Shown: positions 1 to 64,000 of the stretch, piece by piece
How the letters are laid out: every line of letters begins with the position of its first letter
Position numbering within the stretch: position 1 is the stretch's first letter
DNA from: an uncultured Rubritalea sp.
GTDB taxonomy: Bacteria; Verrucomicrobiota; Verrucomicrobiia; Verrucomicrobiales; Akkermansiaceae
Reading direction: 5' to 3'
DNA length: 64,000 nucleotides
Assembly (NCBI GenBank): GCA_937923145.1
Contig: CALAJT010000009.1
Span: 1 to 64,000, forward strand
The notes under the pieces: generated by a model
The model's input: the letters and a program-made list of their open reading frames with translations, nothing else
Database searches by the model: none
What the model was told of the DNA's origin: nothing
Program-made: the position numbers and the translations under genes

Positions 1-116
1 TAGAAGTTTTCATTGCCGATGAGTAGCCAACCTGACAGACTCTTGACAGGAAGTATCCAAGACGATGAAGCCGAATTGTAACCCAATGAAGCCTCAGCTA
101 ATCCAATAATAAAAAT

Positions 117-241
117 GCCTAACAAGTCGCAGTAGCCAATCCCAGACGGCACCTGTATCCGCAGTTTTTACACTACTATAACCATTAACCAAAAGTCTAT
201 GTTCGCCCTCCGTCTGTGATGGCTATGCTAGGACGTTCGCC
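117..241. other. Integron attC recombination site (complete)
   Basis: The site opens with an inverse core GCCTAAC (117-123), which fits RYYYAAC, and closes with a core-like GTTCGCC (235-241). Between them two arms can pair: CAGACGG (143-149) with CCGTCTG (210-216), and TAGCCA (133-138) with TGGCTA (220-225), leaving unpaired bases in the left arm as is usual for attC. The length of 125 bp resembles the long VCR-type sites. The outer bases of the closing core match the inverse core of the next site (527-533) and not this site's own, which is the layout expected when a cassette is inserted between two attC sites. The closing core deviates from GTTRRRY at position 4. No integrase gene is in the window. 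Confidence 0.75.
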
Positions 242-274
242 TAAAAATATGAGTTCATTCCCATTACTCCTAAA

Positions 275-478
275 ATGACCAAGCGTTCTCTTATCCGTTT
301 TGGATGTATTGTTCTCTTAATAGGAATTGTAACCGCTGAATGCATTATTTTAGCAGCTCCAAAAAGTTGGGAAGGTTGGGGATGGAATCCTGCAATTACC
401 CCTGCATTTTGGGTCGTAATAGTCAGTATAATCATCTCGATCCTATGTCTCATCTCAGCTATATTTCAGCCCAAGTAA
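275..478 (+). CDS. Small two-helix membrane protein, probable integron cassette gene
   Basis: This 67-residue protein has two hydrophobic segments, at about residues 8-28 and 42-63, joined by a Trp- and Gly-rich loop. I recognise no family. Its start lies 34 bases after the closing core of the upstream attC, and the next attC begins 48 bases after its stop. It is therefore the single gene of one cassette, running from about 236 to the interrupted site near 530. The gene has no visible Shine-Dalgarno sequence or promoter of its own. Cassette genes usually depend on the integron promoter, and that promoter lies outside this window. Its function is unknown. Confidence 0.6.
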   Translation: MTKRSLIRFGCIVLLIGIVTAECIILAAPKSWEGWGWNPAITPAFWVVIVSIIISILCLISAIFQPK

Positions 479-526
479 ACAGATCTTTTCCCAATAAATA
501 ACCAGCACAATGAAGCTAATAAAAAT

Positions 527-544
527 GGCGAACAAGATGCTGCC
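527..544. other. Left half of a second, interrupted attC site
   Basis: GGCGAAC at 527-533 is the exact reverse complement of the core GTTCGCC at 235-241, as expected for the two ends of one cassette. The bases before it (TAATAAAAATG) and after it (AACAAG) match the surroundings of the first attC inverse core at 106-126. No partner core or right arm follows. The sequence runs straight into the IS110-family element, so the site looks split by insertion or later deletion. Confidence 0.6.
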
Positions 545-1680
545 TTAGATTGTCAACGGTATTTTGATTTATTTGGCTATATGGGTTAAAGGTTTAGGAT
601 GATTCAAAAATCCGCGTTTTTCTGGATTATAAGGCTCTTCGGATTTCAATATTTCATAGATTTGATGGAGTAATTTCCTCATCACTGCTACGGTGATTTG
701 CTTCGATGTTTTGCCCTTTTCTTCTAGTCGATCTGCAAAGTTTTTTAACAGTGGGTTGTGTAATTTAGCGCTCCTTGCTGGCATGTATAATCCACTTCTT
801 AGATTCACTGAACCTACTTTTGTAATGGGTGTTGAACTCCTACCTGAGGTTCCGCTCTGATGATGCTGGGGAGTTAGCCCTGCCCAAGCGGCTAATTGCC
901 TAGCATTCTTAAATAACTCTATGTCTAGCAGCTCTGCGATAACGATATGGCAACATACTTCACCTATTCCTGGGATGCTTCTTAGTAGATCGTCCCACAT
1001 CTTTAGGTTTGCATTTTTGCTGATCACTTTATTGATCTGATTGCGGATAGATCCGATTTCTTTTTCCTGAGCTTTGATACGCCTTTTTAGTGAGCGTAAT
1101 ACGATTACATTAGTGACAGCCTCGCACTTCGTTTTAAGCCTGGCATTATCTCTGGTCATCGAGTCAGCATAACGTGATAGTTCAGTAACTTTCTCATTAT
1201 CAATAGACGGTGGAGTCCATGCGATGAGCCTTTTAGGTTGCGATTCTAGGAATTCTGCGATGAGCTTGGCATCTGCTGTGTCGCTTTTATTACGGCGAAG
1301 CTGCTGGTCTCCATAGGCTTTGATTCTGCGAGGATTGACAAGATAGACGTCTAAAATATTCAGTTCGTAGAGTGCTTTGGCTACTGCTTTTCCGTAATGC
1401 CCAGTTTGCTCCAAACAGGCTGGCAATTGCTGTGGCTCTGCTAGCTTTTTAAGCCACGCGATGAGCTTCTTAATCCCAGCAATGGTGTTATCAAATCTAT
1501 CTGATGCCACTCCAGTAGAACCGATCATGTGGCAGAAAAGGTCTTTCTTTCCGACATCAATTCCTAAAAAGAAGCTTGGTAGTTGTCTTGTAATTTGTAT
1601 GTTTTTCATATCTTGTTCATGGTTGCCTAATAGGTGATCAGAAACGTCTCATTGCGGTCAGTCTCAGTCTCATCAAAACA
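545..1680 (-). mobile_element. IS110-family insertion sequence (ends approximate)
   Basis: The extent is inferred from the transposase gene. One edge is where the attC-like sequence stops (about 545) and the other is before the UbiB-like reading frame starts (about 1640-1695). IS110 elements normally lack terminal inverted repeats and long target duplications, so the exact ends cannot be read from one copy. A 9-base inverted match, GAACAAGAT at 530-538 and ATCTTGTTC at 1610-1618, brackets the transposase gene. The first copy overlaps the attC, so this may be chance or a subterminal repeat. Confidence 0.5.
569..1609 (-). CDS. IS110-family transposase (DEDD recombinase)
   Basis: This 346-residue protein has the two-part structure of IS110/IS1111 transposases. 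The N-terminal RuvC-like DEDD domain shows GIDVGK near residue 17, LEQTG near 66 and KSDTADA near 108. The C-terminal Transposase_20 region contains SIPGIGEVC and a Gly/Ser-rich stretch near residues 255-265 that holds the family's nucleophilic serine. The length is typical and the reading frame is intact, so it may be active. It sits between a half attC site and a truncated ubiB gene. IS1111-attC elements are known to target attC sites, and the position here fits that habit. The non-coding flanks (about 30-90 bp each side) look short for a full IS110 guide RNA, so the element may be trimmed. Confidence 0.93.
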   Translation of the reverse strand: MKNIQITRQLPSFFLGIDVGKKDLFCHMIGSTGVASDRFDNTIAGIKKLIAWLKKLAEPQQLPACLEQTGHYGKAVAKALYELNILDVYLVNPRRIKAYGDQQLRRNKSDTADAKLIAEFLESQPKRLIAWTPPSIDNEKVTELSRYADSMTRDNARLKTKCEAVTNVIVLRSLKRRIKAQEKEIGSIRNQINKVISKNANLKMWDDLLRSIPGIGEVCCHIVIAELLDIELFKNARQLAAWAGLTPQHHQSGTSGRSSTPITKVGSVNLRSGLYMPARSAKLHNPLLKNFADRLEEKGKTSKQITVAVMRKLLHQIYEILKSEEPYNPEKRGFLNHPKPLTHIAK

Positions 1681-1697
1681 GATTCATTCGATCTAAG

Positions 1698-2219
1698 ATG
1701 CTGCTCGGACTTGAAGGCTTTGAGGGCCACGTGATGCCTTATCTTGTTCTCAGACTCATTCATTTAATTGGAGATCTTGGCGCAGTTACAGATGACAAAT
1801 TCGACCCACAGGCGAGTATTCGCAAACACACTACTAAAATAGCGAGTCGGAGGATGCGAAAGGAACTCACTGCTGGAAATATCATTCCTTTGATTTTGGA
1901 ACTGAAGGAATTTTTGAGTAAGACTCCTGAGCGACTGAATGGTGTATTTGAAAAGCTATCTAAGAACCAAATGTGGTTCAAGGTGGACACTATTGATGAG
2001 CAAGTTTTCTTAAAAGGACTCTACCAAGTGGCTAACAGGATCACTGTTGGACTGATCGTTTCTGCACTGATCATTGGTGCTGCTATGATGATGAATATTG
2101 AAACTCAGTTTAAGGTTTTCGGTTATCCTGGACTGGCTATTCTGATGTTCTTAGCTGCTGCCATATTTGGTTTGTATCTCTTTGTCAAAATTTTCATTAC
2201 TGATGCCAAGGATGAATGA
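1698..2219 (+). pseudogene. C-terminal fragment of a UbiB/AarF-family kinase-like protein
   Basis: The 173 residues resemble only the end of ABC1/UbiB/AarF proteins: a helical stretch, then the linker, then two closing membrane helices at about residues 117-134 and 144-165. Full-length members are about 500-560 residues and carry the kinase-like core ahead of this part, which is missing here. The frame stays open upstream only to about 1638, where the IS110 flank begins, and nothing in 1-560 encodes the missing part. The fragment was probably cut off by IS insertion followed by deletion, or by a rearrangement joining the cassette array to this locus. The assignment rests on pattern recognition of the C-terminal region. 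Confidence 0.6.
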
Positions 2220-3350
2220 TTAGCTCCAGCATTCCTCATCTAGCATCCAGAAGTAGCTTACTAGCTTTATTTCTAATTCTAGGAGTTGATAAATTTTGAA
2301 TTGATTTTCGATCATTTGAGGAGTGATAGGATCGCCTTGTTTAGATTTCAACATTGCGATTTTGGTCTGAGTGTTCTTCAGCTCTCTCCATTTTTTGAGC
2401 ATCATTCTGACTTCATTCCTCATTCCAGATTGTTTTTCTCCAGTGGCTGCTATGTTACTTTGGAATTCTTGAATACCTAGGGATGTCTTGATAGAGTTCA
2501 TTCCTGGCACTACTGGCTTATTTTCTTTGTGTTGTTTACTTAGCTGAGTAGCTAACTCTTGTGAATGTCTGAGTGCTCTCCAGCGTTGCCATTGATGGAA
2601 CTGTGGATCGTTTACTTCTCTGTAGAGAGTGAGGCTATTGTTGGTGTCTTTGAAATCTACATCATAGTATTCAGCGTTGAAAAACTGTCTTACTGAATTG
2701 AGCCAATCTCTCCTGTTTGCTTGGCAGGCTATACGCTTCTTTATAAGTAGATTTTCTAGTTTCGGCCGTCCAACTACGAGTTCTTGGTATTTTTTTAATA
2801 GGCTTTCTTGTTCCTTTATCACTTGCTCCTGCCTAAAAAATACATGCAGTTTGACCATTTGCGTACGCATTGTCTTTTCTGCTGCAACAGCCTGAACGAT
2901 CCTACTCCACTCTTTCTGCTCTAGTGAGTGTGATACATTTTTAAGATCTGTTAGGGACTTGAGACGCTTTGGTAGCTCTCCCACAGGGTTATTGATAGCC
3001 TTGGCTATTTCCTTAGGGTTGAGTGTCTGAGTGGCTGTATTGGAAAGGCTTCTCTTTAGCTCGTGAGTGACATTTTTAACCAGCCCATTATTGGCACTTG
3101 CTTCTGATTGGGTAGTTAGAGCTTTTCTATATTCAGGATTACGTTCTAGCATCAGCTTAGTAGCGTCAGTCCATGAGAGCGTGACCTTCTCGAACGGTGA
3201 CTGTGCTTTTAGCTCACGTGCATAATTTTGACCACGTGTCTGGAAAATTTTATCTAGTTGGTGCTTCACCTCCTTGTGTGCACATTGGCTGAGCAGTCCT
3301 ACTACACATGCCCACAGTATGTAGTGTATACTACTAATCCCGTATTTCAT
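2220..3350 (-). CDS. Lipoprotein with coiled-coil helices, distant resemblance to TolC-type outer membrane proteins
   Basis: This 376-residue protein starts with a hydrophobic leader ending in a lipobox, LLSQC, near residue 22, so it is probably lipidated and anchored to a membrane. A following segment, LSWTDATKLMLERNPEYRKA, resembles the start of outer-membrane efflux proteins, where the first long helix packs into the channel. The rest is charged, helical and coiled-coil-like, but there is no second TolC repeat and no beta barrel is evident. Its stop codon abuts the end of the convergent ubiB fragment. The cdaA gene lies upstream on the same strand, 76 bases away. The exact function is unknown. 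Confidence 0.75.
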   Translation of the reverse strand: MKYGISSIHYILWACVVGLLSQCAHKEVKHQLDKIFQTRGQNYARELKAQSPFEKVTLSWTDATKLMLERNPEYRKALTTQSEASANNGLVKNVTHELKRSLSNTATQTLNPKEIAKAINNPVGELPKRLKSLTDLKNVSHSLEQKEWSRIVQAVAAEKTMRTQMVKLHVFFRQEQVIKEQESLLKKYQELVVGRPKLENLLIKKRIACQANRRDWLNSVRQFFNAEYYDVDFKDTNNSLTLYREVNDPQFHQWQRWRALRHSQELATQLSKQHKENKPVVPGMNSIKTSLGIQEFQSNIAATGEKQSGMRNEVRMMLKKWRELKNTQTKIAMLKSKQGDPITPQMIENQFKIYQLLELEIKLVSYFWMLDEECWS

Positions 3351-3426
3351 AAACCATAGATACGAGTCGGATTAATTTATTCTATCAATCCTTACTATAT
3401 TTATGGGTTAGACATCGAGTTGGTTC

Positions 3427-4284
3427 TTAATCAGGAACCATATCGCTATCGCTAGGATCAAGGCCGTTATCTTCGCTATCCAGTGCTTCGTCAGCATCTC
3501 GGATATCTTGTTCGTTATCGGTTTCTGGTTTTTCATCTGGTATAAATATTTTTTCGAGTTTTTCTCTGAATTCTTTTTCTTCTAACTTTCGTTCTAAGAC
3601 ACCATTCACTGCTATGGAGATAGAGCCTGTTTCCTCACTAACAACAATTGCTACTGCATCGGTCTCTTCAGATATACCGCATGCGGCACGGTGCCTTAGA
3701 CCTAGTGTCCTGTCAGCCATCTCATTTTTACTTAGTGGGAATACACACCCGGCTGAGGCGATACGATCCTTTGCTAAGACCATGCCACCATCGTGTAATG
3801 CTGTCATCGGGAAGAATATTGTGAGGGCTACTTCTGAGGAAAAGAGAGAATCAAGACGGACACCATTATCTGAATATTCTTTTAAGCTGATCTCACGCTC
3901 TAGCGCTATCAGAGCACCTATCCTCTTATGGGATAGCTGGAGTATTGCATCTGTAAGTTCTTCTGCAAATTCAAGTTTATGAGTTTTATTAAACATTAGA
4001 AACCTACTGCTACCTAGTCTAGCTAAGGCTGCGCGTAACTCTGGCTGGAATACGATGACTAGTGCGAAGGCTATACCTAATGCTGAGCGTAGTAGAATCC
4101 ATGCGATGACAGTTAGATTAAACAAATAAGCCATGGTGGTTATCACTGCCAAAATCATGACTACACCTACGAAAATCCTAGCTCCCCTGGTAGCACGGAA
4201 TGTCTTGTAAAGGGTGTAAAGACCTACCCATAGGATAAGAATCTCAATCCCTGCTGTCCAGTGCTCTTCCAAAAACTTCATCAT
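3427..4284 (-). CDS. cdaA: Diadenylate cyclase CdaA (c-di-AMP synthase)
   Basis: CdaA joins two ATP molecules into the second messenger c-di-AMP at the inner membrane. The 285-residue protein has three N-terminal membrane helices (about residues 12-29, 37-56 and 60-80) and then the DAC domain. The two active-site motifs are visible: LHDGG near residue 164, where most members have DGA, and LRHRA near 195. The acidic tail beyond residue 255 (DxxDxDxEDN-type) is not part of the catalytic domain. The usual partner ybbR/cdaR does not follow; a lipoprotein gene does. In many bacteria c-di-AMP controls potassium, osmolyte and cell-wall balance. The gene is divergent from hprK, with about 105 bases between them. 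Confidence 0.95.
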   Translation of the reverse strand: MMKFLEEHWTAGIEILILWVGLYTLYKTFRATRGARIFVGVVMILAVITTMAYLFNLTVIAWILLRSALGIAFALVIVFQPELRAALARLGSSRFLMFNKTHKLEFAEELTDAILQLSHKRIGALIALEREISLKEYSDNGVRLDSLFSSEVALTIFFPMTALHDGGMVLAKDRIASAGCVFPLSKNEMADRTLGLRHRAACGISEETDAVAIVVSEETGSISIAVNGVLERKLEEKEFREKLEKIFIPDEKPETDNEQDIRDADEALDSEDNGLDPSDSDMVPD

Positions 4285-4390
4285 TAGGGTGTGAGCTTAA
4301 CAAAACTACTGTTCTATGCCAGAGTAAATCACACATTTATCAAAGAGAATGCATAGCTAAGAGATTTTTCTTTGGCAAACAGGGACTCAT

Positions 4391-5371
4391 GTGGCTAGCA
4401 TCTACTCTATGAAACGCAAAGTCACTCGTATCTCGCATATTACAGTAGAAACATTTTTTAATGATCACAAAGATGACCTTAGTCTAGAGCTACTCCGTGA
4501 AAACGCGGATATGCAGAGAGAGATCACTGAGCCTGCGACGAATAGAGCAGGACTGGCATTCTCTGGGTTCCTACAGAACTTCGCTCTGGAGCGTATTCAG
4601 GTCATTGGAAATGCCGAAATTTCATACATCAGGACATTAGATTCAGAGACTATGGCTAAGCGCACAGCGGCGATCTGTGAATTAGCGATCCCCTGCTTCA
4701 TCATCTCTCGTGATGCTGATGTTCCTTCTGAATTTATAGATTATATACATCAATATAACATCCCTTCATTTCGTTCTTCATTAAAAACGATGACTCTGAT
4801 CAATAAAATTGCGATCATTCTAGAGAAAACCTTTGCGTTAGAAACTACTGCTCATGGCTGTATGCTGCACTTCCGTGGTATTGGATTACTTATCAAAGGA
4901 AAGAGCGGCTCGGGTAAGAGTGAAACCGCAGTGGGTCTGATCGAGCGTGGCGGAGCACTCATCGCTGATGACCACGTTAGAATCCGAAATGCTAATGGTG
5001 AGCTTACTGCTTACACCGAGGATTTCTCTCGTGGCTTTATAGAGATGCGTGGAATAGGTATTATTAATGTGGCTAATATTTATGGACTCGGATCGATCCA
5101 GCCTGATTCGCGGTTAGACATGATCGTAAATCTTAGACCCTATTCTGACCTGAATGAAGTAGACCGTGTGGGCATCAATCGTAAGACTGAGGACATAATG
5201 GGGGTGAAAGTCCCTTATGTAGATATCCCTGTAGCACCGGGTCGTGACACTGCCCGACTAGTGGCTGTCACTGTGCTAGAGCTACAGCTCAGAAGGCTGG
5301 GATACGACATGGCTGGGGAGTTTAACACCCGATTAAATGAGAAAATAGCTGCCAATAGTGACAATATTTAA
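4391..5371 (+). CDS. hprK: HPr kinase/phosphorylase
   Basis: HprK phosphorylates and dephosphorylates Ser46 of HPr in response to metabolic state. The 326-residue protein has the N-terminal Hpr_kinase_N domain, a P-loop (GKSGSGKS, residues 170-177), and the downstream signature around EMRGIGIINV. The last residues (GEFNTRLNEKI) are typical of the family. The reading frame begins with GTG at 4391; an ATG at 4409 (residue 7, before KRKVTRISH) is also possible. Its substrate HPr is encoded 127 bases downstream and enzyme I after that, so the three form one functional block. Confidence 0.97.
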   Translation: MASIYSMKRKVTRISHITVETFFNDHKDDLSLELLRENADMQREITEPATNRAGLAFSGFLQNFALERIQVIGNAEISYIRTLDSETMAKRTAAICELAIPCFIISRDADVPSEFIDYIHQYNIPSFRSSLKTMTLINKIAIILEKTFALETTAHGCMLHFRGIGLLIKGKSGSGKSETAVGLIERGGALIADDHVRIRNANGELTAYTEDFSRGFIEMRGIGIINVANIYGLGSIQPDSRLDMIVNLRPYSDLNEVDRVGINRKTEDIMGVKVPYVDIPVAPGRDTARLVAVTVLELQLRRLGYDMAGEFNTRLNEKIAANSDNI

Positions 5372-5498
5372 ACATTCACAGTAAATCACTTACGTATAAT
5401 TTTGTAAAAACTTAGCTAATCACGAAAAAAATCCCTTCCCCAATATATTTCTAGCGAGTAGAATCAGTAATCAACCTTAAACAATTTTACTCAATCAC

Positions 5499-5762
5499 AT
5501 GCCAACTCAGGAAATCACCGTTACTAACAAACTAGGGATTCATGCTAGACCAGCAGCACAGTTTGTCAAAACTGCCAATTCATTTGATGCAGAAGTCACT
5601 ATCGAAAAAGATGGGGAAGAAGTAGACGGAAAAAGCATCATGGGATTAATGATGTTAGCAGCTGGACATGGCTCAGTATTGATCATCACTACTGAAGGAC
5701 CTCAGGCTGATGAATCCTTGAAAGCACTTATAGATTTAGTCTCTAAAGACTTCGAGGATTAA
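5499..5762 (+). CDS. ptsH: Phosphocarrier protein HPr
   Basis: This small carrier of 87 residues accepts phosphate from enzyme I on His15 (GIHARPA) and is regulated by HprK at Ser46 (GKSIMGLM). Both residues fall at the canonical positions. It lies between hprK and ptsI on the same strand. No sugar-specific enzyme II gene is nearby, which suggests that the set serves mainly regulation here; EII genes could lie elsewhere. Confidence 0.98.
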   Translation: MPTQEITVTNKLGIHARPAAQFVKTANSFDAEVTIEKDGEEVDGKSIMGLMMLAAGHGSVLIITTEGPQADESLKALIDLVSKDFED

Positions 5763-5820
5763 TCCTTTTAGGTCTACTCTACATTCAGCGTAAGGAAGAT
5801 AATCCTCCCAATGCTACTTC

Positions 5821-7602
5821 ATGCCAATGGCACTCTATTCAAGCAACGAAGAAATCATTCTTTCAGGCACCGCCGTATCACCCGGCCTTGTCTTTGCTCC
5901 TGTGCACGTAATTGGAAGGGGTATGATAGCCCCTGATGTATATGAAATAAAGGAATACTACGTTTCTAACGAAATAGATCGCTTTAAAGCGGCAGTAGAA
6001 GTTACCAAGCATCAGCTTAGTGACATTCAGAAAAAAATTGAAGCTATTTCAGGAGAGCAGGAAGCACTCATTTTTGAAGCGCACCTGATGATCTTGCAGG
6101 ATAAATCTCTCCATACTAAAGTAATCAATGGTATTGAGCAGCGTTTGCAGAATGCTGAATTTGTCTATTACGCTGTCATTCAGACTTATACTGAAGCTAT
6201 CCGTAGGATGAATGACCCTTACCTCTCGGAGAGAGCGGTAGATATTGAGGACGTTGCTCAGAGGGTATTAAGAAATTTCATCTCTGCCGAACCTGAGCAA
6301 AAGGCTGAGGAAACTAATCCCGAACATAAGCATATCATCGTCGCCTATGATCTGACACCTTCGGACACAGTTTTGATGGATCGTTCACAGACACTAGGCT
6401 TCGCTACTGAGCAAGGTAGTGTCAACTCACATACTGCCATTCTGGCTCGCTCACTCGGTATACCAGCGATCGTAGGTATACCTGATGCAGTGATGAAGGT
6501 GAGATCTCTGACCCATATTATACTGGATGGATATTCAGGAAAAGTAATTCTTAATCCTAAGCCTGAAACTATCAAGAAATACCGCAAGGTTCAGCGTAAC
6601 AAGCGCGAGCGTGAGGATGGACTTGAGGAGCTTAAGGAGAGTAAGACTCAAACTGTAGATAATCACAGAATCGTGCTTTCTGCTAATATCGAGTTTGACC
6701 ATGAGCTGCCACTTGTGGAGAGAGCTGGTGCTGAAGGTATCGGGCTTTTCCGGACAGAATTTTATCTACTCGGAGGTGGAGAAATCCCTGATGAGAATCG
6801 CCAGACTAAGGTATACTCAGATGTTGCCGCTGGAGTACAGCCACATTTAGCCATCATCCGTACACTAGATGCTGGTGGTGATAAGCTACCAGCTGAGCCG
6901 CTACCAGAGCCAGAGCCAAATCCTTTCCTTGGCTGGAGAGGTATTCGGGTATCGCTAGCTAGAAAAGGTATGTTCAAGGATCAGCTAAGAGCTATTCTCA
7001 GAGCTAGTGTCCACGGCAGATTAGGCGTTATGTTCCCATTAGTTTCTGGTTTGAAGGAAGTTATTCAAGCTAAGGATGTGCTCAAGGAATGTATGGATGA
7101 ATTGCACAAAGAGGACATCCCTTTCAATGAAAAACTAGAAGTAGGAGTAATGATAGAGGTGCCATCGGCAGCGATCATGGCAGATAGCTTGGCTAAGGAA
7201 GTAGATTTCTTCTCCATCGGTACTAACGACCTCATCCAATACACAGTAGCTGTTGACCGGGTGAATAAGAATGTTTCAAGCCTCTACAAGCCGACAAACC
7301 CTGCCGTAATAAGACTAATCCAGATGACTGTGGATGCTTCACACGATAACGGTATCTGGACTGGTATGTGTGGAGAAATGGCTAGTGATCTTAATCTGAC
7401 CCCATTGCTAGTAGGACTCGGGGTTGATGAACTGTCTGTAGGCACTCATCAGCTACCTAAAATCAAGAAGGCAATACGATCTCTCACCCATTCTGACTGC
7501 CAAGCTATGTCTAAGGAGGCACTTAAGGCTAGGTATAGTCACGAGATCTATGAGCTATCTCAGGGAATGGCTCATGATTCTTATCATTTCTTGATCGATT
7601 AG
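5821..7602 (+). CDS. ptsI: Phosphoenolpyruvate-protein phosphotransferase (PTS enzyme I)
   Basis: Enzyme I transfers phosphate from PEP to HPr in the cytoplasm. The 593-residue protein has the N-terminal HPr-binding helical domain, the phosphohistidine swivelling domain with GSVNSHTAILAR (His204), and the C-terminal TIM barrel with GLFRTEF and the active-site Cys in WTGMCGEMA. Domain order and length are typical. ATG codons at 5821 and 5827 are both possible starts and neither has a good Shine-Dalgarno sequence. It follows ptsH by 58 bases and is probably cotranscribed with it. Confidence 0.97.
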   Translation: MPMALYSSNEEIILSGTAVSPGLVFAPVHVIGRGMIAPDVYEIKEYYVSNEIDRFKAAVEVTKHQLSDIQKKIEAISGEQEALIFEAHLMILQDKSLHTKVINGIEQRLQNAEFVYYAVIQTYTEAIRRMNDPYLSERAVDIEDVAQRVLRNFISAEPEQKAEETNPEHKHIIVAYDLTPSDTVLMDRSQTLGFATEQGSVNSHTAILARSLGIPAIVGIPDAVMKVRSLTHIILDGYSGKVILNPKPETIKKYRKVQRNKREREDGLEELKESKTQTVDNHRIVLSANIEFDHELPLVERAGAEGIGLFRTEFYLLGGGEIPDENRQTKVYSDVAAGVQPHLAIIRTLDAGGDKLPAEPLPEPEPNPFLGWRGIRVSLARKGMFKDQLRAILRASVHGRLGVMFPLVSGLKEVIQAKDVLKECMDELHKEDIPFNEKLEVGVMIEVPSAAIMADSLAKEVDFFSIGTNDLIQYTVAVDRVNKNVSSLYKPTNPAVIRLIQMTVDASHDNGIWTGMCGEMASDLNLTPLLVGLGVDELSVGTHQLPKIKKAIRSLTHSDCQAMSKEALKARYSHEIYELSQGMAHDSYHFLID

Positions 7603-7702
7603 TTCATTTGTCTTTCTTAGGCTCTTTAGTAGCTAATTATTTTTGAAAATTAGCCAACGTAGACTTGCACAAAGTAATATCTGGGCTTAATAGGTTGTAG
7701 CT

Positions 7703-8347
7703 ATGAAAAAGCATCATACACATGCTCGCACTCAGATTTTTCCGTTTTTGCGGAATATCGCATTCTTATCCGCAATCCTGCTCACGGTTGGTTGTGAAGA
7801 AATACCAAAGGAAGTAGAGATCACTCATCAACGTGAGCTCTGCAAATTCGACGAAAATGAGGCGCTCCGTGGAGCGGTCAATCGCTTCAAAGCCAAGCAA
7901 CCTATCCACTGGAGACGCTTAGCTGAGACTAAAAATCGAATTCTTAACTACCGAGTCGGAGAAAATACTGAAGTAGCACTCGGGTCATTCAGAGGATCTG
8001 TGAAGTCTAACATCATACGCTGGTATGGGCAATATGGGCAAACCGTTACAGTTCCTAATACTACAGAAGAGCTTAAGCCTGGAATTATGGTCAAGCATGG
8101 AACTATGATAGGCAATTCAGATTATTATTTATTAGATATTAAAGGAAAATTTGAAACAAGTATGGGTGGAGTCACCGTAAAGCAAGATGACTGGAGCACA
8201 GTTGGGATAATTTGTCAGTATAATGACGAGGAACTCATCACCATCAAAATGACAGGACCTACAAGCGAAACCGCCAAGGAGAAAAAGAATCTCATCAAAT
8301 TCGCTGAAGATCTAAAATTCATCACTTTCCCTGAAGACAAACAGTAG
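7703..8347 (+). CDS. Lipoprotein of the cytochrome c biogenesis operon
   Basis: This 214-residue protein has a hydrophobic segment around residues 17-30 ending in LLTVGC, which looks like a lipobox (Cys31), so it is predicted to be lipid-anchored outside the cytoplasm. The remainder is a small soluble domain with ALGSFRGSVKSNIIRWYGQYG and a later Gly-rich strand region. I recognise no named domain. Its stop lies 4 bases before the ResB-type gene and the three genes run together to ccsA, so a role near cytochrome c maturation or the respiratory membrane is likely from context only. Confidence 0.8.
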   Translation: MKKHHTHARTQIFPFLRNIAFLSAILLTVGCEEIPKEVEITHQRELCKFDENEALRGAVNRFKAKQPIHWRRLAETKNRILNYRVGENTEVALGSFRGSVKSNIIRWYGQYGQTVTVPNTTEELKPGIMVKHGTMIGNSDYYLLDIKGKFETSMGGVTVKQDDWSTVGIICQYNDEELITIKMTGPTSETAKEKKNLIKFAEDLKFITFPEDKQ

Positions 8348-8351
8348 AACT

Positions 8352-9641
8352 ATGAGTAAACAAAATATATCAACTTCAGGAAAAGTTAAAAAGAAAAAGA
8401 GTATCCCAGTTTTGATATTCGACTTCTTCTCCAGCTATTTGTTGGCAGTAACCACACTTACTGTGCTCGGTCTATTAGTATGGTTCAGCACACTAGAGCA
8501 GACTGTCTACGGACTCTCAGCTACAGCAGAGAAATATTACCATTCTAGCGCCTATTTCGTCATTCCTGAGATCAACGGTAGTAAAATCCCGCTTATTCTA
8601 CCTGGAGCCTACTGGACATGCGTTATTCTCTTTCTAAATATGGTATGTGGAGGAATTATCCGCATCAGAAAAGGGATTAAACAGCTCGGACCTGTAATTG
8701 CTCACTTCGGAATTATTTTATTACTGGTGACAGGCTTCGTAGACCATCATAATTCAGTCCACGGTCACATGGACACCCGACAATTTGGCACCTATGATTA
8801 TGCATGGAAACGCGGTAAGACATCACTCGAAGTCTTCAAGTATGATGATGAGCAAAACAAGACTCCACCATACGTTATAAAGCACGAAATGCTAGAAGAT
8901 CTCCAACACGATAGCGGCACCCCAAAGTATCGAGTCTTCAAATTCAAAGATCTCCCCTTCGATGTCGAAGTCAGAAACTTTTATGATAATGCTACTATCT
9001 TTGTAGATAATGGTAACCCTCGTGAGAAGACAGATGGAGCCGTAATCGATGGAATTTTTCTCAGAGCTACTGATATCGATCCGACTACTGATCTCTACAT
9101 GTTCTCATGCTACGTCACTATCCGCCCGCATGATGGTTCAGAAGCGCGGAACCTTATTCTTAGCCGTACAGTAAACCATCCACTTACCTTCTCTGTAGAA
9201 GGCAAGCTCTATGGAATCGAAATGCCTAACGAAATCTGGAAAATGCCTTACGAAGTAAGGCTAGTAAATTCCTATGGCGAATTCTATCCAGGCACTGAGA
9301 GACCTAGTTATTACAGCAGTGACATCATTTGGAAAGATAGCAAAGGAGTAGAGAAAACAAGTAAGATTAAGATGAATGAGCCTCTCAGGTATCAAGGATT
9401 TACTCTCTACCAAGCAAGCTGGACACCACCCACTAATGGTATCGAATACTCAGGTTTTGTCATCGTTACCAACCCAGCTGACCAATGGCCAGTGACCTGC
9501 CTCTGGATATCATTCGCAGGACTTATCTTCCACTTCATAATGAAACTATCTAAATATATCGGTAAAGAGCAGAGAAAATCAAAGCCAGCTGACTCTAAAT
9601 CCAAAGTTAACGCTAAAGCAAAAGCTAAAGCTAACGCATAA
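8352..9641 (+). CDS. resB: Cytochrome c biogenesis protein ResB/Ccs1
   Basis: ResB (Ccs1) works with CcsA in system II cytochrome c maturation, holding apocytochrome and heme at the outer face of the membrane. The 429-residue protein has three N-terminal membrane helices (about residues 27-49, 80-98 and 112-130), a large extracytoplasmic domain, and a last helix near residues 377-400, the usual ResB layout. GFTLYQASW near residue 352 is a typical ResB motif. The C-terminus ends in a Lys/Ala-rich low-complexity tail. It lies 4 bases after the lipoprotein gene and 7 bases before ccsA. Confidence 0.92.
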   Translation: MSKQNISTSGKVKKKKSIPVLIFDFFSSYLLAVTTLTVLGLLVWFSTLEQTVYGLSATAEKYYHSSAYFVIPEINGSKIPLILPGAYWTCVILFLNMVCGGIIRIRKGIKQLGPVIAHFGIILLLVTGFVDHHNSVHGHMDTRQFGTYDYAWKRGKTSLEVFKYDDEQNKTPPYVIKHEMLEDLQHDSGTPKYRVFKFKDLPFDVEVRNFYDNATIFVDNGNPREKTDGAVIDGIFLRATDIDPTTDLYMFSCYVTIRPHDGSEARNLILSRTVNHPLTFSVEGKLYGIEMPNEIWKMPYEVRLVNSYGEFYPGTERPSYYSSDIIWKDSKGVEKTSKIKMNEPLRYQGFTLYQASWTPPTNGIEYSGFVIVTNPADQWPVTCLWISFAGLIFHFIMKLSKYIGKEQRKSKPADSKSKVNAKAKAKANA

Positions 9642-9648
9642 ATCACCC

Positions 9649-11787
9649 ATGAATAAAAAATTACGCATTCTCGGATTCGTTCTATCGCTAGCGCTTGTCA
9701 TCGCAGCCGCTATCTATGGTGTCCGCGGTATTATTAAGAAAGACAAGCTCTCTGTGGTAGATGATTACCAGGCCTACAGTAAAGTGGTGCTGACTGAAGC
9801 GAAGAGTATCCCAGTGCAGGACGACGGAAGAGTTAAGCCATTACAGACATGGGCTGAAACTCTCATGCTAGCAATGCATGGTCAACGCGGTATGGACATT
9901 CAGGTGAATGAGAAAAAAGTAAAAATCACCCCTACCGCTTGGTTACTAGACGCTATTTTCCGCCCAGAGCAGGCTGACAAGCTACCTACATTCCGTGTAG
10001 ACAATTCACACATACTTGAAGAATACGGAATGGAGATTAAGGATCTCCGTGACCGTTATTCCATGAATGACCTCAAGCCATATTTATCTAAGTTCGATGG
10101 AGAAAACCGTCTAATCAACGAGAAAATCAAGAAATCAGGTCGTGATTCGCTGACCTTGGAAGAAAAGCAGATGACTGAGCTCTTCGAGGCGATAAGTATT
10201 TATCTTAACTTGAGAGATCCATTTGCTATAAATTCCCGAGATCAAGAAATGCTAGAGCAAATCGGACTACAGAAAGTTTCTGATGTCTTTGGATTTAAAG
10301 ATAAAATCCTAGGCTTTGCAAAACAGAGTCCGAACTCTTCCCCTACACAATTAATCAATGGCCTAGATTCTCTCTCATCAGTCTTTAATACACTTGCTAG
10401 ACAGCCACAGTATTATGGAAAATATTCTAACCTCCCTCTCTTTCCACCTACAGAGAAAGACAACGACACGTGGTTCTCTGCTGGGCAGCAGTATGCATTA
10501 ATTGCTGAGAACAACGACCAAGCTTATCAAAATTACATAACAAAACGCGATAAGTTCTTAAAAGCAGTAGGTCCAGTAGACGACGCTAAAGCAGGCGAAA
10601 TTTTCAAAGACTACTTCGAGATCTTCACCACCTATATCGACAAAGATAGCAAGCCCTTTCCTAAGTATGTCCAAGAAGCAATAATCCAGCAAGAAACGCT
10701 CACTGCGAAACTTAACTCTAATAACGAAACTACGCAACTAAGCGCTATTAAAGAATTCAAAAAGAAATACGCTAATACGGTTCACTCAAGAGGCGAAGAC
10801 GCTATGATCGATACGGAGATTGCTCACAATGACCGCAACTACTTCAACAACGGTCTAGCAATCATTATTCTAGCTCTTTTTGTAGTAGTCGCACGATGCA
10901 TGCTGTTAGGAACTCGATTTGACAGAACGTTCTACTGGATTGCCTACGCAGTGACCTCTATCGCTACGCTCTACATTATCGCTGGTATCGCACATCGTAG
11001 CTATATTATGGACAGGCCACCTGTTGGAAATCTCTATGATACCATGCCATTCATCGTTGCCGCCTGTTTAGCACTTCTCTTGCTCATTGAGCTGATTAGT
11101 AAAGATGGTATTATGTTAGCGGTTGCCACAGTATTAGGCATTGGAGGTATAGTTTTAGCTAAGCAATACGAAGTTAGCCAAGCTACAGATCACCTTTCTC
11201 CGCTACGTGCTGTGCTAAAATCTAACTACTGGCTCACCACCCATGTTATTACGATTACTCTAGGATACGCAGGAGGATTGATCACTGCAGCCATCTCAGT
11301 ATTCTATATATTAGGACGGACTTTTGGAATAATTGACAGCAAGGCAGTGCGCAAGAAGCTCACTTCTATCGTTTACGGAATGGTCGCCTTCACTCTCGTG
11401 TTTAGCCTAGTCGGCACAATCCTCGGTGGCATCTGGGGAGCTGACTCATGGGGAAGATTCTGGGGCTGGGACCCCAAAGAAAACGGAGCCTTGCTCATCG
11501 TATTATGGGTGCTAATAATCCTCCATGCGAGACTCGGTGGCTATATCAAGGAAATGGGACTTCACTGTTGTGGAGCATTCACAGCAGCCATTGTGGTATT
11601 CTCTTGGTGGCATGTAAACTTTCTCGGAGTGGGTCTCCACAGCTATGGTTTCACCAGTGCAGATGCCATGGGAGCACTCTGGACATTCTACGCTGTTATC
11701 GGACTACTCATAATTATCGGCATAGTGGTTTCTGTAGTTGAGAAAGAGAGTAAGAAGAGAGCTAAGCTAGAAAAAAATGAACTCTAA
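9649..11787 (+). CDS. ccsA: Cytochrome c biogenesis protein CcsA with a long N-terminal extracytoplasmic region
   Basis: CcsA carries heme across the membrane and presents it for attachment to apocytochrome c. The C-terminal part (about residues 400-705) is a multi-helix membrane domain with the heme-handling WWD motif, seen as WGRFWGWDPKENGALL near residue 600. The first 400 residues form one membrane helix followed by a large soluble region. This extension is longer than in ordinary CcsA (about 300 residues) and resembles the fused or extended forms of Bacteroidota and Verrucomicrobiota. The last bases overlap the start of purN by 11 bases. Confidence 0.93.
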   Translation: MNKKLRILGFVLSLALVIAAAIYGVRGIIKKDKLSVVDDYQAYSKVVLTEAKSIPVQDDGRVKPLQTWAETLMLAMHGQRGMDIQVNEKKVKITPTAWLLDAIFRPEQADKLPTFRVDNSHILEEYGMEIKDLRDRYSMNDLKPYLSKFDGENRLINEKIKKSGRDSLTLEEKQMTELFEAISIYLNLRDPFAINSRDQEMLEQIGLQKVSDVFGFKDKILGFAKQSPNSSPTQLINGLDSLSSVFNTLARQPQYYGKYSNLPLFPPTEKDNDTWFSAGQQYALIAENNDQAYQNYITKRDKFLKAVGPVDDAKAGEIFKDYFEIFTTYIDKDSKPFPKYVQEAIIQQETLTAKLNSNNETTQLSAIKEFKKKYANTVHSRGEDAMIDTEIAHNDRNYFNNGLAIIILALFVVVARCMLLGTRFDRTFYWIAYAVTSIATLYIIAGIAHRSYIMDRPPVGNLYDTMPFIVAACLALLLLIELISKDGIMLAVATVLGIGGIVLAKQYEVSQATDHLSPLRAVLKSNYWLTTHVITITLGYAGGLITAAISVFYILGRTFGIIDSKAVRKKLTSIVYGMVAFTLVFSLVGTILGGIWGADSWGRFWGWDPKENGALLIVLWVLIILHARLGGYIKEMGLHCCGAFTAAIVVFSWWHVNFLGVGLHSYGFTSADAMGALWTFYAVIGLLIIIGIVVSVVEKESKKRAKLEKNEL

Positions 11788-12376
11788 TTCTAACATCAAG
11801 CCACCTACTAAACTCGGAGTCCTAGGCTCTGGCTCTGGCTCTAACATGCAGGCTATCATGGATGCGATTGACTCCGGTGATCTCAATGCTGAAATAGTTC
11901 TAACCCTATCCGACAATCCGGATGCATACATCCTAGAACGTGCTACAAAAGCAGGCATTACAGCGCAAGTAATCGACTGCGGTGGATTCAGGACTAAATT
12001 CCCTGATGAAAAACAAGCTCTAGTAGCACGGCAACTTAAAGATGCAGGTGTGGAGCTAGTCTGTCTAGCCGGCTTCATGAGATTAGTAAAGCAGCCTCTC
12101 TTAGATATTTTTCCGCAGAAAATTCTCAACATTCACCCTTCCCTACTTCCTGAATACCCTGGTCTCATGGCATGGAAACAAGCTGTAGAAGATGGCGCAA
12201 CAGAAAGCGGATGCACCGTCCACTACGTAGACGCGGGCATGGACACAGGACCGATCATACGCCAAGCAAAAGTCCCCGTCATTCTTGGCGATACTGCACA
12301 GACCCTCCATACTAGAATCCAAGAGCAAGAACACACTCTCTATCCAAATGTGATCAAGGAAATCATCGGCTGTTAA
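11777..12376 (+). CDS. purN: Phosphoribosylglycinamide formyltransferase PurN
   Basis: PurN formylates GAR using 10-formyltetrahydrofolate in de novo purine synthesis. The 199-residue protein has the N-terminal GSGSGSNMQAI phosphate-binding loop, the folate and catalytic segment NIHPSLLPEYPG with the family's Asn and His, and the GCTVHYVDAGMDTGPII motif containing the catalytic Asp. Its length is normal. It overlaps the end of ccsA by 11 bases, so translation is probably coupled. The functional link to cytochrome biogenesis is not obvious. Confidence 0.96.
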   Translation: MNSNSNIKPPTKLGVLGSGSGSNMQAIMDAIDSGDLNAEIVLTLSDNPDAYILERATKAGITAQVIDCGGFRTKFPDEKQALVARQLKDAGVELVCLAGFMRLVKQPLLDIFPQKILNIHPSLLPEYPGLMAWKQAVEDGATESGCTVHYVDAGMDTGPIIRQAKVPVILGDTAQTLHTRIQEQEHTLYPNVIKEIIGC

Positions 12377-12415
12377 ATCTGCGGAATGGCAATCTCCAAC
12401 GGGGAATACTGGAGA

Positions 12416-13671
12416 TTAGATACTCAAAGGAACTTCACCTTGCTTTCTGGACTCCTCAGCTGTGAATCCGATGAGGTGACCCTCAATAGAGTTCTCTATC
12501 ATAGTAGAGTCCGCGGAATTACCCGAGATAATATTATCCAGCTCATTCATCAGCACGTAATCACCGCCTCCATGACCCACGTAGCCATCATCTTATATTT
12601 CGAGAAAAATAATTTTCTCAAATTCTTCATTATCATGATCTCTAATGACTAAGTCTGTGCCAAACTGCGCTCTAATACTGTCTCCACCTCTAAGTGAAGC
12701 CTAAGTCCCATATATTTCTGAAGTTCTTCCTACGTCGAAGGCTACCATTAAAAGTGACGCCGTTGTTCCATTCTTAAACTGCATATTCACCACCTGATGA
12801 TCTACTACATCATTGACACAATGATAAACACAGCGTCCCCAATTAGATTCTTTCAGCCACTCTGTCGTTTTCTCTACGGTCCGCTCCTCATCTGGATTCG
12901 GATGCACCATATCGAGCCAGCGTTTGCGGTCAGTGGTGTATCGGAGAGAAGAATAGAGACAGCTCTCAGTATGCGGACAGCCATCTGTGCAACGCTTGGT
13001 AGCCCCATCTGGAGTATTTGATTTATTAAAATAATTGGTACCACCAAATGATGAAACACTCTTACAAGGCGAATTCATCAACCAAGTAATAATGTCAGTA
13101 TCATGACTGCACTTAGCTATAATCATAGGTGTAGAATCCGCCGATCTACCCCAGTGACCACGGACAAATGAATGAGCTTGATGGAAAGGATCTACTCCCT
13201 CGTGAGCTCGCATTGAAATAATCCCCCCAATCTTCCTGATTTGATGAGCTTCTTCACCTCTGAATAAAACTGTGTGTATCGCAATACAAAACACAGCACT
13301 ATCTTACGATCATACTCCTTAGCAAGTGCTGCGAGATCCTTAATCTGCTCTGTATTCTGAGCAGCTGGCTTTTCTAAGAGCAGGTGATAGCCTTTTTCGA
13401 GAGCCTTCTTAGCGGGTTCAAAGTGGTAATTATCCTGAGTAGCTATAATCATGAGGTCAGCTAGCTTTGGCTGCTCAAGCAGCTCAGAAGCAGAACTAAA
13501 TCACTGGAATTCAGGATTATCAGAAATGTTCTTAACCGTATTCACACGCTCAGCAATAGGATCTGCACCTGCAAGAATCTTGTAGCGACCCGTGAGCGAC
13601 ATTGCTAATCTAGAATATATTCTTGCTCTAGATCCGCATCCGCAGATCACGACAGAAAGTGGCTTTTGCAT
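12416..13671 (-). pseudogene. Decayed Gfo/Idh/MocA-family oxidoreductase
   Basis: Joining the pieces gives a protein of about 418 codons that starts with a Rossmann fold (LSVVICGCGSRARIYSRLA), continues with MIIATQDNYHF and the LLLEKPAAQN motif, and then the C-terminal dehydrogenase domain (AHEGVDPFHQAHSFVRGHWG). It is broken by in-frame stops at 13501-13503 (TGA), 12701-12703 (TAG) and 12593-12595 (TAA), and by a frameshift near 13220-13245, between SGRLG and GGIISMRAHEG. After the last internal stop the frame still reads GYVGHGGGDYVLMNEL and ends at 12416. The natural start is taken as the ATG at 13671. The substrate cannot be told; relatives act on sugars or amino sugars. Confidence 0.88.
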
Positions 13672-13816
13672 ACGGTCTAGATGTAGTGACACGAAGTTAA
13701 AATACAAATATAAAACACCAACAAATGGAAATAGAATTAGAGTCAAAAAGGCTGATATTCTCTTGAGTTTATACTTGCAAATCTCATATAGATCACGCAT
13801 ATACCACTCAGACAGC

Positions 13817-13864
13817 TCTAGACGAAAGAAAGGGGTGGGTTATTTAACCCACTCTTTTGCGTCT
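13817..13864 (+). promoter_or_regulatory. Hairpin in the nusA leader
   Basis: GTGGGTT (13835-13841) pairs with AACCCAC (13846-13852) around a 4-base loop, and an outer AGACG (13820-13824) can pair with CGTCT (13860-13864). The structure ends 42 bases before the nusA start. It could be a leader hairpin regulating the nusA-infB-rbfA operon or a terminator left from an upstream unit; a T-run follows only weakly (CTCTTTTG). Confidence 0.5.
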
Positions 13865-13906
13865 CTAGATACAGAAAAAATTTATTAATTAAGAATTAAG
13901 ATCATC

Positions 13907-15169
13907 ATGACTAACGACATTGTTGCACTCATCGAATACTACGAGAAAGAAAAAGGGATTGAACGCGAAAAAGTAGTCGCTGCTCTCCAGTTTGCATTCA
14001 TTTCTGCGTATCGCAAGATGGTGCCAGGATCTGACTCTATTGAAGAAATCCGTGCTGCTGTAGACATGAAAAAAGGTGACACCACTATCTACGGAACTCT
14101 CCGCGTAGTAGCTGACGATGACTATGTAGATAAATGGAATGAAGTCCCCCTCTCTACTGCTCAGAAGAAAAATGCTGAAGCTCAACTCGGTGACCCTGTA
14201 GAGTTTAACATCACTCCGCCTAACTTCGGACGTATCGCTGTCCAGACTGCTAAGCAGACGATGATGCAGAGACTCCGCATGGCTGAGAAGGAAATGATCT
14301 ACGATGAATTCAAAGACCGTGCTGGCGATATTGTCAGCGGAACCGTTAGACGTTTTGAGAAAAGTGATGTCTGGGTAGATCTAGGGAAATTTGAAGGGAA
14401 GATGAGCTCCCGAGAACGTGTGAGCACTGAAGAATATAACGTGGGTGACCGCATCCGTGCATACGTAGTAGCTGTGGAAAACGAAGCTCGTGGACCAGAG
14501 ATCATACTCTCACGTAGCCACCCTAACTTCGTTCGCAGACTTTTCGAAGCAGAGGTAAGCGAGATCGCAGATCATACTGTCGAGATCAAAGGCATAGCCC
14601 GTGAAGCTGGATTTAGAACTAAAGTAGCTGTGTGGAGTGATGACGACAATGTAGATCCAGTAGGAGCCTGCGTAGGACTCAGAGGTGCACGTGTAAAGAA
14701 CATCGTGCGTGAACTCAACAACGAAAAAGTGGACATTATTCCTTGGGATGACAATCCAGAAGTATTCGTCCACGAGGCACTCAAACCAGCAACTCTCAGA
14801 ACTGTCACTCTTGACAGAGAAAAGAAAATCGTCAACGTAACTGTAGACGAAGAAGAACTTAGCAAAGCAATCGGACGCCGTGGTCAAAACGCTCGTCTCA
14901 CCTCTCGCCTACTCGGCTGGGATGTGCAGGTAAGCAAGGACGACTCGGTGCACGAGCAGTTCGAAGCGCGAGTTTCAGATGCATCTTCTTCACTCGGTGA
15001 GGAAATTGGGCTCGATGCAGAAACTGCTGATAAGCTCTTCAGAGCAGGCGGAATCAATGCAGACATGATCCTCCAGATGGACGCTGGCTACGTATCGCAG
15101 GCGCTCGAAATTTCAGAAGATGAAGCAGCCACTATCCTTGAAACAGTCAAGGCCAAGCAGGAAGCTTAA
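13907..15169 (+). CDS. nusA: Transcription termination/antitermination factor NusA
   Basis: NusA binds RNA polymerase and nascent RNA and modulates pausing, termination and antitermination. The 420-residue protein has the N-terminal polymerase-binding domain (residues 1-125), an S1 domain (about 130-200), and KH1 and KH2 domains (about 205-345) with GACVGLRGARVKNI and the IGRRGQNARL motif. A single C-terminal helix-hairpin region (about 360-418) follows. It heads the nusA-infB-rbfA operon. The rimP gene, which often precedes nusA, is absent here. Confidence 0.98.
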   Translation: MTNDIVALIEYYEKEKGIEREKVVAALQFAFISAYRKMVPGSDSIEEIRAAVDMKKGDTTIYGTLRVVADDDYVDKWNEVPLSTAQKKNAEAQLGDPVEFNITPPNFGRIAVQTAKQTMMQRLRMAEKEMIYDEFKDRAGDIVSGTVRRFEKSDVWVDLGKFEGKMSSRERVSTEEYNVGDRIRAYVVAVENEARGPEIILSRSHPNFVRRLFEAEVSEIADHTVEIKGIAREAGFRTKVAVWSDDDNVDPVGACVGLRGARVKNIVRELNNEKVDIIPWDDNPEVFVHEALKPATLRTVTLDREKKIVNVTVDEEELSKAIGRRGQNARLTSRLLGWDVQVSKDDSVHEQFEARVSDASSSLGEEIGLDAETADKLFRAGGINADMILQMDAGYVSQALEISEDEAATILETVKAKQEA

Positions 15170-15220
15170 TTTCAACAACAAGATTAACCAATCATTGTAA
15201 GCGGCAACCGATCGCTAACA

Positions 15221-17374
15221 TTGTATAACCAAAACAGCTCAATGGCTGAAGATAAAGATACTACTAAAAAGAAAAAGGAAACTCTAGACTTGCTCGCAGA
15301 CAAGCCTAAGCCATCACGTCGCCAAAGACAACGTGAAGAGGCATCTAAGGTGAAGACTGTCGATGACCACAAGCGTGAAGCTCTGGATATCTTTGCTGAA
15401 GATGGGAAGAAAAAAACTTCTCAAATCACTAAAGGCAATACTACCAAGAAAGCGATCCTTCCTACAATTTCCAAGATTAATGATCCTGTAGCAGACACAG
15501 ATTTCGTAAAGTCTGATGGCGGCTCCACAGACTCAACGCCAGCTGATGATAGCGCAAACGCCATTACTGCTGAAGGTAGTATAGATGACAGTAATCTCAT
15601 CCTACTCAAGCCACCTATCATCGTCAGTGAGCTAGCTGAGAGCATGGGACTCAAGCCATTCCACCTCATGGCGGATCTTATCAAGCTTGAAGTATTCGTA
15701 GCTCCACATCAGGCGATCGAGCCTGATATAGCTATGCAGCTATGTGATACACACGGCTTTGCCTACGAGCGTGAGAAGCGTGAAAAAGGCGGCGGAGTTC
15801 ATAAAGTAGAAGAAGTTTTCGAAGAACCTGAAGAGGAAGAAGAGCAGCCAGAAGAGCAGATGAAGCTTCGCGCTCCTATCATCACCTTCATGGGCCACGT
15901 AGATCACGGTAAAACATCAATCCTCGACTACGTGCGTAAATCACGCGTGACAGCAGGTGAAGCAGGTGGAATCACTCAGCACATTGGTGCATACGCAGTC
16001 ACTGATGACGAGGGCAGACCTATCACATTCCTCGACACTCCTGGACACTCCATTTTCTCTCAGATGAGAGCCCGTGGTGCTGATATCACTGACATCATCG
16101 TGCTTGTAGTAGCTGCGGATGATGGCATCATGCCTCAGACTAAGGAAGCTATCAAGATCGCTAAAGACGCAGGTAAAACAATCATCGTAGCTATCAATAA
16201 ATGCGACAAAGATGGTGCAGACCCAATGAAGACAATGTCCCAGCTAATGGAACATGAGCTAACACCAGTAGACTTCGGTGGAGAAACTGAATGTGTGCAG
16301 GTATCCGCTACCACTGGACAAGGAATGGATGACCTCATCGAGCTCATGGCGCTCCAAGCAGAAGTTCTAGAGCTCAAAGCCAACCCAACGGCTAACGCTC
16401 GTGCATCAGTTATCGAAGCTAGTATCCAAGCAGGCAAAGGACCTACAGCGACAGTAATAGTCCAGACCGGAACACTCAAAGTCGGAATGCCCTTCATCTG
16501 TGGACCTTTCGCAGGTAAAATTAAGTCAATGTTCAACGACCTCGGTGAGAAAGTGACAGAGGCTGGGCCAGCTATGCCAGTAGAGGTCCTCGGATTCGCG
16601 GAACTCCCTCACGTAGGTGATGAGCTAGTAGAAATGGAAACTGAACGTGCCTCTAAGAAACTCTCTGAAGAACGCCAAACTGAACGTAGAACTAAGCGTC
16701 TCGGTGGTGCTCAGAAGAGCCGCATGGAAGACTTCCTTTCAATGGCAACAGAGACAGGTCAGAAAGCTCGTCTCCAGCTTATTCTTAAGACAGACGTGCA
16801 AGGCTCAGTCGGAGCTATCGAAGGCGCTATTGGCGAAATCGTATCTGACAAAGTTGAATCTAGATTCCTCTCAGCAGCAGCTGGAGCGATCACTGAATCT
16901 GACGTTATGCTCGCTAGCTCATCTGATGCTATCATCCTAGGATTTAACACTAAGGTAGAGAACAAAGCGGTAATAGCTGCAAAGCGCGAAGGAGTGCAGA
17001 TCAAACTTTACTCCATCGTTTACGAACTCATCGATACTGTTAGAGAAAGCATGCTCGGACTCCTAGAGCCTGAGCTTCGCGAGACCATCATGGGTCACGC
17101 ACTCGTCAAGCAGGTATTCCGTGTCAACAAAGGCAAAGCCGCTGGTTGTATTATCCAAGACGGTAAGGTCAACAGAAATGCACACGCTCGTGTTCTCCGT
17201 GGCGGTGTCCCTGTATTTGATGGTAAGATGTCCACTCTACGTCGCCACACTGAAGAAGTAGAAGAAGTCAAAACAGGTATCGAATGTGGTATCCGTCTCG
17301 GCAGCTTTAGCGACTATATGGAAGAAGACATCATCGAGTGTTATCAGCTCGATAAGATCGACCAAACTTTGTAA
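15221..17374 (+). CDS. infB: Translation initiation factor IF-2
   Basis: IF-2 is the GTPase that brings fMet-tRNA to the 30S subunit. The 717-residue protein has a charged, flexible N-terminal region (1-200), then the G domain with GHVDHGKTS (G1), DTPGHSIF (G3) and NKCD (G4), followed by domains II, III and the C-terminal tRNA-binding domain. The frame opens at 15221, but the ATG at 15242 (MAEDKD) may be the true start. The N-terminal domain is short compared with enterobacterial IF-2. It lies 51 bases after nusA. Confidence 0.98.
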   Translation: MYNQNSSMAEDKDTTKKKKETLDLLADKPKPSRRQRQREEASKVKTVDDHKREALDIFAEDGKKKTSQITKGNTTKKAILPTISKINDPVADTDFVKSDGGSTDSTPADDSANAITAEGSIDDSNLILLKPPIIVSELAESMGLKPFHLMADLIKLEVFVAPHQAIEPDIAMQLCDTHGFAYEREKREKGGGVHKVEEVFEEPEEEEEQPEEQMKLRAPIITFMGHVDHGKTSILDYVRKSRVTAGEAGGITQHIGAYAVTDDEGRPITFLDTPGHSIFSQMRARGADITDIIVLVVAADDGIMPQTKEAIKIAKDAGKTIIVAINKCDKDGADPMKTMSQLMEHELTPVDFGGETECVQVSATTGQGMDDLIELMALQAEVLELKANPTANARASVIEASIQAGKGPTATVIVQTGTLKVGMPFICGPFAGKIKSMFNDLGEKVTEAGPAMPVEVLGFAELPHVGDELVEMETERASKKLSEERQTERRTKRLGGAQKSRMEDFLSMATETGQKARLQLILKTDVQGSVGAIEGAIGEIVSDKVESRFLSAAAGAITESDVMLASSSDAIILGFNTKVENKAVIAAKREGVQIKLYSIVYELIDTVRESMLGLLEPELRETIMGHALVKQVFRVNKGKAAGCIIQDGKVNRNAHARVLRGGVPVFDGKMSTLRRHTEEVEEVKTGIECGIRLGSFSDYMEEDIIECYQLDKIDQTL

Positions 17375-17407
17375 GCTCCCAATAACAATTACCAATTCAC
17401 ACTAACC

Positions 17408-17770
17408 ATGTCCCAGCGTCTAGATAGAATCAATCAGCTCTTAAAGCAAGAGATCAGCACTATAGTGCAGAAAGATTTCGAATTTAAAGACATGCTGGTG
17501 ACAGTGAGTGATGTAGAAGTCACCCAAGACATGAGAGAAGCGAAAGTTTTCGTCAGCGTCCTCGGTGGTAACATGGTCTCAGTGCTAGAAAAGCTCACCA
17601 AAGGTAAAGGAAACATTCAATCCCAAGTCAACAAACGAGTCACCCTACGCTGCACCCCTGTCCTCATGTTCCGTGGCGACACGTCAGCAGAACGCGGAGT
17701 TGGAATTGTGAACCTTCTTGATGAAGTAGATCAGCTACCGACTGCGGATAGGAATGATGGGGAGAAGTAA
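17408..17770 (+). CDS. rbfA: Ribosome-binding factor A
   Basis: RbfA assists late maturation of the 30S subunit and 16S rRNA 5'-end processing. The 120-residue protein has the type II KH-like fold, with SQRLDRINQLLKQEIS at the start and VTVSDVEVTQDMREAKVFVSV-type strands after it. The family's closing RxxPxLxF appears as RCTPVLMFR. It is the last gene of the nusA-infB-rbfA operon and is followed by a terminator. Confidence 0.95.
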   Translation: MSQRLDRINQLLKQEISTIVQKDFEFKDMLVTVSDVEVTQDMREAKVFVSVLGGNMVSVLEKLTKGKGNIQSQVNKRVTLRCTPVLMFRGDTSAERGVGIVNLLDEVDQLPTADRNDGEK

Positions 17771-17827
17771 ATCTTACAAATTAAATTAATCTTACATAAA
17801 GCCACCAAGTGGTTAAATAAATTTCAG

Positions 17828-17863
17828 CCCATGGTCAGCAAAGCGCAGCCATGGGTTTTCTTT
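17828..17863 (+). terminator. Terminator after rbfA
   Basis: CCCATGG (17828-17834) pairs with CCATGGG (17849-17855) and is followed by TTTTCTTT. It lies 58 bases beyond the rbfA stop and probably ends the nusA-infB-rbfA transcript. Confidence 0.75.
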
Positions 17864-17969
17864 GTATGTTACTATAGAGGGTTGCCATTACGCTCTTTCT
17901 TTCGATATTTCTACTCTATGATCTCTCTTTCTATAGACAAATGCTAGCTCTCAGGATAAAACTGCTAAC

Positions 17970-18443
17970 ATGAAATTCATTAATATTATCTGCGCATCAC
18001 TCAGTATTCTAATGGCGCTCTCTAGCTGCACACCTCAAAGCAACTCTACTCAGACTGTTCAACAAACTTCAGCCTACAAACTTTTCAGCCCATCCCTAAC
18101 TAAAGGAAGTTCTAACTACAATGGCTATATCGATTCCAGAAAGACGCTTCATACATGGTTAATAGAAAACAGATCAGCTAATAGAGAGCTTGCCAGATTC
18201 GTAGTCTCAGCAGACCTCAAAACTCAAAAAGTTTATCTCTACGAATATAACCACACAGGATCAGGTCAGGATAGACCAGCCTCTAGAGTGACTCAAAATG
18301 GTAAAGTTCTGACTCTAGAGATATTCGACGAAAACACATCACCGATAAGAACCAGAGACCTACGTACTACTAGCCACTTCGCAGCTATCATTATTGATAA
18401 AAATAAAATCAATAAGGTCACTATCATGAACAAGATGAAATAA
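17970..18443 (+). CDS. Small lipoprotein of unknown function
   Basis: This 157-residue protein has a hydrophobic leader and a clear lipobox, ALSSC, with Cys20. The mature part is polar, begins with a Ser/Thr/Gln-rich linker, and ends in a basic, beta-rich region. I recognise no domain. It stands alone between the rbfA terminator and an intergenic stretch. Confidence 0.75.
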   Translation: MKFINIICASLSILMALSSCTPQSNSTQTVQQTSAYKLFSPSLTKGSSNYNGYIDSRKTLHTWLIENRSANRELARFVVSADLKTQKVYLYEYNHTGSGQDRPASRVTQNGKVLTLEIFDENTSPIRTRDLRTTSHFAAIIIDKNKINKVTIMNKMK

Positions 18444-18555
18444 TTAAAAACACTATAATATCTCACCAATCCCATAAAAACTACAGACTAATGAAATAAA
18501 TGTGACTAATAGTGCCCAACCCTTGTCTATAAATATAACAAACTAGATAAGCACT

Positions 18556-18708
18556 ATGAACTTCCCAAAAATAACAATCAACTTCCCTACCCTCCTCCTT
18601 CCCAAGCCAGACATTACCTCCAACTTCCCCACCCTTCATCTCCCCAAAGAACACGCTACTAATGACTTTGAGAGTCTAACATTAGTAGACAACCACTCCC
18701 CTGAGTAG
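18556..18708 (+). CDS. Possible 50-residue peptide with an internal repeat
   Basis: An ATG at 18556 opens 50 codons ending in TAG at 18706-18708. The peptide contains two similar halves, INFPTLLLPKPDIT and SNFPTLHLPKEHAT, so it looks like an internally duplicated motif. There is no Shine-Dalgarno sequence and no recognisable family. The stretch 18444-18767 holds nothing else that I can identify. The repeat could also be non-coding. Confidence 0.25.
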   Translation: MNFPKITINFPTLLLPKPDITSNFPTLHLPKEHATNDFESLTLVDNHSPE

Positions 18709-18767
18709 CGCTATTTAAGGTTTTCAACTTATCTATTTGCATAGGCATCAATTGAAAAAGCACTATC

Positions 18768-18807
18768 AAAAAAGCCCCTATCTGCAGAATGCAGATAGGG
18801 GCTTTTT
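18768..18807. terminator. Bidirectional terminator beyond tsf
   Basis: A perfect stem, AAAAAAGCCCCTATCTGC (18768-18785) against its complement (18791-18807), encloses a 5-base loop. A-runs and T-runs flank both sides, so it can work in both directions. It lies 27 bases beyond the stop of tsf and most likely ends the rpsB-tsf transcript. Confidence 0.92.
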
Positions 18808-18833
18808 AAATATTTTGAAGTGAATCAGTATTA

Positions 18834-19697
18834 TTAGATACCGAAACGCTCATAGCGTTTGATAGCGAGTGTATCACCTAGATCCTTACCTTTAGCAGCA
18901 AGAAGTTTCTCGATGCTGATGTCTGGGTCTTTTACGAATGACTGCTCTGTGAGCACCTGCTCGCTGTAGAATTTGTTAATCTTACCGATGAGAATCTTGT
19001 CGATGATTGCCTCTGGCTTACCGTCAGCTAGAAGTTGCTTGCGGTTGATCTCGTTCTCTTCTTCAACTACAGAACCATCGATGTCGTCACGTGAAAGACC
19101 AGCTGGGTTAGCAGCTGCGATGTGAAGTGTGATGTCCTTGAGAAGCGTTGCGAAGCCTTCTTCAGAAGTTGTCGCTGCGTTTTCGCATGCTACTTCTAGA
19201 AGAACACCTACTTTACCACCCATGTGGATGTATGAAGCAACTGCGCCTGAACCTGAAACTTCGAAACGAGCTAGCTGAGAGATTTTGATGACTTCACCGA
19301 GTTCTGCGAACTTAGCTCCGAGTGCGTTCTCTACTGTGCCGTCACCGAAAGGAACTGCCTGAGCTTCTTCCGCTGTAGCTACACCACTGTTAGCGATAGC
19401 CTCTAGAAGTTCAGCGACCCATGCTTGGAACGCGTCATTCTTAGCTACGAAATCTGTCTCGCAGTTTACCACAGCGAGGATACCTGAAGTAGCGCCTTCT
19501 GCTACGTGAGTAGCTACGATGCCTTCAGATGTCTCACGGTCCGCACGGTCGCTACGCTTAGCTTCTCCCTTTTCGCGGAGTAGTTTAGCAGCAGCTTCGA
19601 GATCGCCGTTAGTTTCTGTTAGAGCTTTTTTGCAAGCCATCATGCCTGCACTTGTTTGTTTACGCAGTTCTGAAACTGCTGATGCTGTAATAGCCAT
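18834..19697 (-). CDS. tsf: Elongation factor Ts
   Basis: EF-Ts exchanges GDP for GTP on EF-Tu. The 287-residue protein begins with the UBA-like domain and the family signature LRKQTSAGMMACKKALTE, then has the core with the TDFVAKNDAF motif near residue 82 and a C-terminal coiled region with SFVKDPDISI. It lies 36 bases after rpsB and is cotranscribed with it, the usual order in bacteria. Confidence 0.98.
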   Translation of the reverse strand: MAITASAVSELRKQTSAGMMACKKALTETNGDLEAAAKLLREKGEAKRSDRADRETSEGIVATHVAEGATSGILAVVNCETDFVAKNDAFQAWVAELLEAIANSGVATAEEAQAVPFGDGTVENALGAKFAELGEVIKISQLARFEVSGSGAVASYIHMGGKVGVLLEVACENAATTSEEGFATLLKDITLHIAAANPAGLSRDDIDGSVVEEENEINRKQLLADGKPEAIIDKILIGKINKFYSEQVLTEQSFVKDPDISIEKLLAAKGKDLGDTLAIKRYERFGI

Positions 19698-19733
19698 AAT
19701 CTTTATTTAGTTATGTTATTTATATGAGGAAAA

Positions 19734-20453
19734 TTAAGCTTCTACTTTAGCTTCTACCTTAGCTTTTGCTTCTACCTTACCTGCCACTACTACTGAATCT
19801 ACGAGGTTCTGAAGGATGATGCGGATAGAGCGGATTGCGTCGTCGTTTCCTGGGATTGGGTAGTCAACTTTTGCTGGATCAGCATTTGAGTCAACGATAG
19901 CGATCACTGGGATGTTGAGGCGACGTGCTTCAGCTACTGCGATTGTCTCACGAGCTGAGTCTACGATTACGATAGCGTCAGGGAGTTTCTCCATGCCGCG
20001 GATACCGTCAAGGTTACGGAAAAGTTTACCACGCTCACGTCCGAGAGCTGCGAGTTCCTTCTTTGACATAGCTTTGTATTCAGGCTGCTTCTCGATGTCC
20101 TCAAGATACTTAAGACGCTCTACTGAACGACGAATAGTAGTGAGGTTAGTAAGAGTGCCACCCAACCAACGGTGATTAACGAAGAATTGACCAGCTGCTT
20201 CTGCTGCTTCCTTCACTGCGTCTTGTGCTTGGCGCTTACATCCTACGAAGAGGACTTTCTTGCCTTTGCCAGCGATGTCTGAGAGATAAGCTGATGCTTT
20301 ATCGAGACACTGCACAGTTTTCTCTAGATCTATGATGTAAATCCCACCCTTATCCTTCATGAGGTAAGGCTTCATTTTTGGATTCCATTTGCGAGTCTGG
20401 TGTCCGTAATGAACTCCAGCGTCTACCATTTCTTTAATTAGTTCGTTAATCAT
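19734..20453 (-). CDS. rpsB: 30S ribosomal protein S2
   Basis: S2 is a late-assembling protein of the small subunit. The 239-residue sequence has the family landmarks [29 protein letters not shown] and [13 protein letters not shown] short Lys/Ala/Glu/Val repeat tail (residues about 224-239) follows the conserved part. It heads the rpsB-tsf operon. A structured leader may lie upstream. Confidence 0.98.
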
Positions 20454-20504
20454 TATATATGTGTCGCTTACCTTAATTCAGATAAGCATTTGTTGTGAGT
20501 AGTC

Positions 20505-20557
20505 CCACCGCATTTAGGGTCCACGCTAGTCAGTTCTTCTCATAGTTTTTGCGGTGG
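20505..20557 (-). promoter_or_regulatory. Possible rpsB leader structure
   Basis: CCACCGCA (20505-20512) is the exact complement of TGCGGTGG (20550-20557), giving an 8-bp stem 52-104 bases upstream of the rpsB start. Many bacteria autoregulate rpsB through a structured leader bound by S2, so a similar role is possible. A weak promoter-like TTGTCA followed by TAAGGA lies further upstream on the minus strand (about 20580-20610). Confidence 0.35.
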
Positions 20558-20619
20558 CTATGAACAAGCGCGCGCGTCCTTAACCCATTTAGAGCAAATT
20601 GACAAGGTTATGTTTGGAT

Positions 20620-20920
20620 TTATTTACGGTGAATCCCTAAGTCAGGAGGTCTCTTTTGACGAGACACAACCAAAATCCTCAAATTACTCGGATCAATCAC
20701 TCTGTAAACAATCACATACGAGAAATTTTTCATACGCCCTTTCCTTTTTTCTGAGCCCTTGTTTACAGGAGGCCATCGTAGTGGATTTCGTTTAATAGAC
20801 TCTGCAGTAGTAAATTGATTCTGAAAAGAATCTGTCCCCTAACAAATAAGCACATTCGTCATGATAATCACAGATCTTGCTAACCTCTGCCTGAACTAAC
20901 TTATTATAAGTAAGGTTCAT
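20620..20920 (-). pseudogene. RelE/ParE-type toxin broken by a one-base frameshift
   Basis: The start codon overlaps the antitoxin stop (ATGA at 20920-20917). The first frame reads MNLTYNKLVQAEVSKICDYH and onward to GDRFF and then stops after about 43 codons. A shift of one base in the TTTT run at about 20824-20827 restores a typical toxin ending: QNQFTTAESIKRNP, then KNFSYVIVYRVID and LRILVVSRQKRPPDL. The total of 301 bases is 100 codons plus one extra base, which agrees with a single inserted T. The core toxin features (the Pro before the basic stretch, FSYVIVYR, and the final R-R-P) are all present across both frames. The product as read is truncated. Confidence 0.8.
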
Positions 20921-21147
20921 GCTAATCGCTTTATACGATCAGCAAATGAATTAGAAAACTCCTCTTCGGTAAACGTGTTTTCATTATTTGAGTCCATCGC
21001 TTTGTCCCTTCTTTCAGTTTCCATAAGCAACTCATGATCGTTTACAGAATCCTCGGATGGAATACTCTCCAATATTTGTAGCGCGACTACGGCTCTATCT
21101 GAAACATTAAGGCTAAGAACCCACTTAATTAACTTTACCTTAATCAT
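20917..21147 (-). CDS. Antitoxin, putative addiction-module component
   Basis: The 76-residue acidic protein has the layout of the addiction-module component family (TIGR02574-like): a helix with VSDRAVVALQILESIPSED, then an ELLMETERRDKAMDS segment, and a closing FTEEEFSNSFADRIKR helix. This family pairs with RelE/ParE toxins and neutralises them. Its stop overlaps the start of the toxin frame by 4 bases, the usual coupled arrangement. Because the toxin is frameshifted, the antitoxin may now be an orphan. Confidence 0.7.
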   Translation of the reverse strand: MIKVKLIKWVLSLNVSDRAVVALQILESIPSEDSVNDHELLMETERRDKAMDSNNENTFTEEEFSNSFADRIKRLA

Positions 21148-21203
21148 ATATACATACTATCAAGAACTCAAAAGAAGTCGAATAAACCACCCTTCCCAAT
21201 AGC

Positions 21204-22037
21204 TCAGATTCTTCCCTGATCTTCATTCCTAGCTTTATTCCATTCTTCATCCATCTGCTCCATCGTTGCATCTGTGAGTGAAACTCCTTTCGCCTTGAGC
21301 CTAGATTCAAGTTTACCAAACCGATCTAAAAATTTACGATTGGTTCTATCTACCGCGACTTCTGGATTTACTCCCAGCTTACGCGCTACGTTTACAGTGA
21401 CGAATAGTAAGTCCCCTATCTCAGCTTCGAGTTCATCAGGAACCACTCCGCCTTCTTGATAATTTTCAAATGCTTCCTCTACTTCTGCTAGCTCTTCTTT
21501 GACTTTTTCTAAAATGGATTTTGCGTCCTTCCAATCGAAGCCTACTTTGCCGGCTTTCTTCTGAAGTTTAGCCGCCTTTAGCATAGCAGGCAGACCATCG
21601 CCGACACCATGGAGATATGGTTTTTCTTCGCTCCCCTTTTCTTGGCGTTTTATCGCATCCCATTGATTTAAAACTCCATCTGTTCCTTCTACCACACTAT
21701 CACCAAAGACGTGTGGATGGCGGCGAATTAGTTTTTCGCAGATACCGTTAGCTACAGAGTTCATATCATACCTACCAGTTTCTTGCGCTAGTTCGGAATG
21801 AAACACTACCTGTAGCAATAAATCGCCCAGCTCTTCTTCAAGGTGTGGATGGTCTTCGCGTTTGATAGCATCGACAACCTCATATGCTTCCTCTATTAAA
21901 CAAGACACAAGGCTCTCATGCGTCTGCTCAGCATCCCACGGACAACCACCAGGCGCACGGAGTCGGTGCATGATTGCCTTTAAGCGCTCCACCTGCATTT
22001 CAGGTGTAGAGCATTCCATCATTTCTTGATCAGTCAT
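21204..22037 (-). CDS. mazG: Nucleoside triphosphate pyrophosphohydrolase MazG
   Basis: MazG hydrolyses NTPs to NMP and pyrophosphate and can lower ppGpp signalling and remove damaged nucleotides. The protein has two MazG domains. The first, near residues 15-110, has LRAPGGCPWDAEQTHESL and the metal-binding EEAYEVVDAI and EELGDLLLQVVFH motifs. The second, near 150-235, has VKEELAEVEEAF and EAEIGDLLFVTVN. I chose ATG 22037 (MTDQEMM) over an upstream ATG at 22073. This start overlaps the upstream rhomboid stop by 8 bases and gives 277 residues, close to the family norm. Confidence 0.94.
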   Translation of the reverse strand: MTDQEMMECSTPEMQVERLKAIMHRLRAPGGCPWDAEQTHESLVSCLIEEAYEVVDAIKREDHPHLEEELGDLLLQVVFHSELAQETGRYDMNSVANGICEKLIRRHPHVFGDSVVEGTDGVLNQWDAIKRQEKGSEEKPYLHGVGDGLPAMLKAAKLQKKAGKVGFDWKDAKSILEKVKEELAEVEEAFENYQEGGVVPDELEAEIGDLLFVTVNVARKLGVNPEVAVDRTNRKFLDRFGKLESRLKAKGVSLTDATMEQMDEEWNKARNEDQGRI

Positions 22038-22911
22038 TGTTCGCTGCAAATTTAAGTATTTCCTTTTCCTCATCGGTGAGGTTGCCGATTCCCTCTGAGG
22101 AAACTTTATCTAAAATTCTATTCACTTCTTCCTCACGTTTATTCACGCTCATTTTGAGTAAGGTGCGCGGCTTTATACCTGATTTTTTCTTGGCTGGTTT
22201 ACGTTTAAGCTTCGAGTTTTTTTTCTGAGGAACCTTCTTTTGCTTATTACTTTTTCCTATGTCTAACAGACTTACTTTTCTCATGCAAAAATAAGCAACT
22301 GCTACGCCACTCAGATGTGCTAAGCTTACTGCTGGGTCTAAGCGCTGAGCGATTGACATGATGACGATGAAACCTACTAAAAAGAGAGCCAAGTTTTTCA
22401 ATTTCACAGACATAGGAGGCAACATCATCTGCACTTGCTGCTCTGGATATAAGAGTCCTGCTGCTACTACTAGACCAATCGTCATACTACTAGCTCCAGT
22501 GAGAGCTATTCCTCCCGGATTTATAAGTCTCATCAGTATGAAAACCAATGCACCCGCGAGAACACAATAGCTCACAAATACAGCAAATCGTCTTGAACCT
22601 ATCGACTGCTCTACCAAACGTCCAAAAGAGTAAAGGATCATCAAACCAAACAGCCAAGAGATCACATTAACATCCACAAGTGAATAACTCACCCATCGCC
22701 AAATCTCATAAAACTCACCTACTCCAAGAGCAAAAAATGGCTTCAATCTCCCAGAACTATTAGCGCCTGCTACATCTAGTAAGAATACCACTGCAATGAC
22801 AATCATCAGCCACTTCGTCACTGGAGCGCCGAAAAAGCGGGAGCTATTTCTCTGGGAATACTGTCTCATAGGATATGCCAAATTCATACACCCCACTAAA
22901 TACCATAGCAA
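22030..22911 (-). CDS. Rhomboid-like intramembrane protein with a C-terminal DUF6576-type tail
   Basis: Rhomboids are intramembrane serine proteases. This protein has six hydrophobic segments between about residues 33 and 222, a GASSM motif (candidate serine, about residue 151) and AHLSG (candidate histidine, about 204). A Lys-rich linker follows (about 227-255), and then the EEEVNRILDKVSSEGIGNLT segment typical of the tail found in rhomboids of this phylum. The start is uncertain: ATG 22911 opens the frame, but ATG 22869 (MRQYSQRN) is more likely because it places the first helix normally. Its end overlaps mazG. Confidence 0.85.
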   Translation of the reverse strand: MLWYLVGCMNLAYPMRQYSQRNSSRFFGAPVTKWLMIVIAVVFLLDVAGANSSGRLKPFFALGVGEFYEIWRWVSYSLVDVNVISWLFGLMILYSFGRLVEQSIGSRRFAVFVSYCVLAGALVFILMRLINPGGIALTGASSMTIGLVVAAGLLYPEQQVQMMLPPMSVKLKNLALFLVGFIVIMSIAQRLDPAVSLAHLSGVAVAYFCMRKVSLLDIGKSNKQKKVPQKKNSKLKRKPAKKKSGIKPRTLLKMSVNKREEEVNRILDKVSSEGIGNLTDEEKEILKFAANND

Positions 22912-23046
22912 CTAATAACCAGCCTATACCTGGGAAATCTTTTTCTCTTTTGCTCGCCAAATTTTAGACCCATGGCTCAACATATGAATTTTTTTACAAG
23001 AAACCACCAGATTGGCTGATAACGATGAGTTTAATAGAGTAAAAGC

Positions 23047-24039
23047 CTAATTCCCCTCTCCATCATTATCATTATCATTATCACTTTCGCTAGTATTCAT
23101 CTCTAACTCAATAAGAGACTTAAAGTCATTAGTCCATTTTAGAGATTTTTTGTGATTAACATTATGACCTAGATGGATGAGCATATTAGTAGCGGCTTGC
23201 TTTTGATCGCCTGCCTCATAACACTCCATTTCTTGGATCCACAATAGTTCTGGGTATTGCTCCTCCTTCCATTTCATGAATCCTGCTGGCAGTTCATCAC
23301 GCTTCTTACCTACTCTGCCAGACTTTGGCTTTTCACCCCAGTTTTTTAATATCAGCCCCTCGTGCTCGATACGCTTTCTCCATGCTCTACGGAGTTTTGT
23401 GATTGATTGCGGATTACGCAATGATGGGAATACGAGCTTATCGTATATCTCCTTAATTTCCAGAGGAGACTTAGGCCAGTCTCTAGCCTTGAGACCGTTA
23501 ATATTATAGGCTTTCGCATATACAGAGCTGAGCACATCTTGTTTTAAAATATTATGATGAGACTCAAGAGTCTCGTGATCTTCCATGATAGCATCCACTT
23601 TTCCTAGCGCTTCACGAGCTAATGTTTGAATTTCATCTGGCTTTGCAGAAGCCTCCACAGTTAGTAGCAGCCAATTCAGCTGATGCTGCAGTGCACGGCG
23701 GAACTCTAATGTATTCTGAGTATCCTTGTGCTGACGCTTCCATTCTCTAAATTCTTGTGATGAGCGCTTCTGATCATCGAAATTCGCTTTTTCAACGCAT
23801 TTCACATAGAGATCATGTGCCGCAACGTCACTTTTCACCGCTGCTCGAAATGCCTTCATCGCCACTTCAAAACGATCTTTAGAAGACTTCTCAGCACCCT
23901 CTCTAATCTCTGTCAGTTTCTTCAGTAAGATTTTTCTCTCTGCAAGAGTTAGAATATCAGGCAGGGCTGAACTGGATGTAGCCATAGTGATGAGAAGAAT
24001 AAAGCTCAAAAACCTCGGCAATGTAATACAGACTTTCAT
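23047..24039 (-). CDS. Secreted helical protein of unknown function
   Basis: This 330-residue protein starts with a signal peptide (hydrophobic residues 7-24, then SSALPDILT). The mature part is rich in charged residues and is likely mostly helical. It ends in an acidic Asp/Asn/Glu run (SESDNDNDNDGEGN). I recognise no family. The direct neighbours are the rhomboid-mazG pair on the same strand and fusA divergent; there is no operon partner. Confidence 0.7.
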   Translation of the reverse strand: MKVCITLPRFLSFILLITMATSSSALPDILTLAERKILLKKLTEIREGAEKSSKDRFEVAMKAFRAAVKSDVAAHDLYVKCVEKANFDDQKRSSQEFREWKRQHKDTQNTLEFRRALQHQLNWLLLTVEASAKPDEIQTLAREALGKVDAIMEDHETLESHHNILKQDVLSSVYAKAYNINGLKARDWPKSPLEIKEIYDKLVFPSLRNPQSITKLRRAWRKRIEHEGLILKNWGEKPKSGRVGKKRDELPAGFMKWKEEQYPELLWIQEMECYEAGDQKQAATNMLIHLGHNVNHKKSLKWTNDFKSLIELEMNTSESDNDNDNDGEGN

Positions 24040-24213
24040 AGATAAATTTCTAGCCTTACATTTGAATCAGCTCAATCTAAATCCTCTTCTAATAGCATAA
24101 AACTAGTTAATTTGAAAAAAACTCACAGAAGGATTGCCAAACGTAGTTTTCCCTCGTATAGAACCGCATCATTTTACGCCTCAATAGGCAACAAACAAAA
24201 CAAGTAAACTATT

Positions 24214-26298
24214 ATGTCTGATCTCAGCAAATACAGAAACATTGGAATCTTCGCCCACGTGGACGCAGGCAAGACCACCACCACAGAGCGTATCCTTAAA
24301 CTCACTGGTAAGGTGCACAAAACTGGTGAAGTTCACGATGGTGAAGCCACCACTGACTTCATGGAACAAGAGCAGGAGCGTGGTATCACGATTCAATCTG
24401 CGGCTACTTCATGTTTCTGGGACGATCACCGTTTCAACATCATCGATACTCCAGGACACGTTGACTTCACAGTAGAAGTTTATCGTTCACTTAAGGTTCT
24501 CGACGGTGGCGTAGGTGTATTCTGTGCTTCAGGCGGAGTTGAGCCTCAGTCAGAGACTAACTGGCGTTATGCTAACGAATCTAAAGTTGCACGTGTTATT
24601 TTCATCAACAAGATGGATCGTGTTGGCGCTAGCTTCCTAGGAGTTGTAGACCAGATCAAGAACATCCTTGCAGCTAAGCCACTCATCATGGTTCTTCCTA
24701 TCGGAGCTGAGAACGACCTCAAAGGAGTCGTTGATCTTCTCACTATGAAAGCATGGGTATGGGACGATTCAGGTCTTCCAGAGAACTACGAGATCTTAGA
24801 CATACCAGCTGACATGGCTGATGAGTGTGCAAAATACCGCGCAGAAATGATCGAGACTGCTGTAGAGCAAGACGACGAGCTAATGATGGAATACCTAGAA
24901 GGCAACGAGCCATCTATAGATGATCTTAAGAAGTGCATCCGTAAAGGAACTATCGCACTCGACTTCTTCCCTACATACTGTGGATCAGCATTCAAAAACA
25001 AAGGTATCCAGAACGTCCTCAACGCTGTTGTTGACTTCCTACCATCACCTACTGAAGTTCCACCTCAGCCAGAAGTGGATGAAGAAGGAACTGAGACTGG
25101 TGAATTTGCTATCGTTTCTGCTGACAAGCCACTCCGTGCACTTGCATTCAAAATCATGGATGACAAATACGGAGCACTTACATTCACACGTATCTACTCA
25201 GGTATCCTTAAAAAAGGTGACACTATCCTCAACACATTTACAGGTAAAACTGAGCGTGTAGGACGTCTCGTAGAGATGCACGCTGATGACCGTATTGAGC
25301 TTGATCAAGCACAAGCTGGTGACATCATCGCGCTTGTAGGTCTTAAGAACGTTCAGACTGGTCACACACTCTGTGATCCTATGCACCCTGCTACTCTTGA
25401 GCCTATGGTATTCCCTGAGCCAGTGATCTCCATCGCTGTTGCTCCTATCGATAAAGCAAACGCTGAGAAACTTGGCACAGCTATTGGTAAGATGGTTAAG
25501 GAAGATCCTACATTCATCGTAGAAACTGACGAAGACTCAGGCGAGACTATCCTTAAAGGAATGGGTGAACTTCACCTCGACATTAAGGTAGACATTCTCA
25601 AGAGAACTCATGGTGTAGAAGTAACTGTAGGTGCACCACAGGTGGCATACAGAGAGACTATCACTAAGACTATCTCAGACAGCTACACTCACAAGAAGCA
25701 GTCTGGTGGTTCTGGTCAGTATGGTAAGATCGACTACACTATCGAGCCAGGTGAGCCAAACTCAGGCTTCGAATTCGAAGCAACTGTAGTTGGTGGAAGT
25801 GTTCCTAAGGAATTCTGGCCAGCAATTAAGAAAGGTTTCGAAACTTCAATGGTAAAAGGTGTTCTTGCAGGATACCCACTACTTGACGTTAAAGTAACAC
25901 TTACAGATGGTGGACAGCACGCTGTTGACTCATCTGCTGTAGCATTCGAAATCGCTGCTAGAGGTGGATATCGTCAGACTATCCCTAAAGCTGGACCACA
26001 GATCCTAGAGCCTATCATGAAGCTCGACGTATTCACTCCTGAAGATCACGTAGGTGATGTGATCGGTGACCTTAACCGTCGTAGAGGAATGATCCAGGCA
26101 CAGGAGACTACACCTACTGGTGTTCGCATCAAGGCAGAAGCTTCTCTCTCAGAGATGTTCGGATACATCGGTGACCTTAGAACAATGACATCAGGTCGTG
26201 GACAGTTCTCTATGGAGTTCTCACACTACGCAGCATGTCCTAAGAACATCGCTGACCAAGTCATCAAAGAAGCTGCCGAGCGCGATGCTGCTAAGTAA
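24214..26298 (+). CDS. fusA: Elongation factor G
   Basis: EF-G is the GTPase that drives translocation on the ribosome. The 694-residue protein has all five domains. The G domain shows [18 protein letters not shown] (P-loop), [17 protein letters not shown] (switch I), DTPGHVDF and NKMDRVG. Domain IV shows YRETITKTI and the conserved GGGQ-like [10 protein letters not shown] tip. The length fits the family. It stands alone with its own terminator, not in the str operon with rpsL, rpsG and tuf. Confidence 0.98.
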
Positions 26299-26345
26299 GC
26301 TTTAAAGTGACGGAGGTTTCCAACCTCCTAGTCAAACAAATTACT

Positions 26346-26382
26346 AAGCCGTTTTGGATCACTCCAAAACGGCTTTTTTACG
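26346..26382 (+). terminator. Terminator after fusA
   Basis: AAGCCGTTTTGG (26346-26357) pairs with CCAAAACGGCTT (26363-26374), followed by TTTTTA. A second shorter hairpin (GGAGGTTTCCAACCTCC at about 26311-26327) lies between this and the fusA stop. Confidence 0.93.
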
Positions 26383-26443
26383 CCTATTTTAGCACCAAAA
26401 ACAACAAATCATAACCCATTCATAAAAAACTACTTGTGAATTC

Positions 26444-26627
26444 CAATTTAAATATAGCTGGAACTCTACTTTAAAAATAGCGGGATTTAAATATACACTA
26501 TAGCTACACTATAAATATAAAAATAGCAGGACTACTAATATAATTATAGCGATCATTCTATTTTAAAAATAGCGGGATTAATAATTTGACTTTAGCGAGT
26601 AATCTAGTTTAAATATAGCTGGAGATA
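26444..26627 (+). repeat. Eight imperfect repeats with an exact 23-bp period upstream of a DUF4143 ATPase gene
   Basis: TAGC occurs at 26455, 26478, 26501, 26524, 26547, 26570, 26593 and 26616, seven equal steps of 23 bases. Taking each unit as 11 + TAGC + 8 bases, the eight units are invariant at unit positions 2 (A), 8 (A) and 12-15 (TAGC). The commonest unit reads TANTTTAAAWA, then TAGC, then KGGA, with little conservation after that. Units 1, 2, 6 and 8 are closest to this; 3, 5 and 7 are the most divergent. There are no spacers, so it is not a CRISPR. The array ends 17 bases before the ATG of the ATPase gene and starts about 60 bases after the fusA terminator. Likely roles are a set of protein-binding sites or iterons overlapping the promoter. 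Confidence 0.9.
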
Positions 26628-26644
26628 AATATCCGTAAAATTCG

Positions 26645-27898
26645 ATGGAACACACTCGCTGGCAAGAACAAAGCATCATCCAAGCACTCGCACACAGGCG
26701 CATCATCCTACTAGCGGGAGCTCGTCAGTGCGGGAAAACCACTCTAGCCAAACAGCTCGGAATCACTCTCACTAAAAGCCCATCTGCATCAGATCCTATC
26801 TACTACACTCTGGATGATGTCACTCTGCTCGATGCCGCACTTCTGGACCCCAAAGGATTTGTCAGCCACGGTGATGAACTCATGATTATAGATGAAGTCC
26901 AGCGGGCGCCTCGACTACTCTTATCTATCAAACAAAGCGTCGATGAAAATACCGCCATGGGCAGATACCTGCTCACAGGTTCAGCGAACATTCAGGCTCT
27001 CCCTAGCGTCAGTGAATCACTAGCTGGCAGAGTCCGCAAGATAGCACTTAAGCCACTCGCACAGGGAGAAATAATGGGAACTAAACCAGACTTCCTCCGC
27101 AATGCACTGCAGCAGAAATTTACTAAAACTAAAAGCAACTACAGCAAAGACGACTACCTAGATCTCGCCTTCAAAGGTGGCTACCCAGAAGCTCTAGTCA
27201 CTAAAAACATCAAAGATCGCAAACGCTGGCACCATGATTATATCAACGCTATACTAGACAGAGACCTTAAGGATATAGCTCAGATCAGACGTAAGGACAG
27301 TATACGCAAACTAGTAGAAGTTCTCGCTGCTTGGTCATCTAAATACATGGACATTTCTAGTATTGGTCAGATGCTCTCCATCACTAGACCTACGGTAGAA
27401 AGCTACATCAATGCCCTCGAAGCTCTCTTCATCATCGACCGTATCCCTGCATGGCACAGCACGGATTACGATCGAGTCAGCAAGCAAGAAAAGATGTTCT
27501 TAGTCGACACAGGACTCATCACCTCCATGCTAGGATGGACCCCTGAGAAAGTGCGTTTAGATGGTTCACTCAATGGTAAGCTCATCGAAAGCTACGTCTA
27601 CAACCAGCTCATCGCCATTCTAACTGCAGACGATGATGAATACGAACTTTACCATTACCGCGACCGTGAGAAACGTGAAGTAGACTTTATCATCCAGCAC
27701 GAAGACGGTAGTATATTAGGTATCGAAGTAAAAGCTGGCTCAGCTGTCAGCAAAGACTCCTTTAAACACTTGAAATGGTTCCGAGATAGAATGGCAAAAG
27801 AGAATCCATTCACAGGCATCGTCCTCTATACAGGAGAGCACACTGTCCCCTTTGGAGAAGGCATGTGGGCAGTGCCGATCAGTGCTATGTGGTCTTAA
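26645..27898 (+). CDS. AAA family ATPase with DUF4143 domain
   Basis: The 417-residue protein has a P-loop, GARQCGKT (residues 25-32, Lys31), a Walker B-like LMIIDEVQ near residue 80 and LLTGSAN near residue 110, all in the AAA_14-type domain. The second half is the DUF4143 domain, with a winged-helix-like middle and a closing segment REVDFIIQHEDG...GIEVKAG whose D-x(n)-ExK spacing recalls PD-(D/E)XK nucleases. The family is widespread, but its cellular role is not settled. The gene stands alone downstream of fusA and directly follows the 23-bp repeat array, which suggests that the array controls it or is bound by its product. Confidence 0.92.
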   Translation: MEHTRWQEQSIIQALAHRRIILLAGARQCGKTTLAKQLGITLTKSPSASDPIYYTLDDVTLLDAALLDPKGFVSHGDELMIIDEVQRAPRLLLSIKQSVDENTAMGRYLLTGSANIQALPSVSESLAGRVRKIALKPLAQGEIMGTKPDFLRNALQQKFTKTKSNYSKDDYLDLAFKGGYPEALVTKNIKDRKRWHHDYINAILDRDLKDIAQIRRKDSIRKLVEVLAAWSSKYMDISSIGQMLSITRPTVESYINALEALFIIDRIPAWHSTDYDRVSKQEKMFLVDTGLITSMLGWTPEKVRLDGSLNGKLIESYVYNQLIAILTADDDEYELYHYRDREKREVDFIIQHEDGSILGIEVKAGSAVSKDSFKHLKWFRDRMAKENPFTGIVLYTGEHTVPFGEGMWAVPISAMWS

Positions 27899-27943
27899 AA
27901 CTGCTAGCTTGACTAATCATCCTACAAAGCGGTCAATACTTAC

Positions 27944-28270
27944 ATGAAAATCACATCTATCACCTGCCTTCTAATCTGCGCTTTTCTAACTGCTTGTAGC
28001 TCTTCTTTCCAAACTGGGAAACAAGATGCTGTTAGAGATTTTGATAATGGGATTATGCAAATAGAAACCTATGGATTGAGAACGCAGTCTAATCCCTATG
28101 AAGAAAACTTAGCGAAACGTGGTATTAATATGAAAACCGTAGCTGGTTGCGTTGTGAATGATGAAATAATCGACCACGCTAAAGGCTATAACACGAAGAT
28201 GGTCGAGTTAATAAAAGAGAAGTTTGGAAGTGATGTATTTGGAGAAGCTAGATCAAATACAAAGCCATGA
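27944..28270 (+). CDS. Small lipoprotein
   Basis: This 108-residue protein has a leader with the lipobox FLTAC (Cys18), followed by a short polar domain with GKQDAVRDFDNGIMQIETYG. I recognise no family. It lies 45 bases after the ATPase gene on the same strand, and its stop nearly meets the end of the convergent methyltransferase-like gene. Confidence 0.75.
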   Translation: MKITSITCLLICAFLTACSSSFQTGKQDAVRDFDNGIMQIETYGLRTQSNPYEENLAKRGINMKTVAGCVVNDEIIDHAKGYNTKMVELIKEKFGSDVFGEARSNTKP

Positions 28271-28272
28271 AT

Positions 28273-29016
28273 CTAAACGTGAGTATTAGCCACATACACC
28301 GTGCTTTCAGAATCACGACCTAAGATAGGATTATTAAATGGAACGATATACGTCTCTACACTAGAAAATATCTTGCCCAGATCATTCATGAATTTCTCCT
28401 CGGGTGGATCATCTGACCAGAGAGCGAAGATTCCGCCTGGGTGAAGTTGCTCGGTCATTTTACGTAGTCCGTCTTCTTGGTAAAAACTAGCGTGCTGTTC
28501 ATTTAGTAAGTGAGCCGGTGAGTGATCGATATCTAATAGAATAGCATGAAGTTTGTTTTCTGGATCTTTAGAATCGAATCCTATCCCCTCTGCTTTAATA
28601 GCTCGTTTGAAAAAGTCTCCGTGCTCGTAGATACAACGAGGATCGTCCGTGAGCCCTTTACCGAGCGGCACTAGCCCAGCTTGATGCCAATCTATGACAG
28701 GTTGTAAGTAATCAACTACGATAAGCTCACTGACTGAAACATGATCTAGAGCTACTCTAGCAGTATAGCCAAGACCTAGACCTCCGACTACTATCTTAAG
28801 CTCATCATTCCCAGGAAATGCTTTCTCTGTAGCCGCTATCCCCAGAGTCGATAGAGCTTCCTCGACCACAGTAAATAGAGAAGACATTAGAAATTCTGTG
28901 CCGAGCATTATCTCGTATATCTCTAGATTATCGAGAGTCATCATCGTGCGACGACGAAGGGTCACCTCACCAATAGGTGTAGACTGAGAATCAAGTATTG
29001 CGAAGCTAGGAATCAT
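28273..29016 (-). CDS. Spermidine synthase-like / class I methyltransferase-fold protein
   Basis: The 247-residue protein has the Rossmann-like motif KIVVGGLGLGYTARVAL (about residues 73-89), an acidic residue at the end of the second strand (ELIVVDY), and ILLDIDHSP further on, as in spermidine synthase-like proteins. The aminopropyltransferase catalytic motif is not clearly present, so the substrate is unknown. It could act on polyamines or be a related methyltransferase-fold enzyme. The upstream neighbour on this strand is the rhomboid protease gene. Confidence 0.75.
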   Translation of the reverse strand: MIPSFAILDSQSTPIGEVTLRRRTMMTLDNLEIYEIMLGTEFLMSSLFTVVEEALSTLGIAATEKAFPGNDELKIVVGGLGLGYTARVALDHVSVSELIVVDYLQPVIDWHQAGLVPLGKGLTDDPRCIYEHGDFFKRAIKAEGIGFDSKDPENKLHAILLDIDHSPAHLLNEQHASFYQEDGLRKMTEQLHPGGIFALWSDDPPEEKFMNDLGKIFSSVETYIVPFNNPILGRDSESTVYVANTHV

Positions 29017-29088
29017 AGAACTATCTATGCCATCCTCTAGGAAAATGAGTAGCTAATTTATACAATAAATCAAAAAGTGCAGTATATC

Positions 29089-30306
29089 CTAATGCCCTCG
29101 AAGCTTCAGAATAGTCCATACCATTCCTACCAGAATAATCAAACTACCTACACTAGCGATGAGCCGATCTTGCCTCATAATTCTAGGGCGGTTCGGAGAT
29201 TTCGATGGAGGAAAAACGATTATAGCATAAGCCATACCTGCCATTAGCCCGCCAATGTGAGCAGCATTATCGATAAATTGAAAACCCATAGCTCCCATCA
29301 GCGCAGTCATTACTACACCCGCTAGAAGCCTCTTGCGAGTAGGCTTAGGCACTAGTTTCGTGTGGAGCATCTCGAATACTAACAGGAACCCTAACAGTCC
29401 CATGATTCCCCCACTAGCTCCGACGCTAGGCTGGTCAGTAAAGTTGAATGTAGCTATACCTCCAACCATGGCTGATCCAGCTAAAACAATGATAACATGA
29501 GGCCATCTAGCAAGACACTCAACACGTCTAGCTAGATATTTAAGTGCTGCGGCATTCATCAGCCAGTGAAGTAAGTTTCCATGGAGAAATGGCGCAGTGA
29601 TAAATCTCCACCATTCTGTAGCTAGGGTCTTAGTCAGCCCAGCCAGCCAGACACTTTTACGAGACCAGTCCATATTTAAGTCTTCGATAAAGAGCTGAGT
29701 CAAACCGACTATTACCATCACTGCTAGCAGAGCCAGGGTCACTGGAGTTCTTTGGCGGTATAACCAAGCATCAAATCGTGATTCTTCAGCCTCAAGAAGC
29801 CAATCATCACTTGATTTAGGCGCTCCTTTTTTTAAGGTCTTCCAGCCTTCATAGAGTGGAACTAAGCCGAATATAAGTAATAGAATCGCAGCAATACCAA
29901 CTGTAGGTAATCTTAGCGCGTTCATTACATCACCAGTCTTAGAGTATGCAGAATAGATATAGTAAATGAGAACGACTAGGAAAAGAAGACTTAGCTTTTT
30001 TCCATCTTCCAGATCGTTTTTTGCCCAGCTTTTACGTCTTTCCCAGAGCTTAGACTGGAGCTCAGGTATTTCCTCTGGGGCGAGCAGTCGATCACTCTCA
30101 GGAGACCAAGCTAGATCTACTCCTACTCGTGATTTCACTATCGCAGATTTGAGAGCCTCCACGGTATCAAATCCATGCTCAGCACCTTTAGTATCGATAA
30201 ATCCGTAGACAAAAAAAGCACCTTCGTCAGAGTTGGAATTGACTGATGGTTTCTCTGGAAACGCATCTGGTCTTGCCCAGACGGGTGCTTTGTCTTGGAT
30301 TGGCAC
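29089..30306 (-). CDS. Rhomboid family intramembrane serine protease
   Basis: The 405-residue protein has a cytoplasmic N-terminal region (1-100), two extra membrane helices (about 105-150), and then the six-helix rhomboid core. The catalytic serine lies in SVGASGGIMGLLGF (about residue 297) and the histidine in AAHIGGLMAG (about residue 350). HWLMNAAALKYL is the typical helix 2 motif. This one keeps both catalytic residues and is the stronger protease candidate of the two rhomboids in the window. It is followed downstream by the methyltransferase-like gene. Confidence 0.93.
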   Translation of the reverse strand: MPIQDKAPVWARPDAFPEKPSVNSNSDEGAFFVYGFIDTKGAEHGFDTVEALKSAIVKSRVGVDLAWSPESDRLLAPEEIPELQSKLWERRKSWAKNDLEDGKKLSLLFLVVLIYYIYSAYSKTGDVMNALRLPTVGIAAILLLIFGLVPLYEGWKTLKKGAPKSSDDWLLEAEESRFDAWLYRQRTPVTLALLAVMVIVGLTQLFIEDLNMDWSRKSVWLAGLTKTLATEWWRFITAPFLHGNLLHWLMNAAALKYLARRVECLARWPHVIIVLAGSAMVGGIATFNFTDQPSVGASGGIMGLLGFLLVFEMLHTKLVPKPTRKRLLAGVVMTALMGAMGFQFIDNAAHIGGLMAGMAYAIIVFPPSKSPNRPRIMRQDRLIASVGSLIILVGMVWTILKLRGH

Positions 30307-30341
30307 AATAAACGGGGGCCTAAAGTTTTGAGTCTGAGAAG

Positions 30342-30830
30342 CTATGGTTGCTCTGGAGCAGTTTCCTCAGCTGGTGCTGGTGAGGGTGCTGGTGCTGGTG
30401 CTGGTGAGGGTGCTGGTGTAGTTGTAGGTGTTTCAGCTTCTTCCTCAGTAGGTGCTGGTGTTTCACCTTCTGTAGTTTCTTCCTCTGGCATTGGAGCGAG
30501 AGCATCTGCATTCTCTGCAAGTTGTGATTCACTATCAGCAGCTACTTCTTTATCGATTCCGTTACTCTTAGACTTAGCACCTACTAGCACAGACAGCGCT
30601 AGAGTTACGATGAAGAGTAATGTGCCCAGATAAACTGTGCCTTTTTGGAGAACATCAGTCGTTCTAGCTCCGAAAGCCTGATCAGTCATACCGCCACCAA
30701 ATGCAGCGCCGAGTCCTTCTTGTTTAGGACGTTGCATAAGCACTACGAGGCAAAGGAGTAAACACACTGCAACGTGAACTACGAGGAGCACGTTCGTAAA
30801 AATGGAGTTCATATCTGCTAAAATTATCAT
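30342..30830 (-). CDS. secG: Protein-export membrane protein SecG with a long acidic, Ala/Pro-rich tail
   Basis: SecG is the small subunit of the SecYEG channel. The first 85 residues fit SecG: two membrane helices (about 10-30 and 62-82) with VVLMQRPKQEGLGAAFGGG between them. The rest is a Glu, Thr, Ala and Pro-rich low-complexity tail with alternating Pro-Ala repeats (PAPSPAPAPAPSPAPAEE), much longer than in model SecG proteins. The first Met (30830) or Met7 (30812, MNSIF) may be the start. The DNA of the tail is a run of near-identical 6-base repeats (GCTGGT or similar) and is prone to slippage. Confidence 0.9.
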   Translation of the reverse strand: MIILADMNSIFTNVLLVVHVAVCLLLCLVVLMQRPKQEGLGAAFGGGMTDQAFGARTTDVLQKGTVYLGTLLFIVTLALSVLVGAKSKSNGIDKEVAADSESQLAENADALAPMPEEETTEGETPAPTEEEAETPTTTPAPSPAPAPAPSPAPAEETAPEQP

Positions 30831-30919
30831 GAGCGGCGGAATATGCTCAGATTACCCTAGATTGTAAAGCCATCATTTAGTTAAAATCTTAGATTTTCAC
30901 ACCTCAACTGCTAGGTAGT

Positions 30920-31933
30920 CTAATCATTCATACCGAAACTATCTCTAACAGCATTTCGCTTCAGAGCTAGCTCCCGCCATTCATTGACTAATCTTGATGC
31001 CTCAATGACTCCACAGCCTGACGGAATGGAGATATTATCCCCCTTCCAGTGGACCCCACGGATAGCAACTACCGCATGAAATACTCCGTCTTGGAATACT
31101 CCGAATGGCGCACCGAAATAGCTAGGACATTTCAGACGCTCACGCCATTCTATCAGTTGATTAAGTGTGCCTTGAGTTCTTGGCAGAGGTCCTAGAGCAG
31201 GGGTCGGGTGAAGTTGCTTGATGAGTTCGTCGACATTCTTATCTCCATAGAGAAAGACCTCGATAGGTGTGTGAAAATGGACTAGTGAACCGAGATTAAG
31301 AATCGTCCGTTCGCTTTTAGTCACCATTCCTATATCTGATAATTTAGAAACTAGCGTCTGCGCTACGAATTCATGTTCGCGAATTTCTTTCTCGTCGAAT
31401 GCAAAGACATCACGTTCTTCCGCTCTTGCTGTTCCCGCCAGAGCCATCGTGTTTAATCTTCCTTTTCGGAGATTAAAGAGCACCTCGGGTGTCAGACCAC
31501 AGAAACCCGATCCTTTATTCACATAGGCATAGGGATAGAAAGCATCTCCACTCTCGTTGAGTGAATTTAAAAGTGAGAGCACATCACCGCTAGTGATCTC
31601 GCCAGTTTCTGTTGCCACAGGCACCGACTTCTGGATTTCACCTTTGCTGATCGCTCGGTTGATTTCTGAGAATACCTGAGCGAAGCCATTAGGAGTAAGC
31701 TCTTTCCAATCTACTCCTAACTCCCCCTCTTCAGTTTCTAGACATTGGCATTCATGCACCTTGGTAGGGATCTTCCAAGGTTTTGGATCTGCTAAGGCAA
31801 AATCATTTACGTAAAATGCCACACCATTCGCAGGACAAGTCTCAACCTTAGTGAACGGTCCTTCACCAATAATTATCTGACCGTCTTCCTTTCTAAGAAG
31901 CGCAAATTGATCTGAATTTATATTTTTAAGCAT
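30920..31933 (-). CDS. Chorismate-binding enzyme, isochorismate synthase-like
   Basis: The 337-residue protein has the C-terminal part of the chorismate-binding fold: the LAGTARA segment, the LHPTPALGPLPR motif and SIPSGCGVIEASR. The HPTPAxGxPR form is that of isochorismate synthases (MenF/EntC), whereas PabB and TrpE carry HPGGxxxGAPK. The context with folP, which it overlaps by 8 bases, instead points to p-aminobenzoate supply. The length is short for MenF (about 430). Either isochorismate synthase or an aminodeoxychorismate-type role is possible; sequence favours the former. Confidence 0.8.
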   Translation of the reverse strand: MLKNINSDQFALLRKEDGQIIIGEGPFTKVETCPANGVAFYVNDFALADPKPWKIPTKVHECQCLETEEGELGVDWKELTPNGFAQVFSEINRAISKGEIQKSVPVATETGEITSGDVLSLLNSLNESGDAFYPYAYVNKGSGFCGLTPEVLFNLRKGRLNTMALAGTARAEERDVFAFDEKEIREHEFVAQTLVSKLSDIGMVTKSERTILNLGSLVHFHTPIEVFLYGDKNVDELIKQLHPTPALGPLPRTQGTLNQLIEWRERLKCPSYFGAPFGVFQDGVFHAVVAIRGVHWKGDNISIPSGCGVIEASRLVNEWRELALKRNAVRDSFGMND

Positions 31934-32762
31934 GCTTCATCACCTCCTCTACCATTCGTAGCGCATCTACATTTTCTCTTACAGCATGCACTCGGTGGAG
32001 CATACAGCCAGCTAGTCTGCCCTGAGCTGTTAGAGCTGTTGTCGCAGCATCTCTCATTTTAGGATCTTCAATATCTAGAGCTTTACCAATGAGAGATTTT
32101 CGCGAAACCCCTAATAGTATAGGTCTCTCATCTATAGAGATTTTGTCTAGGGTGTTTAGTAATTTTAAATTGTGATCATGCGACTTACCAAAGCCAATAC
32201 CTGGATCAAAGCAGATCGCTTGGTCTACCACGCCTTGAGATTTTAAGTAACCGAGGCGCTCTTTGAAATACGTCTGCACCTCATTAACGACATCACCGTA
32301 GCTAGGGTTAGCTTGCATGGTTTTCGGGGTGCCCTGCATGTGCATCACTACGACTCCTACACCAGTTTCTGCACAGACCGTTGCCATTTCTGGATCTCCA
32401 CTACAGCCAGTGACGTCATTGACAATATCTGCACCTGCTGCGATAGCCTGACGAGCCACTTCTGCTTTAGAAGTATCTGTAGAGATTAAAACATCGCTTA
32501 CTGATCGGAGTGCTTTGATCACTGGAATCACTCTGGCTAGTTCGTCAGCTAAACTCACAGGATCTGAACCAGGCTTCGTAGACTCACCGCCGATGTCAAT
32601 AATTTCAGCACCTTCCTGCTCAAGCTTGATGGCATGGCTCAGGGCGTTTTCCCCGCAGTGCTCACCGCCATCGGAAAATGAATCGGGAGTGGCATTGATA
32701 ATGCCCATCACCATTCCTCGTTGAGAAAGGTCAATGACTCTGCGCCGTGTTTTCCATTGCAT
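31926..32762 (-). CDS. folP: Dihydropteroate synthase
   Basis: FolP joins p-aminobenzoate with the pterin pyrophosphate in folate synthesis and is the sulfonamide target. The 278-residue TIM barrel has GIINATPDSFSDGGEH, DIGGESTKPGSD, NDVTG and ILLGVSRKSLIG, all family signatures. The stop overlaps the start of the downstream chorismate-binding gene, so they are translationally coupled. Confidence 0.97.
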   Translation of the reverse strand: MQWKTRRRVIDLSQRGMVMGIINATPDSFSDGGEHCGENALSHAIKLEQEGAEIIDIGGESTKPGSDPVSLADELARVIPVIKALRSVSDVLISTDTSKAEVARQAIAAGADIVNDVTGCSGDPEMATVCAETGVGVVVMHMQGTPKTMQANPSYGDVVNEVQTYFKERLGYLKSQGVVDQAICFDPGIGFGKSHDHNLKLLNTLDKISIDERPILLGVSRKSLIGKALDIEDPKMRDAATTALTAQGRLAGCMLHRVHAVRENVDALRMVEEVMKHA

Positions 32763-32840
32763 AGCTATCCTCTACCGTAGATTTTACATATCGAAAACTC
32801 AAAACTTGATTTCTCACCTGATAAATGTGAAATAGGCTAC

Positions 32841-33455
32841 ATGAACATGCTAAGTCGTCTCACTTTCTTACTCACACTAGGCTTCCTAACAGCAGGAATG
32901 ATGCTCGAAGCTCCAGCTCAGGAAATCCCTGAAGAAGGTCCTCACGTCCGCATCATGAAAAACTCGGACGGTTCATCTACTCAGTTTAAGAGAGATCACA
33001 CGAACACTCGTCTAGAACAGAGTTCCTTCATGGAAAAAACCAATGGCGAAAAAATTGTTAGAACACGCACCGTTTATCGTCGTGATGTGAATGGCAGACT
33101 TAGAAGCGGCATCATCGAAGATGGCAAGAAGAACAGACTTTACCGTATCATCTACGGATACGATAAAGACACTGGACGTCTAATCGCAGAGAATATGTAC
33201 GACATGAGAGTCGTCCGTAAAAACGATGCTTTAGATCCATCTAAAGAAACCCCAGTAAGAGCACTTAGATATTCCTACAATGCGCAAGGTCAGCGAAGCA
33301 AGCCAGTCGTTTATGTAGGTGTGCAGGGCAAGACAGCCGAGCAACTTCAGAAGTGGATCGAGAAAAATAACTATCAAGACGGCACCATGCCTATCGATGA
33401 TCCATTCAGAAACAATACAGTTAATCCGAATGCTAAGCCATTGAGAAAGCGCTAA
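32841..33455 (+). CDS. Secreted protein of unknown function
   Basis: The 204-residue protein has a signal peptide (hydrophobic residues 5-24, cleavage near PAQE). The mature part has alternating strands with basic and aromatic residues (RTRTVYRRDVNGRLRSG, YRIIYGYDKDTGRLIAEN). It recalls RHS- or YD-like strand repeats without forming a recognisable repeat domain. It ends in a basic PLRKR. No named family is recognised. Its stop abuts the convergent Rieske gene. Confidence 0.7.
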   Translation: MNMLSRLTFLLTLGFLTAGMMLEAPAQEIPEEGPHVRIMKNSDGSSTQFKRDHTNTRLEQSSFMEKTNGEKIVRTRTVYRRDVNGRLRSGIIEDGKKNRLYRIIYGYDKDTGRLIAENMYDMRVVRKNDALDPSKETPVRALRYSYNAQGQRSKPVVYVGVQGKTAEQLQKWIEKNNYQDGTMPIDDPFRNNTVNPNAKPLRKR

Positions 33456-33866
33456 TCAGAGATAAACTACCACTATATCTTCTTCGTTTACCTCCACTGG
33501 AAAAGTAGCCACGCTTTTTTCCTCACTGCCTTCGACTTCAACATCGTAGCATTTTACTCTCACTTTGTGTGGGTTGAAGATGCTCTTTCCCGTCTTAATA
33601 TCGAACTCCCATGCATGCCATGGGCAGCGGATGATCTCCCCGTCTCGGACCCAATTGTATTCCCCCACCTCGCTAGGTAAGTTCATCCCTGTGATCGTCC
33701 CCTTGCACAATTCTGCACCTTCATGCGGGCAGGTATTACGCAGCGCAAAGAACTCTCCATGCACATTGAAGACTCCGATACTCTTACCTTCTATTTCAAT
33801 GATTATTCTCTCCCCTGGTGGGAGTTCTGAGACTTTGCAGATTTCATGAGCTATTTTTTCCTTCAT
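33456..33866 (-). CDS. Rieske [2Fe-2S] ferredoxin-like protein
   Basis: The 136-residue protein has both cluster-binding boxes of Rieske proteins, CPHEGA and CPWHAWEF, with two Cys and two His as ligands. It has no membrane helix, so it is a soluble electron carrier or accessory subunit. It lies 4 bases downstream of the amidohydrolase gene and is surely cotranscribed with it. This pairing is known from catabolic loci in other bacteria; the substrate here is unknown. Confidence 0.92.
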   Translation of the reverse strand: MKEKIAHEICKVSELPPGERIIIEIEGKSIGVFNVHGEFFALRNTCPHEGAELCKGTITGMNLPSEVGEYNWVRDGEIIRCPWHAWEFDIKTGKSIFNPHKVRVKCYDVEVEGSEEKSVATFPVEVNEEDIVVVYL

Positions 33867-33870
33867 GAGA

Positions 33871-34914
33871 TCAGTCTGTTAGATGATAGAGTTCTGCCGC
33901 GGTCTTCCAGAGAATTGCTTGTTTCAAGTCATCATCTAATTTTGGAAATGCCCTAACTGGACTATCATTATCCCAGTGTGGATAGTCACTACTGAACATA
34001 AGAGTACGCTCGGCCTGCATCATGCGCATGGTCTGCTCTAGCTCTCCTCTTCCAAATGGCTCCTCCACTGGTTGGGTAGTGAAACGACAGCGCTCGAAAA
34101 CATATTCACTCGGTGCTCTCTTTAACCAAGGCACTGTATTTCTCAGGGCTTTCCAATTTTTATCCAGCCGCCAAAGTAAGCTAGGAACCCATCCAAATCC
34201 ACCTTCTACAAATACAAAGTTTAATTCCTTATATTCATTCAATACCCCTCTGCAAACAATGCTGGTGAGCTGAGCCATGAAGTTTTGGCTTAGATTAGTA
34301 TGCCATTCTAGATAGCTCGCTGGGTAGCCAGCAGAGAAGCTCTCACTCACTCCCGTGCATTCGCTGCCAGGGTGGAGAGCAATAGGTAAGCCCATCTCCT
34401 GAGCCGCCTCGTAGATAGGCCAGTAGTATCTGTCACCTAGCGGAACTCTAGTTGCGCTGGTCATCACTACCTGGACTACTTGCTTCTGCTTGCCCATCCT
34501 TCTAATTTCTGCAGCTGAGGCTACTGGATCCATCTGGGTGACTATTATACTACCTAAAAATCTTTTATCATCCGCCAGCCACACCTCACTTTGCCAATCG
34601 TTGTAAGCACGCATAATTGCCAACGCAAAATCGACTTCTGGGTGTACTCCTATACCTAGGAACTTAGCTCCTATCAGAACAGCATAGTCCATATCGTAAG
34701 CATCTAACAGTTGCTCTTTCATCACACTAGGGACAGATCCAGCTGGCTCTCCATTTGGTCCCTGAGCATCTACACGGAGCACTCCCATAGGGTTCTTGAT
34801 CCCGAATGATCCGGGCATGTGTATTCCTCTCTGACGGAAGTATGCTGGCATTCGTTCAGAAATTTCCTTCATACTGACAGGCACATTGTGAACATCACAG
34901 TCGATCAATTTCAT
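33871..34914 (-). CDS. Amidohydrolase family protein (ACMSD-like)
   Basis: The 347-residue protein is a metal-dependent hydrolase of the Amidohydro_2 type. It has DCDVHN at the N-terminus (metal ligands), LPIALHPGSE in the middle (a His ligand) and a late FSSDYPHWDND with the catalytic Asp. Family members include decarboxylases such as ACMSD and hydratases, so the reaction cannot be told. It lies directly upstream of a Rieske ferredoxin gene, which suggests a redox-linked catabolic step. Confidence 0.9.
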   Translation of the reverse strand: MKLIDCDVHNVPVSMKEISERMPAYFRQRGIHMPGSFGIKNPMGVLRVDAQGPNGEPAGSVPSVMKEQLLDAYDMDYAVLIGAKFLGIGVHPEVDFALAIMRAYNDWQSEVWLADDKRFLGSIIVTQMDPVASAAEIRRMGKQKQVVQVVMTSATRVPLGDRYYWPIYEAAQEMGLPIALHPGSECTGVSESFSAGYPASYLEWHTNLSQNFMAQLTSIVCRGVLNEYKELNFVFVEGGFGWVPSLLWRLDKNWKALRNTVPWLKRAPSEYVFERCRFTTQPVEEPFGRGELEQTMRMMQAERTLMFSSDYPHWDNDSPVRAFPKLDDDLKQAILWKTAAELYHLTD

Positions 34915-35017
34915 AACTTTCAGAATACTACAGAAACCTTAATAATCAACATCTAAATAAATATAGCGAATTTCTATCTCTCCTTGCTAAATCAAAAAAT
35001 GCCCTCACATTAATAAC

Positions 35018-35380
35018 ATGCAAGAAGTCACTGATCAGATGCGCGATTTTCTTCAATTTATCGCGCTCCAATTTATCAAATACCCAGATCAGGCTGAGCT
35101 GAGGGTCGCTGAAGCTAGTGAGACTCATATCCGTTTTCGACTGATCGTTCACCAGACAGATGTAGCTATTCTTATTGGTAGAAATGGCTTCACTGCCAGC
35201 TCTATCAGAAATGTGCTCAAAGCCGCTGCCATGCGTGAAGACATCACTGCCACTCTACAAATCGTCTCTCACGAGGAAGAGCAGCAGCGCATCGCCGCTA
35301 TCGAAGCAGGTGAGGTAATCCAAGAAGAAGACCACCGTGATAATCACGATGAGTCTGACGATGAATCTCTAGAAGGTTAA
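35018..35380 (+). CDS. khpA: KH-domain RNA-binding protein, KhpA-like
   Basis: The 120-residue protein has a single KH domain (residues 1-80) with the loop IGRNGFTASSIRNVL, the GxxG-type RNA contact, resembling KhpA/YlqC. The C-terminal 35 residues are acidic and His-rich. In other bacteria KhpA pairs with KhpB to bind RNAs affecting cell division. The next gene starts 3 bases after the stop, so they form a pair. Confidence 0.88.
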   Translation: MQEVTDQMRDFLQFIALQFIKYPDQAELRVAEASETHIRFRLIVHQTDVAILIGRNGFTASSIRNVLKAAAMREDITATLQIVSHEEEQQRIAAIEAGEVIQEEDHRDNHDESDDESLEG

Positions 35381-35383
35381 GAT

Positions 35384-35929
35384 TTGAAAGACCCTTCATT
35401 CATCAACAAGCCCTGCCTTTTTTTACCAAAGACACGAACTCGTCTCCCAATCACCCATACTCGTGAGTTCCGCACTGCTTGTAATATCCAATATTTTCAA
35501 GCCTGCCTAGAACTCGCTCAATCGCTCTGGAGTAGTGGTTCACCAGCTCAAGCTATATTACAGCTAGATAAATCAATGATGGCTTCAGATGATGAATACT
35601 TAGATTATCCCTACCCAGCTATACTATGGATCATAGAGAACTCTCCGGATGAGCAATTCATAGGGAACCCTGTGCGTCATTTTCAACATCTGGCTAGCCG
35701 CATGAATCATACCCAGCCCAATGCTGAAGCCAGAATCTGGAGGGCATGGGCATGCCTACATCTCACCGAACAGTTGATTCCTGAGGCTCCTCAGATTTAT
35801 CCTAGAGACATCCAACAAATAGAAAAGGAAGCTCTTACTATTCCATCTCTCAAAGAGACTCTAGTTCAACTAGAAGCTCACGGTTCAGAACGGGAGGCTA
35901 ACTTAGTCAGAGAATCGTTAGAGCCTTAG
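35384..35929 (+). CDS. Conserved helical protein of unknown function
   Basis: The 181-residue protein is probably helical (TPR-like character: LELAQSLWSSGSPAQAILQLDKSM). It starts with TTG, 3 bases after khpA, and no good ATG lies near. Another reading would start later at ATG 35578. It ends at 35929, overlapping the end of the convergent MFS gene by 4 bases. The function is unknown; the link to khpA is by position only. Confidence 0.75.
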   Translation: MKDPSFINKPCLFLPKTRTRLPITHTREFRTACNIQYFQACLELAQSLWSSGSPAQAILQLDKSMMASDDEYLDYPYPAILWIIENSPDEQFIGNPVRHFQHLASRMNHTQPNAEARIWRAWACLHLTEQLIPEAPQIYPRDIQQIEKEALTIPSLKETLVQLEAHGSEREANLVRESLEP

Positions 35930-37191
35930 ACCTCGATCTTATCCCCTCTGAATCCTACTACGAAATAGACCACACTCACTAGCACTGCTACTGTAAGTAT
36001 CCACCAATAGATAGGCCATAAAGCGAAATCGTGAGCTGCTGTAGACTTAAATAATTGCCCTACTAAAAGAGGTCCTATAATTCCGCCTACACTCGCTAGT
36101 AGCCCCATCAATGACTGAGCCTGCGCTCGCATGTTTTTAGGAACTTGCCGGTCTACGAACATCTGCCCTGTGACAGAGAAGAAGGTATAGCATATACCAT
36201 GCATTGCTATTCCTAGCCACATTAAGCTGAGTAGCTCGAAATGACCTGCTAGAGCAAATAGCGCGAATCTAAAGAGACAAAAGACCATCGCTATGATCAT
36301 CAGCCACTTAACTCTAGCTCTTACTCCCACCCAGCTCAAAAACAACATTGCCCCTATTTCCACAAACTGTCCCAGTGTCATTTGAGCCGAGGCTCCAGGA
36401 AGAAACCACTGCACGACTAATGCAAATTCAGACTGATCGCGGGCAGCCAAAGCTTTCAGCATAACAGGAGCATACAGATAAAATGAAGCTAGTGGTAGAG
36501 CTAGTAATAGTGCTGATAAAAAATAAACTCTCAGCTTCCTGTTTTCTAACAGAGAAAATGCTGACCAACCTAGTTTATCTAATAAATTAGGAATTTTAAG
36601 CTGAACCTCAGGTGGAGTTCTAGGTAACATAAAAGCAGAGAGCCCCATAAAGATTCGGACATAAGCAGCTATCTTACCAGCCATAACACTACTATCTAGA
36701 GCTAGGTAACTCACTACCAGACCTGCGCAAATCCACCCTATCGTGCCCCATACACGGAACAGAGGGAAATCATGTTCAGCATTACGTGAGTTCACAAGAG
36801 CCACTTTAGTGAGTAGCGCCCACATTGGTGCTGCGATAAGAGCATTACATCCTTGGAAAAATACAAACCACCAAGGACTCCAGCCCCACTCCAAGACACT
36901 AAATGAAAGCCATAGAAAAATAGCTCCTGAAATAGATAAAACTCCTAGCAACTTCTGAGCCTCAAACCTCCTATCTGCAAGTGCTGCAAAGAACAAACTA
37001 GAGATGATCGCTACTGCCGGAGCTATCGCAGCTGCATATTCAGTCACCCAGAGTGCATTATAACTATCTAAGATATTAGAAATAGCTGGTGACCATAATC
37101 CAGGTGCCACTGAAAGCAAAAAAAACACAACGCCTATCCATATATTCCGAGAGAATAATCCAGGTGGTCTAATAGTTTGAACGGCTTGCAT
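35926..37191 (-). CDS. MFS transporter, nucleoside:H+ symporter/LacY-like
   Basis: The 421-residue protein has about 12 membrane helices in two halves. The first half includes ADRRFEAQKLLG after helix 2, and RVWGTIGW lies near residue 145, a motif of the nucleoside permease/LacY-like MFS branch. The second half includes DRQVPKNMRAQAQSL near residue 350. The substrate is likely a small metabolite such as a nucleoside or sugar, but this cannot be fixed by sequence alone. No neighbouring enzyme suggests a pathway. Confidence 0.88.
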   Translation of the reverse strand: MQAVQTIRPPGLFSRNIWIGVVFFLLSVAPGLWSPAISNILDSYNALWVTEYAAAIAPAVAIISSLFFAALADRRFEAQKLLGVLSISGAIFLWLSFSVLEWGWSPWWFVFFQGCNALIAAPMWALLTKVALVNSRNAEHDFPLFRVWGTIGWICAGLVVSYLALDSSVMAGKIAAYVRIFMGLSAFMLPRTPPEVQLKIPNLLDKLGWSAFSLLENRKLRVYFLSALLLALPLASFYLYAPVMLKALAARDQSEFALVVQWFLPGASAQMTLGQFVEIGAMLFLSWVGVRARVKWLMIIAMVFCLFRFALFALAGHFELLSLMWLGIAMHGICYTFFSVTGQMFVDRQVPKNMRAQAQSLMGLLASVGGIIGPLLVGQLFKSTAAHDFALWPIYWWILTVAVLVSVVYFVVGFRGDKIEV

Positions 37192-37326
37192 AGGCTAAAC
37201 ATGAGGATACTTAATTGCATCTCCCAATCCAGTTCGTTTATAAAGAGATAACTACACGAATAAAGCCAAACTTTTAAATTCAGTGTCCCTATCACTCTGT
37301 CGAGATTTATAGCATGTCTTATATAG

Positions 37327-37353
37327 AAAAAAAGAGCACCCAGTGAGCGCCCT
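37327..37353 (-). terminator. Terminator after the EF-hand gene (minus strand)
   Basis: Read on the minus strand, AGGGCGCTC, loop ACT and GGGTGCTCT pair with several G-T matches, then a run of seven T follows. It lies 34 bases beyond the stop of the EF-hand protein gene. Confidence 0.7.
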
Positions 37354-37386
37354 TTATAATTGAATCAATTTGTAGATTAGAGGAAA

Positions 37387-38253
37387 TTATTCTTTATCTT
37401 TTTTGCCTTCTTTACGGCCATTTTTGTTATGACCACTTTTACCGTGACCGCCACGCTTGGCTTTGAGGTGGTGCATCAGCTGGAATGGCCGATTCACCAT
37501 CATCCACTCACCTGCTGCTTTACGCTCTTCACCATCTAGCTCACCACTGTTATCAACGTCAAACTTGTCGAGAATATCTTGCTTCTCAGTTTCCTGAGCT
37601 ATTTTACGTTCGTCTTTTGATAGCTCACCGTCACCGTCTACATCATATTTTTTGAGCATTTCAGCTTTAAATTGTTCGTGCTGAGCTTTGTAAGACTCTC
37701 TAACAGCCTTGCGCTCTTCTCCAGAAAGTTCACCATCACCATCAGTGTCATGCTTTTCTATGAATTTCACTTTCATTTTCTTCATGCGCTGTTTCATTTC
37801 ACCGTGGCGCTTCTTCATTGCTTCTTTGAGAGCTTTTCTCTCATCTTCAGAGAGTTTACCGTCACCATCAGCGTCAAACTTTTTCATCATTTCTTTACGA
37901 CGATCTTCACTATGCTTACCACCTTTATGACCGTGTCTGCGATGTCCTTTGTGACCGCCGCGCTTGCCAGCTTTTTCTCTGTAAGCTTTTTTCTCTTCGT
38001 CAGATACTTCACCGTCACCGTTGGTATCGATTTTCTTCAGCATCTTTTTTTTCCAAGCTGCTTTAGCTACTTTTTTCTCATTTTCTGAAAGTTTACCGTC
38101 TTTGTCGGCATCATACTTCTCAAGCATTTCTTTCTTCCTGTCTTCGCCTTTATGCCAGCCCTTTCCTTTTTTGCAGCTCTTACCTTCAGCGAAAGTGATT
38201 CCACTAAATCCAAAAAGGGCTATAGCCGATGCGTATACTAATGTCTTTGTCAT
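37387..38253 (-). CDS. Secreted EF-hand protein with six calcium-binding loops
   Basis: The 288-residue protein has a signal peptide (residues 1-22, ending near FAEGKS). Six EF-hand loops follow: DADKDGKLSENE, DTNGDGEVSDEE, DADGDGKLSEDE, DTDGDGELSGEE, DVDGDGELSKDE and DVDNSGELDGEE. Each is a DxDxDG-type loop with a closing Glu. Between them lie Lys- and Arg-rich helices and a His/Gly/Lys-rich stretch (about residues 95-115). It probably binds Ca2+ outside the cytoplasm. Its partner and role are unknown. Confidence 0.92.
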   Translation of the reverse strand: MTKTLVYASAIALFGFSGITFAEGKSCKKGKGWHKGEDRKKEMLEKYDADKDGKLSENEKKVAKAAWKKKMLKKIDTNGDGEVSDEEKKAYREKAGKRGGHKGHRRHGHKGGKHSEDRRKEMMKKFDADGDGKLSEDERKALKEAMKKRHGEMKQRMKKMKVKFIEKHDTDGDGELSGEERKAVRESYKAQHEQFKAEMLKKYDVDGDGELSKDERKIAQETEKQDILDKFDVDNSGELDGEERKAAGEWMMVNRPFQLMHHLKAKRGGHGKSGHNKNGRKEGKKDKE

Positions 38254-38452
38254 GTTTTTTGAAGTTTGATTGTTGTTATTGTGAGAAATCAGCAGTTATT
38301 TTCATTAATCTTAATTCTCTTCTCTGAAGGTATTAACCGTGTGAATAACCAAGAGTTGCAAATAAGTTTACATTTTCTCAAATTTTTTCCTAGTTTCCCC
38401 TATCTTTTGAGCTTTCCTTGCAAAAAAGTATTTCCCAGTTCAGTCTAGGCGT

Positions 38453-38947
38453 ATGAAAAAATTACTCATCTTAGGAGTTATTATCACGGGCATCATCGCT
38501 ACAGGGTTTTGGTATTATTCTGCAGAGAACATAGTAGTCAGGAAATCTAACAAGCTGACGGAATGCTTTGAGAAATCTCAAGGAGATGGATTACTTTCTA
38601 ATGTTCTGAGCGAAGACACATTCCGTGATCTACTGGACAAGAAGGTCGCGCTAGATTTCGATCATGATGATATGCCAGACATGAAAGGTGGCATCAAGCA
38701 AGACCGAGATCACTTGGCTAGGAACTATCTCTACATGATGAAATCCGCTAAATACATAACACTTACAGATCTAAATATAGATCTGCTCAGTATTGAAGAA
38801 GAGTCTGCAACAGTCAAAGTAAAGACTCACGCGGAAGTTAAGCATAATAGAAGCAAGCTTAACTCTGACATTAATCTAATACTAGATTACAAGAAAACTA
38901 ACGAAGGTTGGAGAATCAGTGGTATCAAAGTGCAGAAGAAAGACTAG
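38453..38947 (+). CDS. Membrane-anchored periplasmic protein
   Basis: The 164-residue protein has one N-terminal helix (residues 4-22) and a soluble domain with a SNTF2/SnoaL-like pattern of helices and strands (HAEVKHNRSKLNSDINLILD, then GWRISGI). The fold guess is weak. The gene ends 6 bases before the convergent PEP-CTERM gene. The function is unknown. Confidence 0.75.
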   Translation: MKKLLILGVIITGIIATGFWYYSAENIVVRKSNKLTECFEKSQGDGLLSNVLSEDTFRDLLDKKVALDFDHDDMPDMKGGIKQDRDHLARNYLYMMKSAKYITLTDLNIDLLSIEEESATVKVKTHAEVKHNRSKLNSDINLILDYKKTNEGWRISGIKVQKKD

Positions 38948-38953
38948 GTAGGA

Positions 38954-39748
38954 TTACCTCTGACGCCTAGCTAACAATCCTATTAAACCTACCATAGAAA
39001 GTAGAGTGCTGGATGGCTCTGGAACTACGCGAGCACCAACCCAGAATGTACTCATGTTATTTTCTTGTAGTTCAGGCTCATTGATAGCTTCATTCCTAAT
39101 TGTTAAGGTGGTCCCTCTTTCTTTAAAAACGACCATATCATCTCTTTGAAAAAGACTATTTCCTTTAACTAGAGATTCTATACCCCATCCACCAACAGCT
39201 ACTAAGTTATCTGGATATTTACTGTCTGGAGAAACCCACACTGTCCACTCGATCGTCTCGTTACTTTTCAGATCCACTGTTGGAAGAGCAAAGGTTGCTG
39301 ATGCTCTATTATCTGTCGTAGGATCTCCATCTTCTAGACTTCCTATACACCAAAGCGAGGTATTGAACATGTCCGTATTAATACTATTTTCCACTGTGTC
39401 TATGAGAGCTGTTCCCTGTGCAACAGCCACTCTTAAAGGACCACCTCTAGGAGTTAATAAAGTATCAGAGTCTACAGTTACTGCACTAGTATTAGATGAT
39501 GCATCGAATGCTGCCTCATTCACTCTTATCAGTTCATTAGGAAGCCATTTCCCAGCAAAGTCTGTGTCAAAAAATTTTGCCTCTGGAGGCTGGTCACCAA
39601 CACTAGGAAACTCTATAAAATCGATCGTTCCTACCTGAGTGTAGTCCCCAAAAGTTTGAGCATTTGAAATATCTGTAAGTAATAGAGTGCTAAAAGCCAA
39701 GCTAACAAGATTAGCTTTGAATTTATTTTTTGTGAATTTGCTTTTCAT
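38954..39748 (-). CDS. PEP-CTERM sorting-domain protein
   Basis: The frame opens at 39793, but ATG 39748 (MKSKFTKNKF) is preferred because it places the signal peptide (LVSLAFSTLLLTDISNAQ) normally. The protein ends with VPEPSSTLLSMVGLIGLLAR and a short basic tail, the PEP-CTERM signal that directs exosortase processing and surface or matrix attachment in Gram-negative bacteria. The mature part has no enzyme motif and is probably a beta-rich surface protein. No exosortase gene is in the window. Confidence 0.88.
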   Translation of the reverse strand: MKSKFTKNKFKANLVSLAFSTLLLTDISNAQTFGDYTQVGTIDFIEFPSVGDQPPEAKFFDTDFAGKWLPNELIRVNEAAFDASSNTSAVTVDSDTLLTPRGGPLRVAVAQGTALIDTVENSINTDMFNTSLWCIGSLEDGDPTTDNRASATFALPTVDLKSNETIEWTVWVSPDSKYPDNLVAVGGWGIESLVKGNSLFQRDDMVVFKERGTTLTIRNEAINEPELQENNMSTFWVGARVVPEPSSTLLSMVGLIGLLARRQR

Positions 39749-39833
39749 GACGAGTGACTGAATAGTTATTATTAAAAATAAATATATCTGCAAATCCCAA
39801 TGGACAAGTAATTTTTCAAAAATACAATTTAAA

Positions 39834-40871
39834 TTATATTTCAGTAATTCCCACTTGGGTCATTAAATACACTGCGAATGTTCCAAGCCAATGTTCACCC
39901 TCGTAACTACCACTACTCACCCGCTTCAGGCCTGCTTCCTGGTGACGCTCAGCAGCTGCTAGTAAGTGACTTTTCACAAATCCCAGATTTGAGATATTAG
40001 ATGCTATTCCAATCATCGCCCATGCTCTGCTTAGATTAAGCCCTACTAAATGGACTAAATGGCCATCATCTAGATCACTCACTGTGACAGGTTCGAGTAG
40101 ATTCCCGGCTTTACCATGCGCTAATTCTGGGAGAAAATTTTGCAACCATAACTGAAACTCAGCTGTGGGCAATACCCGTCGCATCAGATCAGCTTCATTC
40201 AGTCCAGCAGAGAAGAAATCATTTCCGCTAGGCTCATATTCAGTAGGGTATTTCTCATCCTTACCATAATATTTAATCGCACGCTCGATGATTAATTCCT
40301 CAAAATCCATCTCCCCTGTCGCTCGAGCCCAGTCCAGCATCTGCCCCATTGGAAATGCCGACTCTGGATGAAATCCACAGCGCACAGGCCAATCTAGTTT
40401 TGGTAAATACTTTTTAGCATTATCAACAATTATTCTCTCAACTGGTCCATACCATTTCGCCCACCCCTCAGTTCCGTCAGCTCCGTCAGCTCCGTCAGTT
40501 CCCTCTAGTCCCCTAAGCTCTATACCTAACCTCAGCGCCCATGCCCAGCCATACATTCTCTCAAAACTCGGATTACTCGCTAGATTTTCAGCCTCGGATT
40601 GTAGACCTTCTTGGCTAAATTCCCTCCCTAATTCAGAGCGGATTTCATCAGCGCAAGACAGCTCAGGACAGAACCTCAGTAAACGCACCAAGGTCCAATG
40701 CGCATGAACAGATGAATGCCAGTCAAAGTGACCATAGAATACAGGATAGAGATCTTTAGGTCGCTTCACATCCTCAAGACCATTCATCACTACTCCTGGC
40801 TTGTTAGGGAATTCGCGCTCAAGACCAGCTAGTGCTAGACGAGCCACCTTTTCTGCTAATTCGATTTTCAT
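39834..40871 (-). CDS. DUF2891 domain-containing protein
   Basis: The 345-residue protein matches the layout of DUF2891, with YPVFYGHFDWHSSVHAHW and FHPESAFPMGQMLDWAR near the middle. The structure may be alpha-alpha barrel-like, and the catalytic nature is unknown. A glycine/aspartate-rich insert (GTDGADGADGTEG, residues about 124-136) is encoded by a 9-base tandem repeat. The gene starts 6 bases after oxyR ends, so they are probably one operon. Confidence 0.88.
   Translation of the reverse strand: MKIELAEKVARLALAGLEREFPNKPGVVMNGLEDVKRPKDLYPVFYGHFDWHSSVHAHWTLVRLLRFCPELSCADEIRSELGREFSQEGLQSEAENLASNPSFERMYGWAWALRLGIELRGLEGTDGADGADGTEGWAKWYGPVERIIVDNAKKYLPKLDWPVRCGFHPESAFPMGQMLDWARATGEMDFEELIIERAIKYYGKDEKYPTEYEPSGNDFFSAGLNEADLMRRVLPTAEFQLWLQNFLPELAHGKAGNLLEPVTVSDLDDGHLVHLVGLNLSRAWAMIGIASNISNLGFVKSHLLAAAERHQEAGLKRVSSGSYEGEHWLGTFAVYLMTQVGITEI
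40469..40504 (-). repeat. Four-copy 9-bp tandem repeat inside the DUF2891 gene
   Basis: On the plus strand the four units are CAGTTCCGT, CAGCTCCGT, CAGCTCCGT and CAGTTCCCT. They encode the repeating Gly-Ala/Thr-Asp/Glu insert of the protein and keep the frame, since the unit is a multiple of three. Confidence 0.85.
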
Positions 40872-40877
40872 AAGTTT

Positions 40878-41750
40878 CTATGACGACACTAGTGCCTTAA
40901 TGACAAGTCTTTCTGATTCATCAAATAGCTTATCTATTCTACTGATGATATTGACCTCCCTCACTAAATTACTTCCTTTAATTTTCGGAATAATAATCCC
41001 ACGTTTTTTGTAGTTGGGTAATGCCATCTCAGGGATAATTCCATACCCCATATCTGATTCTACTAAACCTACTAGAGTTTCGATATTCTCACATCTGACA
41101 GACCCAGTAGTTTGTAGATCAATCGCTCTACATTGGCTCATAGTCTGGTCACTTAGGCAGTGTCCTTCCTTGAGTAGAATTAGCTTTTGTAAATTAAGAT
41201 CTGAAAACTTCTCTATTTCTCTATATTGCTTCGTCTCAGGAAGTATTACATGGAGAGGATCCAGATAGAGTGACTCCAGTTGAAGCCCGCTAGGGAGGCT
41301 GGGAATATTACTACAGATCCCGAAGTCTACTTCTTCGCTCATCACCTTTTCTATCATCTCCGCGGTCTTATCCTCACTAATATCGATATTTATATCAGGA
41401 ATGAGCTCTCTAATCTTACCTATTCTCTGAGGAATCAAGTAGGGTGCGATGGTAGGTATCGCACCGATACGGATCACCTTCTTATGCATCTCACTCCTGT
41501 CATCGAACAACTGTAAGGTCTCTTCCCAGAGAAATAGTATACGCTGTGCTTGTTGCCAGAAGGTTTCCCCTGCAGAAGTCAGTCTACAGCCCTTGCGAGA
41601 CCTTATCACTAATTGCTCTCCGAGTTCATCTTCTAGCTTTTTGATCTGTAGACTGAGCGATGGCTGACTCACCGAGCAGAATGCTGCAGCCTTGGCGAAG
41701 CTACCCTCTTTATAAAGTGCTCTGAAGTAGAATAGTTGACTAATTTCCAT
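40878..41750 (-). CDS. oxyR: Hydrogen-peroxide-sensing LysR-family regulator OxyR
   Basis: The 290-residue LysR-type regulator has an N-terminal helix-turn-helix (SFAKAAAFCSVSQPSLSLQI) and a C-terminal effector domain. The redox pair of OxyR is conserved: Cys198 in KEGHCLSDQTM and Cys207 in MSQC, spaced by nine as in E. coli Cys199/Cys208. A LysR regulator without such a pair could not be called OxyR. It is followed closely by a DUF2891 gene, so that gene may be under oxidative-stress control. Confidence 0.93.
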   Translation of the reverse strand: MEISQLFYFRALYKEGSFAKAAAFCSVSQPSLSLQIKKLEDELGEQLVIRSRKGCRLTSAGETFWQQAQRILFLWEETLQLFDDRSEMHKKVIRIGAIPTIAPYLIPQRIGKIRELIPDINIDISEDKTAEMIEKVMSEEVDFGICSNIPSLPSGLQLESLYLDPLHVILPETKQYREIEKFSDLNLQKLILLKEGHCLSDQTMSQCRAIDLQTTGSVRCENIETLVGLVESDMGYGIIPEMALPNYKKRGIIIPKIKGSNLVREVNIISRIDKLFDESERLVIKALVSS

Positions 41751-41936
41751 GAGTATTATGCTAGTTGATGGTTTAACTCAATTTTGAACAACTTACAAAT
41801 AGAAGTTACTAAAGCTGATATCCAAGCATAGGAAGCTGCACTAATATCTATCTGGCTAAAAACATTTTAAATCTTTACCATTTGCCATTTAGAGGCTAAT
41901 AAATATCTCAATAAACCACCTACAATTTTCACTATT

Positions 41937-42041
41937 ATGATGGCACGCAAAACAATCGAATTCGTAATCAAACTTTTCATTATCGCTCTTATCTCTATGG
42001 CATGTATCTATGCATTTAAGGTGGTAGGTATGTTTGCATAA
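41937..42041 (+). CDS. 34-residue single-helix membrane peptide
   Basis: ATG 41937 (followed by another ATG) opens 34 codons: MMARKTIEFVIKLFIIALIS, then MACIYAFKVVGMFA and a stop TAA at 42039-42041. It has one hydrophobic helix with basic N-terminal residues, so an inner-membrane orientation is plausible. The rest of the gap 41751-42082 has no gene that I can see. No family is recognised. Confidence 0.45.
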   Translation: MMARKTIEFVIKLFIIALISMACIYAFKVVGMFA

Positions 42042-42115
42042 TCCGCTCCCCACTCTATTAAGCTAAAATCTATAAGAACTCTGTGAGAGCTTCCATAGAT
42101 CCTCAGAGTTCAGTC

Positions 42116-43012
42116 ATGCCATTTATCTTTTCACGGATAGCTCCTGCGATAGCTATTGGTATTTTCTTTTGGTTAGGAATCATTATTTTTAGTAATCGTC
42201 AGCTCAGTGAGCCTGATGTGATCAGTCTGAAAAATTGGCAAGATGCTGATGCTCCCTTTGGCTACCCTATCGAGGTAGACGGTATAAAAACTGTTCAGAC
42301 ATTCGACCCTCGTTTTAGTTTTTATACCCCTTGGGAACGATCTTCTATCCCAGAGGTTCATTTTTTTGAAGCCGCCATGGGCACAGAGACTTGGGCATAC
42401 ACTTACAACGCCCAGCCATTCAATGAACTCAATAAAAGACGTGGTGGAAATCACAGCGGTGACGATATCAATGGGATAGGTGGACAAAATTCTGATCTTG
42501 GAGACCCAGTTTATGCTAGTGCAGATGGACTCGTCGTTTACGTAGGTAATCCTAGTCCGGGTTGGGGAAATTGTATTATTCTAGCGCACCGAACTGCTGA
42601 CGGAAAAGTAGTCCAGAGTATGTATGCACATCTGCTTACTACTAGTGTTTATCACAATGAAATGATATCTCGTGGTACATTAATAGGTAGTGTAGGACAG
42701 GCAGACGTGGGTTATTTAGCTCACTTACACTTAGAGATACGGGAATCAGATGGTGTATCTCCTTTCCTCTCTGGCTATCCGAAACTGACTCAGCATGACC
42801 GTATCAACCCGACTACATTCATAAATAAGAATCAAATCAACGAACCTGACCAGCTAACACCCTCAGCTCTTAGTATCTTAAAGAAAAATAAAATTCTCCC
42901 TGAGTTAGGCATGCAACTAACTCCTCCTTATGATACCAAGTCTCTAAGACGCTATCAGCGTTATATAATAGAAGCTAATAAAGATTCTACTCCGAAGGAT
43001 TTCGAAAAATAG
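42116..43012 (+). CDS. M23-family peptidoglycan endopeptidase
   Basis: The frame begins with GTG 42083, but ATG 42116 (MPFIFSR) is preferred as the signal-anchor helix (residues 4-25) follows at once. The M23 domain has HSGDDI as first zinc-ligand motif and HLHLEI as the last, with LGDPVYASADGLVVYVGN between. The common form of the first motif is HxGxD. It probably cleaves peptide cross-links in the wall or acts as a LytM-type factor. It precedes fabH but is likely a separate unit. Confidence 0.9.
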   Translation: MPFIFSRIAPAIAIGIFFWLGIIIFSNRQLSEPDVISLKNWQDADAPFGYPIEVDGIKTVQTFDPRFSFYTPWERSSIPEVHFFEAAMGTETWAYTYNAQPFNELNKRRGGNHSGDDINGIGGQNSDLGDPVYASADGLVVYVGNPSPGWGNCIILAHRTADGKVVQSMYAHLLTTSVYHNEMISRGTLIGSVGQADVGYLAHLHLEIRESDGVSPFLSGYPKLTQHDRINPTTFINKNQINEPDQLTPSALSILKKNKILPELGMQLTPPYDTKSLRRYQRYIIEANKDSTPKDFEK

Positions 43013-43076
43013 TCTACTTCCGCTAGTGCATAGAAACTATTGACCAGCTCTCCCCAAACCGCTATGAATCCTACCG

Positions 43077-44078
43077 ATGAGTATAAATACTTCTAATAAT
43101 CCAGTAAAAATCGCTGGCACTGGTAGTTATCTGCCCGAGAAAGAACTTACAAATAAAGAGATGGAAGCCATCGTCGATACAACTGATGAGTGGATCACCT
43201 CTCGCACAGGTATAAAATCTAGACGCATCGCAGCTGAAGGTCAAAACACTTCAGATCTAGCTACTGAGGCAGCTAAAAATGCTCTCGAACAAGCTGGTAT
43301 AGACGGTGCAGATCTTGACGTAATCATAGTAGCCACGATCACTCCAGACACTCTGACTCCTGCAACTGCTTGCTATGTGCAGCATAACCTAGGAGCTAAA
43401 AAGGCGGTTGCATTTGATGTATCAGCTGCTTGTTCAGGCTTTCTATTCGCAATGGAAGTCGCACAGCGCATGATCTCTGATGGTAATTATGAGAACGCCC
43501 TCATCATCGGTGCCGAGAAATTATCTGCATTCACTAACTGGGATGACCGTAATACTTGCGTTCTCTTTGGAGACGGAGCAGGTGCCGCAGTCCTTACTCG
43601 TGGTGATGAAACCACAGGACGTATACTCGCTACTCAGGTAGGCAGTGACGGATCACAAACATCCATTCTCAATATCCCAGGAGGCGGATCAGCCTGTCCA
43701 AAACCTAGCCGAGATGGCGAAGGCGAACAACCTTACCTAGCGATGCAAGGTCGTGAAGTCTTCAAGCTTGCTGTAAATGCTATGAAAAGAGCCTCTGAGG
43801 CAGTCATAGAAGAAGCGGGACTAGATGCAGAAAATATCAAGCTCATTATCCCCCACCAAGCAAACTTACGTATCATCGATGCCATCGCAGATCGACTCAC
43901 TATTCCAAATGAAAAAGTCTTCGTGAATCTACATAAATATGGAAACACATCTGCGGCAGCAATGGCGATCGCTCTAGATGAAGCAAACCGCGAAGGCAAA
44001 ATAGAGCGTGGCGATAACATCGTAATGGTAGGCTTCGGTGCTGGTCTTACTTATGCAGCTGCTGCTATTCAGTGGTAG
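43077..44078 (+). CDS. fabH: 3-oxoacyl-ACP synthase III (FabH)
   Basis: FabH condenses acetyl-CoA with malonyl-ACP to start fatty-acid synthesis. The 333-residue protein has the full catalytic triad: Cys119 (SAACSGF), His260 (IPHQAN) and Asn290 (GNTSAAA). The length is normal. No other fab gene is adjacent. Confidence 0.97.
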   Translation: MSINTSNNPVKIAGTGSYLPEKELTNKEMEAIVDTTDEWITSRTGIKSRRIAAEGQNTSDLATEAAKNALEQAGIDGADLDVIIVATITPDTLTPATACYVQHNLGAKKAVAFDVSAACSGFLFAMEVAQRMISDGNYENALIIGAEKLSAFTNWDDRNTCVLFGDGAGAAVLTRGDETTGRILATQVGSDGSQTSILNIPGGGSACPKPSRDGEGEQPYLAMQGREVFKLAVNAMKRASEAVIEEAGLDAENIKLIIPHQANLRIIDAIADRLTIPNEKVFVNLHKYGNTSAAAMAIALDEANREGKIERGDNIVMVGFGAGLTYAAAAIQW

Positions 44079-44101
44079 TGGTAGCCTAACATTCTAAACT
44101 C

Positions 44102-44563
44102 ATGTCAGATGATACGGTAAAAATAGAGACTGCCACCATCGAAGATCTCAATGAGATCGTAGAGCTCGTCGTGGAGCTCATCGAGATGCAGGGAGATTTC
44201 GTCGCTGATAAAGAACGTCAAGAACGTGGTCTCCGACTCATCCTAGAGTCACCTAACCGTGGACGAATCTTCGTCCTAAGAAATGATCAGCGTATCATTG
44301 GCACCGTCAACCTAGTCTTCACCATCTCAACTGTGATGGGTGGAATGGTAATTCTGTTAGAGGATTTCATTGTCCATCCAGATCACCGTGGTCAGGGATA
44401 CGGAGAGATGATGGTAGCGCATGTGAGGAAATTTGCTAAGGACAAGAAGTTCAAACGCATCACTCTACTCACTGACAAACTCAGTGCTGCATCGCAGAAT
44501 TTCTTCAAAGCTCAAGGATTCTACTATTCCAATATGATCCCGATGCGCATGCTGGTAGAATAA
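44102..44563 (+). CDS. GNAT-family N-acetyltransferase
   Basis: The 153-residue protein has the acetyl-CoA binding motif HPDHRGQGYGEMMV (about residues 98-111) of the GNAT fold, and a later ITLLTDKLSAASQNFFKAQGF segment typical of small-molecule acetyltransferases. The substrate is unknown. It starts 23 bases after fabH on the same strand. Confidence 0.9.
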   Translation: MSDDTVKIETATIEDLNEIVELVVELIEMQGDFVADKERQERGLRLILESPNRGRIFVLRNDQRIIGTVNLVFTISTVMGGMVILLEDFIVHPDHRGQGYGEMMVAHVRKFAKDKKFKRITLLTDKLSAASQNFFKAQGFYYSNMIPMRMLVE

Positions 44564-44610
44564 ATCACATTTACCTTTCATATTAGGCATTTTAGTCCTA
44601 ATACGAGCGC

Positions 44611-45867
44611 ATGTTATTCAATGAACTAGGGCTTTCAGAGCCTATCCTCAAAGCCGTCACAGACGCAGGCTATGAAAAACCGACACCTATTCAGGCACAA
44701 GCTATACCGCTCGTGCTCGACGGACGTGATGTAGTCGGCGCTTCACAGACAGGCACTGGCAAGACTGCTGCCTTTGCACTCCCTTCATTGAGTCAAATAA
44801 CTAAATTAGGTAAACCACAGATTCTCGTGCTAGAGCCAACCCGTGAGCTTGCTCATCAGGTGGCTGAGCAGTTCGAGGCTTATGGTATTCATACTGGTTG
44901 TAAAGTCGCTCTCCTCTACGGTGGAGTAGGCTACGGAGCACAGAATGAGCAGCTAAAAGATGCTGATATCGTAGTAGCAACACCAGGTCGTCTGATCGAT
45001 CATTTCTACCGAGGTACAATGAAATATGGTGCTATAAAAATTCTCATTCTAGACGAAGTTGACCGCATGCTCGACATGGGATTCCTCCCAGCTGTTAGAA
45101 AAATCGTTAATCTCTGCCCATGGAACTCACCAGCGGAAGAGACCGAGAAAAAAGGCACCGAAATCCGCAGATTCCAGGCTGAGACTAAACGTCAGACACT
45201 CTTCTTCTCTGCTACTATGCCTCCCGCGATCAAAGGCTTCGCTGACTTCTGTCTCACCAACCCAGCTTCCATCGAAATCGCGCGTGCAGAGGTAGCTTCT
45301 ACCATAAAACACGCATTCTATCCAGTTTCTATGGACCAGCGAGATGAGCTACTAGTCCAGCTCGTAAAGCAGACAGATCACGACTCGCTCATGATCTTCA
45401 CTCGCACTAGAAAAGAAGCAGACACCATCTGCACGATGCTTAAAACAAGCACTGATGCTAGGGTCACTGCGATGCACTCAGACATCGGTCAGAAAGATCG
45501 CATGAAGGCTCTCGCTGGATTCAAGGATAATACTTATGATGTCCTCGTAGCTACCGACGTAGCCGCTCGTGGAATCGACATTTCAACAGTCTCTCACGTC
45601 ATAAACTACCGCGTCCCAGAGAACGCAGAAGACTACGTTCACCGTATCGGCAGAACAGGACGCGCAGAATCGGAGGGTGATGCATTCACTATCCTCACTG
45701 CTGATGAGCTAGACTACGCACTTTCAGTAGAAGTATTCGTAAAACAGAAGATCGAGCGTAAGAAGCTTGAAGGATTTGACTACAAATACACTGCAATTCT
45801 CGATGAAGAGCCGATCAAATCAGTCGTCCGCAAGAGACGCCCAGCGCCTAAGCGCAGACGTCGTTAA
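44611..45867 (+). CDS. DEAD-box-type ATP-dependent RNA helicase
   Basis: The 418-residue helicase has motif I ASQTGTGKT, motif Ia PTRELAHQ, motif II written LDEVD instead of DEAD, motif III SAT, and motif VI HRIGRTGR. The first 360 residues are the two RecA domains. A short charged insert (ETEKKGTEIRRFQAE) follows motif II and a basic tail ends the protein. Related proteins (RhlE/CsdA) act in RNA decay, ribosome assembly or cold response. Confidence 0.94.
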   Translation: MLFNELGLSEPILKAVTDAGYEKPTPIQAQAIPLVLDGRDVVGASQTGTGKTAAFALPSLSQITKLGKPQILVLEPTRELAHQVAEQFEAYGIHTGCKVALLYGGVGYGAQNEQLKDADIVVATPGRLIDHFYRGTMKYGAIKILILDEVDRMLDMGFLPAVRKIVNLCPWNSPAEETEKKGTEIRRFQAETKRQTLFFSATMPPAIKGFADFCLTNPASIEIARAEVASTIKHAFYPVSMDQRDELLVQLVKQTDHDSLMIFTRTRKEADTICTMLKTSTDARVTAMHSDIGQKDRMKALAGFKDNTYDVLVATDVAARGIDISTVSHVINYRVPENAEDYVHRIGRTGRAESEGDAFTILTADELDYALSVEVFVKQKIERKKLEGFDYKYTAILDEEPIKSVVRKRRPAPKRRRR

Positions 45868-45881
45868 TCCACCCATACGAT

Positions 45882-46385
45882 TTGAGAATACTAGCAATAG
45901 ACCCTGCTGTCCGTAACACTGGCTATGCCGTCCTAGAGGGCGATCAGCATAAGCAGAATGTAATCGACTATGGTGTTATTTCTATCCCTAAAAAGATTCC
46001 CCAGTCTGGGGCTCTAGCTGCTGTTAGAACTGGACTCTCAAACCTCATCAAGCAATACGAGCCTGATGAAGTAGCAGTAGAAGCCATCATCTTTGTCCAA
46101 TCCGCTAGAACAGCCATATCCATGGGAGCCGCAAGAGCAGCCTCCATGATAGCTGCAGCAGATCACGGATTAGAAATCTTCGAATACGCTCCTAAGAAAG
46201 TAAAAAAAGCTGTCGTAGGAAATGGAAACGCTGATAAATCTCAAGTTGCTTTTATGGTTAGAGCACTCCTCGGACTATCGGAGACTCCCCCACACGACGC
46301 AGCTGATGCATTGGCAATTGGGCTGGCACACCTCTCAGCGTCCGATCCTCTCAAGGCATCTTTGCTAGCTAGAAAAAAGATATAA
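45882..46385 (+). CDS. ruvC: Crossover junction endodeoxyribonuclease RuvC
   Basis: RuvC resolves Holliday junctions. The 167-residue protein starts with TTG (45882) and carries all four catalytic acids of the E. coli enzyme: Asp7, Glu67, Asp139 and Asp142 (motifs RILAIDPAV, VAVEAIIF, PHDAADALA). No ruvA or ruvB is beside it. It starts 14 bases after the helicase gene. Confidence 0.95.
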   Translation: MRILAIDPAVRNTGYAVLEGDQHKQNVIDYGVISIPKKIPQSGALAAVRTGLSNLIKQYEPDEVAVEAIIFVQSARTAISMGAARAASMIAAADHGLEIFEYAPKKVKKAVVGNGNADKSQVAFMVRALLGLSETPPHDAADALAIGLAHLSASDPLKASLLARKKI

Positions 46386-46441
46386 TTGTCATTATTCGAA
46401 TTACCTCTTGCCACACTCTCGATGTGTGTAAAAATTGAACT

Positions 46442-47248
46442 ATGACATCCAAATTAATTCTTGCCGCAGGTATATGCTGCCTACCGCTCATATCCTGCAC
46501 TACAAATAAGGAAGATAGCACTGAACAAACACAGGCTAAAGAAGGTCACGACCTCGTGATGAAGTCTATTGAGGCGCATGGAGGAACTGAAAAATGGTAT
46601 AACAACGGTCAACTACAGTTCCGCTGGACATATCACATGTCAGACAAAGAACCTGAAAAAGTCCTAGATAGCATTCAAACTATAGACCCTAAGTCACTAG
46701 CTATTGTGCATGAAGTCCCTGATAGCAACATAAGATTTGGTATGAAAGACGGTAGATCATGGATTCTACCTGCTGAAGCTAAATTTGGCAGCCCTGTTGC
46801 TTTCTGGTCACTCACTCCTTATTACTTTATCGGTATTCCATTTGTCTTCAATGATCCCAACGCTAGTTTCGAAAAGCTACCAGATATGATGGCATTCGAG
46901 GCCAAGGATTACACCCAAGTAAAGATCACTTTCAATGAAAAGGCAGGCGACTCTCCTGACGACTACTACGTGTTACTAATCGATCCAAAAACTAATCTAA
47001 CTAAAGGCGCTTATTATACTGTGACTAACAAACTCGTAGCTCCAGATGGACCAGGACCTGCTAAGTTCATTAGTTTAGACAATCTAAAAGATGTCGACGG
47101 CATCCTAATGGCTAGTGGACACCGCACCTTCGAGATGGTTGATGGTAAAATAGCTGACCAAATGCGCTACACTGATGTATCAGAGGTCAAATATCTCCCA
47201 GCTGACACTGTGGACCTCTCCATTCCTGAAGGAGCAGAAATGCAGTAG
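46442..47248 (+). CDS. Lipoprotein of unknown function
   Basis: The 268-residue protein has a signal peptide with the lipobox LISC (Cys19). The mature domain starts with MKSIEAHGGTEKWYNNGQLQF, which is similar to outer-membrane lipoprotein-like beta domains of the LolA/DUF6503 kind. A role as a periplasmic carrier is only a guess. The gene stands alone and its stop is 15 bases before the convergent ftsW end. Confidence 0.72.
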   Translation: MTSKLILAAGICCLPLISCTTNKEDSTEQTQAKEGHDLVMKSIEAHGGTEKWYNNGQLQFRWTYHMSDKEPEKVLDSIQTIDPKSLAIVHEVPDSNIRFGMKDGRSWILPAEAKFGSPVAFWSLTPYYFIGIPFVFNDPNASFEKLPDMMAFEAKDYTQVKITFNEKAGDSPDDYYVLLIDPKTNLTKGAYYTVTNKLVAPDGPGPAKFISLDNLKDVDGILMASGHRTFEMVDGKIADQMRYTDVSEVKYLPADTVDLSIPEGAEMQ

Positions 47249-47262
47249 AGTAGTTTAACTTA

Positions 47263-48402
47263 TCAGATTCTTATCGTCCTCTCACGCTCTTCCAATGGAA
47301 TCTCTGCAGATTCCCTAAAGTGAGCTCGACGGTGAATGCTGACTAGGATACCGATGCCAATTAGGGTGAAAACTAGGTTCGTACCTCCGTAGCTTACGAA
47401 TGGGAGCGGTAGACCTGTGTTAGGTAAAGCTCCTGTAGTAACACCTATATTAACCATTGCAGGTATCACTATAGATGCAGTGATACCCATGGCTAAGAAA
47501 CGTCCGAAGACATCGCGCGAGTTCACTGCTATTCCGATTCCATAAACGATAATCAAGACAAAGCAGAATACAGTGCCTAGTGTAAACCAGAGCCCGAGTT
47601 CTTCCCCTATCATTGGGAAGATGAAATCTGTGTGGGCAAATGGTAGGTAGCCATGTTTCTCAGCGCCATTGCCGAGACCCAGTCCGTCGATACCGCCGTT
47701 TCTGAATGCTAGCATCGCACGGTATTGCTGGAGACCGAAGCCGAGCTTATGCTCTTCTAAATCTTGAAATGCCATGATTCTGTTCCAGCGGTTTGGATTA
47801 CTTTTTACTATTAAGTAGAATGCTGTGAGAGCTAATACAACTGTTGGTCCTAGATAGCGTAGACGTGTACCTGCTATGAAGAGAACTGCTACACAGGCAG
47901 CACCTAATCCAGCTGCTGTTCCCATATCTTTCTCGAAGAATATGAGTAGAGTTGGAACACCTATCAACATACATGGAAATATGAAGCCACGCTTGAAACT
48001 TCTAGTCTCTGCTTGGAAATGTGCGAGCCATGCCGCTAGACCTATCATAACGCCGATCTTAGCCATTTCTGATGGTTGAAACTGACCTATGACAGGTAAA
48101 ATAATCCAACGGGTCTCACCATTTACTGTGTGTTTAATTCCTGGAATATAACAACAGATGAGCAGGAGTATGGAGAACCCGAAGATTGGTTTAGCAAACT
48201 TCTTAAGAATTCTGTATTCCATGTAGGCGAAGATGATGGCACTGACAACGCCAATCCCCGTCCACATAGCCTGCTTTTTCAGGTGTGAGTATTTTGATTC
48301 ATCACTCTCAAACCATACAGATACAGAAGCAAGCATCACTAGACCTAGTACTACTAGAGCCGCAGTGCCTATGCACAACATTGTTGCGTTTCTCCTACCC
48401 AT
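47263..48402 (-). CDS. ftsW: Cell-division peptidoglycan polymerase FtsW (SEDS)
   Basis: FtsW is the SEDS glycosyltransferase of septal wall synthesis and pairs with FtsI. The 379-residue protein has about 10 membrane helices. The SEDS features include QPSEMAKIG near residue 108, MRAEELG-like HTDFIFPMIGEELGLWF and the closing PLPFVSYGGTNL. It is the last gene of the mra/mur cluster here; the next genes on the right-hand side are its upstream partners. RodA is excluded by position in the division cluster. Confidence 0.93.
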   Translation of the reverse strand: MGRRNATMLCIGTAALVVLGLVMLASVSVWFESDESKYSHLKKQAMWTGIGVVSAIIFAYMEYRILKKFAKPIFGFSILLLICCYIPGIKHTVNGETRWIILPVIGQFQPSEMAKIGVMIGLAAWLAHFQAETRSFKRGFIFPCMLIGVPTLLIFFEKDMGTAAGLGAACVAVLFIAGTRLRYLGPTVVLALTAFYLIVKSNPNRWNRIMAFQDLEEHKLGFGLQQYRAMLAFRNGGIDGLGLGNGAEKHGYLPFAHTDFIFPMIGEELGLWFTLGTVFCFVLIIVYGIGIAVNSRDVFGRFLAMGITASIVIPAMVNIGVTTGALPNTGLPLPFVSYGGTNLVFTLIGIGILVSIHRRAHFRESAEIPLEERERTIRI

Positions 48403-48441
48403 AATATTTGATTGTTAGATTATTGAATTCCTTTGTTAGAA

Positions 48442-49149
48442 TTACTTCACAGGAATCTTTATCACCATTCCAACACCAACTTTTCTTGCGTCCGCAATGT
48501 TATTGATGTCTAGAATTTGCTGTGGCTTTACTTTATTCTTAATAGCAATTCTGTAGATAGAGTCTCCAGAGACCATCGTGTATGACTTATACTTTACTTC
48601 CTGAACAGGAGGTAAGTTTACGTGTGCATTTGGATTTCTTCTAGGACGGATCACCCTAGGCTGACGAACTGGTGCAGGCTGAGTTACTAACGGCTCACGA
48701 ACAGCTACAGGTCTCACCTGAGTGCTATTCTGAGGAGTTCTCACTGCGCGAGGGCTAGGAGCAGGCATCTCGTGGCTCACTTGTGAGCTACGTGGAAACT
48801 GTTGATATGAGCTAGGCTCTCCTACTTTAAATTTATACTTATTGCCTATGTTAGATTTAGCTGGAGCGTCTTTATTATCCTCATCGTAGGCTGCTATTGC
48901 GCTACTGCCCTCTGGCTCTCCACCTTTCCACTTAGTCCCCATATAGATCGCAGCAATAGCTACGACGTGGAGAACTAGGATGACGGTGAGTGCTCTACCG
49001 ATTCCTACTTTAGGGATGTCTCCTTCTATTTCATCCATATCAGCAGGTGATGCTGTGGCAGCTCGTTGTTTCCGCTGCCCTGTCTTAGCAAAGAGAGTTC
49101 TGAATCCTCTCTTTGTCTGGCGTTTGGTTTGTAGTCTTCTATCTTTCAT
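48442..49149 (-). CDS. LysM-domain membrane protein in the division cluster
   Basis: The 235-residue protein has one helix (about residues 55-72) with a basic cytoplasmic N-terminus, a Pro/Arg/Gln-rich linker, and a C-terminal LysM domain (YTMVSGDSIYRIAIKNKVKP to VGMVIKIPVK). It can bind peptidoglycan glycan. It lies between ftsW and murD, an unusual place for a LysM gene. It may anchor the division machinery to the wall, as inferred from context. Confidence 0.9.
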   Translation of the reverse strand: MKDRRLQTKRQTKRGFRTLFAKTGQRKQRAATASPADMDEIEGDIPKVGIGRALTVILVLHVVAIAAIYMGTKWKGGEPEGSSAIAAYDEDNKDAPAKSNIGNKYKFKVGEPSSYQQFPRSSQVSHEMPAPSPRAVRTPQNSTQVRPVAVREPLVTQPAPVRQPRVIRPRRNPNAHVNLPPVQEVKYKSYTMVSGDSIYRIAIKNKVKPQQILDINNIADARKVGVGMVIKIPVK

Positions 49150-49195
49150 GGTGTCAGTTTGGTTTTGGTTTAGTGTTCTTATCTTGGGGGTAAAG

Positions 49196-50497
49196 TTATT
49201 TTAGCTTGTTGACTGCCTCGCGGAATACTTCTCCACGGTGTTCATAGCCTTTGAATTGATCGAATGATGAGGTGCCTGGTGACAAGAGGACAGCGTCGCC
49301 ATGTTTAGCTAACTTGTTAGCTTCTGTTACGGCCTCTGATAGCGTCTCTACTTGGATCGTTACTACTACTTGTGTGAAAAGTTTCTTCAGCTCAGGAGCT
49401 ATCTCTCCGTAGACGATAGCATGGTGTGCATGTTGTTTGAGACGTGGCAAAAGGGCTGTATAATTCAATCCTTTTTGTTTTCCTCCTGCTATTAGAACTA
49501 CTGGTCTTGATTGGCTACGGAGTGCGCTGTCTAAAGCGTGTAGATTAGTAGCTTTGCTATCGTTGAGGTATTCCACACCATCTAGAGTGCGAATGAGTTC
49601 ACAGCGATGCATCGGTGGAGCGAAGCCTTTTAATGCTGGTGTGATCTGCTCAGCAGTGACGCCGAGTTGAAGACAAGCGCCGATAGCTGCCATCGCGTTC
49701 TCAGCATTATGCAAACCTCTGAGACGGGTTTGCTCTATCTCTAACAACTCTTCTCCTTTGAAAAATATTTTACCACCTGTTAGAGTAAAGTCGCTTGATT
49801 GATCTTCAGTAGTGAAAGTATATGTAGTCGCCTTAAGCTCACCTACATCCTCCCCTGTTCTTATGATAGCAAAATCGTCTTGAGTTTGGTTTTCAAAAAT
49901 ACGTAATTTAGCATTTTTATAATCTTCGATACAAGTGTAGCGATCCATGTGATCCGCATCGAAGTTTAACCAGAGCGCTACTTTAGGTTTAAGAGTCTTA
50001 ATCGTTTCTAGCTGGAATGAACTTAGCTCTAGAGCAACTGAATCAGGCACTTCATCTAGCATAACTAATTCTGAAAGTGGCATACCGTAGTTACCACAGC
50101 ACGCGCAGCTAGTGCCACTGTGTGACATAATACGCTGCACTAACTCTGTGGTAGTGGTCTTGCCGTTGGTTCCTGTGATGGCGATCACTTTGCCACTATA
50201 GAAACTATATCCTAGCTCAGTCTCGCCGATCATCTCGGTAGCGTTTTCTGAGAATGCTTTTACATATTCACCGTAGGTGTCAATACCTGGAGAAATGACG
50301 AGTAAGTCACATGAACTATTTCTACCCACCTCTGCACTAGCTTTAGCTTGGCACTTTATACCGTCAAGTGGATTAAGTATCTCATCAGAAGAATCAAATA
50401 GTGTCACTAGGGCACCATGAGACGCCGCGAGCTGGGCTGCTGCCCTGCCGCTTCTTCCCGCTCCTAGAACGTGAACTATTTTATCTTTTAGGATCAT
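49196..50497 (-). CDS. murD: UDP-N-acetylmuramoylalanine-D-glutamate ligase
   Basis: MurD adds D-Glu to UDP-MurNAc-L-Ala. The 433-residue protein has the N-terminal Rossmann domain (VHVLGAGRSGRAAAQLA), the ATP loop GTNGKTTTTEL, and the closing YLNDSKATNLHA. Its start overlaps the stop of mraY by 4 bases, so they are coupled. Confidence 0.96.
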   Translation of the reverse strand: MILKDKIVHVLGAGRSGRAAAQLAASHGALVTLFDSSDEILNPLDGIKCQAKASAEVGRNSSCDLLVISPGIDTYGEYVKAFSENATEMIGETELGYSFYSGKVIAITGTNGKTTTTELVQRIMSHSGTSCACCGNYGMPLSELVMLDEVPDSVALELSSFQLETIKTLKPKVALWLNFDADHMDRYTCIEDYKNAKLRIFENQTQDDFAIIRTGEDVGELKATTYTFTTEDQSSDFTLTGGKIFFKGEELLEIEQTRLRGLHNAENAMAAIGACLQLGVTAEQITPALKGFAPPMHRCELIRTLDGVEYLNDSKATNLHALDSALRSQSRPVVLIAGGKQKGLNYTALLPRLKQHAHHAIVYGEIAPELKKLFTQVVVTIQVETLSEAVTEANKLAKHGDAVLLSPGTSSFDQFKGYEHRGEVFREAVNKLK

Positions 50498-51759
50498 ACG
50501 AGTTTGAGTAATGAAAGACCTATGAGTGCGCAGACGATGGAGATAATCCAGAACCTGATAATAACCTGGCTCTCATGCCAGCCTCTTAATTCAAAGTGGT
50601 GGTGGATCGGTGCCATGGCGAATATACGTTTCCCTCTAAGTTTAAAACTGCCAACCTGTAGAATCACTGAAACTGCCTCCATTACGAAGACAAAGCCGAT
50701 GACTACTAGGAGTAGTTCTTGCTTTGTGCAGATAGCGATTGTTCCGATAGATCCACCGATTGCAAGTGAGCCAGTGTCTCCCATGAATACTTTTGCTGGG
50801 TGACAGTTGAACCATAGGAAGCCAAATCCAGCTCCTATCATTGCCATGATGAAAACAGTGAGTTCAGCTAGTTGTGGATTGAAAGGAATGTGGATCCGCT
50901 CGAAAGATACGATATTACCAGCAAGGTAAGCTATCACTGCATAAGCCATGCAAGTACTAATGGTGCAACCTGTAGCTAAACCATCAAGACCGTCCGTTAG
51001 ATTCACTGCGTTCGATGCTCCGATAATGATAATGATAAAGAATGGAATAGCGAAGTAAGAAAGATCTAACAGTGGCTTCTTCATGATAGGAACACTGAGA
51101 GCACTAATAGGTGTATGCACTGCTTTCTTTTCCTTCGTTTCATACCAGTAAGCATTCTTATTTGGTAAATCTTTCTCAGCTATCTTTTCTCCGTGTGGAG
51201 TGTGAGCAGTGGCTTCTACGCGAGCTTGTTCTGCAGTAAGTTCTTCACCTTCTAGCCCTGTTCCGAAGAAGAGAATACATGAAGCTATTGCCGCGACTAC
51301 TGCTTGCCAAACTAACTTAAAACGTGAGCTTACACCTTCTGAGTTTTTCTTTTTGACTTTAGTGTAGTCGTCCATGAACCCTAGAGCACCTAGTCCGAGC
51401 ATCACGAACATAGTTACCATGACGAATGGATTAGAAATACGACCACAGAGTAGAACAGCGATCGTAACAGTAGCAATAATCATGACGCCACCCATAGTCG
51501 GGGTGCCTGCTTTTGCACCGTGTAGTTCGTGAAGTTTGTGTACTTCAGCAGCGGTTCTGATAGGCTGCCCTATCTTGAGAGATATAAGTCTGCGGATGAT
51601 GCGTGGTCCCGTCCAGAGAGAAAGTCCAAATGCGATGAGACATGAGAGTGCAGCACGAACTGTTAGATACTTGAATATATTCAAGAAGCTAAATGTTTCT
51701 GCCCATGACTCTCCTGCTAGGTTAGCCTCATTCCATATTTGGTAGATATAATGTAACAT
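50494..51759 (-). CDS. mraY: Phospho-MurNAc-pentapeptide transferase MraY with a long periplasmic insert
   Basis: MraY makes lipid I in the inner membrane. The 421-residue protein has about 10 helices and the catalytic signatures DDYTKVKKKN (after helix 3), NLTDGLDGLA and FLWFNCHPAKVFMGDTGSLA. It is about 60 residues longer than typical MraY (about 360). The extra part is a charged segment around residues 170-225, between two membrane helices and before the NLTDGLDG motif. Confidence 0.94.
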   Translation of the reverse strand: MLHYIYQIWNEANLAGESWAETFSFLNIFKYLTVRAALSCLIAFGLSLWTGPRIIRRLISLKIGQPIRTAAEVHKLHELHGAKAGTPTMGGVMIIATVTIAVLLCGRISNPFVMVTMFVMLGLGALGFMDDYTKVKKKNSEGVSSRFKLVWQAVVAAIASCILFFGTGLEGEELTAEQARVEATAHTPHGEKIAEKDLPNKNAYWYETKEKKAVHTPISALSVPIMKKPLLDLSYFAIPFFIIIIIGASNAVNLTDGLDGLATGCTISTCMAYAVIAYLAGNIVSFERIHIPFNPQLAELTVFIMAMIGAGFGFLWFNCHPAKVFMGDTGSLAIGGSIGTIAICTKQELLLVVIGFVFVMEAVSVILQVGSFKLRGKRIFAMAPIHHHFELRGWHESQVIIRFWIISIVCALIGLSLLKLV

Positions 51760-51791
51760 TGGTTGTTAAGTTGGTAGGTTGGTAATTTAGT

Positions 51792-53177
51792 TTATTTTGA
51801 ATCTGTAAATGCTTGTTGCATGACCTTCTCCATGCCTGCTGCACGACTGCCCTTGAAGAGCACTACGTCTGAAACCACACACTGAGTTTTGAGCCATTCT
51901 GCTGCTTCATCATTACTGTTAAAATGGAAGGTTTCCCCTCCTCCTTCAATAGCTCCCTGATGAATACCTGCTGCTAGTTCGCCTACGCTGACTGCGATGA
52001 TACGTCGTCTAGCGGCTAGTTTTCCTAGTGCGAAGTGCGCTTCATCTGCATGCTCACCGAGCTCAGCCATGTGACCTAGGACAACGTAGCGCTTACCGAT
52101 GTGGACACCAGCTTCGCTAAGTTCTGTTAGAGTGTCTATCGCTGCTGCCATAGACTCTGGATTTGCATTGTAGGTATCGTCGAAGATTGTGACTCCGTTT
52201 GCTTCGAAGGAACGAAGTCTGCCACTAGTTAGCTCAGATTTATTTAAACCCTCTGCTATTTCTTCCGCAGTCATACCCAGTGTGTAGCCTGCTCCTCCAG
52301 CGAGGAGAGCGTTTGCCACCATGTGTCTGCCAACTACAGGGAGATTCACTGAGACTGGCTTTTGACCTTCTACCACTAGATCGAAGTCTGATCCATTGGC
52401 TGTCATTTTAAGATTCTCTGCTCTGACAGTACCACGTCCATTTCCTACTATCAGGGTATTGGCTTTGGTTTTCTGTTGAAATTTTTCTATGTAATCACAA
52501 GCTGCAGATACGATGAAAGTGCCACCAGCTGGAAGACATTTAGCTAACTCCCCTTTTTCTTCAGCGATAGCTTCACGTGTCCCCATATTCTCGATGTGAG
52601 CGGTGCCTATATTTGTGATGATGCCAATATCTGGCATCGCTATTGAACAAAGTGGAGCGATTTCTCCAGGATTGTTCATTCCCATTTCCCAAATACAGAC
52701 TTCATGCTCTTCCTCAGTAGCAAGGATACTTAATGGTAGTCCGATATGATTATTGAGATTTCCTAGAGTTGCTGTGATATTGAATTTCACAGAGAGAACT
52801 GACTTTGCAAAATCTTTGGTAGATGTCTTACCATTAGATCCCGTGACGCCGATAACTTTGATATTGAGGTCTCTGCGATACCATGCAGCGAATTGTTGCA
52901 GAGCTGTTAGAGTATCTGATACTAACACTACAGCTACTCCATCATAATTTACATCTTCAGGAATGTGGCTTACTACAAGAGTTTTAGCTCCTCCATCGAT
53001 TGCTTTTGTGAGAAAGTCATGAGCATCGAAACGCTCTCCTTTTAGTGCAAAGAAAGCGCAGTTTTCACCGATCACCCTGGTGTCTGTAGAGACGGACGTA
53101 ACGGCGGTAGAGCTGCCCCCATGGCTTAATACACCGTGAGTTGACTCTACTAATTTATCTAGGGGGATGGTTTTCAT
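51792..53177 (-). CDS. murF: UDP-MurNAc-tripeptide-D-alanyl-D-alanine ligase
   Basis: MurF adds D-Ala-D-Ala. The 461-residue protein has GSNGKTSTKDF as ATP loop, NNHIGLPLSIL and MGMNNPGEI as middle motifs, and VLGHMAELG near residue 355. The murE stop is immediately beside its start, with a 1-base overlap. Confidence 0.96.
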   Translation of the reverse strand: MKTIPLDKLVESTHGVLSHGGSSTAVTSVSTDTRVIGENCAFFALKGERFDAHDFLTKAIDGGAKTLVVSHIPEDVNYDGVAVVLVSDTLTALQQFAAWYRRDLNIKVIGVTGSNGKTSTKDFAKSVLSVKFNITATLGNLNNHIGLPLSILATEEEHEVCIWEMGMNNPGEIAPLCSIAMPDIGIITNIGTAHIENMGTREAIAEEKGELAKCLPAGGTFIVSAACDYIEKFQQKTKANTLIVGNGRGTVRAENLKMTANGSDFDLVVEGQKPVSVNLPVVGRHMVANALLAGGAGYTLGMTAEEIAEGLNKSELTSGRLRSFEANGVTIFDDTYNANPESMAAAIDTLTELSEAGVHIGKRYVVLGHMAELGEHADEAHFALGKLAARRRIIAVSVGELAAGIHQGAIEGGGETFHFNSNDEAAEWLKTQCVVSDVVLFKGSRAAGMEKVMQQAFTDSK

Positions 53178-54754
53178 TATTCGTCTTCTCTTCTACGTGG
53201 TTTAAATTCCTGCTCTTTTTCTTTTTCCTTCACCTGTGCCATACGCTGCTTGAGGTCATCCACACGGTGTTCACTGAGAACTCTGCGAGCCACAGCACGG
53301 TCGTCAAAGTCGATTGTCTCATTAGCGAATACCTGGTAAGTCTCATGTCCTTTTCCAGCGATGAGGACAAGGTCGCCTGAGCGCCCTATTTTCACAGCTG
53401 CTTCTATAGCCTCTGCACGGTCAGTGATCGCTTGGTATTTCTTACCTTTCATTCCAGCTTCCACCATCTTCATGATTTTTCCTGGATCTTCACTGCGTGG
53501 ATTATCTGAAGTCACTATGCAGAAGTCACTATTTTGAGCAGCAGCCTCACCCATAAGCGGGCGCTTGAGATTATCGCGATCTCCACCACAGCCGAAGACT
53601 GTGATGAGATTCCTAGGCTCTAGCTCCTTCAGAGTTGAGCATGCATTTGCAAGTGCGTCTGGTGTGTGAGCGTAATCTACGAAGACGCTCATGCCATTTA
53701 CATTGCCAACATTTTCCATACGTCCAGGAACCTGAGGAGCTTCTTCTAAAGCTTTTACTATGTCTCTGATCTTCATACCAGCAGCTGCACATGCAGTGAT
53801 GGATGAGACGACATTGTAGACATTAAATTTTCCGATCAATGGGACTTTCACCAAGTAGGACTTCCCTCTCGCATCGAGTTGGAAGCTAGTGCCTTTAAAT
53901 GTCTGACGAATGCTTGAAATTTTGAAATCGCTATGGGCACCCATTCCATAAGTCCAAACTGGAAGTCGGTCACCGATAGCTTTTACGATTTTCTTGCCAT
54001 AGAGATCGTCTAAATTAACTACTGCTACTGGCTTATACTTTTCTTCAGGAGTAGCAGTTTCTTTCGCCGCGATCATCATCTCGAACAGCTCCATTTTAGC
54101 TTCAAAGTAAGCTTGCATGGTGAGGTGGTAATCTAGGTGGTCTTGGGAAAGGTTAGAAAACACACCTACATCGAATCTAACAGATCCTACACGCTTCTGT
54201 TCAAGCCCATGAGAACTCACTTCCATGGCGACGCCACGGCATGAATTGTCAACCATCTCACGGAGTAGTCCGTGAAGAGCTACCGCTGCTGGTGTGGTGT
54301 GAGTGGCCACGTATTCGTCCGCTCCGTTATCAAATTTGATAGTGCCGATAAGACCTGCACGTCTCCAAATATCCTTCATCACATGGTGGATGAGATAAGT
54401 CGAAGTAGTCTTGCCATTCGTGCCTGTGACTCCGATGATTTTAAGAGCGGCTGATGGATTACCATAAAAACTGTCTGCTACAGAAGCTAAGGCAATGGTT
54501 GAGTTCTTAACATGCACCCATGCTACTTTAGATTCTTGCTCAGGACTGGCAGCTCTCTCAGCCACTATGAGAACGGCGCCTTGCTCGATAGCTTGATCGA
54601 TAAATTTAGCTCCATCGACTGAACCCTTTACAGCTACAAATGCGCTACCAGGCTTAACCTCTCTGCTATCAGAGGTGACGTATTCGACTACAGCATCGAG
54701 ATTCCCTGATGCTATAGCGTTATCTAAATTGGTGATGATTTCTTTGATTTTCAT
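53177..54754 (-). CDS. murE: UDP-MurNAc-L-Ala-D-Glu ligase, meso-diaminopimelate type
   Basis: MurE adds the third residue of the stem peptide. The 525-residue protein has GTNGKTTSTYLI as ATP loop and the DNPRSEDP motif, which indicates meso-diaminopimelate as substrate. The C-terminus adds a charged KEKEKEQEFKPRRREDE tail not seen in standard MurE. It starts 1 base after the ftsI stop. Confidence 0.97.
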   Translation of the reverse strand: MKIKEIITNLDNAIASGNLDAVVEYVTSDSREVKPGSAFVAVKGSVDGAKFIDQAIEQGAVLIVAERAASPEQESKVAWVHVKNSTIALASVADSFYGNPSAALKIIGVTGTNGKTTSTYLIHHVMKDIWRRAGLIGTIKFDNGADEYVATHTTPAAVALHGLLREMVDNSCRGVAMEVSSHGLEQKRVGSVRFDVGVFSNLSQDHLDYHLTMQAYFEAKMELFEMMIAAKETATPEEKYKPVAVVNLDDLYGKKIVKAIGDRLPVWTYGMGAHSDFKISSIRQTFKGTSFQLDARGKSYLVKVPLIGKFNVYNVVSSITACAAAGMKIRDIVKALEEAPQVPGRMENVGNVNGMSVFVDYAHTPDALANACSTLKELEPRNLITVFGCGGDRDNLKRPLMGEAAAQNSDFCIVTSDNPRSEDPGKIMKMVEAGMKGKKYQAITDRAEAIEAAVKIGRSGDLVLIAGKGHETYQVFANETIDFDDRAVARRVLSEHRVDDLKQRMAQVKEKEKEQEFKPRRREDE

Positions 54755-54755
54755 G

Positions 54756-56663
54756 TTATCTACTAGCAGCTCCGGCTAATGGCTCAGTAATTTCTTCTGT
54801 AGGAGTGAGTCCCTTGTAGGCAGCTACGCGCTTCATAGTCTCTCTCCATATCGGAGCGGCTACGGTGCCGCCACCTAGGTTATATTCCTTCTTTGCCCGC
54901 GGATTCTGGAGCACTACTACGCAGACAAACTCGGGGTTGTCAATCGGTAGCATACCTGCAAATGAAACTGTTTTCTTAGTGTCTGAATAACCGCCGTTTT
55001 CTGCCATCATCGCGGTACCTGTTTTGCCACCTTCTGTGTAACCTTGAACATCTGCACTCGTCGCAGTTCCTCCCTTTTGGACTACTTTTTCTAGAGCTTC
55101 TCTGACTTTCGCACAGGTTCTCTCGGTAAATACTCTGCGTACTGCCTTTGGCTTAAATTCAACTACGGCTTCACCACGGTAGTTATCTACCTTTTTAACG
55201 ATTCGAGTCTTCATGAGCTTACCGCCGTTCGCTATTATACAATAGAAATTTGCGATCTGAAGTGGTGTAACATTTAAGCCATAACCAAAACTATTTCTGG
55301 AAAAATCCACCATATTTTTGTGGTCTCTTACTATTCCCGCACTTTCGCTCCCCACACCTAGACCAGTTGTTTCACCGAAACCACAATCTTTAACATATTT
55401 CATAAAGCGTTCATATCCTAACTGCTTAGCTAACATATAAGTCCCTACATTATTAGACTTCTGTAGGATTCCCCAGACTGGGAGATAGGCTTTAGGGTAT
55501 TCATCACGCACCCAGAGTTTACCTTCACGATAAAATCCATTGTGGCAGAAAACTTTGCTATCGATCGTTTTCAGCCCGTCATTCACAGCGGCTGCTACAG
55601 CCATTAATTTAAAGGTGGATCCAGGTTCGTATTGACCTTGGATACCGAAGTTATAGCCATGCTTTACGATATTTTTACGAGTATTCAGATTATAATGCGG
55701 TCGACTAGCGAAACCAAGAACATGCCCATTCTTAGGATTCATCACGATAATAGTCGCTAGCTCAGGATCGAATTCCTCAACAGCAATATCGAGTTGTTCA
55801 TCCACGATTGCTTGGATACCCATGTCGATAGTGAGCTGGACATTATTACCATTGATAGGAGCTAAAATACTTCCCTTATAGGCAGGCATCACCTCACCAC
55901 TGAGGTCACGCATCTCTTTCTTGTAGCCATGTCTTCCTGCAAGATGTTCTTCGTAAGCATATTCGATACCGCTGATTCCTCTTTCAATATTGGAGTCCGC
56001 AGTCGTCCCCTCATAGCCCAGTAGGTGCGTGAGTAATGTCGGAGACTTATAGAATCTCTTCATGTTTTCATCAAATCTAAAACCTTTGATATTCTTTTTC
56101 TTGATAAGCTCCTTCAGGCGATATGCCAGATCAGGAGCGATATCGGTTACGATAGACTTATCGTAAGGCTTCGCATTCACATCTATAAGAGCTTTAAGCG
56201 CACCTTTTGACATACCTAAAGGACGAGCTAGCTCAGCACATGCATAGTCTAAATGCTTTTGCACATACCAATCTTTAGTGTGATCCTCCATCAGTAGCTT
56301 TCTACTGCGCATCTTGATTTTCTTGCCGCGAGTCTTGTCATCCCATGTCGCCCACTCTGGAGTCTGGGTAAGCTGCTGGACTGCTATCCCTCTCGCTACT
56401 GTTCTAGGCTCCAGAAGGTGATACTTATCGACCTTCAGCGTTTTAGAAATAATACTTTTAGCGATAATTTCGCCTTTTGCATCTACAATAGTGCCTCTTT
56501 TAGCGAGAAGCGGATAAGTTTTTTCGTAAGGTTTTCCTGCGGTTTTCTCATACTCTTCACGATCCGTAGCCTGAAGATAAACGAGACGCACCGACAACGC
56601 ACTAAGCCCGACCACTAAGGTTAGGCAGAGGATGATGCATCGATGTAGTGCTTTTTTATCCAT
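54756..56663 (-). CDS. ftsI: Penicillin-binding protein, FtsI type
   Basis: FtsI is the septal transpeptidase. The 635-residue protein has one N-terminal helix (about 9-30), a PBP dimer domain, and the transpeptidase domain with catalytic Ser349 (EPGSTFK), the SxN motif QKSNNVG and the GKTGTA motif. The order ftsL-ftsI fits the division cluster. No PASTA domain is present. Confidence 0.95.
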   Translation of the reverse strand: MDKKALHRCIILCLTLVVGLSALSVRLVYLQATDREEYEKTAGKPYEKTYPLLAKRGTIVDAKGEIIAKSIISKTLKVDKYHLLEPRTVARGIAVQQLTQTPEWATWDDKTRGKKIKMRSRKLLMEDHTKDWYVQKHLDYACAELARPLGMSKGALKALIDVNAKPYDKSIVTDIAPDLAYRLKELIKKKNIKGFRFDENMKRFYKSPTLLTHLLGYEGTTADSNIERGISGIEYAYEEHLAGRHGYKKEMRDLSGEVMPAYKGSILAPINGNNVQLTIDMGIQAIVDEQLDIAVEEFDPELATIIVMNPKNGHVLGFASRPHYNLNTRKNIVKHGYNFGIQGQYEPGSTFKLMAVAAAVNDGLKTIDSKVFCHNGFYREGKLWVRDEYPKAYLPVWGILQKSNNVGTYMLAKQLGYERFMKYVKDCGFGETTGLGVGSESAGIVRDHKNMVDFSRNSFGYGLNVTPLQIANFYCIIANGGKLMKTRIVKKVDNYRGEAVVEFKPKAVRRVFTERTCAKVREALEKVVQKGGTATSADVQGYTEGGKTGTAMMAENGGYSDTKKTVSFAGMLPIDNPEFVCVVVLQNPRAKKEYNLGGGTVAAPIWRETMKRVAAYKGLTPTEEITEPLAGAASR

Positions 56664-56675
56664 TTTGTTTTCTGA

Positions 56676-57017
56676 TTATTGAATGTCTGTTTGAGCTTGC
56701 TTGATGCCATCAGCACCTGGGTCCACCATCTCGAATTGTGATGGTGTTGTCTCACGGAGTGTAGAGTGCTGAATGATTAGTGCCTCCTTGAGAAGGTAAC
56801 GGTCTAGTTTGCGGTCGATTTTCACATTCACCATAGCTACTGCCTCGTGGTTTTGTTCGATTTCCTTCTGAGCAGCGTCTACTTTTCTAGCTATCTCTAC
56901 GTCCTTATTCTTGGCATACGCATGCATCACCCCACCAGATGTCAGGATGAATGCAGCGATTCCTAGTAGGACTAGCTCGCTAACACTGAAATGTTTCTTT
57001 TTTCTTTTTGCATTCAT
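56676..57017 (-). CDS. ftsL: FtsL-like cell-division protein
   Basis: The 113-residue protein has one membrane helix (about residues 12-33) and a periplasmic coiled-coil with EIARKVDAAQKEIEQNHEAV. FtsL proteins are poorly conserved; this call is from size, topology and position between rsmH and ftsI. Confidence 0.75.
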   Translation of the reverse strand: MNAKRKKKHFSVSELVLLGIAAFILTSGGVMHAYAKNKDVEIARKVDAAQKEIEQNHEAVAMVNVKIDRKLDRYLLKEALIIQHSTLRETTPSQFEMVDPGADGIKQAQTDIQ

Positions 57018-57038
57018 ATCGTTTGTTTCAGTTAATGG

Positions 57039-58073
57039 TTACACACGCTCTGCCACGCGCATGATCGCGCTTCGGGAGCGAGTATTTCTCTTTATTTCTT
57101 GCTCTGCTGCTTTGATTGGTTTTCTGCTTATGTTCTTAAAAAAGTATTCTGGATTTGGTCTAGGCGCGGGCCACTCCTTTTTGTCTATCTCCTCTGCACT
57201 CGTCTGCTTAATGAAGCGCTTTACCATTCTGTCCTCTAGACTGTGGAAGCTGATCACACAGAGTCTTCCGCCAGGAGCTAAGAATGACTCAGCTGTATCT
57301 AACAGACCTCGGAGAGATCCTAACTCGTCATTGACTTCGATACGTAGAGCTTGGAAAACTTTAGTTGCTGGGTGAATCTTCTTTCCGTAGCGAGGCGAGC
57401 AAATTTCTATTCTCTCTGCTAGCTGAGTAGTCGCAGTAAATGGCCGACTCACTCGCTCTTCACAGATCATCTTAGCGATCTTGCGTGATGACCTCTCTTC
57501 GCCATACTGCCAGAAGATCCTTGCGAGATCCGCCTCATCCCAATGATTCACTATATCTGCCGCGGTCTCTCCTTCATCGCTCATGCGCATGTCGAGTGGA
57601 CCTTCTTTAGAAAATGAGAATCCACGATCTGCTTCATCGAACTGTCGTGATGAAACTCCTAGGTCTACCAGCACACCATCGACCTTAAATACACCGATCT
57701 GTTCTAATAGCGCCTGAGTATCTGTGAAGTTACCTTTTACTGGGATAAATCTGTCTCCAAATCTCTGTAATCGACGCCCTGCATAAGCAAGAGCCTCAGG
57801 ATCACGGTCAATACCATAAACTATAGCGCCCGCTTCGAGCATCTTTTCAGTATGCCCTCCACCACCTAAAGTCCCGTCTACTAGAACCTTCCCAGTAGCT
57901 GGAGCCATGAAGTGTACCGCTTCTTCTAAAAGCACAGTTTCGTGGTAATGCTCTAAATCTTCAGAAGAACTGCTCATTGCCTTCCCAGAATCACAGCAAT
58001 AAGCATCCATATTCACAGCGGAGATAAATCCCTCTGGAATGCCTGATACTAGTTGTGGTTCCCTCTTAAACAT
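57039..58073 (-). CDS. rsmH: 16S rRNA (cytosine1402-N4)-methyltransferase
   Basis: RsmH methylates C1402 of 16S rRNA. The 344-residue protein has HETVLLEEAV, DGTLGGGGHTEKML (SAM loop), DLGVSSRQFD, and the late SFHSLEDRMVK, all family signatures. The first about 40 residues before HYHETVLL are not conserved, so a later start (MSSSSEDLEHYH) is possible. It starts 11 bases after the mraZ stop. Confidence 0.96.
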   Translation of the reverse strand: MFKREPQLVSGIPEGFISAVNMDAYCCDSGKAMSSSSEDLEHYHETVLLEEAVHFMAPATGKVLVDGTLGGGGHTEKMLEAGAIVYGIDRDPEALAYAGRRLQRFGDRFIPVKGNFTDTQALLEQIGVFKVDGVLVDLGVSSRQFDEADRGFSFSKEGPLDMRMSDEGETAADIVNHWDEADLARIFWQYGEERSSRKIAKMICEERVSRPFTATTQLAERIEICSPRYGKKIHPATKVFQALRIEVNDELGSLRGLLDTAESFLAPGGRLCVISFHSLEDRMVKRFIKQTSAEEIDKKEWPAPRPNPEYFFKNISRKPIKAAEQEIKRNTRSRSAIMRVAERV

Positions 58074-58084
58074 TGTGTTTCTAT

Positions 58085-58549
58085 TTAGAAAAAGTCTACT
58101 TCCTCATTTAGCCTTTCGGTTTCTTCGTCTTCGCTGATCTTCATTGCTTGGTAGTTTTCCAGGCTAAGTATTTCAAAATAAGTCCCTCTTCCCACTAGCT
58201 TGATCGCCTCACCGGATTCAATACCAGGACGTTCACACCATGCTTTAGGAATAAGTAGCTTACCTTGTTCACTCATGCTGCCTTTCTGACATTTAGAGTG
58301 GAGTTTGCCTTTCATTTTCTTCTTCTGAGCAGGTGACCACTCTTCCATTCCATCTACAGTCTTGAGCATGTCATCATACTCTTCCTCTGTAAGGATTCTT
58401 AAAGTCGGGAGCCCGTAACTTGATGATTGCAATAGCCTCAATTGACCACTCCCCGCCACATGGCGCCAATCAGAAGGCACTGAAACCCTACACTTAGGAT
58501 CTAGTTTGTGTTCAAAAGCTCCCTGGAGAGCATGTTCTGATTGATTCAT
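58085..58549 (-). CDS. mraZ: Transcriptional regulator MraZ
   Basis: MraZ is the first gene of the division and cell-wall cluster and represses its own operon in other bacteria. The 154-residue protein has two SpoVT/AbrB-like halves: HKLDPKCRVSVPSDWR near the start and GKLLIPKAWCERPGIE near residue 97. The second half is slightly divergent. A probable operator is found upstream at 58615-58644. Confidence 0.95.
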   Translation of the reverse strand: MNQSEHALQGAFEHKLDPKCRVSVPSDWRHVAGSGQLRLLQSSSYGLPTLRILTEEEYDDMLKTVDGMEEWSPAQKKKMKGKLHSKCQKGSMSEQGKLLIPKAWCERPGIESGEAIKLVGRGTYFEILSLENYQAMKISEDEETERLNEEVDFF

Positions 58550-58614
58550 TTAGGTATACTGTTTGTTCGATTGAGGGGGAGAAAAAAGCTTTAAAAACAA
58601 GCTCTTAATCGCTC

Positions 58615-58644
58615 TAGCACACATTTTTACACTTTAGTACACTT
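58615..58644 (-). promoter_or_regulatory. Probable MraZ operator (three 10-bp repeats)
   Basis: On the minus strand three consecutive 10-base units read AAGTGTACTA, AAGTGTAAAA and ATGTGTGCTA. Known MraZ boxes are GTG-containing repeats about 10 bp apart (for example AAAGTG[TG] in mollicutes). The array lies 66-95 bases upstream of the mraZ start. Confidence 0.72.
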
Positions 58645-58649
58645 CGATG

Positions 58650-59122
58650 TCAACCCTAAAACTCCTCAAACACGGTAAAAATAGTAAGTTTTTTGTTCAT
58701 TGTTAGTAGATTATCAACATTTATTGACTATTTCCAAGGAGAATCTGATTTTCAATACATTTGAGAATTGATATTCCCTCATGAGAGATCAAATCTCGTA
58801 TTTCACGAAGATTTGTAAATTACCTGAAAAAAATTTGACTCTAATGCGTTCCTTTCTAGATTGCACAATAAGGCTATAAAATATTACTCAGCCAAATTTT
58901 CATCACAGCGTTGTGAACAGACATGGGATTCTTATGATCTCGTCTTTACAAAACGAGTTCTAATAAAAATATCGGTAGTGTAATTTCACGCAATCCGACT
59001 CCCTATATCAAAATGCGTGGGACTCTTTCCACAATTTAATGCTTAGTAAAAGTGGTCTTTAGCGGATAATTCGATTCGCGATTAAGTCAAAATCAACTAA
59101 CAGAAAACAAAACGATAACAGT
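58650..59122. other. Intergenic stretch without a recognised gene
   Basis: This AT-rich region contains no supported open frame. It must hold the promoter of the mra/mur cluster and that of the DUF2383 gene. A small inverted repeat, CTCGT...ACGAG (about 58939-58954), is present. I see no ncRNA pattern that I can name. Confidence 0.6.
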
Positions 59123-59578
59123 ATGAATACTACAAATAACCAAACTGAAAAATGTATTGACGTCTGTAATAGTCTACTTGCTGGTGAGATATCAGCCGTC
59201 GAGACGTATGATATTGCAATTAAAAAATTTGGTGGTCATCCGACTATTGGGAGACTAACTCAGATCCGAGATGAGCACTCCAATGCTGTAAGCAAACTAC
59301 GCCAGAATGTAGTCAGTATGGGCGGAGAGCCGAAGGAAGGATCTGGCCTATGGGGTGCGACTACTAAGACCATTCAGCACACCGCTAACCTCTTCGGTAA
59401 AGAGTCTGCTCTAGAATCACTTCAGACAGGAGAAAAACACGGACAAAACGAATACCAAGATGCACTAGGTAATGAAGACGTCCTAGCTGACTGCAAGTCC
59501 CTCATCCAAGACGAACTGCTGCCGAAAGTGAACTCTAATATACTCACTCTCGAACAACTTGAAGACCAAGTTGACTAG
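59123..59578 (+). CDS. DUF2383 (PA2169-type) four-helix protein
   Basis: The 151-residue protein fits the DUF2383 family of ferritin-like helical bundles: CIDVCNSLLAGEISAVETYDIAI at the start, then IRDEHSNAV and a late QDELLPKVNSNI. The Glu and His residues on the helices resemble ferritin-like metal sites. It is often stress-linked in other bacteria. The next gene is a hemerythrin-like protein, and a terminator lies between. Confidence 0.88.
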   Translation: MNTTNNQTEKCIDVCNSLLAGEISAVETYDIAIKKFGGHPTIGRLTQIRDEHSNAVSKLRQNVVSMGGEPKEGSGLWGATTKTIQHTANLFGKESALESLQTGEKHGQNEYQDALGNEDVLADCKSLIQDELLPKVNSNILTLEQLEDQVD

Positions 59579-59635
59579 ATTCCACAATTGTTCTCATTCA
59601 TAGCTGAATACTAACAGTTGTGCCAATGCAAGCCG

Positions 59636-59674
59636 AGCCCCACATCTTCCATTTCAATAGGTGTGGGGCTTTTG
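59636..59674 (+). terminator. Terminator after the DUF2383 gene
   Basis: AGCCCCACA (59636-59644) pairs with TGTGGGGCT (59662-59670) followed by TTTTG. It lies 57 bases after the stop. Confidence 0.88.
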
Positions 59675-59710
59675 TATTTCTATCTAACTAAATATCACCA
59701 CTAAATAACA

Positions 59711-60163
59711 ATGATGAACATATACGAAGCCATTAGGAAAGACCACGATATTCAAAGAGATTTGGGAGAACAACTTCTCAACACATCAGGCGACAGCACA
59801 GAGCGAGCAGATCTGTTTAAGTCTTACAAAGATGAATTAGAATTCCATGCAAATGCCGAAGAGCGACATTTCTACAAACCTCTCATCAGTAATGATATGA
59901 TGCAAGATCACGCTAGACACGGAATCGCCGAACACCACGAGATCGATGAACTCATGGAAAAACTCGAAGACACAGAATACAGTTCTTCTGGCTGGCTACT
60001 GACCTGTAAAAAGTTAGTCGATAAAGTAGAGCATCATTTAGAAGACGAAGAACACACATTCTTCCAACTATCAGGAAAGGTCTTCTCCGATGATCAGAAA
60101 GCGAGCCTAGCTAAGGAATATCTGGTATTCATGAATGAGCAGAGAGAAGGAAAAACCATTTAA
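59711..60163 (+). CDS. Hemerythrin HHE-domain protein
   Basis: The 150-residue protein has the pattern of the HHE cation-binding domain: an early KDHDIQ, then EFHANAEERHFY with a His/Glu set, AEHHEIDEL, and VEHHLEDEEHTFF. Such proteins hold a di-iron site for O2, NO or iron handling. It starts 132 bases after the DUF2383 gene, with a terminator between. Confidence 0.9.
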   Translation: MMNIYEAIRKDHDIQRDLGEQLLNTSGDSTERADLFKSYKDELEFHANAEERHFYKPLISNDMMQDHARHGIAEHHEIDELMEKLEDTEYSSSGWLLTCKKLVDKVEHHLEDEEHTFFQLSGKVFSDDQKASLAKEYLVFMNEQREGKTI

Positions 60164-60171
60164 TTTCTCTA

Positions 60172-62862
60172 TTATAATGAACTAATACTCATATTCTCAG
60201 CTATCGTATCGTGAGCAATCAGTTTATATTCCCAGGGTTTACCAGAGATAGTTCTATTATGCTCTGAAGCGGCTTCGCACCATTTTTCAGCGGCTTCTTT
60301 TTTAGCTAGGACATCCTCATCCGTCATTTTGTTTTTAGCTTTTGGCTCTAGCATATAGATGCAGTCAGTAGTCTCAGCTACAAAGTCAGGAACGTATTCT
60401 GGATGATCGCCTTGGAAATTGTAGAACATTTGAAATTGCCCTTTAGCAGGCTTAAACCACTTCTCAGACTCTCGCTCTAGTATAATCGACAGCAACCTTT
60501 CTGCATTAGAATCAAATTTCTGCACAGGGTAGAGACATTTCGTGAATGCTCCAAAAAGATATTTAGGATAGTTACTCTTATCTGGCGGTGACACTCTATG
60601 ATCTATCACGGAATCTTCCTCTGCTACACTGTAAACTGATTGCTTTAACTCAGTGAATGAGCGGTTAATCTTAGTAGTGTATTCTACGTTCTCATCTTCC
60701 CAGTAATGCTGTTGCATTTGAGTATGGATAAGATCGCTAATGTCTTTCTGGTAAGTTTTTAGGATGCGCTCGATTTCGTCATCATTCTCAATGTAGCTAC
60801 TTATATGAGTGATCGTTTGTTCAGCGAGATTGTAGAGCAAGTTTGAGTGATCATCGTATGAAATATCGTTGAAGTCAATGAGCCCCATGACAATGTAATC
60901 CTCTAGTCTCTTCGCTTTTATTCCAGTGTTAGATAATCCAATGATTGTTGCCTTGCCCGTTTTAAGCGATTGCTGCCAGATTTCGTCAGTTACGGATGGG
61001 TAATTCACTGAACTCAAATCTAGCTCGAAGTCGTTAAAACCTGAAGCTACCTCACCCACTGGATAAACAGTGATGCGTGGTATATCAATAGTTTGCTCGA
61101 CGACAATACTTGCAGTCTTTGCTACGATTGAGCTAATGTCAGGACCTTCTTCTATCCCTTGGAGTTCTTGCTGTAGTGGCATATACCGTGCCACTACATC
61201 AGCTACGATCAACTCTTGAATTTTCTTGGTCTTTAGATCTTTGCTTCCTTGAACTTCAGTCGTTCTAGTCTCGAATTTCTTAATCGCATTGTAAGCTAGC
61301 TGAGCTACTTTTTCCTCTTCTTTATTCGCAAAGGAAGTTGTTTTTTTAGTGAACTGATAGCCATCTTTTTCATCCCCACTTTTAGCCTCAGGATCTACTG
61401 CTCCTAGCATCCCAGTCAGATTGGATACAGAGACGACTGTCTGCTTCCTCTGGCTGAGTTCTTCTGGATCTAGGATGATCTGCTGCATCTGGATGATGGA
61501 GTCACCTTTGTTCGCTTCGTCTACGATCTCTTGGAATTTATCGTGCGCTACTATGCTCAGACGATCCACTGCATCCACTCCAGTTCTTTTACCATAAGGC
61601 AATCTAAGTCCCCTACCGATCGACTGTTCGATCAGAGTGCGTGCATTGGCAGCACGGAGTGGAATGATCGTGTAGAGATTTGTCACGTCCCAGCCTTCTT
61701 TGAGCATATTGACATGGATCACTATCTCAGTAGGTTCATTCGGATCTTCTACTTGAAGTAGACGAGAGATCATTTCTTCTTCCTTTGCCCCTGTTTGACT
61801 TGAGTCTACCTGAATCACCTTTTCTTTATAGCGACCTTCGAAAAAATCATTCGACTTTATCTGCTCTAACAGGATTTTTGCATGAGTCGTATCTCTAGCG
61901 ATGACCAGCACAAATGGCTTCACGATATCTTTCCCATTTTGACGAGCATACGTCTCTAGCTGCACCTTTGTCTGTTCATGTAGCCTCACTCCATCTTCTA
62001 ATTTGATTCTTTCCAGAGAAGCTGGATCTATTTTCTGGGGATTAAAATCTTTCCGCGTAGCCACTGCTGGCTCTTTGACGTATCCGTCCTCTATCGCTCT
62101 AGCTAATGCGTAATCGTAAATTACATTCTTAAATGGTGTTGGCTTCCCTTTAGAATTTTCTACAAAAGGAGTAGCGGTGAGTTCTAATCCTAGCACTGGC
62201 TTTAACTCATTGATCGCCTTCATCCCAGCCTTGGCTCTATAGCGGTGAGACTCATCCATCAGGATCACCAAATCGTCTAGATTACTGAGATAGTCGAAGT
62301 AGCTTTCCCCTATATATTCTGAAAGTTTTCTGAGCTTACGCACATCCTTTCCAGAGCCTATGATTTTGCTAATATTGAAGACATTAATACGGATATTATC
62401 ATCCATGCTCGGGAGTCTGTCAGGTGCAGTAGAGTTTGTATTTTCATAGTTATCTCCAGTGATAACGTAGGGAACGTTCATCGCAAATTCTGCAATCCCC
62501 TTGAATACATACTTAGGTGTATTCGGAGTGAAATCCGCTATAAGTTTACCATAAATTGTTAGGTTAGGAGCGAGCACGAAGAAATTCATCACCCCGTGAG
62601 CCAGATGCAGGTAGGTAATAAAAGCTCCCATGAGCCGAGTCTTCCCCACACCGGTAGCGAGGGCGAAGCAGAGTGATGGGAACTCACGCTCGAAGCTAGT
62701 GACATGCGGATACGCTTTTTGTAGCGTAGCAAGCGCGCTTTTCAGATTAGTTTGCTTTTCTAAAGATAAGTTTTCACAGACTGCTTCGAGTATTTCTAGA
62801 GAGGTCTTCTGTGGGTGGCGGAGGCTGAGTCTGCTAGAGATGGCGGATACGTGGTGAGACAT
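60172..62862 (-). CDS. Type III restriction-like DEAD/DEAH helicase-nuclease (Res)
   Basis: The 896-residue protein is a superfamily 2 helicase with ATGVGKTR (motif I, about residues 69-76), LMDESHRYR (motif II), GLELTATPF (motif III), and IEQSIGRGLRLPYGKRTG (motif VI). The C-terminal part ends with YVPDFVAE...IYMLEPKAK, the PD-(D/E)XK nuclease pattern of Res subunits. No mod methylase is visible in the window, and the nearest gene upstream is an Abi_2 protein, so the two may form a two-gene defence unit. Alternatively, mod lies beyond the right edge. Confidence 0.9.
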   Translation of the reverse strand: MSHHVSAISSRLSLRHPQKTSLEILEAVCENLSLEKQTNLKSALATLQKAYPHVTSFEREFPSLCFALATGVGKTRLMGAFITYLHLAHGVMNFFVLAPNLTIYGKLIADFTPNTPKYVFKGIAEFAMNVPYVITGDNYENTNSTAPDRLPSMDDNIRINVFNISKIIGSGKDVRKLRKLSEYIGESYFDYLSNLDDLVILMDESHRYRAKAGMKAINELKPVLGLELTATPFVENSKGKPTPFKNVIYDYALARAIEDGYVKEPAVATRKDFNPQKIDPASLERIKLEDGVRLHEQTKVQLETYARQNGKDIVKPFVLVIARDTTHAKILLEQIKSNDFFEGRYKEKVIQVDSSQTGAKEEEMISRLLQVEDPNEPTEIVIHVNMLKEGWDVTNLYTIIPLRAANARTLIEQSIGRGLRLPYGKRTGVDAVDRLSIVAHDKFQEIVDEANKGDSIIQMQQIILDPEELSQRKQTVVSVSNLTGMLGAVDPEAKSGDEKDGYQFTKKTTSFANKEEEKVAQLAYNAIKKFETRTTEVQGSKDLKTKKIQELIVADVVARYMPLQQELQGIEEGPDISSIVAKTASIVVEQTIDIPRITVYPVGEVASGFNDFELDLSSVNYPSVTDEIWQQSLKTGKATIIGLSNTGIKAKRLEDYIVMGLIDFNDISYDDHSNLLYNLAEQTITHISSYIENDDEIERILKTYQKDISDLIHTQMQQHYWEDENVEYTTKINRSFTELKQSVYSVAEEDSVIDHRVSPPDKSNYPKYLFGAFTKCLYPVQKFDSNAERLLSIILERESEKWFKPAKGQFQMFYNFQGDHPEYVPDFVAETTDCIYMLEPKAKNKMTDEDVLAKKEAAEKWCEAASEHNRTISGKPWEYKLIAHDTIAENMSISSL

Positions 62863-62896
62863 GGTAAATCGTTATTGGTTTAAAGGAGAATAGATA

Positions 62897-63829
62897 TTAG
62901 GAGCTTGGTGACTGCCAGAGTGGGTGGGATTGCCACTCAGCTGGTAGGCTCATTGAGGGTAATGGTATGTCTGGATATTCCGAGAAGAGTTCGGTCACTC
63001 GTTGATGCCATTGGCTAGAGGGAGATATTTTATGCAGCATTTCTCTGAGGATCATGAGGATGATGCCACATCGATTATTCTTGAATAGGTTTTCTTCTTT
63101 CCCCTCTTCATTTAAAGTCTTTTCATGCCATTGTGGGAATTTATTCTTGTTCGGCAATGATGGAGGATAGCCAAGCTCACGATTCCAGAATCTAGAGTGA
63201 TGTGCACATATATTTCTGGCGGCATAGAGACTACGGAGCCAGCTTAGGAAGAGCACATCTGGTAGATTAAAGCGCTCACCTACTAGCTTCTGAATTTCAT
63301 CTGAGCTTCCATTATAGAGCGTCAGTAGCGACCCCATGCTCATCAGCTCAGACACCATCCACAGCGGCAGATTCTTATGACTATCTCCATATTTACTTAT
63401 AAAGTGTTTTTTAAAGGTCTCCTTACTCCTAGAAGTTTCCACCTCTAGTCCATCTCTCCAGTCTATGTATTGCCGTGCCTTTAGCTTAGGCAGATTCTCT
63501 TCTAGACAATGACCAAATGGTCCGTATGCCTGAGTGAAATGATAAACAGTCTGCGTCCTCACTGCGACCTCAATACGCTCGATAGCATCGAGCACCAACA
63601 CTCTCAATCTACGGTCAAAGCAATAGCGTTTCCACACATCCGAAAGTTCAGTGCCAGCTTTAAAGCTGTCTCCTACTTCCTCTTTGTAAGTAAATAAATA
63701 GCCAGAAAGACGGTAGTAATTTACCGACTTGAGCCGCTTGATGAGTTCTTCTTTCTCAGCGATAAGTCCTCTTCCCATGAGTATCTCTGCTTGTTCATCG
63801 AAGCTGAGATGGAGTTTTTCATACCTCAT
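62897..63829 (-). CDS. Abi_2 (AbiD/AbiF-type) phage-defence protein with HEPN motif
   Basis: The 310-residue protein fits the Abi_2 family: YRLSGYLFTYKE near the start, LDAIERIEVAVRTQ, WMVSELMSMGSLLTLY and RNICAHHSRFWNRE near residue 205. The last contains an R-x4-H signature of HEPN RNases (RNICAH). It probably cleaves RNA on infection. It starts 34 bases upstream of the Res-like gene on the same strand. Confidence 0.9.
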   Translation of the reverse strand: MRYEKLHLSFDEQAEILMGRGLIAEKEELIKRLKSVNYYRLSGYLFTYKEEVGDSFKAGTELSDVWKRYCFDRRLRVLVLDAIERIEVAVRTQTVYHFTQAYGPFGHCLEENLPKLKARQYIDWRDGLEVETSRSKETFKKHFISKYGDSHKNLPLWMVSELMSMGSLLTLYNGSSDEIQKLVGERFNLPDVLFLSWLRSLYAARNICAHHSRFWNRELGYPPSLPNKNKFPQWHEKTLNEEGKEENLFKNNRCGIILMILREMLHKISPSSQWHQRVTELFSEYPDIPLPSMSLPAEWQSHPLWQSPSS

Positions 63830-63902
63830 ACTTTTAGAACCTTCCCAGAAATCGTGAGCTTATTGCAGTGGCTGTAACTTCTAAAACAGGTCAAATCTGG
63901 GC

Positions 63903-63948
63903 AAAAAAAGACCCACCGAAGTATGCTTTCAAGAAGAGGCACGGTGGG
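63903..63948 (-). terminator. Minus-strand terminator upstream of the Abi_2 gene
   Basis: Read on the minus strand, CCCACCG (63948-63942) pairs with CGGTGGG (63918-63912), followed by TCTTTTTTT. It would end a transcript coming from beyond the right edge, so the Abi_2-Res pair probably has its own promoter between about 63830 and 63900. Confidence 0.75.
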
Positions 63949-64000
63949 CTTGCTACACGGAAGTAACCACAGCTTTTCTTTTTTGTCGACAAATAATGCA

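Follow-up and report, generated by a model that had tools for sequence, protein, structure and literature searches.

Direct repeats at the promoter of a defence gene are known from the RptR system, in which a defence-island promoter carries three 9-bp direct repeats with the palindrome TAGCTA, two of which overlap the -10, and the repressor is a small dedicated dimer encoded at that defence island (excerpted text of PMC12255303). In addition, toxin-antitoxin and controller-protein loci, as treated in the same excerpts, combine a potentially harmful enzyme with a promoter that is repressed by the locus's own product (PMC12255303). PDC-S01, an ATPase fused to a PD-(D/E)XK domain, is abundant (PMC12988326, PMC13356809), and most PDCs still await validation (PMC12988326); an upstream array is unmentioned for PDC-S01 in the excerpts of these two sources.

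The locus analysed here lies in the window, i.e., the whole 64,000-nucleotide stretch from an uncultured Rubritalea sp., where eight direct repeats precede a PDC-S01-type ATPase gene. The likeness to the RptR system as excerpted consists of direct repeats at the putative promoter of a candidate defence gene and, by proposal, a repressor that is encoded at the locus and binds them. Unlike that system (9 bp, three repeats), the family of the window has 22-23-bp units, up to eight of them, in front of an ATPase-nuclease gene, and its motif varies within the family. An RptR operator was rejected as the identity of the array, given the 23-bp unit and the occurrence of TAGCTA in one of the eight units. 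The excerpted toxin-antitoxin and controller-protein loci are similar in their compactness, their potentially harmful enzyme and, by proposal, self-repression; they use a separate antitoxin or C protein, whereas at the ATPase locus a single protein would be both effector and repressor. Such arrays were not described in the literature searched, outside of which lay most subscription journals and preprints, and a prior description elsewhere is possible. We regard it as quite probable that the array is an autoregulatory operator bound by the ATPase itself and serving negative autoregulation.

The repeat array and the adjacent ATPase gene

The window array sits between a stem-loop behind fusA and the ATPase start codon at 26645, with the following features:

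26346..26375, no strand assigned: stem-loop separating fusA from the array, called as a minus-strand terminator; on the plus strand, too, a T run follows it
26443..26465, plus strand: repeat unit 1, core TAGC at 26455-26458
26466..26488, plus strand: repeat unit 2, core at 26478-26481
26489..26511, plus strand: repeat unit 3, core at 26501-26504, diverged 5' of the core
26512..26534, plus strand: repeat unit 4, core at 26524-26527
26535..26557, plus strand: repeat unit 5, core at 26547-26550
26558..26580, plus strand: repeat unit 6, core at 26570-26573
26581..26603, plus strand: repeat unit 7, the penultimate one, off consensus to the -35-like TTGACT, the related locus L015 departing likewise
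26586..26591, plus strand: putative -35 TTGACT, inferred, 5/6 of the consensus
26604..26626, plus strand: repeat unit 8, the last, ending 18 bases 5' of the ATG
26609..26614, plus strand: putative -10 TTAAAT, inferred, 17 bp after the -35, 4/6
26645..27898, plus strand: PDC-S01 / AAA_14-DUF4143 ATPase, 417 aa (Pfam, PADLOC)
26666..27109, plus strand: AAA+ domain, about residues 8-155, Walker A G30 K31, Walker B D83 E84
27293..27502, plus strand: predicted winged helix, about residues 217-286 (AlphaFold2 model, mean pLDDT 79.8)
27563..27892, plus strand: PD-(D/E)XK-like domain, about residues 307-416, with E315, D347, E361 and K363, following the published PDC-S01 domain assignment as excerpted

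The preliminary description had reported eight TAGC cores at exactly equal 23-base steps, and this was borne out: the cores start at 26455, 26478, 26501, 26524, 26547, 26570, 26593 and 26616, giving seven exact 23-bp steps, and the longest in-phase run of a 4-mer in the window at steps 15-40 was eight, versus at most four when the window (40 times) or the local AT-rich stretch (1000 times) was shuffled. The other details given there were likewise recovered, with 6 of 23 columns invariant on a recount of the eight units, a 17-base gap to the start codon when counted from 26627, exact TTTAAA 5' of the core in four of the eight units (the other four having A/T-rich variants) and GGA 3' of the core in five of the eight. 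Shuffles gave on average 0.01 matches to a three-core pattern that matched six times in the window; the rest of the 2.70-Mb assembly to which the window belongs (53 contigs, 92% complete) had none. Single TTWAAWWATAGC sites numbered 18 in this assembly, four of them inside the array, compared with six for the reversed control.

The encoded protein matched PF13173 (AAA_14; E 1.9e-25) and PF13635 (DUF4143; E 1.2e-41) in Pfam and, over residues 3-417, the PADLOC model PDLC04790 (PDC-S01; E 1.3e-144), indicating that the gene is a candidate anti-phage ATPase of the PDC-S01 class. K31, D83, E84, E315 and D347 were kept in all 149 aligned rows, and E361 and K363 in 148 of 149. A PDB sequence search with the ATPase returned no match at E <= 1. 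Its structural matches include TnsC and MuB, as well as the archaeal ATPases PABY2304 (2qen) and SSO1545 (2fna), which have 16-17% sequence identity to it and whose aligned range ends before its PD-(D/E)XK-like part; STAND proteins, e.g., NLRs and CED-4, scored within about 1 Z of 2qen and 2fna. The winged-helix assignment rests on the order of helices and strands in the AlphaFold2 model, as read by the author, and the winged helices of STAND-type ATPases frequently do not serve as DNA-binding elements. A second DUF4143 ATPase of the same genome (L027, contig C14, 376 aa) had no direct-repeat array upstream (score 3).

Arrays, steps and motifs across the family

The first 12 relatives fetched came from Verrucomicrobiota, Pseudomonadota, Melainabacteria and Bacteroidota records, and their upstream DNA, read by eye, contained repeats with differing cores. 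A free array detector (14-mers, at most 4 mismatches, steps 18-48) gave nine of these 12 a score of at least 7, the remaining L016, L017 and L018 scoring 2-4. Exact TAGC triples matched in 8 of 189 genomes of the host's order (six matches in the window's own genome, one or two in each of seven others) and were no commoner there than the reversed control pattern; since relatives use other cores, the exact-motif scan is the wrong test.

The free detector was then applied to a sample of 150 loci from several phyla, each with at least 200 bp of upstream DNA, an array being called at a score of at least 6. Arrays were found upstream of 67 of the 150 loci, versus downstream of 4 of 139 (within 311 bp), and 24 of 9000 shuffles reached this score; when 12 Rhizobiaceae rows that are close relatives were set aside, the upstream figure was 56 of 138. 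As the loci were chosen by similarity to the query, these fractions describe this sample. The preliminary description had named a lack of arrays upstream of relatives and spacing expected by chance as points that would count against it; relatives do have arrays, and chance does not account for the spacing. In total, 151 proteins had entered the sample, with L119 (two ORFs), L027 (domain match only), L100 (partial) and L188 (53 bp upstream) omitted; L054 (179 bp upstream) lay outside the 150 loci, and L097 and L115, with detector scores of 4 and 0, lay outside the sample. In L119 (Asticcacaulis excentricus plasmid, 2857-4015), the relative is annotated as a pair of ORFs that overlap, seemingly from a broken gene, and an array was not detected.

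In a tree of 149 proteins, from which L066 (one in-frame stop) and L157 (short) were omitted, 63 of the 67 arrays fell in one group of 84 rows (SH-aLRT 98), 'group' here denoting one side of a branch because the tree was a quick one with a midpoint root and without bootstrap. The sister set had arrays in 2 of 20 rows, another set in 0 of 34 and the remaining rows in 2 of 11. The array label required 20 changes on the tree versus 49.3 when shuffled, near-copies adding to this clustering. Within the array group, 21 of the 84 members were under the array threshold, and fainter repeats were seen by eye in the below-threshold members L042, L117, L138 and L018; conversely, some called arrays hold short-period repeats (L171, L166 and partly L152).

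The step is nearly constant. A step-count detector, which admits 20-24 bp only, slightly prefers 22 and passes scores of at least 9, accepted 63 of the 84 array-group members, and 197 of their 208 steps, within that restricted range, were 22 or 23 bp, with one single step throughout 49 of the 63 arrays. Because of this restriction the free detector (18-48 bp, tolerance 1) matters, and its nominal period was 20-23 in 62 of the 63 group arrays, the window having a nominal period of 45, about twice 23. The 63 tree arrays (free detector, at least 6) and the 63 step-counted arrays (at least 9) are different sets with 60 members in common. The step is 23 throughout the window and L015, and 22 nearly throughout the Rhizobiaceae rows. 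When the window was set against L015 (proteins 85% identical), all six TAGC cores compared were equal and several spacer columns differed. We regard the array as almost certainly a genuine element that is conserved and specific to the subfamily.

Motifs were compared among 58 of the 63 step-counted arrays (L171, L158, L114, L107 and L153 being omitted). Core AATAGCGGG occurs in the window and L015, with the variant AATAGCGG in L019; AATCGCGGG in L020, L023 and L132; AATTGGACG in L039 and L060; CATTTGGACG in L041 and L098; AATCTGCCGA in L177 and L186; AATCAGCCG in L187 and L142; and TTTCAA..GGTCA in Rhizobiaceae. Across the 1603 pairs with less than 80% identity, motif similarity rose with that of the proteins (rho 0.548), as it did between host groups only (rho 0.545, 1263 pairs), where host groups were taken from the search that yielded each locus, L024 (labelled Micavibrio; Bdellovibrionota according to the tree tool) being grouped with Alphaproteobacteria; none of 2000 within-group permutations was as high (maximum 0.213). 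For 37 of the 58 arrays, the best cross-group motif match came from a protein ranking in the upper 10% by identity, and L167 had no good motif match outside its host group. Moreover, eight same-genome paralogue pairs were tried, four of which had both arrays in the set: L164 and L187 have unlike motifs, each nearer to a relative elsewhere; L098 and L108 were scored unlike, with a GACG end common by eye; L036 and L062 are moderately alike; and the near-identical L163 and L184 have the same motif. At the level of sequence, the repeat tracks the ATPase and not the host, and the correlation could in part arise from shared descent of the gene and its upstream DNA.

These comparisons bear on the possibility that some other host regulator or a nucleoid protein binds the array and controls the ATPase, the ATPase itself not binding. 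A sliding-window partial correlation over the protein agrees with that possibility insofar as the winged helix was not singled out, its windows being only mildly positive, and the strongest residue windows were 335-348 and 193-209. A host factor is nevertheless unlikely, given a motif that follows the ATPase across host groups, paralogues such as L164 and L187 with unlike motifs in one genome, and an assembly without any other three-core array.

Genomic setting and mobility

In the window, the array and ATPase are flanked by fusA and by a 108-aa ORF that has no Pfam match. Similarity between the window and the Rubritalea MAG locus L015 runs from fusA through the end of the ATPase gene and no farther; in L015, an LmuB-like (Lamassu) protein lies beside the fusA-array-ATPase unit (2165-4177; E 7.2e-21), and it is absent from this position in the window. 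Among five relatives behind fusA (L079-L083), the first part of L079 not being covered, the sole match was 68 bp at the fusA end of L080, and because this was all, insertion ends behind fusA were not placeable. Elsewhere in the window, at 30370-30430, a tandem repeat of GCTGGT type with period 6/12/24 overlaps a minus-strand ORF of 162 aa whose tail is rich in Ala and Pro.

Comparison by blastn of three Rhizobiaceae loci with the other eleven revealed about 1.3-1.65 kb in common, comprising the array, the gene and mostly a tail of about 95 bp, beyond which there were just two short upstream matches (66 and 60 bp) and a 156-bp stretch. The neighbours differed in all annotated Rhizobiaceae loci (8 of 12, the other four records being without annotation there). 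With array and gene conserved together and the DNA beyond them differing, the gene travels with its array in Rhizobiaceae. In addition, toxin-antitoxin genes occur near the ATPase in L118, L125 and L127. The Rhizobiaceae plasmid module ends about 95 bp past the stop codon at the sequence GGTTCGATTCCCTTCAA, found at these positions:

about 4284-4310: GGTTCGATTCCCTTCAA module-end site, at least 16/18 positions, in 9 of 12 loci (L120, L122-L125, L127, L128, L130, L131)
about 2670-2791: upstream copy like GGTTCGATTCCCTTCAA, at least 14/18, in 4 of 12 loci (L122, L123, L127, L128)

A further GGTTCGATTCCCTTCAA-like copy was located at 5713 in L127. We take GGTTCGATTCCCTTCAA to resemble a tRNA T-arm; ARAGORN found no tRNA in these Rhizobiaceae loci, and GGTTCGATTCCCTTCAA may mark a cassette-like integration site.

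This setting invites the reading that the array is a cis site for a moving or replicating gene (a transposon end, an integration site or an iteron), with the ATPase being TnsC- or Rep-like. The gene's presence in distant hosts and varied contexts, the discrete Rhizobiaceae module of array, gene and tail, the TnsC and MuB structural matches, and the IS3 transposase genes near the ATPase in L123 and L124 are consistent with it. We judge it improbable, however, since the repeats lie on the upstream side, a -35-like hexamer holds a fixed place within them, the ATPase is the sole annotated gene in the module of about 1.6 kb, the ends of this module differ in sequence from the array, and L015 keeps the window's place behind fusA. 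Tn7-like transposons have repeat arrays at both ends, and two-ended arrays of that kind were rejected on the upstream and downstream counts (67/150 vs 4/139, within 311 bp). An iteron origin was likewise rejected, there being no Rep gene adjacent (fusA and the 108-aa ORF) and the ATPase matching AAA_14/DUF4143 and no Rep family.

Possible promoter overlap and proposed autoregulation

The spacing of -35 and -10 elements, a 6-bp hexamer plus a 17-bp spacer, is near the 22-23-bp step. A strict promoter scan missed the weak TTGACT/TTAAAT pair of the window and reported two minus-strand sites versus 1.4 expected. Across the arrays, TTGAC was present in 16 of 63 penultimate units versus 6 of 208 other units, ten of the 16 cases being Rhizobiaceae and the rest L023, L015, the window, L121, L045 and L146. 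In 36 of 63 arrays, the predicted best sigma-70-like pair lay in the two units nearest the gene, and the mean promoter score was 9.51 versus 8.78 when shuffled (sd 0.85), a modest excess; A/T-rich repeats favour such scores. The 3' end of the array tends to overlap promoter-like elements, as far as such predictions go. That the repeats are themselves tandem promoter elements or an RNA leader, with the 23-bp step mirroring the -35/-10 spacing, accords with a step of hexamer plus 17-bp spacer and with A/T parts of the units resembling promoter hexamers, but it is highly improbable in view of conserved columns that include a G/C-containing core (TAGC in the window, GCCG and GACG elsewhere), which is no RNA polymerase element, the up to eight units per array and, for an RNA element, the lack of any Rfam match at E <= 1 in 26200-26800.

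The palindrome is the classic operator form, and long palindromes, with up to 16 paired positions, were observed within about 90 bp of the start of DUF4143 ATPases outside the array group (L101, L104, L106, L110, L144, L156, L159, L161 and others). Inverted repeats above the 95% shuffle level in the roughly 90 bp upstream were present in the sister set at 11 of 20 loci, in the third set at 11 of 34 and in the array group at 6 of 84. It looks like one family whose branches differ in operator form, some having palindromes and another direct repeats. In a comparison of array half-sites with promoters from the other groups, at most 2 of 40 shuffles were as good in 10 of 54 loci, against an estimated expectation of about four, so that a likeness between the direct-repeat and palindromic forms is suggestive only.

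Among the three options of the preliminary description, the operator array and the target of the ATPase itself are supported jointly by the recurrence, the promoter coincidence and the tracking of the ATPase, and the iteron-like site is not. In the autoregulatory operator that we favour from these comparisons of sequence, the ATPase is likely to bind the array, and this binding probably represses, judging from its position. Each 22-23-bp unit would be bound head to tail, most likely via the winged helix and perhaps via other surfaces, and because the step is nearly constant, the bound copies would stand at a fixed rotational offset and could contact each other. The last two units would coincide with the -35 and -10 positions, at which they tend to sit, and their occupancy would therefore block RNA polymerase and keep the ATPase-nuclease at a low level, with repression presumably being lifted when the ATPase is titrated, switched or lost. 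A further-reaching version, which we hold to be doubtful, is that this gene, one of the most frequent candidate defence genes, forms a self-sensing single-gene switch, in which a head-to-tail oligomer of the ATPase-nuclease on the helically phased array at its own promoter would both store and silence the enzyme, and a disturbance by infection would induce the gene and release active protein; repeat and protein would co-diversify into many mutually insulated versions able to coexist in one genome. Viral contigs were also scanned for two-unit motifs as possible decoys; none of the 39 stretches obtained matched any of the 149 ATPases in tblastn at E <= 1e-8, and viral stretches with array-like scores were rejected as decoys, resembling by eye plain tandem duplications or other repeats.

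The DUF4143/PDC-S01 gene encodes a common yet uncharacterised bacterial ATPase-nuclease, and with a conserved DNA site specific to the subfamily, these proteins would gain a ligand open to testing, as the array would show which DNA to offer the ATPase and which array pairs with which protein. Furthermore, direct-repeat and palindromic operator forms would become comparable within one family. The results suggest that a large part of the array group has a control element of its own, a point of relevance to heterologous defence screens, where these genes may be cloned with or without their native promoter.
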